Shown here piece by piece: positions 1-63,774 of a stretch of 63,774 nucleotides of DNA (position 1 is the stretch's first letter; every line of letters begins with the position of its first letter). This DNA is from an uncultured SAR86 cluster bacterium. GTDB taxonomy: Bacteria > Pseudomonadota > Gammaproteobacteria > Magnimaribacterales > AG-339-G14. Under the pieces are notes generated by a model. That model made no database searches, was not told where the DNA came from, and saw nothing but the letters and a program-made list of their open reading frames with translations. The stretch is from assembly GCA_902589965.1 (NCBI GenBank), contig CACIUX010000006.1, positions 1-63,774 on the forward strand. Direction: 5' to 3'. The translations under genes were made by a program, and so were the position numbers.

Positions 1-1
1 C

Positions 2-1573
<1,572 letters not shown>

Positions 1574-1638
1574 CTTTTGAGGTTTATACAATTTAGCATT
1601 ATCCACAAGAAATTAAGTGTTTTTTAAAGGTTTTTCTA

Positions 1639-1667
1639 TTGATTTTTTGAGAAAAACACTTTATCTT
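1639..1667 (+). promoter_or_regulatory. Predicted sigma70 promoter of nrdAB
   Basis: A -35 TTGATT (1639-1644) and a -10 TATCTT (1662-1667) are separated by 17 bp. Each matches the consensus at four of six positions. The -10 lies inside the first NrdR box, the arrangement expected for repression. The nrdA start codon is about 90 bp downstream. The call rests on motif matches alone. Confidence 0.5.
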
Positions 1668-1703
1668 GTGTTTCTAGGATCTTATAACCACAACATCTTG
1701 TGT
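1656..1703 (+). promoter_or_regulatory. Pair of NrdR boxes upstream of nrdA
   Basis: Two 16-bp sites fit the NrdR box (acaCwAtATaTwgtgt): ACACTTTATCTTGTGT at 1656-1671 and CCACAACATCTTGTGT at 1688-1703. They start 32 bp apart, three helical turns, which is the usual NrdR spacing. The first overlaps the predicted -10. In other bacteria NrdR, an ATP-cone and zinc-ribbon repressor, binds such pairs to shut down ribonucleotide reductase genes when dATP is high. nrdR itself is not in this window. Confidence 0.85.
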
Positions 1704-1761
1704 TTCATAAAGGATTATAAGCAGCCAAAAAGACTAGAAAACCAATTATTGGGGTGTTTCA

Positions 1762-4581
1762 GTGGAAGAAACAAAAGTAAGAGAACAGACAAAAAGTATA
1801 AAAGAAGCAAAGATCTCAGAGAGTATACCCCTCGATGAACTTAAGCCAGGACAACTTAGGATCATTAAAAGAAATGGAAAAGTAGTACTTTTTGATGTTT
1901 CAAAAATAGAAGTAGCAATAACAAAAGCCTTTTTAGCCGTCTACAGCAGCACTGCTGCTGCCTCCTCAAGTGTGCATCAAAAAGTTGAGGTACTATCCAA
2001 AAAAGTAGAAACAACTTTCAGGAATAGAATGCCGTCGGGAGGAACTATTCATATAGAAGAAGTGCAAGATCAAGTTGAGCTAGAGCTGATGAGGTCTGAC
2101 GAAAGTAAAGTTGCTAGGGAATATATTTTATATAGAGAAGCAAGAGCTCAAGTTAGAAAAGAAGAACTCTTAGATTCCCAAGAAGAGGTAAAAGAAGAGC
2201 CTCTGAAAGGAGTTGCAAGGATTAATAAAGTGGCAACTGAAGCTTGTGACGGACTAGATGGAACAAATCCAGATCAGATAGTTACCGAAGCAGAAAAGAA
2301 CTTATACGAAGGCGCTTCAGATGAGGAAATTAAACAAGCAATGATTCTTGCTTCTCGAGCCTTAGTTGAAAAAGAACCTAATTATACTTTTGCAACAGCA
2401 AGAATTTTATTGGATTCATTAAGATATGAAGCTCTCAGTTTCCTTGACTTAGATAAAGATGCTCTTCAAGAAGATATGAAGGATTTATATCCAAAAGCCT
2501 TATCTTCATTTATAACAAAGGGCATAGAATTGAAATTATTAAATCCAAAGCTCGCAGAGATGGATTTAGAAAAACTTGGCAGTGAAATAATGCCAGAGAG
2601 AGATAATCTGTTTACTTATCTCGGACTTCAAACACTTTATGACAGATATTTCATCCATAGCGATGAAGTTAGATTTGAATTACCTCAAGTTTTCTTTATG
2701 AGGGTGTCCATGGGCTTAGCTCTAAACGAAGAAAACAAAGAAGAAAAAGCCATAGAATTTTATAAGCTTTTATCGAGTTTCGACTATATGAGTTCTACGC
2801 CAACGTTGTTTAATTCAGGAACTCTTCATTCTCAATTGTCATCATGCTATTTAACAACTGTTCCTGATGACCTTTATGGCATCTATGGAGCAATGAGAGA
2901 TAATGCAATGCTTTCTAAGTGGGCAGGAGGCCTAGGAAATGATTGGACACCAGTTAGGGGAATGGGAGCGCACATAAAAGGAACTAATGGTAGGTCGCAA
3001 GGTGTTGTTCCTTTCTTAAAAGTTGTAAATGATACTGCTGTAGCAGTAAATCAAGGCGGAAAAAGAAAAGGTGCTGTATGCGCTTATTTAGAAACATGGC
3101 ACCTTGATATAGAAGAGTTTTTGGAACTAAGAAAAAACACAGGAGATGATAGAAGAAGAACCCACGATATGAATACTGCTAACTGGATACCTGACTTGTT
3201 CATGGAAAGGGTTATGAACAAAGAAAGCTGGACTCTTTTTTCTCCAAATGAGGCTAAAGATTTACATGACTTAACGGGTAATGAGTTTAAGGAACAGTAT
3301 GAAAAGTATGAGGAAGAGGCCAAAAAAGGAAATATAAAAGCATACAAAGAAGTTGATGCTGAAGAGCTATGGAGAAAAATAATTTCAATGCTTTTTGAGA
3401 CAGGCCATCCTTGGCTAACCTTCAAAGATGCCTGTAATTTAAGATCGCCACAACAACACACAGGTGTAATTCATTCATCTAATCTATGTACTGAAATAAC
3501 TCTTAATACATCTCAGGATGAAATTGCAGTATGTAACTTAGGTTCAGTAAATTTAAAAAATCATTTAGATAAAGATAACAACCTCGATAAAGAAAAACTT
3601 CAGAAAACAATATCAACTGCTATAAGGATGTTAGATAACGTAATAGATATTAATTATTACGCAGTTCCGCAAGCTGAAAACTCTAACTTTAAACATAGAC
3701 CAATAGGTCTTGGGATAATGGGTTTTCAAGACATCCTACAAATAAAAAAAATACCCTACTCTTCAGACGAAGCAGTTGAGTTAGCAGATGACTCAATGGA
3801 AACAGTCAGCTATTTTGCTATTGAGGCCTCGTCTGACCTCGCAAAAGAGAGAGGATCTTATAGTTCTTATGAAGGATCTTTATGGAGTCAGGGTATATTT
3901 CCTATCGATTCAATATCTATCTTAAAAGAACATAGAACAGAAGGATTTCTCGATCAAAATGAAGAGAGAAAAATGGACTGGGATACACTGAAAGAAAAGG
4001 TCAAAAGACAAGGCATAAGAAATTCAAATGTGATGGCAATTGCTCCAACAGCAACAATTGCAAACATTACTGGAGTCACTCAGTCGATAGAACCAACCTA
4101 TTCAAATCTTTTTGTTAAATCAAATTTATCAGGGGAATTTACTGTAATAAATGAAAATTTAGTCAATGCATTGAAAGAAATAGATATGTGGGATGAGGTA
4201 ATGGTTTATGACCTTAAAAACTTAAATGGTAGCCTCGAAACAATTAGCAGGGTACCTGATGAAATAAAGAGAATTTTTGCAACATCTTTTGAAATTGAAC
4301 CTAAATGGCTTATCGAGTCTGCGAGTAGAAGACAAAAATGGATAGATCAAAGTCAATCTCTAAACCTTTATGTTGCTGAACCAAACGGAAAGAAACTAGA
4401 TGTTATGTATAAGATGGCTTGGTTGAGAGGTCTAAAGACAACCTATTATTTGAGATCTAAGGGAGCAACAACATCAGAGAAATCTACTATATCGAATTCA
4501 GAATTGAATAAAGTTCAAGCTGCAGTTGCAGTAAACAATCCAAGCACTATTGATGATGAAGAGTGCGAAGCTTGCCAATAA
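1762..4581 (+). CDS. nrdA: Ribonucleoside-diphosphate reductase, alpha (large) subunit
   Basis: Class I ribonucleotide reductase catalytic subunit, which reduces NDPs to dNDPs with the NrdB radical subunit. One ATP-cone spans about residues 31-135 (allosteric activity site). Cys362 (SSCYL) and Cys591 (AVCNLGSVNL) are the expected redox pair. Cys576 in NLCTEI is the thiyl-radical cysteine with its neighbouring Asn and Glu. The C terminus ends in CEACQ (Cys935 and Cys938), the swinging-arm pair that is re-reduced by thioredoxin or glutaredoxin. The 939-aa length fits proteobacterial NrdA with a single cone. The start is GTG at 1762, with only a G-rich stretch upstream. The TAA is 12 bp before nrdB, so the two form an operon under the NrdR boxes. 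Confidence 0.95.
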   Translation: MEETKVREQTKSIKEAKISESIPLDELKPGQLRIIKRNGKVVLFDVSKIEVAITKAFLAVYSSTAAASSSVHQKVEVLSKKVETTFRNRMPSGGTIHIEEVQDQVELELMRSDESKVAREYILYREARAQVRKEELLDSQEEVKEEPLKGVARINKVATEACDGLDGTNPDQIVTEAEKNLYEGASDEEIKQAMILASRALVEKEPNYTFATARILLDSLRYEALSFLDLDKDALQEDMKDLYPKALSSFITKGIELKLLNPKLAEMDLEKLGSEIMPERDNLFTYLGLQTLYDRYFIHSDEVRFELPQVFFMRVSMGLALNEENKEEKAIEFYKLLSSFDYMSSTPTLFNSGTLHSQLSSCYLTTVPDDLYGIYGAMRDNAMLSKWAGGLGNDWTPVRGMGAHIKGTNGRSQGVVPFLKVVNDTAVAVNQGGKRKGAVCAYLETWHLDIEEFLELRKNTGDDRRRTHDMNTANWIPDLFMERVMNKESWTLFSPNEAKDLHDLTGNEFKEQYEKYEEEAKKGNIKAYKEVDAEELWRKIISMLFETGHPWLTFKDACNLRSPQQHTGVIHSSNLCTEITLNTSQDEIAVCNLGSVNLKNHLDKDNNLDKEKLQKTISTAIRMLDNVIDINYYAVPQAENSNFKHRPIGLGIMGFQDILQIKKIPYSSDEAVELADDSMETVSYFAIEASSDLAKERGSYSSYEGSLWSQGIFPIDSISILKEHRTEGFLDQNEERKMDWDTLKEKVKRQGIRNSNVMAIAPTATIANITGVTQSIEPTYSNLFVKSNLSGEFTVINENLVNALKEIDMWDEVMVYDLKNLNGSLETISRVPDEIKRIFATSFEIEPKWLIESASRRQKWIDQSQSLNLYVAEPNGKKLDVMYKMAWLRGLKTTYYLRSKGATTSEKSTISNSELNKVQAAVAVNNPSTIDDEECEACQ

Positions 4582-4593
4582 AAGGAGGTATTT

Positions 4594-5787
4594 ATGCTTA
4601 GTTGGGATGATTTTGAAGAAAAGGAAGTGAAACCACTTCCACAAACGGAAAATAAGAGTCCTCTAAAAGAGGAGTCAAGTAAGTCTGTTTCTAATGATGA
4701 AACAATTAGAGTTGCTTCACTCGATGATCTTGATATTGAAGCAGGATTAGAGGACCTAGAAGGAGCATCATCGCGTGTGGATGTTGATCAAAAACAAATG
4801 ATTAACTGTAGAGCAGATGTAAATCAACTTGTGCCATTCAAATACGACTGGGCCTGGCAAAAATATCTCGATGGTAGTGCCAATCACTGGATGCCGCAAG
4901 AAATTAATATGACTGCTGACGTAGCTTTATGGAAAAGTAAGGATGGTCTTTCAGAGCAGGAAAGAATGATTGTCATGAGAAATCTAGGTTTTTTCTCAAC
5001 AGCAGATTCACTTGTTGCTAATAATATTGTTTTGTCTGTGTACAAACATATTACCAATCCTGAATGCAGACAATACCTTTTGAGACAAGCATTGGAAGAA
5101 GCAATTCATACTCATGCTTATCAATACGTCATTGAATCCTTAGGTATGGATGAAGGAGAAATATTTAATATGTATAGAGAAGTTCCATCCGTTGCAAAAA
5201 AAGCCGCGTGGGCCCTCCCTTTTACTCAATCCTTATCAAATCCTGACTTCAAAACAGGGACAACTGAAGACGATAAAATTCTTTTAAGAAACTTAATTGC
5301 ATTCTATTGTGTTCTAGAAGGCATTTTCTTTTACTGTGGATTTACACAAATTCTCTCCATGGGTAATAGAAACAAAATGACAGGCACGAGCGAGCAATTC
5401 CAATATATTCTTAGAGACGAGTCCATGCATGTAAATTTTGGAATAGATATGATCAATCAAATAAAAATTGAGAATCCAGAGCTTTGGGATGAAGAAATGC
5501 AATCAACTGCTCGAGAGATGATTCTTCAAGGGACTCAACTAGAAATTGAGTATGCTGAAGATACCATGCCTAATGGAATCCTTGGCATGAGCGCTGAAAG
5601 TATGACGGAATATCTAAAATTCATAGCAAATAGAAGGCTTACTCAAATTGGTTTGGAGGAAGCTTTTCTTAAGGCCTCAAATCCATTTCCCTGGATGTCC
5701 GAAATCATGGACCTTAGAAAAGAGAAAAACTTCTTCGAAACTAGAGTTATTGAATACCAAACTGGCGGCGCACTCTCCTGGGATTAA
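4594..5787 (+). CDS. nrdB: Ribonucleoside-diphosphate reductase, beta (small) subunit
   Basis: Makes and holds the radical used by NrdA. Residues corresponding to the E. coli di-iron and tyrosyl site are visible with identical spacing: Asp138, Glu169, His172 and the radical Tyr176 (E-x-I-H-x3-Y). The second ligand set includes DESMHVNFG. The first ~75 residues are an acidic, low-complexity extension beginning [11 protein letters not shown], before the ferritin-like fold. A strong ribosome site, AAGGAGGT, precedes the ATG. Because the tyrosine is present, this looks like a conventional tyrosyl-radical class Ia enzyme and not an Ic type. Confidence 0.95.
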
Positions 5788-5801
5788 GCCGCTTGAAGTG
5801 A

Positions 5802-5842
5802 CTTGTGACACCTAAAATAATTGCTCATAGAGGTGTCACAAG
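5802..5842 (+). repeat. Perfect 12-bp inverted repeat over the glycerophosphodiesterase start codon
   Basis: CTTGTGACACCT (5802-5813) is exactly complementary to AGGTGTCACAAG (5831-5842), with a 17-nt loop. The left arm contains the GTG start codon of the downstream gene (5805-5807). The right arm lies in codons for the conserved His-Arg-Gly region. No U-run follows, so it is not a normal intrinsic terminator. In mRNA it would pair the start codon; in DNA it could be an operator. Confidence 0.7.
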
Positions 5843-6506
5843 GAACGATCAAGAAAATACCCTTCCTGCATTCCATCAAGCCTTTTCAGAAGGAGCTGAT
5901 GGCTTAGAAATTGACGTAAGACTATCAAAAGATGAAAAACCTATTATTTTTCATGATGAAGATACATCGAGACTGTTCAAAAAGAATCTAGAAATAAAAA
6001 ATACAACTTTCTTTGAACTTGAGGCTCTCGGAAATAATGAAAATCGAATCCCTCTTCTTGATGAGGTGTTAGATTTCTTACCTCAAAATAAAGAATGCTT
6101 TGTTGAGATAAAATCAGATGCTAATACCGTCCCATTTTTAGATAAGCTGAGGATAGAAAAAAAGAACATAACTTTTTTGTCTTTCGATAAAAATGTTGTA
6201 TTAGCTTTAAAAAAAAGATTCCCTAATAAATTAGTGTTTCAGAGTTTTCATATGCTACAGATTGAGAGGTACGGGATAAAAAAAATTTTAGAGTTTTACA
6301 AAAAAGGTAATTCGGATGGATTATCAATCGATATTAGAGGCCTTTCGAATAAAACAATCGATAAAATTCTTGAGAAGAAAATAGATTTGATTATATGGAC
6401 CTTAAATTCAATGGAAAGATTAAAGGAATTAAGTAAAAAAAATATACGAGCCATAATCACTGACGAAGTAAAAGACTTTGCAGACTTTTTGAAGAGAAAG
6501 ACTTAA
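5805..6506 (+). CDS. ugpQ: Glycerophosphodiester phosphodiesterase
   Basis: Hydrolyses glycerophosphodiesters from phospholipid breakdown to an alcohol and glycerol 3-phosphate. The GDPD signature is clear: AHRG near residue 8, ENTLPAF, GADGLEIDVRLSKD, FHDE and, late, a TLNS/ITDEV segment. There is no signal peptide, so it is cytosolic and closer to UgpQ than to periplasmic GlpQ. The start is GTG at 5805; an in-frame TGA at 5799-5801 excludes an earlier one. It begins 17 bp after nrdB and is probably co-transcribed with it. The start codon is buried in a perfect inverted repeat, suggesting translational control. It ends convergently 28 bp from the SDR gene. Confidence 0.88.
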   Translation: MTPKIIAHRGVTRNDQENTLPAFHQAFSEGADGLEIDVRLSKDEKPIIFHDEDTSRLFKKNLEIKNTTFFELEALGNNENRIPLLDEVLDFLPQNKECFVEIKSDANTVPFLDKLRIEKKNITFLSFDKNVVLALKKRFPNKLVFQSFHMLQIERYGIKKILEFYKKGNSDGLSIDIRGLSNKTIDKILEKKIDLIIWTLNSMERLKELSKKNIRAIITDEVKDFADFLKRKT

Positions 6507-6534
6507 GTTTTCTAACTAATTTTGTACTAGAAGA

Positions 6535-7443
6535 TCAACCTTTTTGAATCAATTCAAAGATTTTCATAGATTGATCGCCTCCTTGAAAACAAAGTTTTGC
6601 ATCTTTCATGTTTGAGATTTGATCCCAATTATCGGCGATGTTTTCGGCATCCATTTTGTCTGCGGTACCAAGATTTACACCGATAGTTTCATGGATCATA
6701 ACTCTTGCAAACACGCCTGCTCCTGCAGCCATAATAACTCCTGTTGGAGCATCTTCAGAAACCATATAGGTCACAGCGGGAGTTACATACTGAGGCTCGA
6801 GTCTCTCAAGAACTTCCCCTGGCATTAACTCCTCGGTCATTCTCGTTGCTGCGACAGGCGCCAAAGCATTACATTTAATATTGTATTTTGCCCCTTCAAG
6901 TTTAAGAGTATTCATCAATCCAACAACTCCCATTTTCGCGGCACCGTAATTAGTTTGACCAAAATTTCCGTAAAGTCCACTGGAGGAAGAAGTCATGACA
7001 ATCCTCCCGTAGTTTTGTTCTTTCATTATTTCCCAAACCGCCTTAGTACAATTCACAGAGCCCATAAGGTGGACTTCCATAACCATTCTAAAATCTTCAT
7101 CTTCTACTTTAGAAAAGCTTTTATCTCTTAAAATTCCTGCATTATTAACAAGAATATCGATACGGCCATAAGCATCCATGGCCTGTTGCACCATCTCTTT
7201 GACTTGATTTATATCAGTAACGCTAGCTCCATTAGCAATAGCCTCGCCTCCAGCTGCTTTAATTTCTTCAACAACTTTTTCTGCCGCAGAAGATGATCCC
7301 TCAGAAGCACCATCCACACTTCCGCCCAAATCATTAACTACTACTTTTGCACCCCTAGATGCTAAATCTAAAGCATGCGATCTACCTAAGCCTCCGCCGG
7401 CACCTGTTACTATTGCTACTTTGTCATCAAACCTTATGGACAT
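6535..7443 (-). CDS. Short-chain dehydrogenase of the peroxisomal-MFE-2 hydroxyacyl-CoA type
   Basis: NAD(P)-dependent SDR of 302 aa. The cofactor motif TGAGGGLGRSHAL lies near residues 14-26, then NNAG, a catalytic serine in TSSSSG, and YGAAK with the catalytic Tyr and Lys. The N-terminal DLGGSVDG segment and the C-terminal extension resemble the (3R)-hydroxyacyl-CoA dehydrogenase domain of multifunctional enzyme type 2 (17-beta-HSD type 4 group). A role in oxidising hydroxyacyl-CoA or steroid-like substrates is inferred from the family. It is divergent, by 72 bp, from the thiolase-like gene, which supports a lipid or acyl-CoA role. The exact substrate cannot be told. Confidence 0.82.
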   Translation of the reverse strand: MSIRFDDKVAIVTGAGGGLGRSHALDLASRGAKVVVNDLGGSVDGASEGSSSAAEKVVEEIKAAGGEAIANGASVTDINQVKEMVQQAMDAYGRIDILVNNAGILRDKSFSKVEDEDFRMVMEVHLMGSVNCTKAVWEIMKEQNYGRIVMTSSSSGLYGNFGQTNYGAAKMGVVGLMNTLKLEGAKYNIKCNALAPVAATRMTEELMPGEVLERLEPQYVTPAVTYMVSEDAPTGVIMAAGAGVFARVMIHETIGVNLGTADKMDAENIADNWDQISNMKDAKLCFQGGDQSMKIFELIQKG

Positions 7444-7515
7444 TAGAACTCCTTTCGATAAAATAATTTTTTTGAATGCGTAATCTTACCCTTTGTTAGC
7501 CTTCATTCAAACCTA

Positions 7516-9051
7516 ATGACAAAAAGAAAATCTGATCTTGATCTCTCGCCTGTTTTTATTGGTATTGGCGACTTTGTCGATAAGAATACTTTGGAAAAAT
7601 CCCTTAATCCGCTAGAACTTTTTTCCCTTACAGCAAGAAAAGCTTTAGCTGACACCCAAATTGAAAATTTACATGAACACATAGACTATGTGGGAACCGT
7701 CAGGCTTTCAGTAGATTATCCCACAGCAACTAATCAGGATAGCTTTGGCTACAAAAATATATCTCATTCTATTGCTAACAAACTGAACATAAAGGCTAAA
7801 GAATTTGTTTATACGTCCATGGGTGGAAATGCTCCGCAGGTTCTTATAGAGGATGCTGCTAAAAATATACTCTCAGGAGATATTAATTGTGCTTTGTTGA
7901 GTGGAGGTGAGACCCTTAAAACAATGATAGACATTTTAAAATCTGGAGAGAGCCTTGATTGGTACGACGATCCAAAAACAAGACCTCGAGAGATAGGAGA
8001 AAATGAACTTGGATTTAATGATTATGAAAAAAATCACAAAATGGACTTGCCTACTAATGTTTATCCTCTTTTTGCACAAGCTTTAAGAAAGGAACAAAAC
8101 AAGACTGCAGATGAACATCTGAGAGATTGTGCTCATTTATTTTCGAAGTTCTCAAAGATTGCCGCAGAAAATCCTTATTCTTGGTTTCAAACTTATAGAT
8201 CTCCAGAAGATATCTCTGAAGTATCGCAAAGTAATAGATACGTAGGTTATCCTTACACAAAATACCTCAACTCAGTTATTAGAGTAAATATGGGGTCATC
8301 TTTGGTTTTGACTTCATACGGTTACGCAAAAAAATTAGGAATTCCTGAAAATAAATGCATCTTTCTTACAGGCTTATCAATTGCCAATGATGTATGGAAT
8401 GTATCAGAAAGGCCGTCCCTTACTGATTCACCTGCCATAAAATTTTGTACTTCAAGTGTCTTTAACCAAAGCAACACCGATTTGGAAGATTATAAATATT
8501 TTGATATTTATTCTTGTTTTCCATCTGCCGTCCAAGTTGCTATGAAAGAAATTGGAATAAATGATGATTTTGAAAGACCATTAACAGTAACCGGAGGTTT
8601 GCCCTATTTTGGAGGACCAGGAAATAGTTACACGATAATGTCTACATCAGAAATGGTAAGAAAATTACGTTCTGATCCTGGTAAAGGTTTGTTAACAGCT
8701 AATAGTTGGTTTTTAACTAAACATGCTGCCATGACTCTTTCTTCATCCAAGCCTGAAGAGAGGTTATCTTTAGAAAAGAGTAATTCCATTCAAAATGAAA
8801 TAAATTCAACGAAAATTAAAAACTTGGTAGAACAAGCAAATGGTGATGGAAAAATTGATACCTACACAATAATTAATGGAAGAAAAAAACTAGAATGTGC
8901 AATAATTATTGGCACTCTAGAGAATGGCTCTAGATTTTTAGCTAATTCATCAGATGATCAAGACCTTGCAAGCATTCTTGATAAGGATCTTTTAGATCTT
9001 CCTGTAAAAGTTGAACATAAAAACAATAAAAATTACTTTAAATTAATATGA
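7516..9051 (+). CDS. Thiolase-like protein (TLP1 type) lacking the nucleophilic cysteine
   Basis: A 511-aa thiolase-fold protein with an extra C-terminal domain of roughly 100 residues, as in the TLP1 group (often annotated acetyl-CoA acetyltransferase). Where thiolases have the acyl-accepting Cys, this protein reads TSMGGNAPQVLIEDAA. The later His loop is replaced by FGGPGNSYTIM. It is therefore unlikely to perform classical thiolysis. CoA-ester binding is inferred from the fold. The next gene, malate dehydrogenase, overlaps it by 4 bp (ATGA), so the two are translationally coupled. The ATG start lacks a clear Shine-Dalgarno. Fold confidence is high; function is unknown. Confidence 0.8.
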   Translation: MTKRKSDLDLSPVFIGIGDFVDKNTLEKSLNPLELFSLTARKALADTQIENLHEHIDYVGTVRLSVDYPTATNQDSFGYKNISHSIANKLNIKAKEFVYTSMGGNAPQVLIEDAAKNILSGDINCALLSGGETLKTMIDILKSGESLDWYDDPKTRPREIGENELGFNDYEKNHKMDLPTNVYPLFAQALRKEQNKTADEHLRDCAHLFSKFSKIAAENPYSWFQTYRSPEDISEVSQSNRYVGYPYTKYLNSVIRVNMGSSLVLTSYGYAKKLGIPENKCIFLTGLSIANDVWNVSERPSLTDSPAIKFCTSSVFNQSNTDLEDYKYFDIYSCFPSAVQVAMKEIGINDDFERPLTVTGGLPYFGGPGNSYTIMSTSEMVRKLRSDPGKGLLTANSWFLTKHAAMTLSSSKPEERLSLEKSNSIQNEINSTKIKNLVEQANGDGKIDTYTIINGRKKLECAIIIGTLENGSRFLANSSDDQDLASILDKDLLDLPVKVEHKNNKNYFKLI

Positions 9052-10043
9052 AAGAAATAAACGTACTAGTTACTGGAGCTGCAGGTCAGATCTCTTATTC
9101 TTTACTTCCTAGGTTAATCAGTGGAGAAACCTTTGGTCCAAATACAAAGGTAAACCTAAAGTTAGTCGAAATTCCTCCAGTGTTAGATAAATTACAAGGA
9201 ACCGTTTTAGAGCTTGAGGATTGTGGATTTTCAAATTGTGGATCGATTATGTCTACGTCTGATATTAATGAAGCAGCTGAGGATTGTGACTGGGCTTTGC
9301 TAGTGGGTAGTATTCCTAGAGGGATAACAATTAACGGTAAAAAGATTGAAGAAAGAGGTGATCTTTTACACGTTAATGGAGGTATTTTCACAGATCAAGG
9401 GAATGCCATTGGAACTAAAGGAAAAAAAGACGCAAAAATTCTTGTTGTTGGAAATCCTGCAAATACCAATGCGCTTATTGGAAAATCTAACTCGAATAAT
9501 AACTCTCAGTTGTGGATGGCAATGACCGCATTGGATGCAAATAGAGCAAAAGCTCAGGTTTCTATCAGAACTAATCGATCCATAGAGGATATAAAAGGAA
9601 TGACTATATGGGGAAACCACAGTCCAACTATGTATCCCGATCTAGATAATGCATCTATTGATGGGAAATCAGTTTCAGAGATCATAAATGATAACAACTG
9701 GATAGAGAATGACTTCTTAGTCAGAGTCCAACAAAGGGGAAAAGAAATCATAGATGCTAGAGGAGCTTCTTCAGCAGCATCTGCTGCAAATGCTGCAATA
9801 GATACCGTGAAAAATGTAGAAAATGATACAGAGGAAGGCACCTGGTTCAGTGCTGCTGTTGCATCTGATGGGAGTTATGGTGTCCCTGAAGGACTGATAT
9901 TTGGTTATCCACTCAGAACGGAAAATGGAAAAGTCGAAATCGTTCAAGATCTTGAACTGAATGACTACGCAAAAGCAAAAATTGAAATTACCACTAATGA
10001 GCTCTTAGAAGAGAAAGAAGAAGTAAAAGACCTTATAGCCTAA
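9048..10043 (+). CDS. mdh: Malate dehydrogenase (NAD-dependent, cytosolic type)
   Basis: Interconverts malate and oxaloacetate in the TCA cycle. The N-terminal NAD motif is TGAAGQISYSLL. GNPANTNA, the substrate-binding arginines (GSIPRG, LDANRAK) and the catalytic His in IWGNHSPTMYPD are all visible. Length (331 aa) and motifs match the cytosolic-type MDH group rather than the E. coli type. The 4-bp overlap with the thiolase-like gene implies one transcript. sdhCDAB and sucCD, the neighbouring TCA steps, are elsewhere in the window. It ends directly against the convergent small membrane gene. Confidence 0.94.
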   Translation: MKEINVLVTGAAGQISYSLLPRLISGETFGPNTKVNLKLVEIPPVLDKLQGTVLELEDCGFSNCGSIMSTSDINEAAEDCDWALLVGSIPRGITINGKKIEERGDLLHVNGGIFTDQGNAIGTKGKKDAKILVVGNPANTNALIGKSNSNNNSQLWMAMTALDANRAKAQVSIRTNRSIEDIKGMTIWGNHSPTMYPDLDNASIDGKSVSEIINDNNWIENDFLVRVQQRGKEIIDARGASSAASAANAAIDTVKNVENDTEEGTWFSAAVASDGSYGVPEGLIFGYPLRTENGKVEIVQDLELNDYAKAKIEITTNELLEEKEEVKDLIA

Positions 10044-10310
10044 TTATTTTTTTCTTATTATCAGACCAATTAAAAGAATTGAAGCTAAAGCAATGATTCC
10101 TTCTTCGCCTAAGGCTTTTAAAGCAGATGATAAGTTTTGAAATACTTGACCAAAAAACGGTGTTTCCGGTCCAAAAATAACTCCAAAGAGAACCGAAACA
10201 GCTACAAATAGAGCTAATATTTCCGTAAACCTAAAAAGAAACTTCCTTATTTTTTTTATTTTAGGAACTTTTAAGCTATCGATTGGTTTTTTTATTTTGA
10301 AATTACGCAT
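10044..10310 (-). CDS. Small membrane protein, paralogue of the upstream 72-aa protein
   Basis: I do not recognise a named family. The 88-aa product has a basic N terminus (KIKKPIDSLKVPKIKKIRK) followed by two hydrophobic segments at about residues 31-48 and 69-86. The C-terminal half aligns residue by residue with the protein encoded just upstream: both have FG-x(3-4)-FFG, then a stretch ending ALG/TLG-x2-GI. This points to tandem duplication and divergence. The ATG is only 8 nt after a terminator-like hairpin and has no ribosome site, so expression may depend on readthrough or on the hairpin being open. Confidence 0.6.
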   Translation of the reverse strand: MRNFKIKKPIDSLKVPKIKKIRKFLFRFTEILALFVAVSVLFGVIFGPETPFFGQVFQNLSSALKALGEEGIIALASILLIGLIIRKK

Positions 10311-10318
10311 CGAATTTA

Positions 10319-10347
10319 AAAACTAGGGGAAGTTATCCCCTAGTTTT
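10319..10347 (-). terminator. Intrinsic terminator between the two small membrane genes
   Basis: A perfect 12-bp stem (AAAACTAGGGGA with TCCCCTAGTTTT) and a 5-nt loop lie 13 bp after the 72-aa gene on the minus strand, with a run of five T at the end of the stem. This fits a rho-independent terminator. The next gene starts only 8 nt beyond it, so it could also act as an attenuator or start-site hairpin for that gene. Confidence 0.75.
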
Positions 10348-10360
10348 ATTAAAGCATTTA

Positions 10361-10579
10361 TTATCGAAGTAAATTGATAAGAATTGCTGCAACAAGAAGA
10401 CCTACAATACCGTTGTCACCAAGAGTTTGAACAACAGCTAATAGGTTTCCTAGCACTTCTCCGAAGAACCAAGATTCTCCAAAAACAATACCAGCAACTA
10501 CTCCTAAGGCAATTACTCCAATTAAAATACCAGTAAGACCTTTTACAAGATCACCGATCATCTTAAATGCATTTTCCAT
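10361..10579 (-). CDS. Small two-helix membrane protein
   Basis: Unnamed 72-aa protein. Residues about 13-32 and 51-70 are hydrophobic and glycine-rich. Between them is FGESWFFGEVLGNLLAVVQ, closely paralleled in the downstream 88-aa protein. I chose the ATG at 10579 because GGGGGA lies 5 nt upstream of it; an in-frame ATG at 10591 would overlap that site and add four residues. The short length, paired hydrophobic helices and duplication suggest an oligomeric membrane protein. No function can be assigned. It is followed by a strong terminator. Confidence 0.6.
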   Translation of the reverse strand: MENAFKMIGDLVKGLTGILIGVIALGVVAGIVFGESWFFGEVLGNLLAVVQTLGDNGIVGLLVAAILINLLR

Positions 10580-10621
10580 AATATCCCCCATATATGGTTA
10601 TATACTGGATATTATAAAATT

Positions 10622-10680
10622 TTAGGCAATGTTGCCCTAATTTGGTCCTTTTTAAGTGTCTTTTATTTTGATTTTGTCAA
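10622..10680 (-). promoter_or_regulatory. Possible promoter and palindromic operator of the small membrane genes
   Basis: On the minus strand a perfect -35 TTGACA (10675-10680) is followed 18 bp later by a poor -10 (CTTAAA, 10651-10656). Downstream is a near-palindrome, TTAGGGCAACATTGCCTAA (10622-10640), symmetric apart from one extra G. A TATAAT lies further down at 10611-10616. A perfect -35 with a weak -10 next to a palindrome suggests regulation. The binding protein is unknown. Confidence 0.35.
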
Positions 10681-10738
10681 GGACTTAGAAAATAAGATAT
10701 TTTTGAAATTTAAATGAAGTATAAAGACCTTAAATAGG

Positions 10739-11206
10739 CTACTTTTTTCTTACTTCAGCATAAATTTCGCTCGTTCCGTCTTTATATAAAATTAGAACAT
10801 CATAAGGTGTAAATTTATCTCCAACTTCCATTCCAGGAGAACCCATAGGCATACCAGGAACAGATAAACCTATTGCATTTGGATTGTTTTCTGCAAGAAA
10901 TTGAGAGATGTATTCACCTGGAACATGCCCCTCAAAAACATACCCTTCTTTGGAAACTGCTGTATGGCAAGATCCGTATTCAGGTTTGATTCCATATTTC
11001 TCTTTAATGGGAAGAAGATTTTGATGATCTTCTGGAAAGGTTTCAAAACCGAGGCTATCAAGATGTTTCATCCATTTTTTACAGCACCCACAAGTTGCAG
11101 TCTTATGCACTATTAGGGAAAGATCTTTCTCTAAACTTTCAAGTTTTGTTGAAGCTAAAGAAAACGAGAGAGACAGAAAGATTAGAATTAAAATTTTTTG
11201 TTTCAT
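10739..11206 (-). CDS. Secreted DUF411 metal-binding protein
   Basis: A 155-aa protein with a signal peptide (hydrophobic residues 4-18), so it is probably periplasmic. It has the DUF411 hallmark TCGCCKKW (Cys39, Cys41, Cys42), then YGSCHTA near residue 78, and a GLSVPGMPMGSPGME motif in which methionines and cysteines can bind copper. Family members occur with copper-resistance genes, though none is adjacent here. Copper binding or redox handling is inferred from the family. It stands between the small membrane genes and the acyl-CoA trio, with 47 bp upstream and no clear terminator. Confidence 0.8.
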   Translation of the reverse strand: MKQKILILIFLSLSFSLASTKLESLEKDLSLIVHKTATCGCCKKWMKHLDSLGFETFPEDHQNLLPIKEKYGIKPEYGSCHTAVSKEGYVFEGHVPGEYISQFLAENNPNAIGLSVPGMPMGSPGMEVGDKFTPYDVLILYKDGTSEIYAEVRKK

Positions 11207-11253
11207 TTATAAATAATAACAAGAATTACTACATTGTATAAGGTTGGAAAATA

Positions 11254-11607
11254 TCAATTCTTTTTATATTTTGGGTTATCAATATCAATTTTCTTTTCTG
11301 TTAAATCATACAAAAAATCTATGATATTTTGATCAGAAACATCAATTTCATTATTTTTGATTTTGTCTGCAAGCTTACTTATAGAAAAGTCTTTATCTTT
11401 GATTAATTTGGCACCTAAATGTTTAAAATCATCATTAATTTTTTTTCCTAAATCTATTTCTCTTTTAACAATATTAAGAACGTTTGAAACTATTTGAAGC
11501 TTAAATCTTTTATTTGCTGGGTAATCATCTGATTTTGTTTCAGCATCTATAAAGTCAATAACTGCCTTCAGTAGCTCTGATGAAGATGGTCTGTCGAATA
11601 TTGTCAT
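11254..11607 (-). CDS. DUF6285 protein (LvaB-like)
   Basis: A 117-aa, lysine-rich, helical protein without membrane segments. It matches the small DUF6285 family whose genes sit beside an aminoglycoside-phosphotransferase-like kinase and an acyl-CoA dehydrogenase. In Pseudomonas putida the equivalent, LvaB, is needed for LvaA to phosphorylate 4-hydroxyacyl-CoA during levulinate breakdown. Here the gene overlaps the kinase by 4 bp and is last in the trio. Assignment rests on size, N-terminal RPSSSELLKAV and context. Levulinate itself need not be the substrate. Confidence 0.72.
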   Translation of the reverse strand: MTIFDRPSSSELLKAVIDFIDAETKSDDYPANKRFKLQIVSNVLNIVKREIDLGKKINDDFKHLGAKLIKDKDFSISKLADKIKNNEIDVSDQNIIDFLYDLTEKKIDIDNPKYKKN

Positions 11608-12566
11608 AAAAAGTTGTTGTGCTTAATCATATTCATTAAATCATATTCTGTCTCAGAAACCCTTCGTCCAATTGCTGCTTTTTCAATAGAATTTATTGAA
11701 CCGCTTAAGTGTGCGAAAGCTTGCATCATGCAAATAATACCCCATCTTAAAGAGCCAAAGAGCTGCCAAATATCAATTTGAGACATATCAATCTTAATAT
11801 TTGAAATTGATTCATATCCTTCTATAAGCTCTTCTAAATCTCCCAAACCTCCAACTCTCTTATGAACGTTTCCAAATCGCCAAGATCTCACGCACAACCA
11901 TCCTATATCCTCCATTGGATTCCCAATGTGAGCTAATTCCCAATCTATAATTGATTCTAAGTTTGACTCAGAGATAATAAAGTTACCGAAGCGGAAATCT
12001 CCATGGACCAATACATTGTCGTATTTTGTTAATTCTTGAGTCTCTAGCCATTTGAATGCTAACTCAAAAACTGGCTGAGGTTGCTCAAAACTAGAATATA
12101 CCAGGTAGAGTTTTTTTAATGATTCCTCAAAAGTTACTGAATCCAGATCAGTTAATTCATCTAGTTTAGTTTGGTGAATAGTTGCTAGAGACCTGCCTAT
12201 CTCAAAAGATAATTTACTGCGCACATTTTTATATTTATCATCCCTTAGGATTTTTCTTGGAATAGTTTCTCCAGGAATTGCTTCCATCACATAACCTTCA
12301 CCGATATCTTCGTCTTCTGAGAATTCAAAAATTATTTCAGGGACTGGTGCATCATTTGATCTTACGATCCTTTGAATTTTTGCCTCTAATTTTTTTGGGA
12401 CAGCCATGACTGATTGCTCTTTAGACAATGAGCGTCTGACAATGAGTTCGTTGTTATTTTCAAGAATAATTCTATTTATATCAGCAGAGGCACCTCCGGT
12501 AAGGGGAACCAATTTCTTAATATTTTGTTGCAGAGAATTCTCTAAGAATTCCTGAAAATTTTGCAT
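11604..12566 (-). CDS. Acyl-CoA kinase of the aminoglycoside phosphotransferase fold (LvaA/ACAD11-kinase-like)
   Basis: A 320-aa phosphotransferase with the Brenner motif VHGDFRFGNF (His188, Asp190, Asn195) and the metal-binding Asp208 in IIDWELAHIGNP. This is the form found in the kinase domain of ACAD10/11 and in LvaA, and not in true antibiotic kinases. Those proteins phosphorylate the hydroxyl of 4-hydroxyacyl-CoAs so that the linked acyl-CoA dehydrogenase-like enzyme can eliminate phosphate. Context agrees: the dehydrogenase ends 1 bp upstream and DUF6285 overlaps by 4 bp downstream. Substrate chain length is unknown. A choline- or aminoglycoside-kinase role is unlikely. Confidence 0.8.
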   Translation of the reverse strand: MQNFQEFLENSLQQNIKKLVPLTGGASADINRIILENNNELIVRRSLSKEQSVMAVPKKLEAKIQRIVRSNDAPVPEIIFEFSEDEDIGEGYVMEAIPGETIPRKILRDDKYKNVRSKLSFEIGRSLATIHQTKLDELTDLDSVTFEESLKKLYLVYSSFEQPQPVFELAFKWLETQELTKYDNVLVHGDFRFGNFIISESNLESIIDWELAHIGNPMEDIGWLCVRSWRFGNVHKRVGGLGDLEELIEGYESISNIKIDMSQIDIWQLFGSLRWGIICMMQAFAHLSGSINSIEKAAIGRRVSETEYDLMNMIKHNNFL

Positions 12567-12567
12567 A

Positions 12568-13770
12568 CTAAGAAGATACTAAAGAAGCGTCTCTTTCACC
12601 AAAATCCCAACCAGGGCCATTATGTTCATAATTTTTTAGGATTCTCCTTGCTACCGACTGAATATGCACTTCATCAGGACCATCATATATTCTTGCTTCT
12701 CTGGCATGACGATACATAAGACTTAGAGGAGTATCGTCTGTAAGTCCTTTAGCGCCATGGACTTGAATGGCTCTATCAATCACGTTGTGAAGCATTTCAG
12801 CACCGACAACTTTGATAAGACCGATTTCGATTCGTGCATCATCTCCTTGATCAATTCTTTTTGCTGCATCGAGCGTTAAATGCCTCGAGGCTTGTATCTC
12901 ACAAGCACTATCGAATACAAATTTTTGTAATAATTGTTTTTTTGTCAAAGGTGTACCGAAAGTTTCTCTTTCATGCATTCTTTCGCAAAGTAAATCAAAT
13001 GCCCTTTGAGCTTGGCCGAGCCATCTCATGCAATGGAAAATTCTTCCTGGACCAAGTCTTTTCTGAGCAATGATAAAACCTTGCCCTCGCGGACCTAATA
13101 AATTTTCTTCTGGAACTTCGACGTTGTCGTACTTGACCTCATAATGACCACCGTTGATGCCTAAAACAGGCGTTTCTCTTACAATTTTATAACCAGGATT
13201 ATCGGTTGGAACAATTATCATACTAAAAGCACCATGACTTGGAGCTTCTAATTCAGTTCTACACATTACAGTTGTGTAAGCAGCTCTTGCTGCCCCAGTT
13301 GTAAACCACTTTCTACCGTTAATTCTCCAGACACCATCCTCAAGAATTGCTGTAGTTTGAAGTTGAGTTGGATCGGAACTCGCAACTTCTGGCTCTGTCA
13401 TTCCAAAGCTTGGAAAGATTTCTCCTTGAACAAGAGGCTCTAAGTATTGATCTCTCCAATGAGGCGAAGCAAATTCTCTTAACATGATTGAATCCTGTAG
13501 GGAGTGTGTTCCTAAGGCCACCATCGCAAAAGACGAACGACCGATTACTTCATTCACGTAGACATACTCCATGAATGGCATTCCGCCTCCGCCAATGTCT
13601 GTTGGATGCCCTAAAGCCCAAATTTTTTCATCTTTTGCTAGCTGCATTAGGGAGCCAAGCATCTCTCTTGATTCGGGTGTTCCTTTAGCTAGTTCAGTTT
13701 CCTTTGGATAGATTTCATTCTCTATAAAATCTTTAACTTTAGCCCTTATTTTTGTCCAATCTTTACTCAT
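12568..13770 (-). CDS. Acyl-CoA dehydrogenase family protein (LvaC/ACAD10-11-like)
   Basis: A 400-aa flavoprotein with the acyl-CoA dehydrogenase fold. Visible motifs are GMTEPEVASSDPTQLQT (substrate and FAD loop), WFTTGAARA, FGTPLTKKQLLQ, the IQVHGAKGLTDDTPL helix and the GPDEVHIQSVARR end. The TEPEVASSD loop is typical of the ACAD10/11 branch. With the adjacent kinase and DUF6285 it probably converts phosphorylated 4-hydroxyacyl-CoA to an enoyl-CoA that enters beta-oxidation. This is inferred from the LvaABC and ACAD10/11 precedents. It follows lysS by 4 bp, so the trio rides on a housekeeping transcript. A plain acyl-CoA dehydrogenase role is the alternative. Confidence 0.88.
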   Translation of the reverse strand: MSKDWTKIRAKVKDFIENEIYPKETELAKGTPESREMLGSLMQLAKDEKIWALGHPTDIGGGGMPFMEYVYVNEVIGRSSFAMVALGTHSLQDSIMLREFASPHWRDQYLEPLVQGEIFPSFGMTEPEVASSDPTQLQTTAILEDGVWRINGRKWFTTGAARAAYTTVMCRTELEAPSHGAFSMIIVPTDNPGYKIVRETPVLGINGGHYEVKYDNVEVPEENLLGPRGQGFIIAQKRLGPGRIFHCMRWLGQAQRAFDLLCERMHERETFGTPLTKKQLLQKFVFDSACEIQASRHLTLDAAKRIDQGDDARIEIGLIKVVGAEMLHNVIDRAIQVHGAKGLTDDTPLSLMYRHAREARIYDGPDEVHIQSVARRILKNYEHNGPGWDFGERDASLVSS

Positions 13771-13774
13771 CTTT

Positions 13775-15226
13775 CTAATTCCCCTTATTTTTTAATTGCG
13801 GAAATAAAATTACGTCCCTTATGGAATCTATTCCCGTAAGTAACATTACCAATCTATCCAGTCCTATGCCAACACCAGCACAAGGTGCAAGGCCGTATTC
13901 AAGCGCCTCGATATAGTCTAAATCCATCTCCATAGCTTCCTCATCACCCTTTTCTTTATCTTCCATTTGCATTTTGAATCTTTCTAGCTGGTCTTCTGGA
14001 TCATTTAACTCAGAAAAACCATTTGCAATCTCTTTACCATCTATGAAAAGTTCAAATCTATCTACATAACCCTCATCACCTTCTGATTTTCTTGATAGAG
14101 GAGAAATCTCCAGAGGATATTTATAGATAAAAGTTGGTTCAGAGAGCTTATCTTCAACTTCTGACTCAAAAATTTCAGCTTTTAATTTGCCAATAGATAA
14201 AGTTTTGAAATTTTCAATTTTTAATGATTTTGCAAATTTTCTTAGGCTATCTATATCGTCTAAATCTTTTTTATTAAGAGATGTATTTTTAGTGAGCGCT
14301 TCGTCAAAAGATACTCTTTTAAATTTTTTAAAAGATCTTTTGCTTTGTTCTAAATTAGAAAGATGCTTTATTAATGCCTCCACAAAATCCATCTGAAAAT
14401 CATAATCTTCATAAGCAGTATAAAATTCCAACATAGTAAATTCAGGATTGTGTTTAGTTGATAATCCTTCATTTCTGAAATTTCTATTAATCTCATAAAC
14501 CTTCTCAAAACCTCCAACAACAAGTCTCTTCAAGTAAAGTTCTGGAGCAATTCTTAAATACAAATCCATTCCTAAAGCATTGTGATGAGTTACGAAAGGT
14601 TTAGCCGCAGCTCCCCCAGGAATGGGATGCATCATTGGTGTCTCAACCTCTATAAACCCACTTGAATCAAAGTAATTCCTAGTCTCAGAAATAATCTTGC
14701 TTCTGGCTAAAAAAACTTCTCTTGCTTCCTCATTAACTAAGAGATCTAAATATCTTTTTCGATATCTCTGTTCAACGTCGACAAGTCCTTGATGTTTTTC
14801 GGGTAAGGGTTTTAGTGATTTGGTTAATAGAATAGCTTCAGTTACCTTGATTGATAGTTCTCCCGTGTTTGTTTTAAAAAGCTCTCCTTCTACGCCAATG
14901 ATGTCTCCAATATCCCAAGTTTTAAAATCATCGTAGTTACTTAAAGTATCTTCTCTTAAATAAAGCTGAATTTGAGCGCTCATATCTTGGATGGTAGTAA
15001 AACTGGCTTTTCCCATGAGCCTTCGAAGCATAATTCGACCGGCAACTTTAACGCTGATACTTGTTTTCTCTAAATCATCTTTGCTTAAATCTGAATATCC
15101 TTTAATTAATTCCTTGGCTAATTCATTTCTCCTGAATGAATTGGGATAGTCCTTACCTTGCTCTCTAAGCTTTTTTAATTTTTCTTTTCGTACTTCAAAT
15201 AAATTATTTTCGTCTTGCTCTTTCAA
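13775..15226 (-). CDS. lysS: Lysine--tRNA ligase (class II)
   Basis: Charges tRNA-Lys in the cytosol. The N-terminal OB-fold (about residues 55-160) precedes the class II catalytic core: motif 2 around RNFRNEGLSTKHNPEF and motif 3 GVGIGLDRLVMLLTG near the C terminus. The 483-aa length is normal. The start is a TTG at 15226 immediately after the prfB TAA (TAATTG), implying reinitiation. The reading begins KEQDENNLFEVRKEKL, resembling other LysS N termini. The prfB-lysS pairing is conserved in gammaproteobacteria. Confidence 0.95.
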   Translation of the reverse strand: MKEQDENNLFEVRKEKLKKLREQGKDYPNSFRRNELAKELIKGYSDLSKDDLEKTSISVKVAGRIMLRRLMGKASFTTIQDMSAQIQLYLREDTLSNYDDFKTWDIGDIIGVEGELFKTNTGELSIKVTEAILLTKSLKPLPEKHQGLVDVEQRYRKRYLDLLVNEEAREVFLARSKIISETRNYFDSSGFIEVETPMMHPIPGGAAAKPFVTHHNALGMDLYLRIAPELYLKRLVVGGFEKVYEINRNFRNEGLSTKHNPEFTMLEFYTAYEDYDFQMDFVEALIKHLSNLEQSKRSFKKFKRVSFDEALTKNTSLNKKDLDDIDSLRKFAKSLKIENFKTLSIGKLKAEIFESEVEDKLSEPTFIYKYPLEISPLSRKSEGDEGYVDRFELFIDGKEIANGFSELNDPEDQLERFKMQMEDKEKGDEEAMEMDLDYIEALEYGLAPCAGVGIGLDRLVMLLTGIDSIRDVILFPQLKNKGN

Positions 15227-16310
15227 TTAAATGCCCTCTTTTAAACTAGCCTCAATAAATAAGTTGATATCGCCATCCAGGACTGAGTTGCAGTTAGAAG
15301 TCTCTACTCCAGTTCTTAGATCTTTAATTCTAGACGAATCTAAAACATATGACCTTATTTGACTTCCCCAGCCAATATCAGATTTTGAATTTTCTAGGCT
15401 CTGTAATTCCTGCTCCTTTTTATTCAGTTCCAACTCATAAAGCCTTGCTCTTAATTGTTTCATGGCTTCTTCTTTATTTCTATGTTGGGATCTGCCACTT
15501 TGACATTGGACTACAATGCCGGTTGGCTCATGCGTCAATCTAACTGCAGAATCAGTCTTATTAACGTGCTGCCCTCCAGCCCCACTTGCACGATAAGTAT
15601 CGACTCTTATATCTGCAGGATTTAAATCTACTTCAATATCTTCATCTATTTCTGGAGAAACGAAAATTGATGCAAATGAAGTATGCCTTCTGTTTCCTGA
15701 ATCAAAAGGTGATTTTCTTACAAGTCTATGAACTCCGGTCTCTGTTCTTAGCCAACCGTAGGCATAATTACCAGAATATTTTATTGTAGCGCTTTTAATT
15801 CCAGCGACATCACCTGGAGAAATCTCTATAACTTCTACTGTAAATTTTTTATCTTCGCCCCACCTAAGATACATTCTCATCAACATCTCTGCCCAATCTT
15901 GCGCCTCAGTCCCTCCTGATCCTGCCTGAATATCAAGAAAAGCATCATTAGGATCCATCTTGTTCGAGAACATTCTTTGAAATTCCAATTCCTTTAATTG
16001 CGATTCAAGATTAACTACTTCGTTAGATAAATCCTTAATCTCAGAATCACTAGAAATTGCTTCCAATTCAATTAGATCATTAACATTGGAAGATAATTCT
16101 GAATAGAGGGTTATTATTTTCTCTAAGAAAGATTTTTCTTTATTAAGTATTTTAGCTTTTTCTTGATCTTGCCAAACTTCAGGATTTTCAAGTGCTAGAT
16201 TAATCTCTTTTAATTTTGACTCTTTATCCGCTAAGTCAAAGATACCCCCTTAACTCATCAAGAGAGTTTTTTGCAGCTATTAAACGATCTTTTAATGAAA
16301 TCTCTTGCAT
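15227..16310 (-). CDS. prfB: Peptide chain release factor 2, made by programmed +1 frameshift
   Basis: Terminates translation at UAA and UGA. The ATG at 16310 opens a 24-codon frame ([20 protein letters not shown]...) that ends at an in-frame TGA (16236-16238). Translation then shifts +1 at CTT-TGA-C to GAC, and the remaining 336 codons run to 15227, giving 360 aa, close to the usual 365. The stop-recognition SPF motif ([11 protein letters not shown]) and the hydrolysis motif [16 protein letters not shown] are present. The in-frame ATG-less part from 16066 alone would lack the N-terminal domain. It begins 2 bp after thrC. The break is the conserved autoregulatory frameshift, not a mutation. 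Confidence 0.96.
16235..16250 (-). promoter_or_regulatory. prfB programmed frameshift signal
   Basis: On the minus strand AGGGGG (16245-16250), an internal Shine-Dalgarno-like element, is followed three bases later by CTTTGAC (16235-16241), the slippery Leu codon plus in-frame UGA and C. The layout AGG GGG TAT CTT TGA C is the one described for E. coli prfB. When release factor 2 is scarce, ribosomes pause at UGA and shift +1, so the protein controls its own level. Confidence 0.95.
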
Positions 16311-16312
16311 CT

Positions 16313-17680
16313 TTAAATCTTATTAAATATGAATTCTTTCAAATCTGAGAAATTGTAATTCATGGTTTCATATTTTTCTTCTGAATCTAAGAATTTTTGC
16401 AGTCGTTTAGGAGTATCGGAAAAATTTGGTATGACCTTTTTTATGGTATCAATAAACTTTGAAGGGTGAGCTGTCGCAAAACAGACATAATTTTCAGTGC
16501 CTCCTTCACGAATATTTTTAATCCCAATTGCAGTATGAGGATCAAAAATATCCCCTGTCATTTCATAAAGAAGTTCAATTTCATAAAGAATTTCTTCATC
16601 AGCAACCGTATGACTTTCAAAAACATTACAGAGATCTTTATAAAGGTTATTAGCGATAGAAAAGCCGTCTTTCTTAAATTGTTTCATTAATTTTTGTGTC
16701 TCGATTCCGTTTCCTTCCATCGAATCAAACAACAATCTCTCAAAATTACTAGCAGACGAAATATCCATACTTGGAGCTAATGATTCCATTGTATTCAGTT
16801 TTCTATAAATATTATTTTTGAAAAAGATATCAAGAACATTATTTCTATTTGTAGCAATGTTTATCTTATTAAGGTTAAGACCCATCTTTTTTGCATACCA
16901 ACCAGCGTATGCATGACCAAAGTTTCCAGATGGGATTGAAACATTAATTTCTTTTTTATCAATCCTTGAACTTAAATAAAAGAAATATACTGTTTGAGCA
17001 AGAATTCTAGTCCAATTTATCGAGTTAATGGACGCAAAGAGAGTGTCATTATTTTCTGCAGAATCTGCAAACATTTTTTTTACAAAGTCTTGGCAATCAT
17101 CGAAATTTCCAGTTACAGAGACCGCTTCGACATTATCTTTATTCCAGGTTGTCATTTGTTTTCGTTGGACTTCAGATATTTTTCCATCAGGAAAAAATAT
17201 AAAGGAATGTAAATTTTCAAAGTTTTGACATGCTGCGATAGCTGCAGATCCAGTATCGCCGCTTGTTGCTCCTAAGATCACTATTTTTTTTCCTAACTTC
17301 TCTGAGGCTGCGTTCAGAAACCTGCCTAAAAGTTGCATGGCAACATCTTTAAATGCGAGTGTTGGGCCATGGAATAATTCTAAAACATGTCCAAATTCGT
17401 AATCTTTAATTTGAACCACATCATTTGTCTCAAAATTTTTGTATGCATCTGAAATTATCTTTTGTAATTCATCTTTTTGTAGAAAATCACCGATGAACGG
17501 TTTGATAACAATCTGTGCTATTTCTGTATAGGACAAATTTTTCATATTATCTATGACTGCGCTTTCAAGCTTAGGAATTACAGATGGAACAAATAACCCT
17601 CCGTCAGAAGCTGTACCTGAAGCTAAAACACTCTCAAAGGAAGCTTCTTTAGCTTTACCTCTTGTACTTACGTATTTCAT
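16313..17680 (-). CDS. thrC: Threonine synthase
   Basis: PLP enzyme converting O-phosphohomoserine to threonine. The N terminus MKYVSTRGKAKEASFESVL and the PLP-lysine motif FHGPTLAFKDVAMQ are diagnostic, as are GATSGDTGSAA and PSGNFGHAYAG. The 455-aa length matches the longer thrC form of gammaproteobacteria and yeast. It overlaps hom by 4 bp, so the last steps of threonine synthesis are coupled. No thrB is in the window. In many relatives recJ lies between thrC and prfB; here prfB starts 2 bp later and recJ is absent. Confidence 0.95.
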   Translation of the reverse strand: MKYVSTRGKAKEASFESVLASGTASDGGLFVPSVIPKLESAVIDNMKNLSYTEIAQIVIKPFIGDFLQKDELQKIISDAYKNFETNDVVQIKDYEFGHVLELFHGPTLAFKDVAMQLLGRFLNAASEKLGKKIVILGATSGDTGSAAIAACQNFENLHSFIFFPDGKISEVQRKQMTTWNKDNVEAVSVTGNFDDCQDFVKKMFADSAENNDTLFASINSINWTRILAQTVYFFYLSSRIDKKEINVSIPSGNFGHAYAGWYAKKMGLNLNKINIATNRNNVLDIFFKNNIYRKLNTMESLAPSMDISSASNFERLLFDSMEGNGIETQKLMKQFKKDGFSIANNLYKDLCNVFESHTVADEEILYEIELLYEMTGDIFDPHTAIGIKNIREGGTENYVCFATAHPSKFIDTIKKVIPNFSDTPKRLQKFLDSEEKYETMNYNFSDLKEFIFNKI

Positions 17681-18969
17681 TTATTTGGATTAAAAATTCT
17701 AAGATGAACAATCTTTTTGAAAATGTCCTTCTCATTAGAAAAGCTATTTAAAAGTTCTTCTAATTCAATTTCATTACATTCATTGAGGACAATTACTATA
17801 GGAATAAGACCATTTTGTGAAAAATCTTCCTTCTGAATCACAGACTCGATACTTAAGTTTTGCTTTGCAATGAAAGATGATATTTTGGCCATTACTCCCG
17901 GACTATCATTTACTTCCAATCTTAAGTATCTCTGACAAGAAAAAGTATTATTGGAAATCTCCATTAATCCCTGACCGAATTTACTATAATGAACCTTGTT
18001 ATTCTGAGACATGTCAAAAAGGTCAGATAATATTGAGGATGCAGTAGGTTTTGGTCCGGCTCCCGGACCGTAAAAAAGATTAGAGCCTGAATCTTTAGTA
18101 AAAACTTCTATTGCATTCATTTCTTCATTTACTTTAGATAGTATTGAAGATTGTTGAATTAACGCAGGAAATGATTTCAAAATAAGTCTATTTTTTTCAT
18201 AAGAACCTATTGATAAAGGTTTGATTGAATACCCAAGCTCTAAAGCAAACTTGAAGTCTATACTCTCAACTATATCTATTCCTTCAATATCTAATTCAAT
18301 GGAACTATCTAATTTTGAACCGAAAGCAAGGTACGATAATACTTTTCCTTTCTGAGCTGCATCAGTGCCGTTGAGATCTAATGTTGGATCTGCTTCAGCG
18401 AAACCAAGTTCTTGGGCTTGCTTTACACCTTCCTCCAACTCAATACCGTCTGATTCCATTTTGGATAGTATATAGTTGCTTGTTCCGTTAAGAATTCCTG
18501 CAAACCAAGAAATATTTTCAATTCTTGCTTTTGAAGAAAGTGACCTAATAATTGGAATTCCTCCAGCAACAGAAGCCTCAAATCCAATGAATAAATTATT
18601 TTCTTCAGCTAATTTAAATAGCTCATCTCCATGCAAAGATATCATTGCTTTGTTAGCAGTTATGAAGTCTTTTTTAGATTCAAGAGCTTGTTTTGCGACT
18701 TTATAAGCATCGTCTATTCCACCCATAACCTCGATGACAACATCAATGGAATCATTCTTGTTAATAGATTCAAAATCGGTGTGAATATTTCCATTGAACT
18801 TACCCTTGTATCCTCTTAATTTGCCGCTTTTTGTCACTACATCGGTTACTAAAAAGTCTGTATCAAACATTTTCTTATAGAAATCAGCATTTACCGTTAA
18901 TAATTCCAATACTGCTCCTCCGACGTTTCCTGCGCCGCATAAAGCAATTTTTATCTCTTGCTGGACCAT
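17677..18969 (-). CDS. hom: Homoserine dehydrogenase (monofunctional)
   Basis: Reduces aspartate semialdehyde to homoserine for threonine and methionine. The NAD(P) motif is CGAGNVGGAVLELL at residues 9-22; GGIPIIRSLSSKARIENISWFAGILNGTSNYIL is split across the catalytic core, and a C-terminal ACT domain (about 345-425) should give threonine feedback. It is not fused to aspartokinase. It overlaps thrC by 4 bp and shares one base with alaC, so all three are on one transcript. Confidence 0.95.
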   Translation of the reverse strand: MVQQEIKIALCGAGNVGGAVLELLTVNADFYKKMFDTDFLVTDVVTKSGKLRGYKGKFNGNIHTDFESINKNDSIDVVIEVMGGIDDAYKVAKQALESKKDFITANKAMISLHGDELFKLAEENNLFIGFEASVAGGIPIIRSLSSKARIENISWFAGILNGTSNYILSKMESDGIELEEGVKQAQELGFAEADPTLDLNGTDAAQKGKVLSYLAFGSKLDSSIELDIEGIDIVESIDFKFALELGYSIKPLSIGSYEKNRLILKSFPALIQQSSILSKVNEEMNAIEVFTKDSGSNLFYGPGAGPKPTASSILSDLFDMSQNNKVHYSKFGQGLMEISNNTFSCQRYLRLEVNDSPGVMAKISSFIAKQNLSIESVIQKEDFSQNGLIPIVIVLNECNEIELEELLNSFSNEKDIFKKIVHLRIFNPNK

Positions 18970-20135
18970 TAGAATATTTTTTTTATGCCTTTAACTGCTT
19001 GATTTATTCTTTGTCTATTCTCGATTAAAGAAAATCTGACATAGCTATCTCCATACTGCCCAAAACCAATTCCTGGCGAAACTGCTACGTCACATTCATT
19101 AAGTAATAACTTAGAAAATTCAATAGATTTCATTTTAAATTTATCTGGAATTTTTGCCCAAACGAACATAGTTGCTTTTGGTTTCTCAACCTCCCAGCCA
19201 ATTTTATTTAATCCATCACATAAGACATCCCTTCTTTCTTTATACATATCTCTAATTTTATTAACTTCTTGATCTCCTTCATTAAGAGCAACAATTGATG
19301 CAACCTGAATCGGGGTAAATAATCCATAGTCATAATATGATTTAACTCTAGATAGAGCGCCGATAAGATCTTTGTTTCCACAACAAAAACCAACTCTCCA
19401 TCCTGGCATATTGTAACTTTTAGATAGTGTAAAAAACTCTACTCCAATATCTTTTGCTCCTTTTACTTCTAAAAAGGAAGGAGCTTTATAATCGTCAAAA
19501 CATAAATCTGCATAGGCTAAATCATGAATAACCCAAATTTCATTTTTCTTGGCAATCTCAACAACCTGCTCAAAAAAATCTATATCAACACACTCAGTAG
19601 TAGGGTTCGATGGAAAATTTAAAACAAGCATTCTTGGCTTAGGAAATGTATTAGCAATTGCTTCTTCAAGTTGATTAAAAAAATCAATTCCTGGACCGAT
19701 AGGAACATGTCTTATATCTGCTCCTGCAATGATAAACCCAAAAGGATGAATGGGATAAGATGGATTCGGGACTAGGATGACGTCTCCTTTATCCATCGTT
19801 GCAAGAGCTAAATGGCCAAGACCTTCTTTAGATCCCATTGTAACGATTGCCTCATTTTCTGGATCAATAGAGATATTATATTTTCTGTCGTACCAATCTG
19901 AGATGGCCTTCCTTAACCTTGGAATTCCTTTCGATTGAGAATAGCGATGAGTTTCTTTTTTATTGACTGTCTCAGTAAGTTTATTAACTATAAATTCAGG
20001 AGTAGCTTGATCAGGATTTCCCATGCCAAAATCAATAATGTCTTTCCCATCGTGACGAGCTTGAATTTTTAATTGATTTATCTCCTCAAAAACATATCGA
20101 GGTAGACGTTCTATTCTAGAAAAATCTTTATCCAT
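18969..20135 (-). CDS. alaC: Alanine-forming aminotransferase
   Basis: Class I/II PLP aminotransferase, 388 aa. It has the N-terminal [15 protein letters not shown] segment and [12 protein letters not shown] characteristic of AlaC-type enzymes. [12 protein letters not shown] holds the cofactor Asn, and the PLP lysine is in [15 protein letters not shown]. The family transfers amino groups between glutamate/2-oxoglutarate and pyruvate/alanine. The gene directly precedes hom, as in several gammaproteobacteria. A wider specificity (methionine, aspartate) is possible. Confidence 0.88.
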
Positions 20136-20136
20136 T

Positions 20137-20844
20137 TTAATTCAGTAATTTTATGAGCCTATCTGGTTCAATAAATCCTGGAATGATGCTTCCATCTTCT
20201 TTAAGAATTGCAGGGGTCCCTTGGACGCCCATACTGCGCCCTAAAATATAGTGGGATTCCACTGGATTATTGAGACAATTTATCATTTCAATGTCCTCAC
20301 CTTGCTTTAACAAGGTCAAAGATTTGTTTTTTTCAGTTGAACACCATGCGGATATAATTTTTTGACCAGCTTCCGAAGCAAGACCTTGCCTTGGAAAAGC
20401 TAGATAATTTACCTGGATTCCAAGTTCATTGTACGCTTGAATTTGACTGTGAAATTTTCTGCAATAACCACAATCTACATCAGTAAATACATATATTTGA
20501 TGAAGAGGATTTCTAGCCTTAAATGTAATCAAAGTAGTTTTATCTAGTTCCTCAATTTTTTCTAACCTTGCCTTAGCTTTTGACTCGTCGCTAAGGTTTA
20601 AAATGCCTTCATCAGTGATCCTTAGAAGATCACCGTAGAAAATACTTTTTCCATCATTTGATATATAGAGTAAAGAACCATCGCTTAATTTAACCTCATA
20701 AAAACCTTCTTGAGGGGATACAGAAACCGATTCAATTTCAAAACTAGCAGGCAAAATAGACTTCAGAGAATCAAGAAACCTATTATCTTGGGAACCTAAA
20801 ACAAGACTAAAAAAAATAAATGAAGTAGTAAAAAAATATCTCAT
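20137..20844 (-). CDS. dsbC: Thiol:disulfide interchange protein DsbC
   Basis: Periplasmic disulfide isomerase. A signal peptide occupies residues 1-17. An N-terminal dimerisation domain follows, then a thioredoxin-like domain with the redox pair Cys125-Gly-Tyr-Cys128, identical to E. coli DsbC. A cis-proline region is seen in GVQGTPAIL. At 235 aa it is full length. It starts right after xerD, the conserved xerD-dsbC order. Confidence 0.93.
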
Positions 20845-21741
20845 TTAACCTCTTGGATGATGAGTTTTATGAATAGATTTAAGTCTTTCGTTTGCCACTT
20901 CTGTATAGATTTGGGTTGTATTGAGACTTGCGTGTCCAAGTAAAAGTTGGACAACCCTCAAGTCGGCTCCATTATTCAGCAAGTGAGTCGCAAAAGCATG
21001 TCGTAAAGTATGAGGTGAAATTTTTGATGAATCAATGTTTGCCTTCATGCAATATTCCTTTATTCTCAACCAAAATCCTTGTCTCGTAATTCCTGCTCCA
21101 CGAGAATTTAAAAATAAATGATCCTCTGTAACATTTTTAAGTAACTCAGGTCTTATTTGCTCAATATATTTTTTTAATAGGCTTATAAGCTCCTCCCCTA
21201 TTGGCACTATTCTTTCTTTAGAACCCTTTCCAAGAATTCTAATTACCCCTTGATTAAAATTTATATCACTCAACTTAAGATTAAGAAGTTCCGACACGCG
21301 CATGCCGCAAGAATATAAAGCTTCAATCATTGTTTTATCTCTAAAACCTAAGTTTGTCTTTTCGTCAGGAGCATCTAGAAGATCATTAATTTGTTGCTCA
21401 GTTAACGTATTAGGCAGTTTTCTGGGTAATTTTGGACTTTCTATATCTTTTGTAGGATTACTTTGAATTAAATTTCTTGATTCAAGATAACCAAAAAAAG
21501 CTTTTATAACAGACAAATTTCTTGATACGGTTTTGGCCGATAAGCCTTTTGAAAGCCTAAAAGACATAAATTCCATGATCTCTGCTCTTGTGACATCGTT
21601 TAATACAATTTTTGATTTATCCAAATATTTCAAAAAAAGATTTAGATCTCTTGAGTAGGAGTCCAATGAATTTTTAGATAGTCCTTTTTCGATCCATAAG
21701 GAATCTATAAAACTTTCTATTTGTAAACTATTTTCTCCCAT
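20845..21741 (-). CDS. xerD: Tyrosine recombinase XerD
   Basis: Site-specific recombinase that resolves chromosome dimers at dif with XerC. It has a SAM-like N-terminal core-binding domain (1-100) and a catalytic domain. The catalytic residues fall at the same numbers as in E. coli XerD: Arg148, Lys172, His244, Arg247, His270 and nucleophile Tyr279. Length 298 aa is standard. It is a housekeeping gene here, embedded between rplS and dsbC, and not a mobile-element integrase. Confidence 0.95.
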   Translation of the reverse strand: MGENSLQIESFIDSLWIEKGLSKNSLDSYSRDLNLFLKYLDKSKIVLNDVTRAEIMEFMSFRLSKGLSAKTVSRNLSVIKAFFGYLESRNLIQSNPTKDIESPKLPRKLPNTLTEQQINDLLDAPDEKTNLGFRDKTMIEALYSCGMRVSELLNLKLSDINFNQGVIRILGKGSKERIVPIGEELISLLKKYIEQIRPELLKNVTEDHLFLNSRGAGITRQGFWLRIKEYCMKANIDSSKISPHTLRHAFATHLLNNGADLRVVQLLLGHASLNTTQIYTEVANERLKSIHKTHHPRG

Positions 21742-21753
21742 GAGAACGAGAGA

Positions 21754-22104
21754 TTAGATTTTTTCTTGAATTCTTGCTGACCTTCCAGATCTTTCTCTAA
21801 GGTAGTAAAGTTTTGACTGTCTAACTTTCCCCTTTCTTTTCAATTCAATGGACTTAATCAAAGGACTATGCAGTTGAAAAGTCCTTTCAACACCAATACC
21901 GCTTGATATTTTTCTCACAGTAAATGATGAGTTTAAACCCCTATTTTTTCTACCAATCACAACTCCTTCAAAAGGCTGTGTTCTCTCCCTTGAACCTTCT
22001 TTAACAATGACTTGCACTAGAACGGTATCTCCCTGATTGAATTCAGGCAAGTCCTCTTTTAATTGAGCGTTTTCGACTATCTGTACTGATTTTCTAGTTT
22101 TCAT
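21754..22104 (-). CDS. rplS: 50S ribosomal protein L19
   Basis: Ribosomal large-subunit protein at the subunit interface. Typical segments are [41 protein letters not shown] and [13 protein letters not shown]. The 116-aa length is normal. Its start overlaps the end of trmD by 11 bp, continuing the rpsP-rimM-trmD-rplS operon. Confidence 0.97.
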
Positions 22105-22885
22105 TATTAATTATGCTTAAAAGCTCGGCAATTCTATCAGATTCGTAGCCAAGGTCACTAAGAAATTCTTTAATTAGGTCGATATCTTGCCGGTTTAGAT
22201 CATGTTGTCTGATCAGGTCTTGTCTTCTTAAGAAAGTCTTACCAAGTGAATGTTTTCTCTTCCATTTTTCAATTTGGTCATGATTTCCTGATAATAGGAT
22301 TTCAGGGACTTTTCCAAGTTCATTTTTTTCTGGTCGGGTGTATTGAGGATGTTCCAAAAGAGCATCCTCGAAGGAATCATTTTTCACAGATTCTTCATCG
22401 CCAACCACGCCATTAATAAATCTGATGATGGCTTCCAAGAGAGCCATAGAAGGAATTTCACCTCCCGTTAATACATAATCTCCGATGCTAATCTCCTTAT
22501 CAACTTCTGCGTCTATGACGCGCTGATCCAGACCTTCGTATCGCGATGATAAAAATATTAGAGAATCTTCTTTAGAAAGCTCCCTAGCTGTCTGAGCTGT
22601 TAAGGTTTCTCCAGATGCTGATAAATGAATTACCTTTGACGAGCCGGAAAATGTATCTTTAGTGTGTTTAATACATTTTTGTATCGGTTCAGATTTAAAT
22701 ACCATTCCTGGCCCTCCCCCATAGACTTTATCGTCTATTCTGTCTCTATCATTTAAAAAATCTCTAGGATTAAAATATTTAATTTGAATTAATCCTGAAT
22801 CTGAAGCTTTTTTTACGATCCCAGATTGCAAGAATGGAACATACATTTCTGGGAAGACAGAAATAAAAGCATATTTTTTAGTCAA
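22094..22885 (-). CDS. trmD: tRNA (guanine-N1-)-methyltransferase
   Basis: Methylates G37 of tRNAs using SAM, preventing frameshifts. The SPOUT-family knot is visible in the segments [22 protein letters not shown] and [18 protein letters not shown]-terminal tRNA-binding part contains LEHPQYTRP. Length 263 aa. It overlaps rimM by 8 bp and rplS by 11 bp. Confidence 0.96.
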
Positions 22886-23381
22886 TTTCCCAATCCACTA
22901 TTATATTTTCGCCAATTTCAATCACAAACTTACCAATCATCAAAGGAATTAAAACCTCTTTTTCATTAATCTCACAAACAAGAACATCATTAGCTCCTGT
23001 AGGCATTATTTCTTTTACGTATCCATCAAAGCTCTTGTTAGAACTTATCACCTTTTTCCCAATCAGATCTTTCCAATAATATTCTCCATCTGGAAGATCA
23101 GGTAGATTATCTTCATCAATAAATAGATCCAGATTTTTATATTTTTCTGCTTCGGAAATTGAGTTAATGGAATCAAACTTAATTAGAGTTTTTTTTCCAG
23201 ATTTAGAGATTTTGCTTAAGGTTAGTTTATGGATACCGTTTAGATCTACAAAAAATTCTTTATATTTTGAAAAACCAGAGGGATTATCTGAGTGAGCTAT
23301 TAAATTGAAATGACCTTTCAGACCTACAGGTTTTCCAAGTCTTCCAATTAAAATGAGGTTTACTTCGTCAGTAAACCCCAT
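22878..23381 (-). CDS. rimM: Ribosome maturation factor RimM
   Basis: Assists 30S head assembly and binds S19. The N-terminal RimM barrel starts LIGRLGKPVGLKGHFNL, and the C-terminal PRC-barrel contains YYWKDLIGKKV and VLIPL. The length of 167 aa is usual. It lies 25 bp after rpsP and overlaps trmD. Confidence 0.93.
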   Translation of the reverse strand: MGFTDEVNLILIGRLGKPVGLKGHFNLIAHSDNPSGFSKYKEFFVDLNGIHKLTLSKISKSGKKTLIKFDSINSISEAEKYKNLDLFIDEDNLPDLPDGEYYWKDLIGKKVISSNKSFDGYVKEIMPTGANDVLVCEINEKEVLIPLMIGKFVIEIGENIIVDWEID

Positions 23382-23406
23382 TTTATTTTATAGAGAAAGA
23401 TAAATA

Positions 23407-23973
23407 TTACTTGTCGTCGTCTTCGCCTGTTATTGCATCTTTAACAGAATCAACAACATTTGATACGCCTTCTACAGCTGCTTCTACAGTTTCGCTTACA
23501 GCTTCGACAGCTTCTTCAACAACTTCACTAGCGCCTTCAACAACTTCTTTCGCAGTATCAACTACAGTTTCTGCAGCTTCACCAACTACTTCTACAGCAC
23601 CTTCAACTACCTCTGAGGCAGTATCAGTAACAGCATCTACAGCAGCACCAGCTACTTCAGTTACACCTTCAGCTACTTCTTTGACAGCACCTTTAACATC
23701 GCCATCCATGACAGCATCAGCAATTTCACCAGCAGCTTCAGCAACTTCGCTACCAACTTCTGCAACACCGTCCACAGCAGCTTCTACAGTTTCACCGACT
23801 GCTTCAACAACTTCTTTAGCAGTGTCTACAGCGCCTTCAGCTACTGCTTCTGCAGTTTCCACTACAGCTTCTACACCTTCTCCAGCAACTTCAGCAGCGC
23901 CTTCAATAGCCTCTTTTGCAGTTTCGGCTACTCCTTCGATGCCTTCTTCAACAATATTTTTATCGTTTTCCAT
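23407..23973 (-). CDS. Possible internally initiated acidic repeat protein within rpsP
   Basis: The ATG at 23973 (residue 138 of the S16 frame, [14 protein letters not shown]) is preceded by AGAGGA (23981-23986) with a 7-nt spacer, a near-ideal ribosome site inside a coding region. Initiation there would give a free 188-aa acidic protein consisting of the repeat tail. It has no membrane segment or signal peptide. The predicted amphipathic repeats suggest membrane-surface or protein-protection roles, but that is a guess. The site could be chance, since an Arg-Glu-Glu type codon run can mimic a Shine-Dalgarno; spacing and position at the domain border argue against chance. Confidence 0.45.
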
Positions 23974-24384
23974 ATTTATTTCCTCTTTATTTGAATTTTC
24001 TCTATCAGCGACTTCAACTTCTGACCCTTCATCAATTAATACATCTGACGGACTGTCAATTTTATGTTGTTCAGATTTTTTTGCAATCCTCTTAGCCTTT
24101 TTTGACTCCTTCTTTTCTTGAAGTTTTGAAAGCTGGTCAGGAGTCATTTTTGACTCTTTAACGAGATTAGTAACTTTATCCGAAGTTTGAGCGCCTTTGC
24201 TAAGCCAATATTCAAGTCTTTCGTGATCAATTTTAAGACGAATTTCTTGTCCTGTTGCAAAGGGGTTAAAAAAACCTAATCTTTCAATGTAACCACTGTC
24301 TCTAGGTCTCCTAGAGTCAGTAACTGTGAAATGATAGAAAGGCTTTTTCTTTGCCCCACTTCTGGATAATCTAATTGTTACCAT
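23407..24384 (-). CDS. rpsP: 30S ribosomal protein S16 with a long acidic repeat tail
   Basis: Residues 1-78 are ordinary S16 ([18 protein letters not shown]..., [17 protein letters not shown]). A basic helix follows to about residue 107 ([16 protein letters not shown]). From about 143 to 325 comes a low-complexity stretch of Ala, Val, Glu, Gly and Thr in units such as [13 protein letters not shown], with roughly 11-residue periodicity reminiscent of LEA or synuclein amphipathic repeats. Normal S16 is 80-90 aa; extensions are known in some Bacteroidetes, but this one is large and nearly devoid of arginine. An internal ATG at 23973 has its own strong ribosome site. There is no stop codon between the parts, so the full 325-aa fusion can be made. 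Confidence 0.9.
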
Positions 24385-24404
24385 TTGCTAAAAATAAGAC
24401 CGCT

Positions 24405-24432
24405 ATTCTAAGTTAAATATTTATCTATTCAA
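24405..24432 (-). promoter_or_regulatory. Predicted promoter of the rpsP operon
   Basis: On the minus strand TTGAAT (24427-24432) and TAGAAT (24405-24410) are 16 bp apart and match the sigma70 consensus at four and five positions. Transcription would begin about 15 bp before the rpsP ATG. It would drive the long run down to 11.25 kb unless internal promoters exist. Confidence 0.5.
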
Positions 24433-24479
24433 GGAAAACATTCTATAATTTAGAAATTATTAACTACTCACATTAAATA

Positions 24480-25757
24480 TTGAACGATCTTCCTATCTGG
24501 CTTCTGTTGGCTAGTATTTTTCTCTTACTTATCTTATCTGCTTTCTTTTCTGGCTCAGAAACTAGCATGATGGCAATTAATAGATACCGCTTGAAATATC
24601 TAGCAAAAGAAAAAAATAGAGCAGCTATAAGAATAGAAAAATTATTAAGAAGGCCTGACAGATTGCTGGGCATAATCCTTATAGGTAATAATTTTGTAAA
24701 TATTCTTGCGTCTGCTCTGACAACTATATTGTTTATGAAACTTTATGGAGATGTGGGAGTTTTGATTGGGTCAATTCTTCTTACGATAGTGATTTTAATA
24801 TTTTCAGAGGTTACTCCAAAAACTTTTGCTGCAATAAAACCTGAACCTTTAGCATTTTTTTCTTCCTTTCCGCTAAAAATTTTGCAGAAAGTTCTTTTTC
24901 CATTGGTTTCAGTTATAAATTATTTTTCTAATTTCTTGCTAAGGTTTTTGGGGATCAATAGAACTGAGAATGACGGAGAGGATGTGTCTCCAGAAGAGCT
25001 AAAAGCTATATTGGAAACATCAGGAGATTTAATTCCGACAAGATATCAAGATATGCTCTTAAGCATTCTGGAGTTAGATAAAATTTCTATAGAAGAAGTT
25101 ATGACTCAAAGATCTGAGATTATTGGAATCGATTTGAGCGATGACTTTGAAGAAATACTTGAGCAACTTCAAAAAAATCAAGTTGATTTTCTACCGATTT
25201 TCGACCAGAACCTAGATGACTTAAGAGGAATGCTTGATCTATATGGAATCACAAACTTTCTATCTCAGGATCATAAAGATTTAGATAATTTGGTTGAAGC
25301 GTCAGAAGATGCTTATTTCATTCCCGAAAATACTTCATTGAGTCAGCAATTATTTAATTTTCAAAAAGAGAGAAAAAGAGTTGGAATTGTTATAGATGAA
25401 TATGGCTCTGTGAAAGGTTTGCTTTCTTTAGAAGATATTTTGGGAGAAATTGTTGGGGAATTAGCCAAAAATAACGATGATTCAAAGTTTGAAATAATGG
25501 AACAAAGAGACGGATCTTTTTTAATTGATGCAAGTGTTCCAATTAGGGAGATTAACAGAAAGTTACAATGTGATTTACCTCTTAACGGACCAAGAACTCT
25601 TAATGGACTTATTCTTGAGCAGATAGAAACTATCCCTGAAGCCAATGTAAGTATCACTATTCAAAATGTCATTATTGAAACCGTTCTCGTCAGAAATAAT
25701 ATGATAAAAATAGCTAGACTATTTAAATCAACTGAAGAGGAAGACTCAGAAGGCTAG
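24480..25757 (+). CDS. CorB/YfjD-type membrane protein (CNNM/HlyC family)
   Basis: A 425-aa inner-membrane protein. DUF21 (about residues 5-185) holds four hydrophobic helices with FFSGSETSMMAINRYRLK and EVTPKTFAA. A CBS pair lies at about 200-330 and a CorC_HlyC domain at 345-420. Relatives transport or regulate Mg2+ and are called CorB/CNNM. In gammaproteobacteria this gene commonly sits next to the ffh-rpsP region; here it is divergent from rpsP and ffh is missing. The start is a TTG at 24480; the next methionine (residue 30) would cut the first helix. The last 4 bp overlap the convergent urate-oxidase-domain gene. Confidence 0.85.
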   Translation: MNDLPIWLLLASIFLLLILSAFFSGSETSMMAINRYRLKYLAKEKNRAAIRIEKLLRRPDRLLGIILIGNNFVNILASALTTILFMKLYGDVGVLIGSILLTIVILIFSEVTPKTFAAIKPEPLAFFSSFPLKILQKVLFPLVSVINYFSNFLLRFLGINRTENDGEDVSPEELKAILETSGDLIPTRYQDMLLSILELDKISIEEVMTQRSEIIGIDLSDDFEEILEQLQKNQVDFLPIFDQNLDDLRGMLDLYGITNFLSQDHKDLDNLVEASEDAYFIPENTSLSQQLFNFQKERKRVGIVIDEYGSVKGLLSLEDILGEIVGELAKNNDDSKFEIMEQRDGSFLIDASVPIREINRKLQCDLPLNGPRTLNGLILEQIETIPEANVSITIQNVIIETVLVRNNMIKIARLFKSTEEEDSEG

Positions 25758-26416
25758 ATATAGAAAACCAAGCCTGAGAAAACTACAGTTAAAACAAGGC
25801 TTGAAGTAATCACTCCTCTTACCGATGCAATCACAGGATACATCTTTCCGTAAATTGCATTTAACTCAATTAAAGCAATCACGGCACAAATAATTAAAAA
25901 ATCAAGGCCAAGATATCCAGGATCTGTTCCTGTTGCAGGCGTTCCCATAAAGTAAGATTTAACAGGACTATGAGCTGAAGAAATCATAAAATACAACATT
26001 GGTAATGAAAATAAAGTGTTTGTTCTAGAAGCTAAGCCCGCTTTTGCACCAGCAGCAACCGCATCACCCTCTTTGAGACCAATGACAATCTTTTGATTTC
26101 TCCAAATAATGCCCCACACATTAAGCATCATTAAAGTTCCCATTATTGAGCCAAGGACAATCTCTGTTGTAGCTAAAACTTGCAGATAATATAATAGAGT
26201 TACTCCAGTCACAAAGGTAAAGAAGGCAGCCCATCTGAACCACCACAAAGCATTTGGAGCTAGTTTTTTCATAACGTCAGACTTAGCATCGGGATCAGCA
26301 ACCTTTACATATTCTGTTTGAACGAAATTAAAATAATAAAGTAGACCTATCCAAGCTATCCCAAAAAGGGTATGCCCCCATCTTACTAAAACGCTATAAA
26401 TAAAAGTTTCTTCCAT
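25754..26416 (-). CDS. Stand-alone urate-oxidase N-terminal-type membrane domain
   Basis: A 220-aa polytopic membrane protein with about five or six helices. It resembles the membrane domain (Urate_ox_N) of PuuD urate hydroxylases: VRWGHTLFGIAWIGLLYYFNF, LWWFRWAAFFTFVTGV and NVWGIIWRNQK. The heme-c domain that follows it in PuuD is absent, and no purine genes are nearby. Urate oxidation is therefore doubtful. Conserved His and Trp in the helices could bind heme. It has an ideal ribosome site (GGAGGT, 6 nt from the ATG) and its own predicted promoter after the groEL terminator. Confidence 0.72.
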   Translation of the reverse strand: MEETFIYSVLVRWGHTLFGIAWIGLLYYFNFVQTEYVKVADPDAKSDVMKKLAPNALWWFRWAAFFTFVTGVTLLYYLQVLATTEIVLGSIMGTLMMLNVWGIIWRNQKIVIGLKEGDAVAAGAKAGLASRTNTLFSLPMLYFMISSAHSPVKSYFMGTPATGTDPGYLGLDFLIICAVIALIELNAIYGKMYPVIASVRGVITSSLVLTVVFSGLVFYI

Positions 26417-26439
26417 TTGTGTACCTCCAAAGTATGTTC

Positions 26440-26466
26440 ATTATAAAACGAATTTTCTTTTTTCAA
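26440..26466 (-). promoter_or_regulatory. Predicted promoter of the urate-oxidase-domain gene
   Basis: A perfect -10 TATAAT (26440-26445) has TTGAAA (26461-26466) 15 bp upstream, a slightly short spacing. The -35 touches the foot of the groEL terminator. Transcription would start about 15 bp before the ribosome site. Confidence 0.45.
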
Positions 26467-26500
26467 AAAAAAAGGGGCTTATCATTTGCCCCTTTTTTTT
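26466..26500 (-). terminator. groESL intrinsic terminator
   Basis: A perfect 13-bp stem (eight A, GGGGC / GCCCC, eight T) with a 9-nt loop lies 15 bp after the groEL stop. A-run and T-run flank the GC core on both strands. It separates groESL from the downstream membrane gene. Confidence 0.92.
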
Positions 26501-26515
26501 AAAAGATGTATGAAA

Positions 26516-28168
<1,653 letters not shown>

Positions 28169-28177
28169 TTAATAAAA

Positions 28178-28468
28178 TTAAGAAATGGTGCCTAGAATAT
28201 CGCCTTCACTTAAGATTAAAAGCTCTTCACCATCAACTTTGACAGTATTGCTTCCAGCATATTGCCCAAAAACAATAACGTCTCCAACTTTAACGCTTAC
28301 TTCTTGAGTTTCACCTGAATCAAGAACCCTTCCAGGGCCAACTGCTAACACCTCCCCTTGGGATGGCTTTTCAGCAGCACTTCCAGGTAAAACGATTCCT
28401 CCTGCAGTAGTTTCTTCTTCATCACTACGCTTTACAAGGACTCTGTCTCCTAAAGGATTAAATTTCAT
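28178..28468 (-). CDS. groES: Co-chaperonin GroES (10 kDa)
   Basis: Heptameric lid of the GroEL chamber. The start [14 protein letters not shown], the mobile loop [19 protein letters not shown] and [10 protein letters not shown] are characteristic, and 96 aa is normal. AAGGAG precedes the ATG. It is first in the groESL operon. I found no CIRCE repeat and no clear sigma32 -10 (CCCCAT) upstream, only a sigma70-like promoter. Confidence 0.98.
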
Positions 28469-28509
28469 ATTATTGCTCCTTAATAAAATTTAATGTAATT
28501 GAGTGCGGC

Positions 28510-28538
28510 ATTGTATGCGACACAACATTCAATAACAA
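28510..28538 (-). promoter_or_regulatory. Predicted promoter of groESL
   Basis: On the minus strand TTGTTA (28533-28538) and TACAAT (28510-28515) are 17 bp apart, matching sigma70 at four and five positions. The start would be about 35 nt before groES. A heat-shock sigma factor promoter was looked for and not seen. Confidence 0.5.
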
Positions 28539-28553
28539 TAGATATATATAGTC

Positions 28554-28880
28554 TTAGAGAGAATTTTCAATGAATTTTAGATAAAAAAAGTTAAAAAGAA
28601 TGCCTAAATAGTCAAAAAAAAGGTCAAAAAATGTACCATCTCTATATGGAAGAAAAAATTGGATTATTTCAGTAATTGGTGCGTATAAACCTATTAATAT
28701 TGAAGCTATAAAAAAATTTGTTGCCTTTGTTAAAAAAAAAGACAAAAGAAAAAAAGCAGAAAAATGAAGCAAATAGTCAGGAATTTTAAAACTTGATTCG
28801 CTGTCTGGTTCGGAGAATAAACCATAAGATACCAAGGCCAAAGTAAAACAAAATAATATCCGCCAAAAATTTAAGAGCAT
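28554..28880 (-). CDS. VanZ-like small membrane protein
   Basis: A 108-aa protein with about four hydrophobic segments (residues 5-21, 36-51, 55-75, 86-103). The pattern of a first helix, PDYLLHFSAFFLLSF, then APITEIIQFFLPYRDGTFFDLFFDYLGI is that of VanZ-like proteins, whose conserved Glu-Gln-Phe and Arg-Asp-x-D residues are visible. Its function is not established. It lies 3 bp after the AmpG-like gene and upstream of groES, possibly the end of the envelope run. Confidence 0.7.
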   Translation of the reverse strand: MLLNFWRILFCFTLALVSYGLFSEPDSESSFKIPDYLLHFSAFFLLSFFLTKATNFFIASILIGLYAPITEIIQFFLPYRDGTFFDLFFDYLGILFNFFYLKFIENSL

Positions 28881-28883
28881 TCG

Positions 28884-30170
28884 TCAATCTTCTAAAGATA
28901 ATTTAAAAGAAGTATTAACCAGCATAATTGTAAATATAATTGCTGGAATTCCAGATAGCGCACATATGATAAAAAATTCTCCAAAACCGTATGAATCAAC
29001 AATGAAACCAGATGAGCTTGAAATCAATCTTGAAGGCAAAGTTCCTAACAAAAATAAACCAGCGTATTGAGTTGCCGTATAGGTTTTGGATACAACACTG
29101 GAAAGCAAAGATATCACGACCACGACAACAAACCCTTGAGTAAAATTATCAGCAGTGATCGTTAAGATAAGAAAGCTTAAATCTTTGCCTGCATTATTAA
29201 GAAGTAAAAAGAATAAATTAGTCAAAGGGGCTAAAATTGAGCCTGCAATAAGCATGCTGGCAATTCCAAATCTATGAATTAATAAGCCACCAAATAAACC
29301 TCCTGCAATCGTCATGGAAAGACCGTAAAGATTTGTATAGGTAGCCACCTCAGACTTAGTAAATCCAAGAAATTGATAGAAAGGCATTGCCATAGGGCCA
29401 AGAAAAATGTCACTCAGTCTATAGGTAAACATAACCAGTAACAAAATAATTAAATGATTTTTATACCTTAGAAATAAATCTAAATATGGGTCAAGGAAAC
29501 TATCCTTAAGCCATTTACCAAAGTTTGTGAATGGAGATTGCATAGGTTTTGCAATCCTATCTGGCTCATCCAAAAAGTAAAAAGTAATAATAGAGAAGCC
29601 AATAAAAAATAACCCAAGAAAAACATAAGCAGTCTGGAATCCAAAAATTTCAGCAAGATATAAACCGATCACTTGAGAGATTAAAACAGCTCCAATTCGA
29701 TAACCTATTACATAAACTGATGAAGCTTCTCCCAGCTCTTTTTTTTGAACAAGTTCAATCCTTAGTGCATCTACGCAAATATCTTGGGTTGCAGAGAAGA
29801 TACTTATGAAAAAAGCTATATAAGCAAAAAATAAGATATTTGAATTTGGATCAATCATCCCTAATGAGATCACAAAGCAGCCTGTTACAGTCTGAGAAAA
29901 AATAAGCCAACTTTTTCTCTGCCCCAAGCCATTGAGAATCGGCAAACTTAATCTATCAATTAATGGAGCCCATAAAGCTTTAATTGTGTAGACGATAAGA
30001 ATCAAACTAAAAAGACCGATAGTGCTCTTTTCAATACCAGCTTCTGCGAGCCAATAATTTAAGGGATCTATCAGTAATCCTAAAGGGATCCCAGATAAAC
30101 AACCCAATAATATAATTTGTAGATTTTTCTTCTGAAAATAAGCCAGAAAAGATTGACTAAATGAAGCCAT
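28884..30170 (-). CDS. ampG: AmpG-like muropeptide permease (MFS)
   Basis: A 428-aa inner-membrane transporter with about 12 helices. The N-terminal GCLSGIPLGLLIDPLNYWLAE and WAPLIDRLSLP, with SATQDICVDALRIELV, are features of the AmpG family, which imports anhydro-muropeptides for recycling. ampD, the cytosolic amidase acting on the same compounds, is two genes upstream in the run. It shares one base with yajQ. Some AmpG-like proteins carry other substrates, but the AmpD neighbour supports recycling. Confidence 0.87.
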   Translation of the reverse strand: MASFSQSFLAYFQKKNLQIILLGCLSGIPLGLLIDPLNYWLAEAGIEKSTIGLFSLILIVYTIKALWAPLIDRLSLPILNGLGQRKSWLIFSQTVTGCFVISLGMIDPNSNILFFAYIAFFISIFSATQDICVDALRIELVQKKELGEASSVYVIGYRIGAVLISQVIGLYLAEIFGFQTAYVFLGLFFIGFSIITFYFLDEPDRIAKPMQSPFTNFGKWLKDSFLDPYLDLFLRYKNHLIILLLVMFTYRLSDIFLGPMAMPFYQFLGFTKSEVATYTNLYGLSMTIAGGLFGGLLIHRFGIASMLIAGSILAPLTNLFFLLLNNAGKDLSFLILTITADNFTQGFVVVVVISLLSSVVSKTYTATQYAGLFLLGTLPSRLISSSSGFIVDSYGFGEFFIICALSGIPAIIFTIMLVNTSFKLSLED

Positions 30171-30652
30171 TAATCCCTAAAATTTTTAAATTGCAAAGGC
30201 AGCTCAATATCAAGCGTTTTAATTTCAGCCATAATTGATTGCAAGTCATCCCTCTTCTTTCCAGAAATTCTAACCGTGTCCCCCTGGATGGAAGACTGAA
30301 CTTTGATTTTTGAGGATTTAACAGCTTGATTTATCATCCGACCAATATCTTGAGAGATGCCTTCATTAACAATAATCTCTTTTGATGCTTGGTTATTGGA
30401 TTCAATTGTTGCATCCTCAGAAAGACATTTAATATCAATACCCCTTTTGGCGAGAGATTCTTTCAATATCGGAAGCATTTGATCAATTTGAAAAGATTGT
30501 TGAGACTTCAAAGTAATTTTATTTTCATTTTGAAGAATCTCAGAATCAGTGCCTTTGAAATCAAATCTATTTCCAATAACTCTATTAGCTTGATCTATGG
30601 CATTGGTCAGCTCATGTTGATCAACTTTGGATTCGATATCAAAAGAAGGCAT
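30170..30652 (-). CDS. yajQ: YajQ family nucleotide-binding protein
   Basis: A 160-aa two-domain ferredoxin-fold protein. It begins MPSFDIESKVDQHELTNAIDQ, contains NRFDFKGTDSEI, and ends ELPLQFKNFRD, all hallmark YajQ segments. Members bind RNA or cyclic-di-GMP and act as regulators or chaperones; the role here is unknown. It shares single bases with the genes on both sides, ampD and ampG. Confidence 0.94.
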   Translation of the reverse strand: MPSFDIESKVDQHELTNAIDQANRVIGNRFDFKGTDSEILQNENKITLKSQQSFQIDQMLPILKESLAKRGIDIKCLSEDATIESNNQASKEIIVNEGISQDIGRMINQAVKSSKIKVQSSIQGDTVRISGKKRDDLQSIMAEIKTLDIELPLQFKNFRD

Positions 30653-31194
30653 TATTTGATTATTCTATCTTTAAATTTATTCCAATCGAACCCTTTTCCT
30701 GGATCAGATTTCCTTCCTGGAGCTATATCACTATGTCCAACAATTCGATCGAGAGTAATTCTTGGAAGCTCTGACATTAAGATGCTTGTAAGAGATACCA
30801 GGGATTCGTATTGATTCTCCTCAAAAGAATCAATATCAGTGCCCTCAAGCTCTATTCCAATTGAGTAATCATTACAATCTTCTCTTCCTTCAAAACTTGA
30901 AACCCCTGCGTGCCAAGCTCTGTCTAAAATTGAAACAAATTGGGTAATTTCTCCATCTCTTTTTATCAAAAAATGGCTTGATACCTTCAAATCTTTTATT
31001 TCTTGAAAATATTTGTCTTTTGAGTGGTCAAGTTTATTTTGAAAAAAGTCTTCTACAAAGCTATTGCCAAAAATTCCCGGTGGAAGACTTATAGAATGGA
31101 TCACAATTAAATCTATCTCTTTGTTGGATCTGACATCGTAATTAGGAGAAGGACATCTTTTTACTTTATCCAACCAGCCTTTTTCAAGTCTCAT
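30652..31194 (-). CDS. ampD: 1,6-anhydro-N-acetylmuramyl-L-alanine amidase AmpD
   Basis: A 180-aa zinc amidase (N-acetylmuramoyl-L-alanine amidase type 2 fold). Visible zinc ligands are the His in VIHSISLPPG, a His in the central AWHAG segment, and the HSDIAPGRKSDPG loop with the last Asp; the catalytic Glu is in GIELEGTD. It removes the peptide from anhydroMurNAc in the cytosol and has no signal peptide, which distinguishes it from secreted amidases. It overlaps dadA by 11 bp. Confidence 0.92.
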   Translation of the reverse strand: MRLEKGWLDKVKRCPSPNYDVRSNKEIDLIVIHSISLPPGIFGNSFVEDFFQNKLDHSKDKYFQEIKDLKVSSHFLIKRDGEITQFVSILDRAWHAGVSSFEGREDCNDYSIGIELEGTDIDSFEENQYESLVSLTSILMSELPRITLDRIVGHSDIAPGRKSDPGKGFDWNKFKDRIIK

Positions 31195-32422
31195 TTAATA
31201 TTTTTTTAGCTAATATTTCTGCAGTCTCTGCACTAAGTGTCCATCCAAGATGTCCGTGACCTGTATTATAAAAAATATCTCCAAGATTGCTTTCAAAAAG
31301 AAGCGGCATCATGTCTGGAGTCATTGGCCTAAGTCCTGCCCAAGGCGTGTAGCTTTCTGTACTCACATCTGGAAAATATTTTTTTACCCAGTTTAATAAT
31401 GGTCTGACCCTATCTTGTCTTATATCTTTGTTGTATCCTGCTAGCTCTGCTGTTCCTGCGACCCTAAGCCTATTGCCTAATCTACTTGAAACAATTTTTA
31501 CTGGATCATCGATCAAAGAAACTTTGGGGGCTGCTTCCTGAGAAACTTGATCGTTTAGATTGATGGTTATGCTATAACCTTTTACTGGATAGACTTGCAT
31601 TCTATCGCCTAATACATTGGCAAACTTTTGAGTGTCGACACCCGCACAAATCGCCACCTTATCAAACTCCAAACCTTCAGTAATATTTCCATCAGAAATT
31701 GAAACAATCACACAATCTTTTTCTTTATAGATTGTTTCTACCTCAGAATTAAATTTAGAAACAAGTTTATATTTATCTTCAAGTACCTTGTGAAGATTCA
31801 CACAGAATTTATGAATATCCCCGCTTGCATCTGATTTCGTATAAATACCGCCGACAATTTTTTTTGTATTTTTGTCTGTTTTGAATGCTGGCTCCAAATC
31901 CTCAATCTCATCAAGATCTAAATAATCCCACTCCATTCCATCTTGCTCAATCCAATTCTTTTTTGCTCTAGCGGCTTGTAATTCAATTTCATTATCATAA
32001 ATATGAAGTAATCCCTTTTTTAATAAATTAAATTCAATTTTTTCATCATCAGCAATTTTGAAGTAATGCTCTCTTGCTTTTTTTGCCATATCTATTGTCT
32101 TTAGGGTATTAGATTTGTGCTTACCGGAAAAAGTTGCTGCTAGAAATCCAAGCATCCATTTGTACTTATTTACATTTGGGGTTGGATTAAAGAGAAGAGG
32201 AGCATCCTTTTGGAACATCCATTTTATTCCATTAAATAAATTTTTTGTTGTGTTCCAAGTTTCAGCATTACTGGCACTTAATTGGCCCCCATTTGCATAA
32301 CTAGTGGCCATTGCAGGATATCTTCTAGCATCTATAAGCGTAACTTCATGGCCCCTTTTAGCTAATGAATAGGCAGTTGTAATTCCTGCTATACCTGAAC
32401 CTATGACACCAATTCTTTTCAT
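31184..32422 (-). CDS. dadA: D-amino acid dehydrogenase, small subunit type
   Basis: A 412-aa FAD enzyme (DAO fold) with the dinucleotide motif GVIGSGIAGITTAYSLA at residues 5-21 and a C-terminal GHGHLGWTLSAETAEILA that closes the FAD site. It oxidises D-amino acids such as D-alanine, passing electrons to the respiratory chain. Its place among peptidoglycan-recycling genes fits use of D-alanine released from muropeptides. No alanine racemase is next to it. It overlaps ispH by 4 bp. Confidence 0.9.
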   Translation of the reverse strand: MKRIGVIGSGIAGITTAYSLAKRGHEVTLIDARRYPAMATSYANGGQLSASNAETWNTTKNLFNGIKWMFQKDAPLLFNPTPNVNKYKWMLGFLAATFSGKHKSNTLKTIDMAKKAREHYFKIADDEKIEFNLLKKGLLHIYDNEIELQAARAKKNWIEQDGMEWDYLDLDEIEDLEPAFKTDKNTKKIVGGIYTKSDASGDIHKFCVNLHKVLEDKYKLVSKFNSEVETIYKEKDCVIVSISDGNITEGLEFDKVAICAGVDTQKFANVLGDRMQVYPVKGYSITINLNDQVSQEAAPKVSLIDDPVKIVSSRLGNRLRVAGTAELAGYNKDIRQDRVRPLLNWVKKYFPDVSTESYTPWAGLRPMTPDMMPLLFESNLGDIFYNTGHGHLGWTLSAETAEILAKKILNET

Positions 32423-33360
32423 GAAACTAATTCTTTTGGAAGTTTAAAATTTACCGATTCTTTCAAGCCGTCTAGTTCCTGAGACATTTCAAATCCTAAT
32501 TTTTGACATTTTGAAACAATGCATTGAACTAAAGACTCGGGAGCAGAAGCCCCAGCGGATATTCCTAATTTGAAAATTCCATCTAGTTGTTCAGGAGCTA
32601 TCTCATCAGGATCATCAACTAATATGGATTTTACACCACAATTTTCTGACAATTCTTTTAGTCTATTTGAGTTAGAACTGTTGTTAGAACCCACAATTAT
32701 TATCAGTTCTGTTTCTAATGCGAGCTGTTTAACAGCATCTTGTCTATTTTGTGTTGCGTAGCAAATATCATCAGAAGATGGGCTTATTAGTCTAGGGAAA
32801 CGCTTTTTCAAAATATCTATAATCGATTTTGTATCATCCACAGATAAAGTTGTTTGAGTAACCATAGCAAGTTTGGAAGGCTGAGCTATTTCAATATTTT
32901 TTGCATCGATTTCTGACTCAACTAAATAAATTTTACCTTTTGAGTCGTGAGGAAATCTTCCCAGAGTTCCTTCCACTTCAGGATGATTATCATGCCCAAC
33001 TAAAATTATATCCAAACCTTGCCTTGCATATCTGATGACCTCCATATGAACTTTTGTAACCAGAGGGCAAGTTGCATCAAAATAATTCAAGTTCTTTACT
33101 TCAGCATCATCGACAACTTTTTTAGAAACCCCATGAGCAGAAAAGATAGTTATTGCGCCTTCTGGTATTTCATCAATTTGTTCAACAAAAATTGCTCCTT
33201 TAGATTTTAGATCTTCTACAACATTTCGATTATGAACTACCTCATGTCTGACATAGACTGGCGGACCGAATTTCAATAATGCCTGATTTACAATTTCGAT
33301 GGCACGATCTACTCCAGCACAGAATCCTCTTGGATTTGCTAACTTAATCTCTCTTTTCAA
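32419..33360 (-). CDS. ispH: 4-hydroxy-3-methylbut-2-enyl diphosphate reductase
   Basis: Last enzyme of the MEP isoprenoid pathway, making IPP and DMAPP. The three [4Fe-4S] ligand cysteines are in RGFCAGV, ATCPLVTKVH and CYATQNRQ; HGVS and a GSNNSSNSNRL substrate loop are present. At 313 aa it is full length. It follows lspA with a 4-bp overlap, the conserved ileS-lspA-ispH order. ispG of the same pathway is at 55.5 kb. Confidence 0.96.
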   Translation of the reverse strand: MKREIKLANPRGFCAGVDRAIEIVNQALLKFGPPVYVRHEVVHNRNVVEDLKSKGAIFVEQIDEIPEGAITIFSAHGVSKKVVDDAEVKNLNYFDATCPLVTKVHMEVIRYARQGLDIILVGHDNHPEVEGTLGRFPHDSKGKIYLVESEIDAKNIEIAQPSKLAMVTQTTLSVDDTKSIIDILKKRFPRLISPSSDDICYATQNRQDAVKQLALETELIIIVGSNNSSNSNRLKELSENCGVKSILVDDPDEIAPEQLDGIFKLGISAGASAPESLVQCIVSKCQKLGFEMSQELDGLKESVNFKLPKELVS

Positions 33361-33821
33361 AAATTTTGCTCCTTAACTTTAAAATAATTTATCAGATAAA
33401 GTACTATTCCAATTGTTATAAATACATCGGCTAAATTGAATACATAAGGGTTGAATGTAATAGCAATAAAATCAACCACGTATCCTAAAAAAACCCTATC
33501 AAACAAGTTACCAAATCCTCCTGCAAGAATTAAACTCAAAGATATTAATTGAGTTTTTTTAGGCCTTTCTTGATTTATAAATATCAACCAAACTAAGTAA
33601 AGGCAGATTAAAAAGACAAGCAAGCTAAATACAAATCCTAGATTCAAGCTTTCATTATTAAGGATATTAAAAGCTACTCCGTAATTAGGGATGTACACAA
33701 AATCAAGCAAATTGAAGATGCTTTTGGATTGATAAAGTTCAAAGTTTAATCTAACTAAATATTTAGAAAATTGATCGACTGTAAAAAGAGCAAAAATAAA
33801 TATCCCTAGATAGATTTTCAT
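33357..33821 (-). CDS. lspA: Lipoprotein signal peptidase
   Basis: A 154-aa inner-membrane aspartyl protease with four helices that cleaves prolipoprotein signal peptides. The conserved blocks are DQFSKYLVR, NYGVAFNIL, GGFGNLFDRVFLGYVVDFI and FNLADVFITIG, the last two holding the catalytic Asp pair. It overlaps both ileS and ispH by 4 bp. BamB in this window carries a lipobox it would process. Confidence 0.95.
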   Translation of the reverse strand: MKIYLGIFIFALFTVDQFSKYLVRLNFELYQSKSIFNLLDFVYIPNYGVAFNILNNESLNLGFVFSLLVFLICLYLVWLIFINQERPKKTQLISLSLILAGGFGNLFDRVFLGYVVDFIAITFNPYVFNLADVFITIGIVLYLINYFKVKEQNF

Positions 33822-36577
33822 ATCAAGAGTCTTACTTCCCCGGGAAAAGACAGGTTAGACAAACATCTTGAACAAATTTTGCTGCCTTGATATAGAGACA
33901 AATCTGGCAATCGATGCCAGCATCTTTCGCATTTTTCATGACTCGATAAATTGATATCTATCTGAATTTCTTCTATTCCATCTGCAACCAATAATGTTAC
34001 TTTTGAAACCAAAAAAAGAAACTTAAGCTCATCGCCATATTTTGAAAATTTAAAAAAGTCATTCTCATTACATGAAATATGAACTTCTGAATCAAGAGAA
34101 GAGCCGATTGATCCTTTCTCCCTAAAAATTTCAATTTTTTTATTAACTTCATCTTTTAAATTGATTAAATCATTCCAAACATCTAGATCAATATCAAAAT
34201 TATCATCTAGAAAGTACCATTCTTCTTCAAATATTGACCTTCCATTATGACTTAACTCTTGCCATGCTTCCTCAGCAGTGAAACTTATTATTGGGCTAAC
34301 CCACCTTAAGAGCATTTGAAGCACATGAAACATTGCCGTTTGCGAAGATCTCCTAGCAGGACCATCTTGATGTGACGTATAAGCTCTATCTTTTATGATA
34401 TCTAAATAAAAGCTACCTAACTCATTTGAACAAAAGTTAAGGATTTTTTGGAAAGCAAGGTGAAAATCGAAGTTTTCATAATCCGCTACGATGTCTTTTT
34501 GAATATTCATTGCTTTAGAGACTATGAATAAATCTAATTCGACAAGATCTTTACTTTGTACTAGATTATTCTTTTGGTCGAAATCATATAAGTTACTTAA
34601 AAGAAATCTTATAGTATTTCTTATTTTTCTATATGAGTCGGTGGTTCTATCGAGAATTTCATTGGAAAAATTCATCTCATTTCTAAATTCTGTTGATGCA
34701 ACCCAAGCCCTTAAAATGTCTGCACCTTTTTGATTCCAAATAGATTGAGGAGAGACAACATTTCCTAGTGATTTAGACATTTTTTTTCCTTCACTATCAA
34801 CGACAAATCCATGAGTAACTACATTTCTAAAAGGGGGCAGATCATTAATAGTCATTCCTGTTAGCAAGGATGATTGGAACCAACCTCTATGCTGATCAGA
34901 TCCCTCCAAATATAAATCTGCTGGTTGTGATAAACCTCTTTGTTCATTAAGAACGCAATAATGTGTTACACCAGAGTCAAACCAGACATCTAAAATATCC
35001 ATTACTGGCTCATAATCCTCTCCCACATTGACTGTTTCTAGATTCTGCTCAAACCATACATCTGTTCCAGACTTTTCAACCTCATCAGCAACCTTTTGCA
35101 TGATTGATAATGTATCTGGATGGAGTTCTCCTGTTTTCTTGTGTAAATAAAGTGCGATAGGGACGCCCCATGTTCGCTGCCTAGAAATACACCAGTCTGG
35201 CCTCTCTTCCATCATGCTAGTGATCCTAGACTTACCCCAATCTGGCATCCAATTTACAGAATCAATCGAGTTTATAGAATTTTGCAATAAGTTTTCAGCT
35301 GTCATAGAAATAAACCACTGCGGTGTCGCTCTATAAAATAGGGGCGTTTTATGTCTCCAACAATGAGGAAAACTATGTTGATAAGACTCTTTGGATAAAA
35401 GATTTGAAGTTTCTTCCAACATTTCTATTGATTTTTTATTTGCCTCCTCTAAATTCATTCCAGAAAAATCTTTTGCATCATCGGTAAAAGTTCCATCCGG
35501 ACCAACGTAATTCAGTATCTCGAGGTTATACTTGTTACTTGCATGAAAATCTTCAAGCCCGTGAGCTGGAGCTGTATGAACAACTCCCGTACCCATTTCA
35601 ATAGTTACGTGATCTCCCAATATGACAGTAGACTTTCTATCAAAATAAGGATGCCTTGCTTCAATAGACTCTAGGTTTGATCCGGGTATTGTCGACAAGG
35701 TAGAAAAATCTGTTATTGAACATCTTTTCATAACGCTTTCAACTAATGCTTTGGAAATAATTAAACACTGTTTCTTATTCTCTATCTGAACTTCCATTAA
35801 AGAATACTCAAGATTTGAATTGACTGATAAAGCAACGTTCCCAGGAATAGTCCAAGGAGTTGTAGTCCATGAAAGGAAGGAGGTTTTTATATCACCTTTC
35901 ACTGATGTGTTAAAAATTTTATTCACTGCGGATGTTTCCACCTCAAATAGAAAATCTATTGAAACAGACAATTTATCTTTGTACTCCACTTCCGCTTCAG
36001 CAAGAGCAGAATTGCAATCAGGGCACCAATAAACTGGCTTATCTCCTTTAACTAAATGGCCTGATTTAACAATCTCAGAAAGGGCTCTAATTATTCCTGC
36101 CTCAAAAGAAAAATCCATAGTTTTATAAGGATTGTTCCAGTCAGCCAAAACACCTAATCGCTTGAAATCCTTCTTTTGGATAGCTATTTGTTGGTTTGCA
36201 TAATCACGACACTTAGCCCTGAAGTCTTTAGCTGGTAAGTCTATATTTGGTTTCCCAGATTTTTGTTCCACATTCAACTCTATAGGTAATCCATGACAAT
36301 CCCATCCCGGAACAAAAGAAACGTTATATCCAGATAGCAATCTAGATTTACAGGCAATATCCTTCAAAGTTTTATTGATACTTGTACCCAGATGAATGGG
36401 GCCATTTGCATAAGGAGGCCCATCATGAAAAGTAAACTTAGGTTTATTCTTATTTTGTTCTTGGAGAGAATCATATAAATTTATTTCTTCCCAATATTTA
36501 AGAATATCTGGCTCTTTTTGAGCCAAATTTGCTTTCATGGAGAATTTAGTCTTTGGAAGATTTAGGGTATCTTTCAT
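33818..36577 (-). CDS. ileS: Isoleucine--tRNA ligase
   Basis: Class I synthetase of 919 aa. The HIGH motif appears as GPPYANGPIHLGTS near residue 54, the editing domain contains the usual TTTPWTIPGN, and KMSKS is in GKKMSKSLGN. A C-terminal zinc site (CERCW ... CSRC) marks the IleS1 type. It overlaps ribF and lspA by 4 bp each. Confidence 0.97.
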   Translation of the reverse strand: MKDTLNLPKTKFSMKANLAQKEPDILKYWEEINLYDSLQEQNKNKPKFTFHDGPPYANGPIHLGTSINKTLKDIACKSRLLSGYNVSFVPGWDCHGLPIELNVEQKSGKPNIDLPAKDFRAKCRDYANQQIAIQKKDFKRLGVLADWNNPYKTMDFSFEAGIIRALSEIVKSGHLVKGDKPVYWCPDCNSALAEAEVEYKDKLSVSIDFLFEVETSAVNKIFNTSVKGDIKTSFLSWTTTPWTIPGNVALSVNSNLEYSLMEVQIENKKQCLIISKALVESVMKRCSITDFSTLSTIPGSNLESIEARHPYFDRKSTVILGDHVTIEMGTGVVHTAPAHGLEDFHASNKYNLEILNYVGPDGTFTDDAKDFSGMNLEEANKKSIEMLEETSNLLSKESYQHSFPHCWRHKTPLFYRATPQWFISMTAENLLQNSINSIDSVNWMPDWGKSRITSMMEERPDWCISRQRTWGVPIALYLHKKTGELHPDTLSIMQKVADEVEKSGTDVWFEQNLETVNVGEDYEPVMDILDVWFDSGVTHYCVLNEQRGLSQPADLYLEGSDQHRGWFQSSLLTGMTINDLPPFRNVVTHGFVVDSEGKKMSKSLGNVVSPQSIWNQKGADILRAWVASTEFRNEMNFSNEILDRTTDSYRKIRNTIRFLLSNLYDFDQKNNLVQSKDLVELDLFIVSKAMNIQKDIVADYENFDFHLAFQKILNFCSNELGSFYLDIIKDRAYTSHQDGPARRSSQTAMFHVLQMLLRWVSPIISFTAEEAWQELSHNGRSIFEEEWYFLDDNFDIDLDVWNDLINLKDEVNKKIEIFREKGSIGSSLDSEVHISCNENDFFKFSKYGDELKFLFLVSKVTLLVADGIEEIQIDINLSSHEKCERCWHRLPDLSLYQGSKICSRCLSNLSFPGEVRLLI

Positions 36578-37527
36578 AGAATCGAATTAAATGTGCTCAA
36601 CGTGAAGGAAATATCTTTTTTTATCTGTTCTTTAAGCTCTTCTAAACCTGAAAATTTCTTTTCATCTCTTACTTTAAAACAAAATTCTACTTGAATTCTT
36701 TGGCCATAGATATCTTCTGAAAAATTAAATATATGTACCTCAAGCACAGGCATAGTTCCTCCAATTGTAGGACGAAGACCCATATTAGCAATGCCAAAAA
36801 AATTTCTATCTTTGATTTGAATTTTTACTCCATAAACTCCATTGATGGGTAAATTTGTTTTAGGCAACCAAAGATTAGCGGTCGGTACATCTATTGTTCT
36901 TCCTAGCTGATTTCCGCGAACTACCTTTCCAGAAAAGGTATAAGGTCTATCAAGAAGTTCTTTTGCTTCATCAAAGTTATTATTTAATAGAACCTCCCTT
37001 ATTCGAGTGCTGCTTACTCTTTTGCCTTTAACCTTAAATGTCGCTGTTTTAAGTACTTCAATCCCTTTTTTTTTGCCCCAATTTGAAAGAAAATTAAAAT
37101 CGCCTTTTCTGTCCTTTCCAAACTTGAAATCATCTCCAATCATCAGTGACTTAATTTGAAGATTACCAAGGATGTCTTGAGCGAAAATCTCAGGCGTCAT
37201 TCTTTTTAAGCTATTATTGAACTTGAGAAAGAAAGCAACATCAACTCCATTCTTTTTTAAGCTTAAATATTTATCTCTCCAGGGGGAAATTCTTGGTGGT
37301 GCCTCAACAGAAGATATTTCTTCAGCAAAAAATTCTTTTGCATGAGGTTCAGTAAAAATAACCATCCTCTTTAGCTTTTTTCTATTAGCAATTGAAAGCA
37401 TGTTTTTAAGAATTTCTTTATGGCCTAAATGTAAGCCATCAAAATTTCCTATAGTTGCAATGAATGAGTCATCTGGATGCTTTTTTTTAAAAAGCTCTAT
37501 GTTGGACTGACCTCTAATCAAATACAT
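36574..37527 (-). CDS. ribF: Bifunctional riboflavin kinase / FAD synthetase
   Basis: Makes FMN and FAD. The N-terminal adenylyltransferase domain has IGNFDGLHLGHKEIL and the later VSSTRIREVL; the C-terminal kinase domain has GRTIDVPTANLWLP and GVYGV. It is 317 aa, standard for RibF. It shares one base with murJ and overlaps ileS by 4 bp. No FMN riboswitch is seen upstream. Confidence 0.95.
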   Translation of the reverse strand: MYLIRGQSNIELFKKKHPDDSFIATIGNFDGLHLGHKEILKNMLSIANRKKLKRMVIFTEPHAKEFFAEEISSVEAPPRISPWRDKYLSLKKNGVDVAFFLKFNNSLKRMTPEIFAQDILGNLQIKSLMIGDDFKFGKDRKGDFNFLSNWGKKKGIEVLKTATFKVKGKRVSSTRIREVLLNNNFDEAKELLDRPYTFSGKVVRGNQLGRTIDVPTANLWLPKTNLPINGVYGVKIQIKDRNFFGIANMGLRPTIGGTMPVLEVHIFNFSEDIYGQRIQVEFCFKVRDEKKFSGLEELKEQIKKDISFTLSTFNSIL

Positions 37528-39086
37528 TATCTTCTAAAAAAAGATGTTCTGTATCCTAATAAATACAGTATTAAAAAATAAATTAATATTAGAAATAATA
37601 TCCCAAACAAAAGAACTAGGTTAGAAAGCCATTGAACATTAATAGCTGAAATATTGTTTGCGAAGAAATTAATAACGAAATAAAAAACTATATTTGCACT
37701 TATTATCTTTACCATTGAAATTAAACTTTCTTTAGTTACTTCAATGAAAGAGTCTTTTGACAAAATAACGTAGTAAATGATGACAGAAACTATAGCAGCA
37801 ACAGAACTTCCTAAAGCAAGACCAACATGGCCATATCCTAGATAAAAAGCCAAAAAGTAATTCAGAAGAACATTCATAACAAAAGAAAGAATGGTAATAA
37901 CTAAGGGGGTAAAAGTATCTTGTCTTGCAAAAAAACTAGCTGATAAAACTTTAATCAACATAAAAGCAAATAAGCCAAGCGAAAAAGCTTGCAAGCTCAT
38001 AGCAGTCATAATTGCATCACTTTCATTGAAGTTTCCTCTTACAAAAAGTAATTCAATGATGGGTAACCCTAGAGAAAAAAGTGCAACAGAAGAAGGGATT
38101 GCAAAGATTAAAATGAGTTCTATTCCCCATTTTAAATTTTCTTTAAATTCAAAATATTTTTCAGTGACATATTCGCTTGATAATTTAGGAAGAATAACAG
38201 TGGCGATGGCAATTCCAAAAATTCCAAGGGGAAGTTGTATTAATCTATCGGAAAGGTAAAGCCATGTTGGGCTCCCTGTTTCAAGAAGAGAAGCAAAAAT
38301 AGTATCAATTAAGATATTTAACTGAACGACTCCACCAGCCAAAATACCAGGGATCATTAAATTAAATATTTTTTTAGTGCCTTTATTGAGTATTTTCAAA
38401 TCAAGTCTTGGCAAAAGTTTTAAATCTAACAAAAATTTTATTTGAAAGGCTAATTGGACTATTCCAGCGATTATCACACCATAAGCAAGTGCAAATACTG
38501 GATTCTCAAAATAGTCTCTAAGAAAAATAGCACAGAGAATGATACTTAAATTAAAAAAAACAGGGGTAGCTGCAGGAACTGAAAATTTACCAAATGAATT
38601 TAAAATACTACCCGATAAGGCAACCAAAGATATAAAAAATAAATAAGGGAAAGTTATCCTTAGAATATCTTGAGACAGTGCAAGCTTAGACTCATCGTAA
38701 AAAAAACCAGGAGCAAAAATAAAAACGAATACAGGAGTAAAAATAAAAACCAAACCCACCAAAATTCCTGAAGCTAAAAATATTAAAGTAAATGATTTGT
38801 TAATAACCTCTTTTGTCTCTTCAAAACTATTTAAATTTTTATACTCAGTGAGTACAGGGACAAAAGCTTGATTAAAAGCCCCCTCAGCAACTAGTCTCCG
38901 AAAAACATTAGGTATTTTTAGCATGACCACAAAAACATCATGTGCAAGTGATGATCCTAAAAGGCTGGTTGTAACAACGTCTCTTATAAGACCAAAAATT
39001 CTAGAAATAAAAGTCCAAAATGAAACTAAGCCCGTCTTAAAAAATAAACCTTTTTCAGGGCTCTCCAATTTAGAAGGTGTAGTCAA
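37527..39086 (-). CDS. murJ: Lipid II flippase MurJ
   Basis: A 519-aa inner-membrane protein with about 14 helices that moves lipid II to the periplasmic face for peptidoglycan synthesis. Characteristic segments are SRIFGLIRDVVTTSLLG, the VFRRLVAEGAFNQAFVPVL region and SDRLIQLPLGIFGIAIATVILP. It is followed directly by ribF-ileS, a common proteobacterial order from which rpsT has been lost here. Confidence 0.94.
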   Translation of the reverse strand: MTTPSKLESPEKGLFFKTGLVSFWTFISRIFGLIRDVVTTSLLGSSLAHDVFVVMLKIPNVFRRLVAEGAFNQAFVPVLTEYKNLNSFEETKEVINKSFTLIFLASGILVGLVFIFTPVFVFIFAPGFFYDESKLALSQDILRITFPYLFFISLVALSGSILNSFGKFSVPAATPVFFNLSIILCAIFLRDYFENPVFALAYGVIIAGIVQLAFQIKFLLDLKLLPRLDLKILNKGTKKIFNLMIPGILAGGVVQLNILIDTIFASLLETGSPTWLYLSDRLIQLPLGIFGIAIATVILPKLSSEYVTEKYFEFKENLKWGIELILIFAIPSSVALFSLGLPIIELLFVRGNFNESDAIMTAMSLQAFSLGLFAFMLIKVLSASFFARQDTFTPLVITILSFVMNVLLNYFLAFYLGYGHVGLALGSSVAAIVSVIIYYVILSKDSFIEVTKESLISMVKIISANIVFYFVINFFANNISAINVQWLSNLVLLFGILFLILIYFLILYLLGYRTSFFRR

Positions 39087-39088
39087 AA

Positions 39089-39478
39089 TTATTCTTTTTC
39101 TTCAGGAATAAAATCAAGAGCTACTGAATTTATGCAATACCTTAAACCTGTTGGTTGTGGTCCATCATCAAATACATGACCTAAGTGAGCCGAACATTTA
39201 GAACAATGAACTTCTTTTCTTAAATAACCAATTTCATAATCATCACTGTAAGCAACGGAATTTTTTTCAAATGGCTTATAAAAACTTGGCCAACCGGAAC
39301 CAGAATCGTACTTAGCAGTATGATCAAATAGCTTTGATCCACAACAAACGCAAACATATTCTCCCGGCTCTTTATTATCATTCAAATTCCCAGAGAAAGC
39401 AGGCTCAGTTCCATGCTGCTGGGTCACATAATAGGCCTCTGCTGAGATCTGCTTTTTTTCTTTATCTTGCTTTGACAT
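39089..39478 (-). CDS. msrB: Peptide-methionine (R)-S-oxide reductase
   Basis: A 129-aa repair enzyme for the R epimer of methionine sulfoxide. The structural zinc cysteines are in CVCCG and CSKC, with GSGWPSFYKP, HLGHVFDDGP and the catalytic Cys in RYCINSVAL. There is no signal peptide. It lies 2 bp upstream of murJ and shares one base with the desaturase. Confidence 0.95.
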   Translation of the reverse strand: MSKQDKEKKQISAEAYYVTQQHGTEPAFSGNLNDNKEPGEYVCVCCGSKLFDHTAKYDSGSGWPSFYKPFEKNSVAYSDDYEIGYLRKEVHCSKCSAHLGHVFDDGPQPTGLRYCINSVALDFIPEEKE

Positions 39479-40392
39479 TAATTTGTTAGAAGTATTTTTT
39501 TAAAGACATCTCCATAACCATTGGCAATTTCCATTTTAGAAGTATGGCCCTTTGCTCTGAGCATTTTATGGGCCATTGGTAAGTTATACCAAGGACAAAA
39601 TGTAAAAAGGTGATGTTCAACATGATAATTTACATTCAGGGGGGCTAGAAAGTAGCTTAAATACCATGGCACTTTTGTCGTCCTGGTGTTTTTGAAGTCA
39701 TCGCCACCTTCCACGCCTGAGTGTTCAGTGATACTTCTTATTCTATAAAAAAGGCTGAACAGAGTAATCATCGGTACCCACCATAAAAAAAGGTAAAGCC
39801 AAGGGTTGCCGCTTTGATAAAGAATTGTAAAAAGAATCAAGTTAGTTAAGAGAAATCCGTGCATTTTGCTTAAAAATCGTGAAATGTGAGCAGATAGGCT
39901 CAAGTTTGATCCCCAAGCAGACTTTAGCGCACCAAAGTATCTTCGTAGTCCTGCGACTCCAGTTAGATCCCTCGTAAATTTTCTGATGAGACTTGCTCTG
40001 GATGTCGGAAAAGCTTTTGTTAAACCTATGTCAGGATCTTTATCTGTTTCAGTGTATTTATGATGCTGTGAATGTATTTTTCGATAGGGAAAAGTATCAG
40101 TCATCACTGGAAAAGCGCAAAACCACTGTGATGCAAAGTCATTTAATTTTCTATTTTTATACATCAAACCATGGGCACCATCGTGCATAAGAACTGTCAT
40201 TTGGAATTGCTTTGCTGCTACGATCACTGAAGAAATGATAAAAGTTAGGACATTAGGTAGATAAATGAATAAAGAAAAGGCGAAAAGAACCTGAGCCCAC
40301 ATTGAAATAATTGTCATTGTGGTTTTCCAATCTTTTTTTTCTCTTAAAATTGCAATTTCTTGATCGCTCAGAAGAGAATTGTAATCATTCAT
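39478..40392 (-). CDS. Membrane fatty acid desaturase family protein
   Basis: A 304-aa integral membrane di-iron enzyme. The three histidine boxes are MHDGAHG, HSQHHK and YHVEHH, separated by hydrophobic stretches that fit a four-helix desaturase fold. It probably introduces a double bond or hydroxyl into an acyl chain or lipid-linked substrate; the regiospecificity and substrate cannot be read from sequence. There is a 38-bp gap upstream with a TATAAT-like sequence but no good -35. Confidence 0.85.
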   Translation of the reverse strand: MNDYNSLLSDQEIAILREKKDWKTTMTIISMWAQVLFAFSLFIYLPNVLTFIISSVIVAAKQFQMTVLMHDGAHGLMYKNRKLNDFASQWFCAFPVMTDTFPYRKIHSQHHKYTETDKDPDIGLTKAFPTSRASLIRKFTRDLTGVAGLRRYFGALKSAWGSNLSLSAHISRFLSKMHGFLLTNLILFTILYQSGNPWLYLFLWWVPMITLFSLFYRIRSITEHSGVEGGDDFKNTRTTKVPWYLSYFLAPLNVNYHVEHHLFTFCPWYNLPMAHKMLRAKGHTSKMEIANGYGDVFKKILLTN

Positions 40393-40430
40393 ATGCTAAT
40401 TATAACTAAGTGAGTTTTTTAGGAAAATTT

Positions 40431-41546
40431 TTATTTCTTTTGATTTTTAAAGCCAGAAAGCTCCATTCTTTGTAATAGATCTTTATCCATAGGTATATCT
40501 ATATTAATTTCATCAAAGCCCTGTCTCATTTTTGATTTTCTTAGCTTTTCAAATTCCTCTGGCCCAAAAGTTTTATCCATCTCGTTGTATTCACTCAAGA
40601 GAGCCTTAAATTCTATAGCGATTTTTCTCGTTGAAAAAACTTCTGAAATCAAGGATTTAAAATCTAAATTCTTTGATTTTATTAATTTGTCTGAAAGACA
40701 GCTTGAGAGTTTTATAAACTTTTTATCTTCTTTTCGTTCCACAGATATAGAAAAAAGATCATTAAACTTTTCTAAAATTAAATCAATCTGTCTTTCTTTA
40801 GATGAGAATGTATAACCCGCTATGTGAGGTGTGCCAAAAGCATTTGAGTGATTCATGAAAGAATAAATATCATTTGAGGAAATTTTTGGTTCATTTACCC
40901 AAACATCATTGAATATTTCTGACGATTTTGCTATTTCAGAATAATCAACTACCTCGCCTCTTGATGAATTAATTACTAATTTACTTTTCGGTCTCTGTTC
41001 TTTTGAGATTAAATTATGAGAGGGATATTTTCCTTCCTTTGAATATGAGCAATTGATGCTTAATACCTCGCACGATAAAACTTTATTCAACTCATCTTCT
41101 GAATGATCATATAAGTAAGGATCATATATCTCTACCTCATATCCAAGTTTACTTAAACTAGAATCGATTTTTTTTCCAACGTGGCCGTGACCCACTATGC
41201 CAACCGAACATGCTTCAAAATCATTTTCTAACATACAACTGAGCACATATTCAAAAACAGCTTGAGAATTTGAACCTTTGGCGGTTTGTATGAAACATTC
41301 ACTATCATCTAATAAATCAATAGAAATATGATTTTCTCCAGAAGCAAAAGATCCGATAAATGAAATGTTGGATTTTGAAATGAGCTCCTTGTTTACTTTA
41401 GTTGTAGTTCTAATAAAAAGAGCATCAGCATTTTTAATCGTTGAAGAATTTATTTTATCGAAAGGTAAAAAATCAAAATCAATATTCTGGTCTTCAAAAG
41501 ATTCTTCTGAAATAGGAATATTTTTATCTATTATTAGTTTTATCAA
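40431..41546 (-). CDS. pdxB: Erythronate-4-phosphate dehydrogenase
   Basis: A 371-aa D-2-hydroxyacid dehydrogenase of the PdxB branch, in pyridoxal phosphate synthesis. The NAD motif is GIVGHGHVGKKI near residue 114; catalytic residues are Arg in SSRGEVVD, Glu in VNEPKI and His in TPHIAGYTF. The FASGENHISIDLLD segment and a C-terminal dimerisation domain are PdxB features. It overlaps the acyltransferase by 4 bp. Confidence 0.87.
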   Translation of the reverse strand: MIKLIIDKNIPISEESFEDQNIDFDFLPFDKINSSTIKNADALFIRTTTKVNKELISKSNISFIGSFASGENHISIDLLDDSECFIQTAKGSNSQAVFEYVLSCMLENDFEACSVGIVGHGHVGKKIDSSLSKLGYEVEIYDPYLYDHSEDELNKVLSCEVLSINCSYSKEGKYPSHNLISKEQRPKSKLVINSSRGEVVDYSEIAKSSEIFNDVWVNEPKISSNDIYSFMNHSNAFGTPHIAGYTFSSKERQIDLILEKFNDLFSISVERKEDKKFIKLSSCLSDKLIKSKNLDFKSLISEVFSTRKIAIEFKALLSEYNEMDKTFGPEEFEKLRKSKMRQGFDEINIDIPMDKDLLQRMELSGFKNQKK

Positions 41547-42265
41547 TTTTTGCTTGAGGGCAAAATTTTGCTTTTAATCCATCCAAAAAAGGTATTGCCT
41601 TTGAGATTATATCTATCAAGAGCTAAATACAAATCATCCATTTCTTTGGGGTCAGAAAACATATCTTCTCTTGATTTCATTTTTGCTGTTTGATCTAACT
41701 CTTTTACAATTTTTGCAGGGTTCCCGGCTACAACAACGTTTGGTGGCACATCCTTTGTGACTATCGCTCCAGCACCCACAATACTATTCTTACCTATCGT
41801 TACTCCCTTACATATTACTGCTCTATCTCCAACCCAAACATTTTCTTCTAGTTTAATAGGTTCTGATTGTCCAACTGGTTGAGCTCTATCGTAAATATCG
41901 TGCCAATCTGAATCTGATACGTACGCATTGTTAGCAAACATGCAGGAGTTACCTATCTCAATGTTTGTGGCAGCAGAAATTCTGACTCCAGGGCTAATTA
42001 AACAAAAATCTCCAATAGTTATTTTTCCTTCATACCCTCCGCTTATCCAAGTAGTAAGATGAATATGAGCATCTGGTGAGGTAATTAGAGTCGCAAAATC
42101 ACCCATTTTTATTCCTGTACCAAAGATTTGAACATACCTAACACCCATGATCATAGGAGCCTTTCCAAGGAAGTCAAATTGCGGTCTGATAATTTTCTCA
42201 ATATAAAGTTTATCCAAAAACCAATGAATTCTTTTTAACCAAAATGGTCGATTATCTTTTCTAAT
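41543..42265 (-). CDS. Hexapeptide-repeat acyltransferase, probably with an ATT start codon
   Basis: A left-handed beta-helix acyltransferase (WcaF/maltose-acetyltransferase-like). It has hexapeptide runs from about residue 75 and VWVGDRAVICKGVTIGKNSIVGAGAIVTKDV with the usual loop. The frame is open upstream of the first obvious start (TTG at 42217) and encodes RPFWLKRIHWFLDKL, which looks like genuine family N terminus. No ATG, GTG or TTG fits there. An ATT at 42263-42265 lies 7 nt after AGGAG (42273-42277), giving 240 aa. An in-frame TAG lies further upstream. The substrate is unknown, possibly a glycan. It is first in the minus run and divergent from the MATE gene. Confidence 0.75.
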   Translation of the reverse strand: MRKDNRPFWLKRIHWFLDKLYIEKIIRPQFDFLGKAPMIMGVRYVQIFGTGIKMGDFATLITSPDAHIHLTTWISGGYEGKITIGDFCLISPGVRISAATNIEIGNSCMFANNAYVSDSDWHDIYDRAQPVGQSEPIKLEENVWVGDRAVICKGVTIGKNSIVGAGAIVTKDVPPNVVVAGNPAKIVKELDQTAKMKSREDMFSDPKEMDDLYLALDRYNLKGNTFFGWIKSKILPSSKN

Positions 42266-42311
42266 TTTATAACTCCTGCTTTGGTGCTAAGTGATATGAT
42301 AGCGTCCTTTT

Positions 42312-43727
42312 ATGTCAAATACTGCTAGATTAATTTACGAAGGACCGAACAAATTTCTGCCTAAGATTTCGTTTGAGCTCTCAAAATTTAGGCAATTAGC
42401 CATACCAATGTTTTTTTCTCAGCTTGCAGGACATGCAACAGGAATAATTGCAGCTCTAATGACAGGAAATTACAGCACAATAGATCAAGCTGCGGTAGCT
42501 ACTGGAAATATGTTTTTTTTCCCAATCTCCATGGGATTGATGGGAACCTTATTCATTGTTACCGCAATGGTAGCTCAAAATTTTGGAGCAAATACTTTAG
42601 AAAATGTTGGGAAAATAATACGGCAGTCTTTCTGGGTAAGTATTCCTCTGATTATTTTAGGAATCTGGGCAATGAGTCAATCTTCTTGGGCTTTTAACTT
42701 GCTTGGTACTCCTGAAGAAGTAAGAGAGATAACCAGAAAATATATGTATGGATTAATGGTTGGGCTTCCTGCTTTATATTTTTTTCAACCTTTGAGGTCA
42801 ATGAGCGAAGGTATAACAAAACCCTTGCCTATAACTTACATAAACCTTTTTATGGTAGCTGTGAATGCAATACTCAATTATGGATTTATTTTTGGAAAGT
42901 TTGGCTTGCCTGAGTTAGGTGGCGCTGGTTGTGGGATTTCTTTTGCTGTATCGGCATGGCTATCTCTAATTATTTTAGCAACCTATATTTATTCAAGTGA
43001 TAATTACAAAGATTGTCGGCTCTTTGACCAGTTTGATTTACCTGATTTTAAAATTATTAAAGAGATAGTTATTTTAGGGCTACCGATTGGAGGAACCCTT
43101 TTTGTCGAAATCAGTATGTTCAGTGGCTCTGGATTAATTTTAGGTCAACTAGGGGCTGACGTAATAGCTAGTCATTCTATTGCCATGCATGTTTCAACAG
43201 TGACATTCATGATACCGCTAGCTATTGGCTTAGCAGCTTCTGTGAGAGTTGGAAATCTAGTAGGCGCAAATGCTTCTCAGGATTCTAGATTTGCAGCCTT
43301 TTGTGGAATAGGATTTTCCATAGCTCTTGCCTTTATCAATGCCGCAATTTTAATTCTATATGGTGAATACCTTGCAAGTTTTTTTAATCCTAACAGCTTG
43401 ATAATTTCTTTAACTTCTACCCTCTTAATTGTCGCAGCCATCTTTCAAATCACAGATGGCATTGCATTTAGCGGTATGGGTGCATTAAGGGGTTACAAAG
43501 ACACAAGAGTCCCGCTTTTGATAATGATAATTGCGTATTGGGTCGTAGGTATGCCGCTTGGTTACAACATATCCTTAACAGATAATATTATTGAGCCCAT
43601 TGGAGCGCTTGGCATGTGGATTGGAATGGCAGCTGGAATGTTCATTTTATCTATATTGGTTCTTTGGAGGTTAAATTTAGTATCCAAGAATTCTGCTCAG
43701 TTCCAACAATCTTATGAAAATAATTGA
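42312..43727 (+). CDS. MATE-family multidrug/toxin efflux transporter
   Basis: A 471-aa inner-membrane protein with about 12 helices in two repeats. MFFSQLAGHATGIIAALMTG near residue 38 and LGLPIGGTLFVEISMF in the second half match MATE repeats; LAASVRVGNLVGA is the classic second-half motif. It likely exports cationic compounds using H+ or Na+. An extended -10 (TGATATGAT, 42292-42300) lies just upstream, implying a very short leader. tusA overlaps its end by 14 bp. Confidence 0.9.
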   Translation: MSNTARLIYEGPNKFLPKISFELSKFRQLAIPMFFSQLAGHATGIIAALMTGNYSTIDQAAVATGNMFFFPISMGLMGTLFIVTAMVAQNFGANTLENVGKIIRQSFWVSIPLIILGIWAMSQSSWAFNLLGTPEEVREITRKYMYGLMVGLPALYFFQPLRSMSEGITKPLPITYINLFMVAVNAILNYGFIFGKFGLPELGGAGCGISFAVSAWLSLIILATYIYSSDNYKDCRLFDQFDLPDFKIIKEIVILGLPIGGTLFVEISMFSGSGLILGQLGADVIASHSIAMHVSTVTFMIPLAIGLAASVRVGNLVGANASQDSRFAAFCGIGFSIALAFINAAILILYGEYLASFFNPNSLIISLTSTLLIVAAIFQITDGIAFSGMGALRGYKDTRVPLLIMIIAYWVVGMPLGYNISLTDNIIEPIGALGMWIGMAAGMFILSILVLWRLNLVSKNSAQFQQSYENN

Positions 43728-43932
43728 CGCTAAAGGTCTTAAATGTCCTGAGCCTCTTATGCTTTTGCATAAGGCAATTTATGAAGCTGAAAGCGGAGAA
43801 GAAGTTCGCTTAATTTCTACCGATCCCATGAGTGTTCCTGATGTTAAGAAATTCTGTGAATATTTAGAGCATAAATTGAAAGAAATAAAGGAATCAGATA
43901 ATCTATTTGAATTCACGGTTATAAAAAAATGA
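43714..43932 (+). CDS. tusA: Sulfurtransferase TusA family protein
   Basis: A 72-aa cytosolic sulfur carrier. The catalytic Cys is in GLKCPEPLMLL, and TDPMSVPDVKKFC follows. TusA relays sulfur from IscS to tRNA thiolation and molybdenum-cofactor pathways; iscS is at 59.3 kb. It overlaps the MATE gene by 14 bp and the 27-aa membrane peptide by 4 bp. The C-terminal Phe-Glu-Phe-Thr-Val strand completes the two-layer fold. Confidence 0.92.
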   Translation: MKIIDAKGLKCPEPLMLLHKAIYEAESGEEVRLISTDPMSVPDVKKFCEYLEHKLKEIKESDNLFEFTVIKK

Positions 43933-44012
43933 AAAAACTCATCTTAAGCTCGATGATCTACATGGCTTTGTCTGTAATGTTGATCCTAGCTGTAGTCCAG
44001 CTTTTTTCTTAA
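43929..44012 (+). CDS. 27-residue single-helix membrane peptide
   Basis: A short frame, MKKLILSSMIYMALSVM to a final LFS, starts by ATGA overlap with tusA and ends 17 bp before the next ribosome site (AAGGGAG). It encodes two lysines followed by an unbroken hydrophobic helix, the pattern of small bacterial membrane proteins. No function can be assigned. The overlap with tusA and an upstream-coupled start support translation; the shortness leaves doubt. Confidence 0.45.
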   Translation: MKKLILSSMIYMALSVMLILAVVQLFS

Positions 44013-44029
44013 ATCAAGGGAGATAAAAA

Positions 44030-45163
44030 ATGGGAGAAATGTCAAAAGAAATTAGGTCTGAAATCAACTCGGATGGATTATTAACTTTATCCATTTCCTC
44101 TTCGGAAATTCCAAAACCAAAAGATCATGAAGTTTTAATTAAGGTTGAAGCTTCTCCAATAAATCCATCAGATCTTGGATTATTAATAAGTTTTGCTGCT
44201 GATGTCACATCTTTAAAAGTTGAAGGTGAAGGAGATGACAAAAAAGCAACGATGAACGTTCATCCAAAACTACTAAGGACCATGCAAGCAAGATTAGATA
44301 AATCAATGCAAGTTGGTAATGAAGGTGCCGGAGAAGTAATTGATGCAGGAAAAGATGCGAAGGAAATGATTGGCAAAACAGTTGGTGTCGCTGGTGGAGC
44401 AATGTACTCTCAATATAGATGTATACCTGCGCAGAGTTGTCTTGTGATGCACGAGGGAACATCATCTAAAGATGCTGCTTCTTCATTTGTGAACCCTCTT
44501 ACTGCCCTTGGGTTTATTGAAACCATGAAAATGGAAAATCACTCTTCTCTTGTTCATACTGCTGCTGCTTCAAACTTAGGTCAGATGCTAATTAAGATTT
44601 GCTTGGCAGATAACATTCCTCTGGTGAACATTGTAAGAAAAGAAGAACATGAAAAATTACTGAAAGGTCTTGGGGCTACTCATGTTTGTAACTTTACAAA
44701 CGACAATTTTATGGAGAGTCTCATTGATGCAATAGCTGAAAATAACGCCACTCTTGGATTTGATGCAACAGGTGGAGGTAATGAAGGTAAATTAGCCGGT
44801 CAGATATTAGCTGCTATGGAAACTGCTGCAAATAGAAATATGAAAGAATACAGCCGTTATGGTTCAGATACTTACAAACAAGTTTATATTTATGGAGGCT
44901 TAGACCCTACTCCAACAGTTTTAAATAGATCTTATGGACTGAATTGGGGGCTTGGCGGTTGGCTTCTAACTCCCTTTATTGCAAAAGCAGGAAATGAAAT
45001 TTTCCAAAAGATGAGGCAACGCGTGGCTGATGAGATTACAACAACTTTTGCTAGTAACTACACTAAAGAGGTTTCTCTTTCTGAGATGTTGGATGCAGAT
45101 TCAATTCTGACTTATGCAAAACAGGCTACTGGGGAGAAGTATTTAGTTACACCTCATAAATAA
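44030..45163 (+). CDS. Zinc-independent MDR oxidoreductase (quinone reductase-like)
   Basis: A 377-aa medium-chain dehydrogenase. The N-terminal GroES-like domain has HEVLIKVEASPINPSDLG and GNEGAGEVIDAG; the Rossmann domain has AAASNLGQMLIKICL and a GFDATGGG segment. The zinc-binding cysteines of alcohol dehydrogenases are missing, so it resembles NADPH:quinone or enoyl reductases. An insertion near residues 55-85 (VEGEGDDKKATMN...) is unlike the canonical enzyme. A good AAGGGAG ribosome site precedes the ATG. Substrate unknown. Confidence 0.82.
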   Translation: MGEMSKEIRSEINSDGLLTLSISSSEIPKPKDHEVLIKVEASPINPSDLGLLISFAADVTSLKVEGEGDDKKATMNVHPKLLRTMQARLDKSMQVGNEGAGEVIDAGKDAKEMIGKTVGVAGGAMYSQYRCIPAQSCLVMHEGTSSKDAASSFVNPLTALGFIETMKMENHSSLVHTAAASNLGQMLIKICLADNIPLVNIVRKEEHEKLLKGLGATHVCNFTNDNFMESLIDAIAENNATLGFDATGGGNEGKLAGQILAAMETAANRNMKEYSRYGSDTYKQVYIYGGLDPTPTVLNRSYGLNWGLGGWLLTPFIAKAGNEIFQKMRQRVADEITTTFASNYTKEVSLSEMLDADSILTYAKQATGEKYLVTPHK

Positions 45164-45165
45164 AA

Positions 45166-45777
45166 CTAAGCTCGAATCCGATCAATTACTAAGCCTAAAG
45201 TCAGTAAGAGAAAAAAAAGGATCAGTCTTAAATCGTTCAAGAGAGGTGTCTCTACCGGTATAGCTATTGTTTTCTCTAGGGCTTCTATTTTATAAAGATG
45301 TCTTTCATCAAAAATTGGATTTAAGCCAATTTCCAACATATCCTTTCTGCTTCTGTACCTAACGAAAGCAACGTTATCCCATTCCTCCATGCCTTGTGCT
45401 GACACAATGTCCATAGCTGGAAAAAAAACTTCTGAGAAAAAAATTGGATGAGATGCTCTTTTAAACATTTCAGGATACATGTATTCCATGTAGTAATTCA
45501 TAAGATTTGAAGAGGATGCTCCTTTGCCAGTTGCTGGCATTGTTTCTGGAGATTCGTTGTAGTCTAAAAAGTTAACCATAAAAAAATCCTTTCCATCGTC
45601 TTCTTCCATGAATTTTCTTAAACGTTGAATGTTTTGTTCGTCGTTGCCGCTTCTTTCAGAAATGACTTTCATAAAAGAATCAATCTCTTCATCATTCAGT
45701 GGACCTGAAAGATTTGAATACCAGATAAAAAAAATCGAATAAAAGAGAATGAAAAAATACCAATGGAAATTTTTCAT
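45166..45777 (-). CDS. Unknown membrane-anchored protein at the end of the sdh-suc operon
   Basis: I do not recognise a named family. The 203-aa protein has a hydrophobic helix at about 6-23 and another at 182-198. Between them is a soluble part with [22 protein letters not shown] and [16 protein letters not shown] followed by KIEALEKT. This layout is reminiscent of dimeric alpha/beta-barrel (ferredoxin-like) domains such as DUF1330 or EthD proteins. It overlaps sucD by 4 bp, so it is translated with TCA-cycle genes. It ends 2 bp from the convergent MDR gene. Confidence 0.6.
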
Positions 45778-46640
45778 ACTAGTTTGCTTATTTCATCTCC
45801 TATTTTGGCAGGGCTTCTAGTTGTATGAACTCCAGCCTTTTCAAGAGCTAAGAATTTATCTTCCGCTGTTCCTTTTCCGCCAGCGATTATTGCTCCGGCA
45901 TGTCCCATTCTTTTCCCGGGTGGAGCACTGACTCCTGCAATATATGCAACCACAGGTTTGGAAACATTTGACTGAATGAACTCAGCAGCTTCTTCTTCAG
46001 CAGTTCCTCCAATTTCACCAACCATCACGATTCCTTCTGTTTCAGAATCTTCTTCAAAAAGCTGCAAAATATCAATAAAACTTGATCCTGGAATGGGATC
46101 TCCGCCAATTCCCACGCAACTGCTTTGACCTAAACCAGCTTGAGTGGTCTGATCAACAGCTTCATAAGTTAAAGTTCCCGATCTTGAAACGATTCCTATT
46201 TTCCCTGGCTTATGAATATACCCGGGCATGATTCCAAGTTTGCATTGATCTGGCGTAATCACACCAGGGCAGTTTGGACCAATAATTCTGCAACCTGCAG
46301 AGTCAGCATTTTGTTTTAACTTCATCATATCCAAAGTAGGTATTCCTTCAGTAATACAAATGATCAATGGAATTTCTGCATCAATAGCCTCTTGAACAGA
46401 ATCTTTACAAAACTTAGCAGGAACAAAAATTATTGTTGCGTCTATTTCCAAATCTTGTTGAGCCTCTTTTGTAGAATTAAATATAGGAAGATCTAAATGA
46501 CTTTCTCCACCCTTTCCTGGTGTTACCCCGCCAATGATGCTTGTTCCATACTCAATAGCTTGTGAACAATGCAATGTGGCTTGAGAACCAGTGAAGCCCT
46601 GACAAATTACTTTGGTATCTTTGTTGACGAGGATGCTCAT
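45774..46640 (-). CDS. sucD: Succinyl-CoA synthetase, alpha subunit
   Basis: Forms succinate and ATP or GTP from succinyl-CoA with SucC. The CoA-binding N terminus has [17 protein letters not shown] and GVTPGKGG; the phosphohistidine is in [14 protein letters not shown]. Length 288 aa is normal. It overlaps sucC by 4 bp and the unknown 203-aa gene by 4 bp. Confidence 0.97.
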
Positions 46641-47794
46641 TTTACTATCTCAGCAGCCCTTTCTGCAGCTTCAGATAATTCAGATGCAGCTATAATATTT
46701 AAATTAGTTTTACCCAGCATTTCCTTTGCGATCTTAGAATTATTCCCTTTCAGTCTGACAACTACCGGAACATCTACGCCCACTCCCTCTACAGCAGAAA
46801 TTATTCCATCAGCCACCACATCGCACCTTACAATGCCGCCAAATATATTTACTAGTATTGCTTTTACGTTCTCATCTTCTAAGATGATTTTAAATGCCTC
46901 TGCAACCCTTTTTTCATCAACTGCACCGCCAACATCTAAAAAATTTGCTGGCTCTCCTCCAGCTAATTTAATAATGTCCATGGTTGCCATTGCGAGACCT
47001 GCTCCGTTAACTAAACAACCAATGTTTCCTTCAAGGGACACATAGTTTAAATCCCATTCAGAAGCTCTTAACTCCTTTTCTTCCTCTTGAGAGATATCTC
47101 TTAATTCTAAGATTTCATCCTGTCTAAACAGAGCATTAGAATCGATATTAATTTTTCCATCTAAGCATACTAAGTTGTCCGATCCATTGAGGACTAGTGG
47201 GTTAATCTCAACTAAAGATAAATCTTTTTCGAAAAAAAGTTTGACCAAGTTTCTGAAAATATCTTTGAATTCTTTTGTTTGTTCTTCAGATAATTCAAGA
47301 CCTTCTGCAAGAGTCAAATGATCTTCATTTCCTACTGATGGAGACTTAAGAAAGACTTTAAATATTTTTTCGGGATGATCCTCTGCCACTTTCTCTATGT
47401 CCATGCCTCCCTCAGGAGAAGCCATAACTGCTAGGGATCTTGTTGATCTATCTATTACTGCCCCAAGATAAAATTCTTTTTTTATCTCAGTACACTCCTC
47501 TACTAAAATACAAGATACTGGCTGGCCCTGATCATCTGTCTGGTAAGTTACTAACTTATTGTTTATCCACTTGTCAGCGAATTCTTCAACTTCTTTTAAG
47601 TTATCCGTTACTTTCACCCCGCCTGCTTTTCCTCTTCCTCCTGCATGAACTTGAGCTTTGACAACCCAATTTGTATCAGAAATTTCTTTTGCAGAGGCTA
47701 ATACTTCTTCGGTTGTGTTTGCAGTTAAAAAGTTAGGAACGGGAAGTCCGTACTCTTTGAAAATCTGTTTTGATTGGTATTCGTGAATGTTCAA
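46637..47794 (-). CDS. sucC: Succinyl-CoA synthetase, beta subunit
   Basis: The nucleotide-binding partner of SucD. It opens [20 protein letters not shown], has an ATP-grasp domain with [13 protein letters not shown], and ends with the [17 protein letters not shown] loop. Length 385 aa is typical. The gene is 7 bp downstream of sdhB, linking two consecutive TCA steps. Confidence 0.97.
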
Positions 47795-47801
47795 GCTTTT
47801 A

Positions 47802-48539
47802 TTATAAAGCTCTTTTCACTAATTTTTTCTTTATTTCGTTAATTGCCTTTGTGGGATTGAGACCCTTAGGACATACGGAAACACAATTCATGATTCCATG
47901 ACATTTGAAGACGCTGAAGGCATCTTCAAGTTGATCAAGTCTCTCTTCAGTTGCAGTATCCCTACTGTCGCTAATAAATCTGTGAGCCTGAAGAAGAGCT
48001 GCAGGACCCAAAAACTTGTCAGGATTCCACCAAAATGAAGGACAAGCTGTTGAACAACATCCACACATAATGCATTCATAAAGCCCATCTAGTTTCTCTC
48101 TTTCTTCAACAGTTTGCTTTATTTCTCTTTCTGGTTTTTCTTCATCGTTGATCAAATACGGTTTGATCTTTTTGTATTGATCTACAAACTGTTTCATATC
48201 AACTATCAGATCTTTTATAACTGGTAGCCCTGGCAAAGGCCTGAGAACAATTTTGTTGCCTTTCAAAGCCTCAGAAAGCGGAGTGATGCAACCTAATCCA
48301 TTCTTTCCATTAATATTCATTCCATCTGAGCCGCATACACCTTCTCCGCAAGATCTTCTAAAAGATATGCTTGGATCTTGTTCTTTTGCCATATTTAAAA
48401 GATCCAAAACCATAATGTCTTGCCCTTCAGGAATGTCTATTGATAAATCTTGCATGAAGGGCTTTTTACCGCTGTCAGGGTCGTACCTGTAAATAGAAAG
48501 ATTGATTGAGGAAATAGACTTTGAAGCAATTGCATCCAT
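47802..48539 (-). CDS. sdhB: Succinate dehydrogenase iron-sulfur subunit
   Basis: Carries electrons from SdhA to quinone. The [2Fe-2S] ligands are in RRSCGEGVCGSDGM and the following LGC; the [4Fe-4S] and [3Fe-4S] sets are CIMCGCCSTACPS and CHGIMNCVSVCPKGLNP. Length 245 aa. It starts 1 bp after sdhA ends. Its clusters would be supplied by the isc system further upstream in this window. Confidence 0.97.
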   Translation of the reverse strand: MDAIASKSISSINLSIYRYDPDSGKKPFMQDLSIDIPEGQDIMVLDLLNMAKEQDPSISFRRSCGEGVCGSDGMNINGKNGLGCITPLSEALKGNKIVLRPLPGLPVIKDLIVDMKQFVDQYKKIKPYLINDEEKPEREIKQTVEEREKLDGLYECIMCGCCSTACPSFWWNPDKFLGPAALLQAHRFISDSRDTATEERLDQLEDAFSVFKCHGIMNCVSVCPKGLNPTKAINEIKKKLVKRAL

Positions 48540-48540
48540 C

Positions 48541-50346
48541 TTAATAACTTCTCACAATTGGCTGAAAAGCCTGAACAGTTTTAGGACGGAAATTGACGTC
48601 TCTTTTAGTCACTTCCTTTGTATCAGCAAAATAAATAGAGTGTTTCAACCAATTCTCATCATCTCTTTCTTGGAAGTCATCCCTAGCGTGAGCGCCTCTA
48701 CTTTCTTTTCTTTCATTAGCACACACAGCAGTAGCTTGTGCAACTTCTATTAAGTTCAGAAGCTCCAATGCCTCGACTCTAGCGGTATTAAACCTAGACG
48801 ATTTATCCGTTAAGTGTATGTTTTGTGTTTTCTCTCTAATGTTCTCTAACTCAACTAACCCCTTCTCCATTAAGTCCCCGGTTCTAAATACACCAAAGTT
48901 TAATTGCATATTTTTTTGTAACTCAGCTTTTACAGTTGCAACATCCTCACCAGTTGAACTGATATTCACCCTATTTAAATTAACCAAAGCTTGATCAATA
49001 TCTTCATTGGTAGCCTTAGATAAAGTTATTCCATCTTTGAGTGCATTTTCGATATGAAGCCCAGCAGATCTTCCAAAGACAATAAGATCTAAGAGAGAGT
49101 TTCCACCCAGTCTATTGCCCCCGTGAACAGAGACGCAAGCTGCTTCTCCTGCCGCATAAAGACCGTGAACTACATTGTCAGTTCCGTCTGTTGCTTGAGT
49201 AAGAACTTGACCATGAACATTGGTTGGTATTCCTCCCATTGCATAGTGGCAAGTTGGCACTACGGGAATAGGGTGTTCAACGGGATCAACGTGAGCAAAT
49301 GTTTTAGAAAGTTCTGTTATACCTGGAAGTCTTTTATGAACAATCTCAGGTCCCAAGTGATCTAATTTAAGGTAAACGTGATCTGCATCGGGGCCACATC
49401 CTCTGCCTTCAAGAATTTCTAACATCATTGATCTTGCAACTACATCTCTACTGGCAAGATCTTTATAATTGGGTGCATATCTTTCCATGAATCGTTCACC
49501 ATCTTTATTCACCAGGTAACCGCCCTCACCTCTGCATCCTTCAGTAACTAGAGTGCCGTGACCATAGATCCCAGTTGGATGGAACTGCCACATCTCCATG
49601 TCTTGAACTGGGAAGCCGGCTCTTAGAACCATTCCAGTTCCATCGCCAGTGTTGATCATCGCGTTTGATGTCGTTTGGTATATCCTTCCAGCGCCGCCTG
49701 TTGCTAAAACTGTAGCTTTAGATTTTAGAAAATAAGGCTCTCCCGTTTCTATTTCGAAAGCTATGACTCCAACGACTTGATTATCTCCATTTTTAACCAG
49801 ATCGACTGCAAACCATTCACTTAGAAAATTTGTTCCGGCTTTAAGGTTTGCTTGATAAAGAGTGTGCAAAAGAGCATGGCCGGTTCTATCTGCGGCTGCG
49901 CAAGTTCTCTCTGCTTGACCGCCTTTCCCATAATCCTTTGATTGGCCTCCAAAAGCCCTCTGATAAATTTTTCCTTCCTCTGTTCTAGAAAAAGGTAATC
50001 CCATATGCTCAAGTTCAAAAACTGCTTTGGGGCCCTCTTGACACATGTACTCGATAGAATCTTGATCGCCAATAAAGTCCGAACCTTTAACAGTATCGTA
50101 CATATGCCATCTCCAGTCATCATCCGGATCAGCACTTTGTATTGCACAAGTAATGCCTCCTTGAGCGGAAACAGTATGTGATCTTGTTGGGAAAACTTTT
50201 GAAACTACAGCAGTTTTGAAACCGGATTGGGCTAATTGCAAGGAAGCCATCAAGCCAGATCCGCCGCCGCCTACAACAATTCCATCAAACTCTAAAACTT
50301 TCAGTTTACTTGCGTCTAATTCCTCACCTTTTCCATTCATTGCCAT
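48541..50346 (-). CDS. sdhA: Succinate dehydrogenase flavoprotein subunit
   Basis: Oxidises succinate to fumarate. The FAD motif [14 protein letters not shown] lies near residue 27 and the covalent-FAD His is in [11 protein letters not shown]. Substrate-site segments [21 protein letters not shown] and the [15 protein letters not shown] block are present. Length 601 aa is as expected. It lies 4 bp after sdhD. Confidence 0.97.
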
Positions 50347-50350
50347 AGAG

Positions 50351-50716
50351 TTAACTCACTATTAATAAAATTCCTACCGTAATTGAACCTAAAACTTGTA
50401 TCCAACATAAAGCTAGAAAAGAGTTTTTTATAAATCCTGATACGTTTCCTAAAAGCCTAGAAGTCAAATAATCATGTGCAATATTCAACATTCCAGACAT
50501 TGCATGATAGGAAATTGAAACAAGTATCAAGAAAGTCCAAATCCTAAACAAAATGTTGTCAAATAATGCCGTTAAATCCAAAAAATTAACAGGTTCAACC
50601 TGAAACCAATAGAAGGATATAACCAAAAAATAGAGTGCCTGAAAAACTGCGGTAAGTCTTATGACAAAGAACTCAAAAACTCCAGTTCTCTTAAATGTTC
50701 TTAACTTGGTTACCAT
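50351..50716 (-). CDS. sdhD: Succinate dehydrogenase membrane anchor subunit
   Basis: A 121-aa inner-membrane subunit with three helices. The [16 protein letters not shown] segment has the His residues that bind heme b, and a basic N terminus precedes the first helix. It overlaps sdhC by 7 bp and precedes sdhA, giving the sdhCDAB order. Confidence 0.9.
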
Positions 50717-51081
50717 ATCAAAAAGCTAAAAATTACAGTCATAACTAAAAATAAAAGATAAACAATCATTGCGCTATATCTAGAGGCTTTGAGTGTCTCC
50801 CAATATCCAAAATCCATTGCCAAATGTCTTAAACCAGAGAAAAAGTGATAAACAATTGCCGCGACGTATAAGGTTAATGCTGATTTCATGATGAAATGAG
50901 CCATTAGAGCTGACGCATAATCAAACCCCTCTTGCGATTGAATTGCAACTAATACCAATGAAATAAAGGGGAAGGTTAAGAAAAATAAAATGACTCCAGA
51001 AATTCTATGCGAAATAGAAGACAATGCAGTGATTGGAAACTGAATTGTAAATAAATTTAAATTAACTGGCGGTTTTGACAT
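50710..51081 (-). CDS. sdhC: Succinate dehydrogenase cytochrome b556 subunit
   Basis: A 123-aa three-helix subunit. SISHRISGVILFF at about residues 22-34 contributes to the quinone site, and HFFSGLRHLAMDFG carries the heme-ligand His. It is first in sdhCDAB-sucCD. There are 47 bp between it and der, enough for a promoter, but I did not find a convincing one. Confidence 0.93.
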   Translation of the reverse strand: MSKPPVNLNLFTIQFPITALSSISHRISGVILFFLTFPFISLVLVAIQSQEGFDYASALMAHFIMKSALTLYVAAIVYHFFSGLRHLAMDFGYWETLKASRYSAMIVYLLFLVMTVIFSFLIW

Positions 51082-51128
51082 TTTATTTATCGGAGGGCAA
51101 GAGAATTATAATGCTTAAAATAAAACGA

Positions 51129-52508
51129 TCAACGCCTTCTTATCCTTGCCCTCTTTTTTAATTGTCTTTCTGTCAACTTATTCTTTTTATATTTATAAGG
51201 ATTGTCATCAGTCTTATAAAAAATTTTGATTGGAACTCCCTTTAAATCTAGTTCTTTTCTGAATTGTTTTTCTATGTATTTCGTGTAGGAATTACTGATA
51301 TCTTTGAGTTTATTACCATGAATTGAAATGGTGAAAGGTCTATTCGATTGCAATTGGACAAATTTGAGGTTTGGTCTAAATCTTCCTGAAATTGGCGGTG
51401 GATTTTTTTCTACAATTCTTTCTAAAATTTCATTTAATTCTTTTTTTGATATTTTGTTTCTTGAATTTTTTATAATTTTAATTAAACCTCTGACTAAAGC
51501 CTTTGTTCCAATATTTTTTTTTGCAGAAATAAATTTACTTTCTAAATGACTCGCAAAGGACAACCTTCTATTAATTTCTTTTTTAAGGATTAATTTATCT
51601 GATTTACTTAGATTCTCGCTTTTATTTAAACCTATAACGATTGGCTTCCCTGAAGTAAGGCATAGGGAGATAATTTGAAGATCTTGATCCGAAATGGACT
51701 GGTGAACGTCTATCAAAAAAACGACTCCATCAACATTCTTTAGGGTATTTATTGATTCTCTGGTGATCAGATTATCTATTTGATCATTTAATTTACTTTT
51801 TCTTTTTATCCCCGCTGTATCAGTAAGAATAATTTCAGCCTTATTTATATCTAATTTATGTGAAATTGAATCTCTTGTTGTGCCTGCTGATTTATCTACT
51901 AAAGATCTTTCAGCTTGGAGAAGTTTATTAAAAAAAGTTGATTTTCCGGCATTTGGTTTACCAATTATTCCAACTCTCAAATTGCTTTGCATGCCCTCTT
52001 CTGCCTGCTCTCTTGAAGGAAGAATTTCTTCTATTTTCTTCTCAAGGGTTCTTATTCCCTGTTTTTTTGTTACTGATATTTCAATAACGTTTTGTAATCC
52101 TTCCTCGTAATAAAGATCTTTATTATTTTCGCTTTCTTTTAAATCACATTTATTTAAAACAGGAATAAAAGGGACAGATGCTTTTCTTATGTAATTTAAG
52201 ATCTCTGCATCTATTTTTGATAAATTGGTTGATGAATCAAATAACGCAATAATTAAGTCAGATTCTTCAAATGAACTTAACGATGACTTTGTTACAGCAA
52301 AATCAATCTCATTGTTAGTTAAGCCAATTCCACCAGTATCAACAAGAACATAACTGCTATGGTTAATAATTAAATTTGCGTATTGTTTGTCTCTGGTAAG
52401 ACCTTCTATATTTGCAACAAGGGATTCGTTGTTTCCTAGTAAAGCATTAAACAGGGAGGATTTTCCCACATTTGGTTTACCCAATATCGTAATAATTGGT
52501 TTCATCAC
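51129..52508 (-). CDS. der: Ribosome-associated GTPase Der (EngA)
   Basis: A double-GTPase that acts in 50S assembly. The two P-loops are GKPNVGKSSLFNAL (near residue 10) and GKPNAGKSTFFNKL (near 183), each followed by DTGG/DTAG and NKCD/NKSE motifs. A C-terminal KH-like domain starts around residue 365. Length 459 aa. It is 11 bp after bamB in the conserved bamB-der order. Confidence 0.96.
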   Translation of the reverse strand: MMKPIITILGKPNVGKSSLFNALLGNNESLVANIEGLTRDKQYANLIINHSSYVLVDTGGIGLTNNEIDFAVTKSSLSSFEESDLIIALFDSSTNLSKIDAEILNYIRKASVPFIPVLNKCDLKESENNKDLYYEEGLQNVIEISVTKKQGIRTLEKKIEEILPSREQAEEGMQSNLRVGIIGKPNAGKSTFFNKLLQAERSLVDKSAGTTRDSISHKLDINKAEIILTDTAGIKRKSKLNDQIDNLITRESINTLKNVDGVVFLIDVHQSISDQDLQIISLCLTSGKPIVIGLNKSENLSKSDKLILKKEINRRLSFASHLESKFISAKKNIGTKALVRGLIKIIKNSRNKISKKELNEILERIVEKNPPPISGRFRPNLKFVQLQSNRPFTISIHGNKLKDISNSYTKYIEKQFRKELDLKGVPIKIFYKTDDNPYKYKKNKLTERQLKKRARIRRR

Positions 52509-52519
52509 TGCTTTAGGGT

Positions 52520-53653
52520 TTATTTTACAGAAAGTAAAAAGGAAGCGCCCTTCGAATCGACTCCAAATAGGAAGTTATCCTGAGAAAATAATGAAACTAA
52601 TTTATTTTTAGTTGGCTGTATTCTGCCAACCAAACTACCAGTTTTTAAGTCTACAAAGTGAAGAAAGCCCTCTAAATCTCCAACAACCAAATTATTTTTA
52701 TATCTAATAGGTTTTGTTAATTCTCTGTATTTGAGTTCAGAATTTTTCCATTCTAAGTCACCATCCACAGTCCGATGTGAAAAAATTTCATCGTACTGAT
52801 CAACGAAGAAAATATCACCTCGATAAGAAATAAAATCTTGAAAGATTGATGAATCTTGTCTCCATACTGTTCTGCTTGATTGAATTTCAATAGCAGAAAT
52901 ACTTCCTTGATAGGCAGCTCCTATTGCCAATCCCGAGGTTACTATCGGTTTAGCATCAACATCTATTATCCTTTCAAATTCTGAACTTGCTTCGCTTAAA
53001 GTTAAAGGAATTTCCCATCTAACTACTCCTGAATCTGGATCAATCATGGCTAAGTTTCCGTTGGCAAAACCTATGAATAGCATATTGTTAGAAAAATAAG
53101 GTTCTGACGTACCTCTCAGAGTCAATTGAGGAATTACTGCCAAATACTCCCATTTAAATTCCCCGGTTTTAAAATCTAACGCTGTTATTCTTCCGTCAAC
53201 AGATTGCACGGCAACAATCCTCCCATTTGCAACCGGAGAAGACAGAACTTCTGTATTGACGCTAGCCTGCCATTTCAATTCACCATTTTCATCATCCAAA
53301 GCAAAAACATCCCCATCTGAAGAAGCAGCAAACAATGTTCTAAAACTATGTCCCAAGCCAGCAGAAAGACTATTGAAAATTTCTTTTTTCCAAATTTCTT
53401 GTCCGTTTCTTATATCGCCTTTGATTAAAAAACCTTCAGAAGTTATGTAGTAGAAAAAATTATCATCGAAGTGAATATCAAACCTTCCAAAAATAGGATT
53501 CTTGAGAATTTTCTTTTTCCAAAGAATTTCACCGCTAATCTCAGATTCTATTTCTTGTAAGGGAGTAGGCAGATTAATTTCCTCTCCATCTGATTCACAA
53601 CCTAGTAAAACAAAAAAAGTAATCAATAAAACTATTAAATTTGCTATTTTCAT
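52520..53653 (-). CDS. bamB: Outer-membrane assembly lipoprotein BamB
   Basis: Part of the BAM complex that inserts outer-membrane proteins. The N terminus is a lipoprotein signal with the lipobox VLLGC (Cys at about residue 19). The rest is a PQQ-like beta-propeller with repeated blades such as GELKWQASVNT and GEFKWEYLAV. Length 377 aa. It sits between yfgM and der, its standard place. Confidence 0.92.
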   Translation of the reverse strand: MKIANLIVLLITFFVLLGCESDGEEINLPTPLQEIESEISGEILWKKKILKNPIFGRFDIHFDDNFFYYITSEGFLIKGDIRNGQEIWKKEIFNSLSAGLGHSFRTLFAASSDGDVFALDDENGELKWQASVNTEVLSSPVANGRIVAVQSVDGRITALDFKTGEFKWEYLAVIPQLTLRGTSEPYFSNNMLFIGFANGNLAMIDPDSGVVRWEIPLTLSEASSEFERIIDVDAKPIVTSGLAIGAAYQGSISAIEIQSSRTVWRQDSSIFQDFISYRGDIFFVDQYDEIFSHRTVDGDLEWKNSELKYRELTKPIRYKNNLVVGDLEGFLHFVDLKTGSLVGRIQPTKNKLVSLFSQDNFLFGVDSKGASFLLSVK

Positions 53654-53658
53654 AAAAT

Positions 53659-54306
53659 TTAAGATGACGGGAGAAGTGATAATTTTATATTCATCAACTC
53701 TATGAATCCTTGATCGCCTGTAGCCTTTATAGCCTCTTCGTAATATGTGTTTGCTGCTTCATATGATTCCTCAAAGCTTGCTATATCTCCTAATAACTCA
53801 AGTCTCTTAGGTTCATAAAAATCCAATCTTGGAGCTAGATTTTTCTTAGCTTCGTCAAAATTTCTTTCTTGGATCAAAATATATCCTAATCTTATAACAG
53901 CAATATCGTGCAGCGGGTTATTAGAGTTATCGGCAGTTGTGATTATCTTAGTAAGTTTTCCTTTTGCTAAATCAAGATTGGCGTCGTCGAAAGCTTTCTT
54001 AGCAACTAAGAGATCAGATGCTGTCTCGTAAACTGTTTTTTCGATGCTAGACTGCGCTGAATCCATTTGCATCATGAAATCTTCTAGGGTTGATTCTGCA
54101 TCATTAAAAGATTCAATAATATTTTGATAAGCTTCAAAAGCTTCAGACAATCTTTCTTCGTTTTTATTTTGGAAGTATAGATAGATAAAAAATGCAGCAA
54201 TTAGAAGACCTAAAACAAGAGTTATTGATATTGCATTAGATTTTATCCAAGCAAAAAAACCAGATAGTCTCGCTTCTGCAGATGAACTAAACGGATCTTC
54301 ATTCAT
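53659..54306 (-). CDS. yfgM: YfgM-like membrane-anchored TPR protein
   Basis: A 215-aa protein with one helix at about residues 25-46 and a periplasmic, helix-rich tetratricopeptide-like domain (for example AVIRLGYILIQERNFDEAKKNL). In E. coli YfgM works with PpiD at the translocon. It overlaps hisS by 8 bp and precedes bamB by 5 bp, which is the conserved context and the main support. Confidence 0.85.
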   Translation of the reverse strand: MNEDPFSSSAEARLSGFFAWIKSNAISITLVLGLLIAAFFIYLYFQNKNEERLSEAFEAYQNIIESFNDAESTLEDFMMQMDSAQSSIEKTVYETASDLLVAKKAFDDANLDLAKGKLTKIITTADNSNNPLHDIAVIRLGYILIQERNFDEAKKNLAPRLDFYEPKRLELLGDIASFEESYEAANTYYEEAIKATGDQGFIELMNIKLSLLPSS

Positions 54307-55552
54307 TTTTTAGCTCTTTAACTAGTTGATCATATTCAAGAGTGAGTTGATCCTCATCCTCTTTTAATTTTTTTAGTGAAAAGTTTTTTGACCTCACTTC
54401 TTCCGGGCCGATTATAACCGCAAAATCAATATTATTCTTGTCAGCTTTTTTCAGCTGATTTTTTAGTGAAGATTGGTAACCAGAGAACAAAACTCTTAAA
54501 TCTTTATTATCTTTTCTTAACTCTTGTGAGAGCTTAAGCCCATCTGAAACATAGCTTTCATCGGTAAGTATTATTTGAAGAGACGATGAAGAAGTTGATT
54601 CGTTTGCTTGAGTAATCAAAGCAAGTCTATCCAGACCAATCGAGAAACCAGCAGCCGGACAATCTCTTCCGCCAAGTTGTTTGGATAATCTGTCATACCT
54701 TCCCCCTCCGCAAAAAGTGTTTTGACTTCCGAGATCTGGAGATGTCCATTCAAAAACGAGGTCATTGTAGTAATCGAGACCTCTGACTAATTTCTCGTCT
54801 TCTGTATACGATATTCCTAAATCATTAAGGCCTTCTTTGATCAATTCATAATTGTCAGCTGATTTTTGACTTAAAAATGAGGATATTTTTGGCGCATCTT
54901 TAATGACTTTTTGAGTTTCTTCATTTTTGGAATCTAAGATTCTTAGGGGATTAGTTTCAAGTCTTCTCAAGCTATCCTCATCAAGAGCTTCAGAGAAATC
55001 ACTTAAATACTTCTTTAATTCTGAAGCATATTGTTTTTGAGATTCCTCATCACCGAGAGAGTTGATATTTAGTGAAACATTGCCTATTCCAAATCTTTGG
55101 AAAATTTCATTTGCCATCATCAGCAACTCAAGATCTGCCTCAAACCCTCTGACGCCATATGTTTCTGCGCTTACTTGAAAAAATTGCCTTGATCGACCCT
55201 TTTGAGGTCGTTCATATCTAAACATTGGACCTGCGTAAGACAGTTTAATTGGACCTAAATCAAGCAAACCTGAATCAATGGCAAACCTCAGACAACCTGC
55301 TGTGCCCTCTGGTCTGAGAACTAAACCCTCACCCTTCCTATCTTGAAAGGTAAACATTTCCTTGTTTACTATGTCTGTTTCTTCTCCAACAGATCTGATA
55401 AAAAGTTCTTTCTTCTCGACTATGGGAGTTTCAATCTCTTTAAAAAAATAACTATTAAAAATGGTTTTTATTTCATTTAGTAGATTTGATTTATGCTCAA
55501 ACTCACTCGGATCCAGATCATTGAAACCTCTGGGCTTTGTTACTTTCGACAT
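54299..55552 (-). CDS. hisS: Histidine--tRNA ligase
   Basis: Class II synthetase, 417 aa. It begins with KPRGFNDLDPSE, motif 2 includes MFRYERPQKGRSRQFFQ, and the histidine motifs LVRGLDYYNDLVFEW and GGGRYDRLSKQLGG follow; the C terminus is an anticodon-binding domain. It follows ispG by 3 bp. Confidence 0.96.
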   Translation of the reverse strand: MSKVTKPRGFNDLDPSEFEHKSNLLNEIKTIFNSYFFKEIETPIVEKKELFIRSVGEETDIVNKEMFTFQDRKGEGLVLRPEGTAGCLRFAIDSGLLDLGPIKLSYAGPMFRYERPQKGRSRQFFQVSAETYGVRGFEADLELLMMANEIFQRFGIGNVSLNINSLGDEESQKQYASELKKYLSDFSEALDEDSLRRLETNPLRILDSKNEETQKVIKDAPKISSFLSQKSADNYELIKEGLNDLGISYTEDEKLVRGLDYYNDLVFEWTSPDLGSQNTFCGGGRYDRLSKQLGGRDCPAAGFSIGLDRLALITQANESTSSSSLQIILTDESYVSDGLKLSQELRKDNKDLRVLFSGYQSSLKNQLKKADKNNIDFAVIIGPEEVRSKNFSLKKLKEDEDQLTLEYDQLVKELKNE

Positions 55553-55555
55553 AAT

Positions 55556-56668
55556 CTAACCTTTAGCAATTATTTTTTTATTCTCAATCTCAATAGATTT
55601 TACTTTATCTCTTATTTGTTTTTCCAAATGCTCTACGAGATTTTCATTCCCTACTTTGTGATCAGGCTCTCCATCAATGTAAATCAAATTATTTGGATCT
55701 GCCCCAGTTATACCAACATGAGCTGCTTTAGATTCCCCGGGTCCATTCACATAACAGCCAATTACAGCAACATCAATATTTTCCCTGATATCCTCTAATC
55801 TTGCTTCTAATTGATTCATAGTTTCAATTACATTGAAATTTTGTCTTGAACAGCTTGGACAAGCTATAAAATTTATTCCCTTTGATCTAAGTTTTAAGCT
55901 TTTTAATAAATCAAAACCTACTTTTATTTCGTCAACGGGATCAGATGCAAGTGACACCCTGATTGTATCCCCTATTCCATCCATTAATAATGCACCCATA
56001 GCTATGGATGATTTAACTGTTCCAGATCTGAACCCACCTGCTTCTGTGAGACCAAGATGTAATGGTTGTTTTATGATTTCTGCAATAATCCTATAGCTTT
56101 CTACCATCATGCCAACATCAGATGCCTTGATGCTGAGCTTAAAATTTTGAAAATTAAGAGATTCCAATATATCCACGTGATTCATGGCTGATTCGACCAA
56201 GGCTTCAGGTGTGGGCTCACCATATTTTTTTTGTAGTTTTTTCTCTAAAGAACCAGCATTGACGCCAACTCTAATTGGAATATCTTTATCTTCCGCACAT
56301 TTAACTACCTCTTTAACTCTATCGATGTTGCCAATATTGCCAGGATTAATTCTTAAGCAATCGGCTCCGTTTTTAGCAGCCAGAATACCCATCTTATAAT
56401 CAAAGTGTATATCTGCGATGAGAGGAACATTGGAATCTTTTTTTATCAACTTGAAAGCCGTTGCTGCTTCTTCATTTGGTACAGAAATTCTGACTAAATC
56501 TGCTCCAGCATCTTCAAGCTGTTTTACTTGATCTAATGTCGCTTGGACATCCTCTGTTTTAGTGTTCGTCATGCTTTGAACACTAATTGGGGCATCGCCA
56601 CCAATTTCTACATTGCCAACTTTAATTTTTAGAGAATTTCGTCTTTTAATCTTTAAAAAGTTCAACAA
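55556..56668 (-). CDS. ispG: 4-hydroxy-3-methylbut-2-enyl-diphosphate synthase
   Basis: MEP-pathway Fe-S enzyme that precedes IspH. An N-terminal TIM barrel starts at [20 protein letters not shown]; the [4Fe-4S] ligands are the two Cys of [10 protein letters not shown] and the Cys of [10 protein letters not shown]. Length 370 aa. Its start overlaps the rodZ-like gene by 23 bp. Confidence 0.96.
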
Positions 56669-57500
56669 CTACTCCGTTCTCAAATAGAAAGTGAGCATAA
56701 TCGGTGTATTGACTCACAGTTTCTGAAAAATCTATATTTTTTCCGTTCAAGTATATCTTCACAGATGGAGAGTGTCCTATTTTAAATTTAAAAGGGCCAT
56801 AACCAGTTACTTCGTAAAGACCTGTTTGAAGAAGTTCAAACAAAAGAATTTGCTCATTATCAATAATTTCTACCCAACTTTCGCCTTGGACTATTATTTC
56901 AATTTCACTGACATTAACATCTGAGAGAATTTTCTTATTATCCCCCCCAAAGTCAATATCAATGGTTGGAACATCTGGATCTTGATCAAAAGCTAATTGG
57001 TCTTCAAGAATATTATTTGGAATGTTTACGTCTTTCTCTATAGTGCTTTCAGAAACTAACTCGTCATTAATAATTTCTTGATCGTCTGAAATATTTTCAA
57101 TGGAACTGACATCTTTTTTTTGATCATCGCCTCCAAATATCAAGTAGGAAAGAATTATCAAAGAAAAAATAATAATTGAAAGAATAATAATCTTTCTTTT
57201 TAGTAACTTAGATACAAAAATAGAAAAAAAGTTCTCCGATGATTCTTGATCTTCATCTTCATTAGAAATATTTTTTTCCTTCAGAAATTTTTCATATTTT
57301 TCAAGAATTATTGAAGGCTCTAGATCGTAAAATGAACAATATTTCTTGATTTGTGATTTAGCAAAAATAGGCGCTGGCAGTTCATGAAAATTTAATTCCT
57401 CTATGGCTAAAAGAAATTTTTCTGGAATATTTAATTTAGTAGAAATCTCATGTAGTGAAATTCCTTTTTCTTCGCGGAATTTTGCTAGGTCAAAATCCAA
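56646..57500 (-). CDS. rodZ: RodZ-like cell-shape protein
   Basis: A 284-aa protein with an N-terminal helix-turn-helix of the RodZ type (about residues 5-70, [20 protein letters not shown]), one transmembrane helix at 103-122, an acidic linker, and a C-terminal periplasmic beta domain (DUF4115-like, from about 195, GESWVEIID). In other bacteria RodZ links MreB filaments to the envelope. Upstream is ndk; the usual rlmN and pilF genes between ndk and rodZ are missing. Confidence 0.88.
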
Positions 57501-57508
57501 AATTCTCT

Positions 57509-57913
57509 CTAGAAAAGATCATTCATGATAGCAATCTCTCTTTCAGCTGACTGCAAAGAATCAGAGCCATGCACAGCATTCTCTCCCAAAGAAGTGGCAA
57601 ATGATTTTCTTAGTGTTCCTTCATCTGCTTCAGCTGGGTTAGTGGCTCCCATCAATTCTCTGTACCTAGAAACAACGTCATCTCCTTCTAAAACCTGAAC
57701 AACGCAATCACCGGATGTCATAAAATCAACAAGTTCTCCATAAAAAGGTCTTTCGGAATGCTCTGCATAAAAGTTTTCTGCTATTTCTCTATCCAAAGTA
57801 AGGCGTTTAGATTTAGTAATTTTTATTCCCGATTCTTTTATCTTTTCATTTATATCTTCAATGAAGCCATTCTTTACAGCATCAGGTTTAATTATGCATA
57901 AAGTATTTTCCAT
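57509..57913 (-). CDS. ndk: Nucleoside diphosphate kinase
   Basis: Balances nucleoside triphosphates by a phospho-His mechanism. [16 protein letters not shown] opens the fold, and the active-site His is in ENAVHGSDS. Length 134 aa is typical of the short bacterial form. A good ribosome site (AGGAGG) precedes the start. It is 8 bp before rodZ. Confidence 0.96.
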
Positions 57914-57929
57914 ATTTCCTCCTTAAGAA

Positions 57930-58124
57930 TTAGTCTTTTTCATCAATCCAAGTTGCCTGAATTGCTTCTAATATCTTTTCATTTGATCTGTCTGGGTCAT
58001 CGGTAAAACCATCCAAATCTATGACCATTTTTCTTAAATCAACAAACAAAATTTTTTCTGGATCAGTTTCAGAGTGCTTTTCAATAAGCTCATCGACGAT
58101 TTCATAAATATCTGTCCAAAGCAT
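57930..58124 (-). CDS. iscX: Fe-S cluster assembly protein IscX
   Basis: A 64-aa acidic helical protein that binds IscS and iron in other species. LWTDIYEIVDELIEKH and the C-terminal LEAIQATWIDEKD match IscX. It closes the isc cluster 18 bp after the fused fdx-iscA gene. The hscB and hscA genes normally found before it are absent. Confidence 0.92.
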   Translation of the reverse strand: MLWTDIYEIVDELIEKHSETDPEKILFVDLRKMVIDLDGFTDDPDRSNEKILEAIQATWIDEKD

Positions 58125-58142
58125 TTTGTCAAAGATTAGAAA

Positions 58143-58877
58143 CTATTTAAGCTCCGCAAATGGTTTGTTAGAAAATGTAAAACTTTCACCGCATCCACAC
58201 TCATTTTCAACATTAGGATTTTTAAAGACTAAATTATGATTTACGCCTTCTTGAATATAATCCAATTCTGTACCTTTGAGGAAAATCAAGCTTGTGTCTT
58301 TGATATAAACATCAACACCGGAGAAATTTCCATGGTAATCATTAGGATCTTCATCTTTTACGTAATCTAGATTGTAAGCATATCCTGAGCATCCAGAGTC
58401 TTTTAAAGATATTCTAATTCCATTTGAGCCTGGATTGGACTTCATCATCTCAACAAGATGACTTACTGCAGAGCTAGAGACACTGAAATCATCCTTGCTG
58501 AGAGACTTTTTATCTTCTGCCCCTAAATTATTCTTATTTGGATGTAATTCTGAAACCATATTGATAGTATATCTTGGAAACTGGATTGTAATATCATTAG
58601 AGAGATTTCTTAATTGACAACTAAGTCTAGACCTTTGCTCAAGACCCCATGCCTTATCAAGCATATCTTCCTCGTCATCGGATGATTCTTCCAAAGTATC
58701 GAACCCTTCAGTAACAATTACGTGACAGGTAGTGCATGCACATGACATCTCACAAGCATGTTCTACTAAAATATTATTATCGAGTAAATTTTCGCAGACT
58801 GACTTAGAGGGTTCAGCTTCTACAACTGCTCCTTCTGGACATATCTCTGCATGTGGCAAAATAGTTATCTTGGGCAT
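58143..58877 (-). CDS. Fused [2Fe-2S] ferredoxin and IscA
   Basis: One 244-aa frame holds two proteins that are normally separate. Residues 1-110 are Isc-type ferredoxin: cluster ligands Cys42, Cys48, Cys51 and Cys87, at the same numbers as in E. coli Fdx, plus DMLDKAWGLE. After a polar linker (111-128), residues 129-244 are IscA: the three conserved cysteines are Cys163 (GCSG), Cys227 and Cys229 (CGCGESF). The fusion should keep electron donor and cluster carrier together during [4Fe-4S] assembly. It shares one base with iscU. There is no stop or frame change between the parts. The fusion order is reversed relative to the usual iscA ... fdx gene order. Confidence 0.95.
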   Translation of the reverse strand: MPKITILPHAEICPEGAVVEAEPSKSVCENLLDNNILVEHACEMSCACTTCHVIVTEGFDTLEESSDDEEDMLDKAWGLEQRSRLSCQLRNLSNDITIQFPRYTINMVSELHPNKNNLGAEDKKSLSKDDFSVSSSAVSHLVEMMKSNPGSNGIRISLKDSGCSGYAYNLDYVKDEDPNDYHGNFSGVDVYIKDTSLIFLKGTELDYIQEGVNHNLVFKNPNVENECGCGESFTFSNKPFAELK

Positions 58878-59299
58878 TAGTCATTATTTCTTAAACTCTT
58901 GAAGTCATCTATTGCGCGATGAATTGCCTCTTCTGCAAGCACACTACAGTGAATTTTAATTGCGGGTAATTCTAAAATATCGACAATTTCTTGGTTAGAA
59001 ATAGCTTGAGCCTCCTCCAAAGTTTTGCCCTTAAGCATGTCAATTAATTGTCCGCTTGATGCAATAGCTGAACCACAACCGTATGTTTTGAATCTTGCAT
59101 CTACTATTCTATTTTTGCCATCAATGTTCTGGCATTTTATTTGAAGTTTCATTACATCTCCGCAGGCTGGAGCACCAACGATTCCGGTACCTACTCGATG
59201 ATAATCTTCATCGCCAGGCTTCCATCTACCGACACTGGCCTTTTCAGGATTATTTAAAGTTTCTTCGAACTTATCTACTACTTTTTGTGAATATGCCAT
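58877..59299 (-). CDS. iscU: Fe-S cluster scaffold IscU
   Basis: Builds [2Fe-2S] clusters from IscS-derived sulfur. Ligand cysteines are Cys46 (GAPACGD), Cys75 (YGCGS) and Cys118 (KIHCS), with Asp48 beside the first. The HscA-recognition motif, LPPVK in E. coli, reads LPAIK (111-115). Length 140 aa, slightly longer than usual owing to a few residues before the first Cys. It lies 18 bp after iscS and is followed by the fused fdx-iscA gene. Confidence 0.96.
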   Translation of the reverse strand: MAYSQKVVDKFEETLNNPEKASVGRWKPGDEDYHRVGTGIVGAPACGDVMKLQIKCQNIDGKNRIVDARFKTYGCGSAIASSGQLIDMLKGKTLEEAQAISNQEIVDILELPAIKIHCSVLAEEAIHRAIDDFKSLRNND

Positions 59300-59317
59300 T
59301 TTTATCCTCTTTAGCTA

Positions 59318-60523
59318 TTAAGCCCACTCTATTTTATCTAAATCTACTCCATCTTGATACATTTCCCAAAGAGGAGAGATTTCTCTCAACCTTTCCACTG
59401 AGGACTTAACAAGCAAGGCAGTTTCCCTTACATCTTTTTCAGTAGTATATCTACCAAAAGAAAATCTAATAGAGCTATGTGCAAGCTCATCTTTCCTGCC
59501 AAGCGCTCTAAGAACATACGAAGGTTCTAAGCTCGCTGAAGTACATGCAGACCCAGAGGAAACTGCAATTGATTTAAGAGCCATTATTAGAGATTCTCCC
59601 TCAACGAAATTAAAAGATATATTCAATATGCCAGGGAATTTGTTTTTTGAATCACCATTGACATAGATTTCCTCAATATCTTTAACTTCTTCCCAAAAAA
59701 TTCTTTTAAGATTTTCTAACTTTCTTAAGTCATCATCCATTTGTTGGTGAGCTATTCTTGCTGCCTCCCCTAAACCTACTATCTGGTGTGTAGCCAAAGT
59801 ACCAGATCTAAAACCTCTCTCGTGACCGCCTCCATGAAATAATGGTTCTAATCTAACTCTGGGTTTTCTCCTAACAAATAATGCACCTACGCCCTTGGGG
59901 CCATAAAATTTATGAGCTGAAATTGATAAAAGATCAATTTTATTTGAAGACATATTAATGGCGATTTTCCCAATACTTTGGGCTGCATCAACATGGAAGA
60001 TTATTCCTTTGCTTCTAGTTAATTCACCTATTGCATCAATGTCAGTAATAGTTCCTAATTCATTATTCATATGCATGAGTGATACTAAAATTGTTTTATC
60101 AGTGACTGCTTCTGCAACTTGTTCAATAGAGATCTCTCCTGAAGAGTTTGGCTCCAAATATGTAACTTCAAAGCCTTCATCTTCAAGTTGTCTGAAGGGA
60201 TCAAGCACTGCTTTATGCTCTATTTTCGAAGTGACGAGATGATTACCTTTATTCTTATAAAATCTTGCTGCGCCCTTAATTGCTAAGTTATCAGACTCAG
60301 TTGCACCTGAAGTCCAAATGATTTCTCTAGGATCACAACCAATTAAAGTTGCAAGGTTATTTCTTGCCTCTTCAACTGCCTCATCAGCTTTCCAACCGAA
60401 GGAGTGAGATCTGGAAGCAGGATTTCCAAAATTCCCATCGAAGGACATAAAGTCTGTCATCTTTTTAACGACGCCTTCTTCTACAGGAGTAGTTGATGCA
60501 TAATCTAAATAAATTTGTTTCAA
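59318..60523 (-). CDS. iscS: Cysteine desulfurase IscS
   Basis: PLP enzyme that supplies sulfur for Fe-S clusters and tRNA thiolation. The PLP lysine is Lys205 ([11 protein letters not shown]) and the persulfide Cys327 is in [10 protein letters not shown], each one position from E. coli numbering. Length 401 aa. The start is TTG at 60523, preceded by a weak AGGT ribosome site; [12 protein letters not shown] directly follows, as in homologues. It is first in the isc operon here, since iscR is not upstream; instead a 228-bp gap with repeated AGGTACA boxes separates it from a divergent oxidoreductase. Confidence 0.96.
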
Positions 60524-60549
60524 AATTACCTACCAATAAATTTGTGTGT

Positions 60550-60578
60550 ATTCTATTCTCATTCAGGTACAGAGTAAA
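60550..60578 (-). promoter_or_regulatory. Predicted promoter of the isc operon
   Basis: On the minus strand TTTACT (60573-60578) and TAGAAT (60550-60555) are 17 bp apart, matching sigma70 at four and five positions. The spacer contains one AGGTACA box (60565-60571), and another lies just upstream (60585-60591). Transcription would begin about 20 nt before the iscS TTG. A protein bound to the spacer box would block or reshape this promoter. Confidence 0.5.
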
Positions 60579-60746
60579 GAAAAAAGGTACATTAATAGAC
60601 TACTTTATAACTTTTAATTATAAAGAAACTGGAAAATAGACCAAATACCCCTATTACAAGCCTCTTAGGAGATCTTTTCTATCTTGATATGTACCTTTGA
60701 AAAAAAATAAGGTACACTCTGATCAAATTAAATGATTATAGGTACA
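60565..60746. repeat. Five AGGTACA boxes in the iscS/oxidoreductase divergent region
   Basis: Identical 7-mers at 60565-60571, 60585-60591, 60710-60716 and 60740-60746 (plus strand) and 60690-60696 (inverted). Start-to-start spacings are 20, 105, 20 and 30 bp, all near whole turns of the helix. The third and fourth form a perfect 8-bp inverted repeat (TGTACCTT / AAGGTACA, 11-nt spacer). Flanks are A/T-rich. The first lies within the predicted isc promoter; the last is 5 bp before the oxidoreductase ATG. For this base composition about 0.02 copies would be expected in 180 bp. A shared DNA-binding protein is the simplest explanation. Confidence 0.8.
60603..60625. repeat. Central palindrome in the same intergenic region
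   Basis: CTTTATAA (60603-60610) and TTATAAAG (60618-60625) form a perfect 8-bp inverted repeat with a 7-bp spacer. It sits between the two groups of AGGTACA boxes. It could be a second regulator site or a transcript hairpin. The rest of the gap, about 60626-60689, shows nothing I can name. Confidence 0.45.
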
Positions 60747-60751
60747 GAATC

Positions 60752-62818
60752 ATGAGCAAAAACAAGTATCTTTATAAAAGGCATAATACTTGGTGGGTAA
60801 AACTTTCAGTTCCAAAAACTCTAAGAGATAAGTTAGGTTATGATCTGAGGCAAACCACAGGAACCTCAGATCTAGACGAGGCAATTTTAAAGAGAGATCA
60901 AATTGTCCAAGAGTTTAGAGACGTTATCAATACTGAAAAAAATCTTTTGGAAAATTCTAAATCATCAAAGGATATTTCTGGTAGTTCGGATGTTCCCATA
61001 AGCGATTACATGCCCAAAACAGATATATCTGATCCTCAGTATTTTCATAAAGTTGTTGACTGTCAGTGGGCCTGCCCTGCTCATACCAATGTTCCTGAAT
61101 ATATTAGACTGATTGCTCAAAAGAAATATACCGATGCATACATGCTTAATTGGAAATCAAATGTTTTTCCTGGAATTCTTGGAAGAACTTGTGACAGACC
61201 ATGCGAGCCAGCATGCAGAAGATCTAGAACACATGAAGAACCGGTAGCAATTTGCAGATTAAAAAGAGTTGCTGCCGATAATAAAGAAGACTTTGATAGT
61301 CTTGTTCCTGAAATTCCGTCTGAAAAAAATGGAAAAAATATTGCTTTGATTGGTGGTGGCCCTGCTTCTTTGACTGTAGCTAGAGATCTATTGCCTTTAG
61401 GTTATGAGGTAACAGTATTTGAAAAGGATCCTAAGCCTGGCGGGTTAATGAGAACCAATATTCCATCTTTTAGATTACCTGAAGAAGTTTTAGACGAAGA
61501 AGTTTATAGAGTCATCAAAATGGGTGCGAAGTTTGTTAACAATACTGAAATCAAAAGCATGAAGTCTCTTGTAGATGATGAAAAATTTGATGCTGTTTTT
61601 GTAGGAACAGGAGCACCTAAAGGGAAAAATTTAAATATTCCAGGAAGAGATGAAGCATCAGAAAATATTCATATCGGTATTGATTGGCTCACTAGTATTG
61701 CTTTTGAACACATATCTTCCATTGGAAAAAAAGTAGTTGTTATTGGTGGCGGAAATACTGCAATGGATTGCTGTAGAACAGCCATTAGATTAGGGGCGGA
61801 AGATGTGAAAGTGACCGTAAGAAGTCCTTTCGAAGAAATGAAAGCTTCAGATTGGGAGATTGAAGAAGCTATAGATGAAGGAATACCTATTCTTGAAAAT
61901 ACATCTCCCAAAGAATTTGTTGTAGATGACAATGGAAAACTTAAGGGAGTTAAGTTCGAGAAAGTGGCACCACAATATTCAGATGACGGAAAAAGAAAGA
62001 TGGTTCCTACTGGGGAGGAAATAGTCATTGAGTGCGATGACGTTTTATTAGCAATTGGTCAAGATAATGCCTTTGATTGGATTGAAAGAGATATTGGAAT
62101 GGAGTTTGGTGAATGGGATATGCCTATTGTTGATAAAACTACAATGCAATCAACTTTACCAAAGGTCTTTTTTGGTGGTGATGCAGCATGGGGACCTGAA
62201 AATATTATTTGGGCAGTAGCTCATGGTCATCAAGCTGCTATATCGATTGATAACTATTGTAACGGAGTTGATCTTCTTGATAGACCTGATCCTCTAACAA
62301 ATCTTGTGAGTCAGAAAATGGGTGTTCATGAATGGGCATATGATAATGATATCTCTCAAGAGGATAGAAACATTGTTCCTCATGCTGATCATTCCGAAGC
62401 ACTGAAAAGTTTAAAAGTTGAAGTTGAGCTAGGGTACGACGAACAACTTGCACTAGATGAGGCTCAAAGATGCCTTAATTGCGATATGCAGACAGTGTTT
62501 AAAGAAGATCTCTGCATTGAGTGCGATGCTTGTGTTGATATCTGCCCTACCGATTGTATTAACTTTACTGATAACGGTACTGAAGAGTTTGTAAGAGGAA
62601 GTCTTAGAATTCCAGCGGTAAATTTAGATCAGAGTTTATATGTTTCAGACAAACTCAAAACTGGAAGAGTTATGGTTAAGGACGAAGATGTTTGTGTTCA
62701 CTGTGGGCTTTGTGCAGAAAGATGTCCTACTGGAGCATGGGATATTCAAAAGTTTTCTTACACTGAAGCTCAAACGTTGAATTCGAAAGATAAGAAAAAA
62801 TACAAGGAAGTTGCATAG
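60752..62818 (+). CDS. Integrase-head / GltD-like FAD, Fe-S oxidoreductase fusion
   Basis: A 688-aa protein. Residues 1-65 (YLYKRHNTWWVKLSVPKTLR, then LRQTTGTSDLDEAILKRDQI) look like the N-terminal arm-binding segment of tyrosine recombinases (DUF6538-like); no catalytic recombinase domain follows. From about residue 84 it is a glutamate-synthase-beta-type oxidoreductase: N-terminal cluster cysteines 104, 108, 147, 151, 155; FAD motif GGGPAS at 201-206; NADPH motif GGGNTAM at 332-338; and two C-terminal 4Fe-4S sets, Cys588/591/594/598 and Cys648/651/654/658. It probably passes electrons between NADPH and the 2-oxoacid oxidoreductase encoded next (the stop shares one base with that GTG). The ATG at 60752 is the only good start; a late TTG (60947) would remove the head but has no clear ribosome site. 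Confidence 0.85.
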   Translation: MSKNKYLYKRHNTWWVKLSVPKTLRDKLGYDLRQTTGTSDLDEAILKRDQIVQEFRDVINTEKNLLENSKSSKDISGSSDVPISDYMPKTDISDPQYFHKVVDCQWACPAHTNVPEYIRLIAQKKYTDAYMLNWKSNVFPGILGRTCDRPCEPACRRSRTHEEPVAICRLKRVAADNKEDFDSLVPEIPSEKNGKNIALIGGGPASLTVARDLLPLGYEVTVFEKDPKPGGLMRTNIPSFRLPEEVLDEEVYRVIKMGAKFVNNTEIKSMKSLVDDEKFDAVFVGTGAPKGKNLNIPGRDEASENIHIGIDWLTSIAFEHISSIGKKVVVIGGGNTAMDCCRTAIRLGAEDVKVTVRSPFEEMKASDWEIEEAIDEGIPILENTSPKEFVVDDNGKLKGVKFEKVAPQYSDDGKRKMVPTGEEIVIECDDVLLAIGQDNAFDWIERDIGMEFGEWDMPIVDKTTMQSTLPKVFFGGDAAWGPENIIWAVAHGHQAAISIDNYCNGVDLLDRPDPLTNLVSQKMGVHEWAYDNDISQEDRNIVPHADHSEALKSLKVEVELGYDEQLALDEAQRCLNCDMQTVFKEDLCIECDACVDICPTDCINFTDNGTEEFVRGSLRIPAVNLDQSLYVSDKLKTGRVMVKDEDVCVHCGLCAERCPTGAWDIQKFSYTEAQTLNSKDKKKYKEVA

Positions 62819-63774
62819 TGGAAAAACTTCAAACTTTTGATTCCTTAGTTTCTAAGAATGACTTTGTAATTAAATTTGCAAATGTGAATGGCTCTGGTTC
62901 AGCAAGTGCTAACCAAATGTTTGCTAAAGCAGTTTTTAGAATGGGCATTCCTGTAAGTCCAAAAAATATTTTTCCCTCAAACATTCAGGGCTTACCAACT
63001 TGGTTTGAAATTAGAATTAATAAAAATGGGTATCTTGGGAGTAAAGGAAGTGTTGATCTCTCAGTTGCAATGAATCCTCAAAGCTACAATCAAGATGTTG
63101 AAGAGCTCAACTCCGGCGGATATCTTTTATATGATTCTTCTTGGAAAAGAAATTTCTACAGAGATGATATTAACGTGATAGAAATTCCCCTCACTAGCCT
63201 CTGTGTTGAGTCTTTTACGAATGCAAAGCAAAGAGCCCTTTTTAAAAATATTGCCTATGTAGGTGCCTTGTCTGTTCTTCTAGATATGGAGTATGAAATT
63301 TTTGAAGAACTTATATCTGAGCAATTTGCATCGAAAAAGAACTTAATTGAGCCAAATCTAAAAGCCCTTAATATTGGAAGGGACTATGTTTTAAATAATT
63401 TGCCTTATCCAATTGGTTTAACGCTGGAAAGAATGGACAAGAATGATGGAAAAATTCTTATTAGTGGCAATGAAGCAGCGGGATTGGGAGCTGTTTATGG
63501 AGGAGCAACTATCTGCGCTTGGTACCCTATAACACCTTCTACCTCATTAGCAGAAGGTTTTGAAAAATATGCCAAAAAATTTAGAGTTGATGAAAAAACT
63601 GGAAAAAACCTTTATGCGAGCGTTCAAGCTGAGGATGAATTGTCTGCTATTGGTATGGCTATCGGGGCTAACTGGAATGGAGCTAGATCATTCACTGCGA
63701 CCAGCGGCCCTGGAATTTCGTTGATGAGTGAATTTCTTGGTCTGGCATATTTTGCTGAAGTTCCTGTCGTAGTG
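62818..63774 (+). CDS. 2-oxoacid:acceptor oxidoreductase, fused gamma-alpha subunit (partial)
   Basis: The first 319 residues of a ferredoxin-type 2-oxoacid oxidoreductase, cut by the window edge. Residues 1 to about 190 are the gamma domain (FANVNGSGSASANQMFAKAV); from about 217 the alpha domain begins with SGNEAAGLGAVYGGATICAWYPITPSTS, typical of KorA. Such enzymes interconvert 2-oxoacids such as 2-oxoglutarate and acyl-CoA with ferredoxin. A TPP-binding beta subunit should follow outside the window. The start is GTG, overlapping the TAG of the oxidoreductase, so both are translated together. Substrate specificity is not visible. Confidence 0.88.
   Translation, partial: MEKLQTFDSLVSKNDFVIKFANVNGSGSASANQMFAKAVFRMGIPVSPKNIFPSNIQGLPTWFEIRINKNGYLGSKGSVDLSVAMNPQSYNQDVEELNSGGYLLYDSSWKRNFYRDDINVIEIPLTSLCVESFTNAKQRALFKNIAYVGALSVLLDMEYEIFEELISEQFASKKNLIEPNLKALNIGRDYVLNNLPYPIGLTLERMDKNDGKILISGNEAAGLGAVYGGATICAWYPITPSTSLAEGFEKYAKKFRVDEKTGKNLYASVQAEDELSAIGMAIGANWNGARSFTATSGPGISLMSEFLGLAYFAEVPVVV

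Follow-up and report, generated by a model that had tools for sequence, protein, structure and literature searches.

Trigger enzymes such as PutA, NadR and BirA carry a fused DNA-binding domain, and isc promoters are usually controlled in trans by IscR, a regulator of the Rrf2 family. In negatively autoregulated tRNA-associated integrases an N-terminal domain binds arm-type sites that overlap the promoter of the integrase itself, which creates a feedback: IntS of KplE1 binds sites overlapping its own promoter and thereby represses its own gene, and self-repression has been predicted for most tRNA-associated integrases (PMC2951348). Enzymes with fused DNA-binding domains and integrase autoregulation are thus already known. 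In the literature that we searched, no paper names DUF6538, none describes fusions of the kind reported here, and a domesticated integrase arm-binding domain recurring with conserved boxes on unrelated enzymes was not found.

The locus described here lies in a stretch of 63,774 nucleotides from an uncultured SAR86 cluster bacterium (the window) and can be set beside each of these systems. Like the trigger enzymes, its fusion protein combines an enzyme and a probable regulator of its own operon in one polypeptide, but the domain is of integrase type, and domain and operator recur on several unrelated enzymes. Its likeness to the tRNA-associated integrases lies in the putative binding of arm-type sites by an N-terminal domain at its own promoter; unlike them, it has a metabolic enzyme in place of the catalytic part, and no tRNA was found near the fusions in six loci tested (L083, L118, L088, L122, L138 and L148). 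Like IscR it is positioned at an isc promoter, and in SAR86 family f2 iscR itself lies between iscS and the fusion gene; in contrast, the window's family is devoid of the Rrf2 domain that defines IscR (0 of 37 genomes). To our knowledge, the boxes at the locus resemble no known IscR sites.

Results

The fusion gene (60752–62818, plus strand) encodes 688 amino acids and was recognized by profile matches as DUF6538 joined to a GltD/NfnB-like NAD(P)-binding, 4Fe-4S oxidoreductase, the C-terminal part of which includes Fer4 domains. DUF6538, an integrase-type and putatively DNA-binding domain, spans residues 6–60 (60767–60931, plus strand) and matches Pfam PF20172 at an E value of 1e-7, its 32 bits passing the curated cut-off of 27. 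No Phage_integrase domain was detected in the protein at E values up to 1, among the best 25 of 34 families. Downstream follows a korA-like gene for the alpha subunit of a 2-oxoacid:ferredoxin oxidoreductase (62818–63774, plus strand; assigned by profile), which is truncated by the window end and whose full homologue at locus L049 matches TIGR03710. Divergent from the fusion gene is iscS (59318–60523, minus strand; identified by profile and by comparison across lineages), followed in the isc operon by what we take to be iscU (58877–59299, minus strand), named from its sequence and its position after iscS, and by a ferredoxin-IscA type fusion with Fer2 and Fe-S_biosyn profiles (58143–58877, minus strand). 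A sequence scan for iscS promoters gave a single, weak sigma70-like candidate (TTTACT-17-TAGAAT; 60550–60578, minus strand), which is not significant relative to the 1.5 candidates expected in shuffled sequence.

Five exact copies of AGGTACA span the divergent region shared by iscS and the fusion gene. Box 1 (60565–60571, plus strand) falls within the spacer of the promoter candidate, and box 2 (60585–60591, plus strand) follows at 20 bp, a distance kept in all g1 fusions of the GltD/NfnB-like type. Box 3 is inverted (60690–60696, minus strand; TGTACCT on the plus strand), box 4 lies at 60710–60716 (plus strand), and box 5 (60740–60746, plus strand) overlaps the expected Shine-Dalgarno position, the ATG of the fusion gene beginning 5 bp further on. 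Box 1 is conserved within the genus. The arrangement given by the initial annotation, four copies in direct and one in inverted orientation from 60565 to 60746 with start spacings of 20, 105, 20 and 30 bp, was confirmed throughout, and a genome-wide scan supported its view of the cluster as exceptional. The window contains 11 copies of AGGTACA compared with 3.0 (s.d. 1.7) in shuffled sequence, a count reached by none of 100 shuffles. Genome-wide, 87 copies occur in 1.12 Mb, so that about 0.014 would be expected per 182 bp, and a second group of five is absent. What did not hold was the description of the boxes as helically phased: a 10.5-bp period is absent from the spacings between boxes of the same orientation across 50 loci (R = 0.13, p = 0.43). 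Within the genus the last spacing drifts from 30 to 31 and 32 bp. A phasing signal among inverted pairs was discarded as the product of overlapping palindromes 6 bp apart.

Other close groups of AGGTACA in the genome are limited to pairs on contigs C2 and C4, two of which read as lying within dnaJ- and secY-like genes, and a triple on contig C15. The triple, situated within an HD-domain gene, was considered as a second target and rejected as a chance occurrence, being unconserved in relatives. In the closed genome of a relative (G009), sites less than 200 bp apart occur solely at its own fusion gene, where there are three; likewise, a scan of the 4.7-Mb genome G208 with the 9-mer AAGGTACAG gave a sole close group, located at the fusion gene. 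A wider regulon was therefore not retained, as no further conserved cluster was found in the window's genome (G000), G009 or G208.

Within SAR86, DUF6538 was found in 43 of the 61 genomes searched. All genomes of the window's family have it except three, which are 60–76% complete and are also without a true iscS match; genomes of family f2 that lack isc lack the domain too. Most SAR86 genomes with DUF6538 carry it on the GltD-type enzyme, while in others, where the GltD/Kor operon beside isc is replaced, it is found on IscS itself. Five loci from several SAR86 lineages (L050:2973–6157, L051, L052, L053 and L056) encode an acetolactate-synthase-type TPP enzyme and an aldehyde dehydrogenase in place of the GltD/KorAB operon; this pair may form a 2-oxoglutarate decarboxylase/succinic semialdehyde dehydrogenase bypass that replaces 2-oxoglutarate:ferredoxin oxidoreductase. 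In family f3 the domain occurs on the Rieske subunit before cytochrome b or on small, C-terminally hydrophobic proteins, and domain and box have both diverged (box ATGRGTACA). For instance, a DUF6538-Rieske gene heads a petABC-like operon in G050 (L058:5273–6142) and has GGGTACA boxes upstream. Proteins of about 147 amino acids that begin with a DUF6538-like domain and have a hydrophobic stretch at the C-terminus are encoded at L059:5559–6002, L060:4944–5384 and L061:4627–5067, and the two upstream regions of such small-protein genes that were read, in G038 and G044, contain repeated ATGRGTACA boxes. Overall, boxes were present upstream in 30 of 30 SAR86 DUF6538 loci read. In family f2 (L010:1250–1400, L004 and L008) a pair of boxes between iscR and the fusion gene overlaps in head-to-head orientation, forming AGGTACATGTACC-type palindromes that hint at dimeric binding at that site.

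The IscS tree requires three changes between the two arrangements, the GltD-type fusion and the IscS fusion, and the domain tree does not reject a single clade of IscS fusions (AU p = 0.30). These changes may mean either that fusion took place more than once or that the locus was transferred. The IscS of the window's clade (59318–60523 in the window) is placed far from that encoded at L050 and L051 in two members of its own genus, which suggests that the whole locus has moved between SAR86 lineages.

Beyond SAR86, we searched one genome each of 84,980 species with a pattern drawn from the domain alone (WWVK[VL][ASR]VP) and obtained 80 loci in total. Those outside SAR86 belong mostly to Woeseiaceae and other Gammaproteobacteria, and there the domain is fused to KorA of korAB or to NfnA of an nfnA-nfnB-korA operon, the KorA and NfnA fusions scoring 35.6 and 39.9 against PF20172. 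Wherever a locus was mapped, the gene that carries the domain is the first of its operon. Three loci (L096, L108 and L111) come from records titled Ilumatobacter, Flavobacteriaceae and Cytophagales; they are typical of gammaproteobacterial/SAR86 fusions, and the contigs are probably mis-binned. Removal of redundancy by k-mer content left 50 upstream regions of 300 bp, in which AGGTACA is the top enriched 7-mer, with 108 sites distributed over all 50 regions compared with 1.5 expected from dinucleotide shuffles. This count is not circular because the loci were picked by protein sequence and not by the box. The enrichment holds for GltD/NfnB, IscS, KorA and NfnA fusions alike and extends to GC-rich genomes. 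As the fusion partners differ, and in f3 also include the Rieske subunit and a small membrane protein, the box is linked to the domain and not to the enzyme.

Homologous genes without the domain served as controls. Where isc of SAR86 families f3 and f4 lacks the domain, its promoter contains no GGTACA within 200 bp upstream, a single copy at about −340 being present in 2 of 14 of these upstream regions. Domain-less KorA homologues with 66–70% identity are without boxes; among the 14 domain-less KorA homologues of the control set, 2 have a single copy, which is near background. A domain-less GltD-type oxidoreductase was also sought inside SAR86, yielding only a distant paralogue of about 34% identity that is probably the true GltD.

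DUF6538 was detected in 115 of 397 Pseudomonadota genomes sampled, mostly as the N-terminus of integrases; 7 of 12 long proteins scanned also pass the Phage_integrase cut-off, and a tRNA is located just upstream in 18 of 18 integrase loci scanned. Profiles of the fusion domains and of the integrase N-termini align over 65 columns (HHalign, 97.5%, E = 5.4e-12), and by this comparison the two are homologous. In 34 upstream regions of DUF6538 integrases GTACA is the commonest 5-mer, and near-identical 8-mers are repeated with a 12–13 bp lag in 21 of 34 compared with 0.8 expected, shuffled sequences peaking at a count of 3 for any lag. The paired (G)GTACA-like repeats just before the integrase start, e.g., CTGGTACACCAAGCGGGTACAC and GGTGGTACAAAGAGGTGGTACAC, look like arm-type sites. 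Unlike these pairs, the fusion loci have several boxes in both orientations, with spacings of 6–195 bp and without a 12–13 bp peak. The likeness to integrase arm sites noted in the initial annotation can thus be tied to the fusion protein through the homology of its domain, the repeats of the integrases and the boxes of the fusion loci. Of the two outcomes that the annotation had named as counting against it, neither occurred: the boxes are conserved in all 50 non-redundant loci with the domain, and the genome contains no other group of five. A stand-alone DUF6538 protein of 81 amino acids (G179, L166:1483–1728) lies beside a tRNA-Leu gene and has two GGGTACA boxes spaced by 13 bp; it may be a remnant or act as a free regulator.

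In a confident AlphaFold model of DUF6538 (pLDDT 89), two strands are followed by a helix, a third strand and a long helix, an arrangement with which the attP-arm domain of a P4-like integrase (3rmp) and AP2/ERF domains are compatible, although similarity is weak. Structure comparison gave Z = 3.8 for 3rmp (22% identity over 51 residues) and Z = 3.7 for 1gcc. Since 3rmp and several AP2 domains match only at Z of about 3.8, the fold evidence is supportive but weak; Foldseek of the model against the PDB returned nothing significant, and a sequence search against solved structures gave no meaningful match.

Discussion

We consider it highly probable that the boxes are an operator bound by the domesticated integrase arm-binding domain of the fusion protein, which would exert autogenous control, most likely repression. 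DUF6538 would be the arm-site-binding domain of a tyrosine integrase, captured together, or co-evolved, with its cognate GGTACA sites and placed in frame at the first gene of an operon. Expressed from a promoter among the boxes, the fused enzyme would then bind them and most likely repress its own operon, as tRNA-linked integrases do via their arm sites. The simplest reading is that the fusions retained the autogenous loop and dropped recombination; the lack of an integrase catalytic domain in the fusion makes it probable that the boxes serve as an operator and do not form a functional recombination site. Expression of the divergent isc operon is probably also set by the fusion in the window's family, where IscR is missing. 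That the domain stayed on IscS when the Kor operon was replaced suggests selection on its role at isc. DNA binding, the choice of repression over activation and any coupling to the state of the enzyme or of Fe-S are inferred. IscS and KorA themselves are not known to hold a regulatory Fe-S cluster, which makes a common Fe-S sensing logic doubtful.

The strongest competitor, which we nevertheless regard as unlikely, is a variant of the preferred reading that differs in sign, in which the fusion protein would bind the boxes to activate transcription or to position the enzyme on DNA instead of repressing its own gene. Many loci also have boxes 100–200 bp upstream, a possible activator position, but nearly all have one within 60 bp of the start codon, and the integrase precedents are negative (PMC2951348). 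We give considerably less credence to the idea that the boxes are the operator of another regulator of Fe-S or 2-oxoacid metabolism, encoded away from the locus, with DUF6538 present on the regulated genes by coincidence. The boxes do lie near Fe-S related genes, and control in trans is the norm for isc promoters. However, they track the domain across unrelated partners and lineages and are absent from domain-less isc and kor genes, the window's family lacks Rrf2/IscR, and DUF6538 integrases have similar repeats; moreover, since the sites cluster nowhere else in the genomes scanned, a trans regulator would have this one target only. A role as Shine-Dalgarno or RNA elements working in the mRNA appears very improbable: box 5 and, in about one third of the loci, similar boxes coincide with the ribosome-binding position or come close to it, but 40 of 137 sites have the inverted orientation, and many sites are more than 100 bp upstream. 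Least credible of all are functionless relics of an old attachment site, for despite their resemblance to the arm-type sites of tRNA-linked integrases the boxes persist as exact 7-mers in every non-redundant upstream region while the remaining sequence has diverged, and there is no integrase domain in the window's fusion and no tRNA near the fusion loci tested.

The preferred reading, autogenous control by the fused domain, can be extended to a transferable cassette of arm sites, promoter, start codon and DNA-binding domain, derived from integrative elements, that turned enzymes into autogenous regulators and in SAR86 took over the control of Fe-S assembly from IscR. We hold this extension in even balance. 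The recipient enzymes would be Kor, Nfn, GltD-type, IscS and Rieske proteins, the products of first genes of unrelated operons. With an enzyme and a domain judged by homology to bind DNA in one chain, and a conserved candidate operator at its own promoter, the fusion would qualify as a trigger enzyme.

DUF6538, a Pfam domain of unknown function, thereby gains a likely function and a probable recognition sequence. The fusions point to a route by which parts of mobile elements may turn into regulators of core metabolism, and they suggest, in a form open to testing, how some of the most abundant bacteria in the ocean would control iron-sulphur assembly without IscR.
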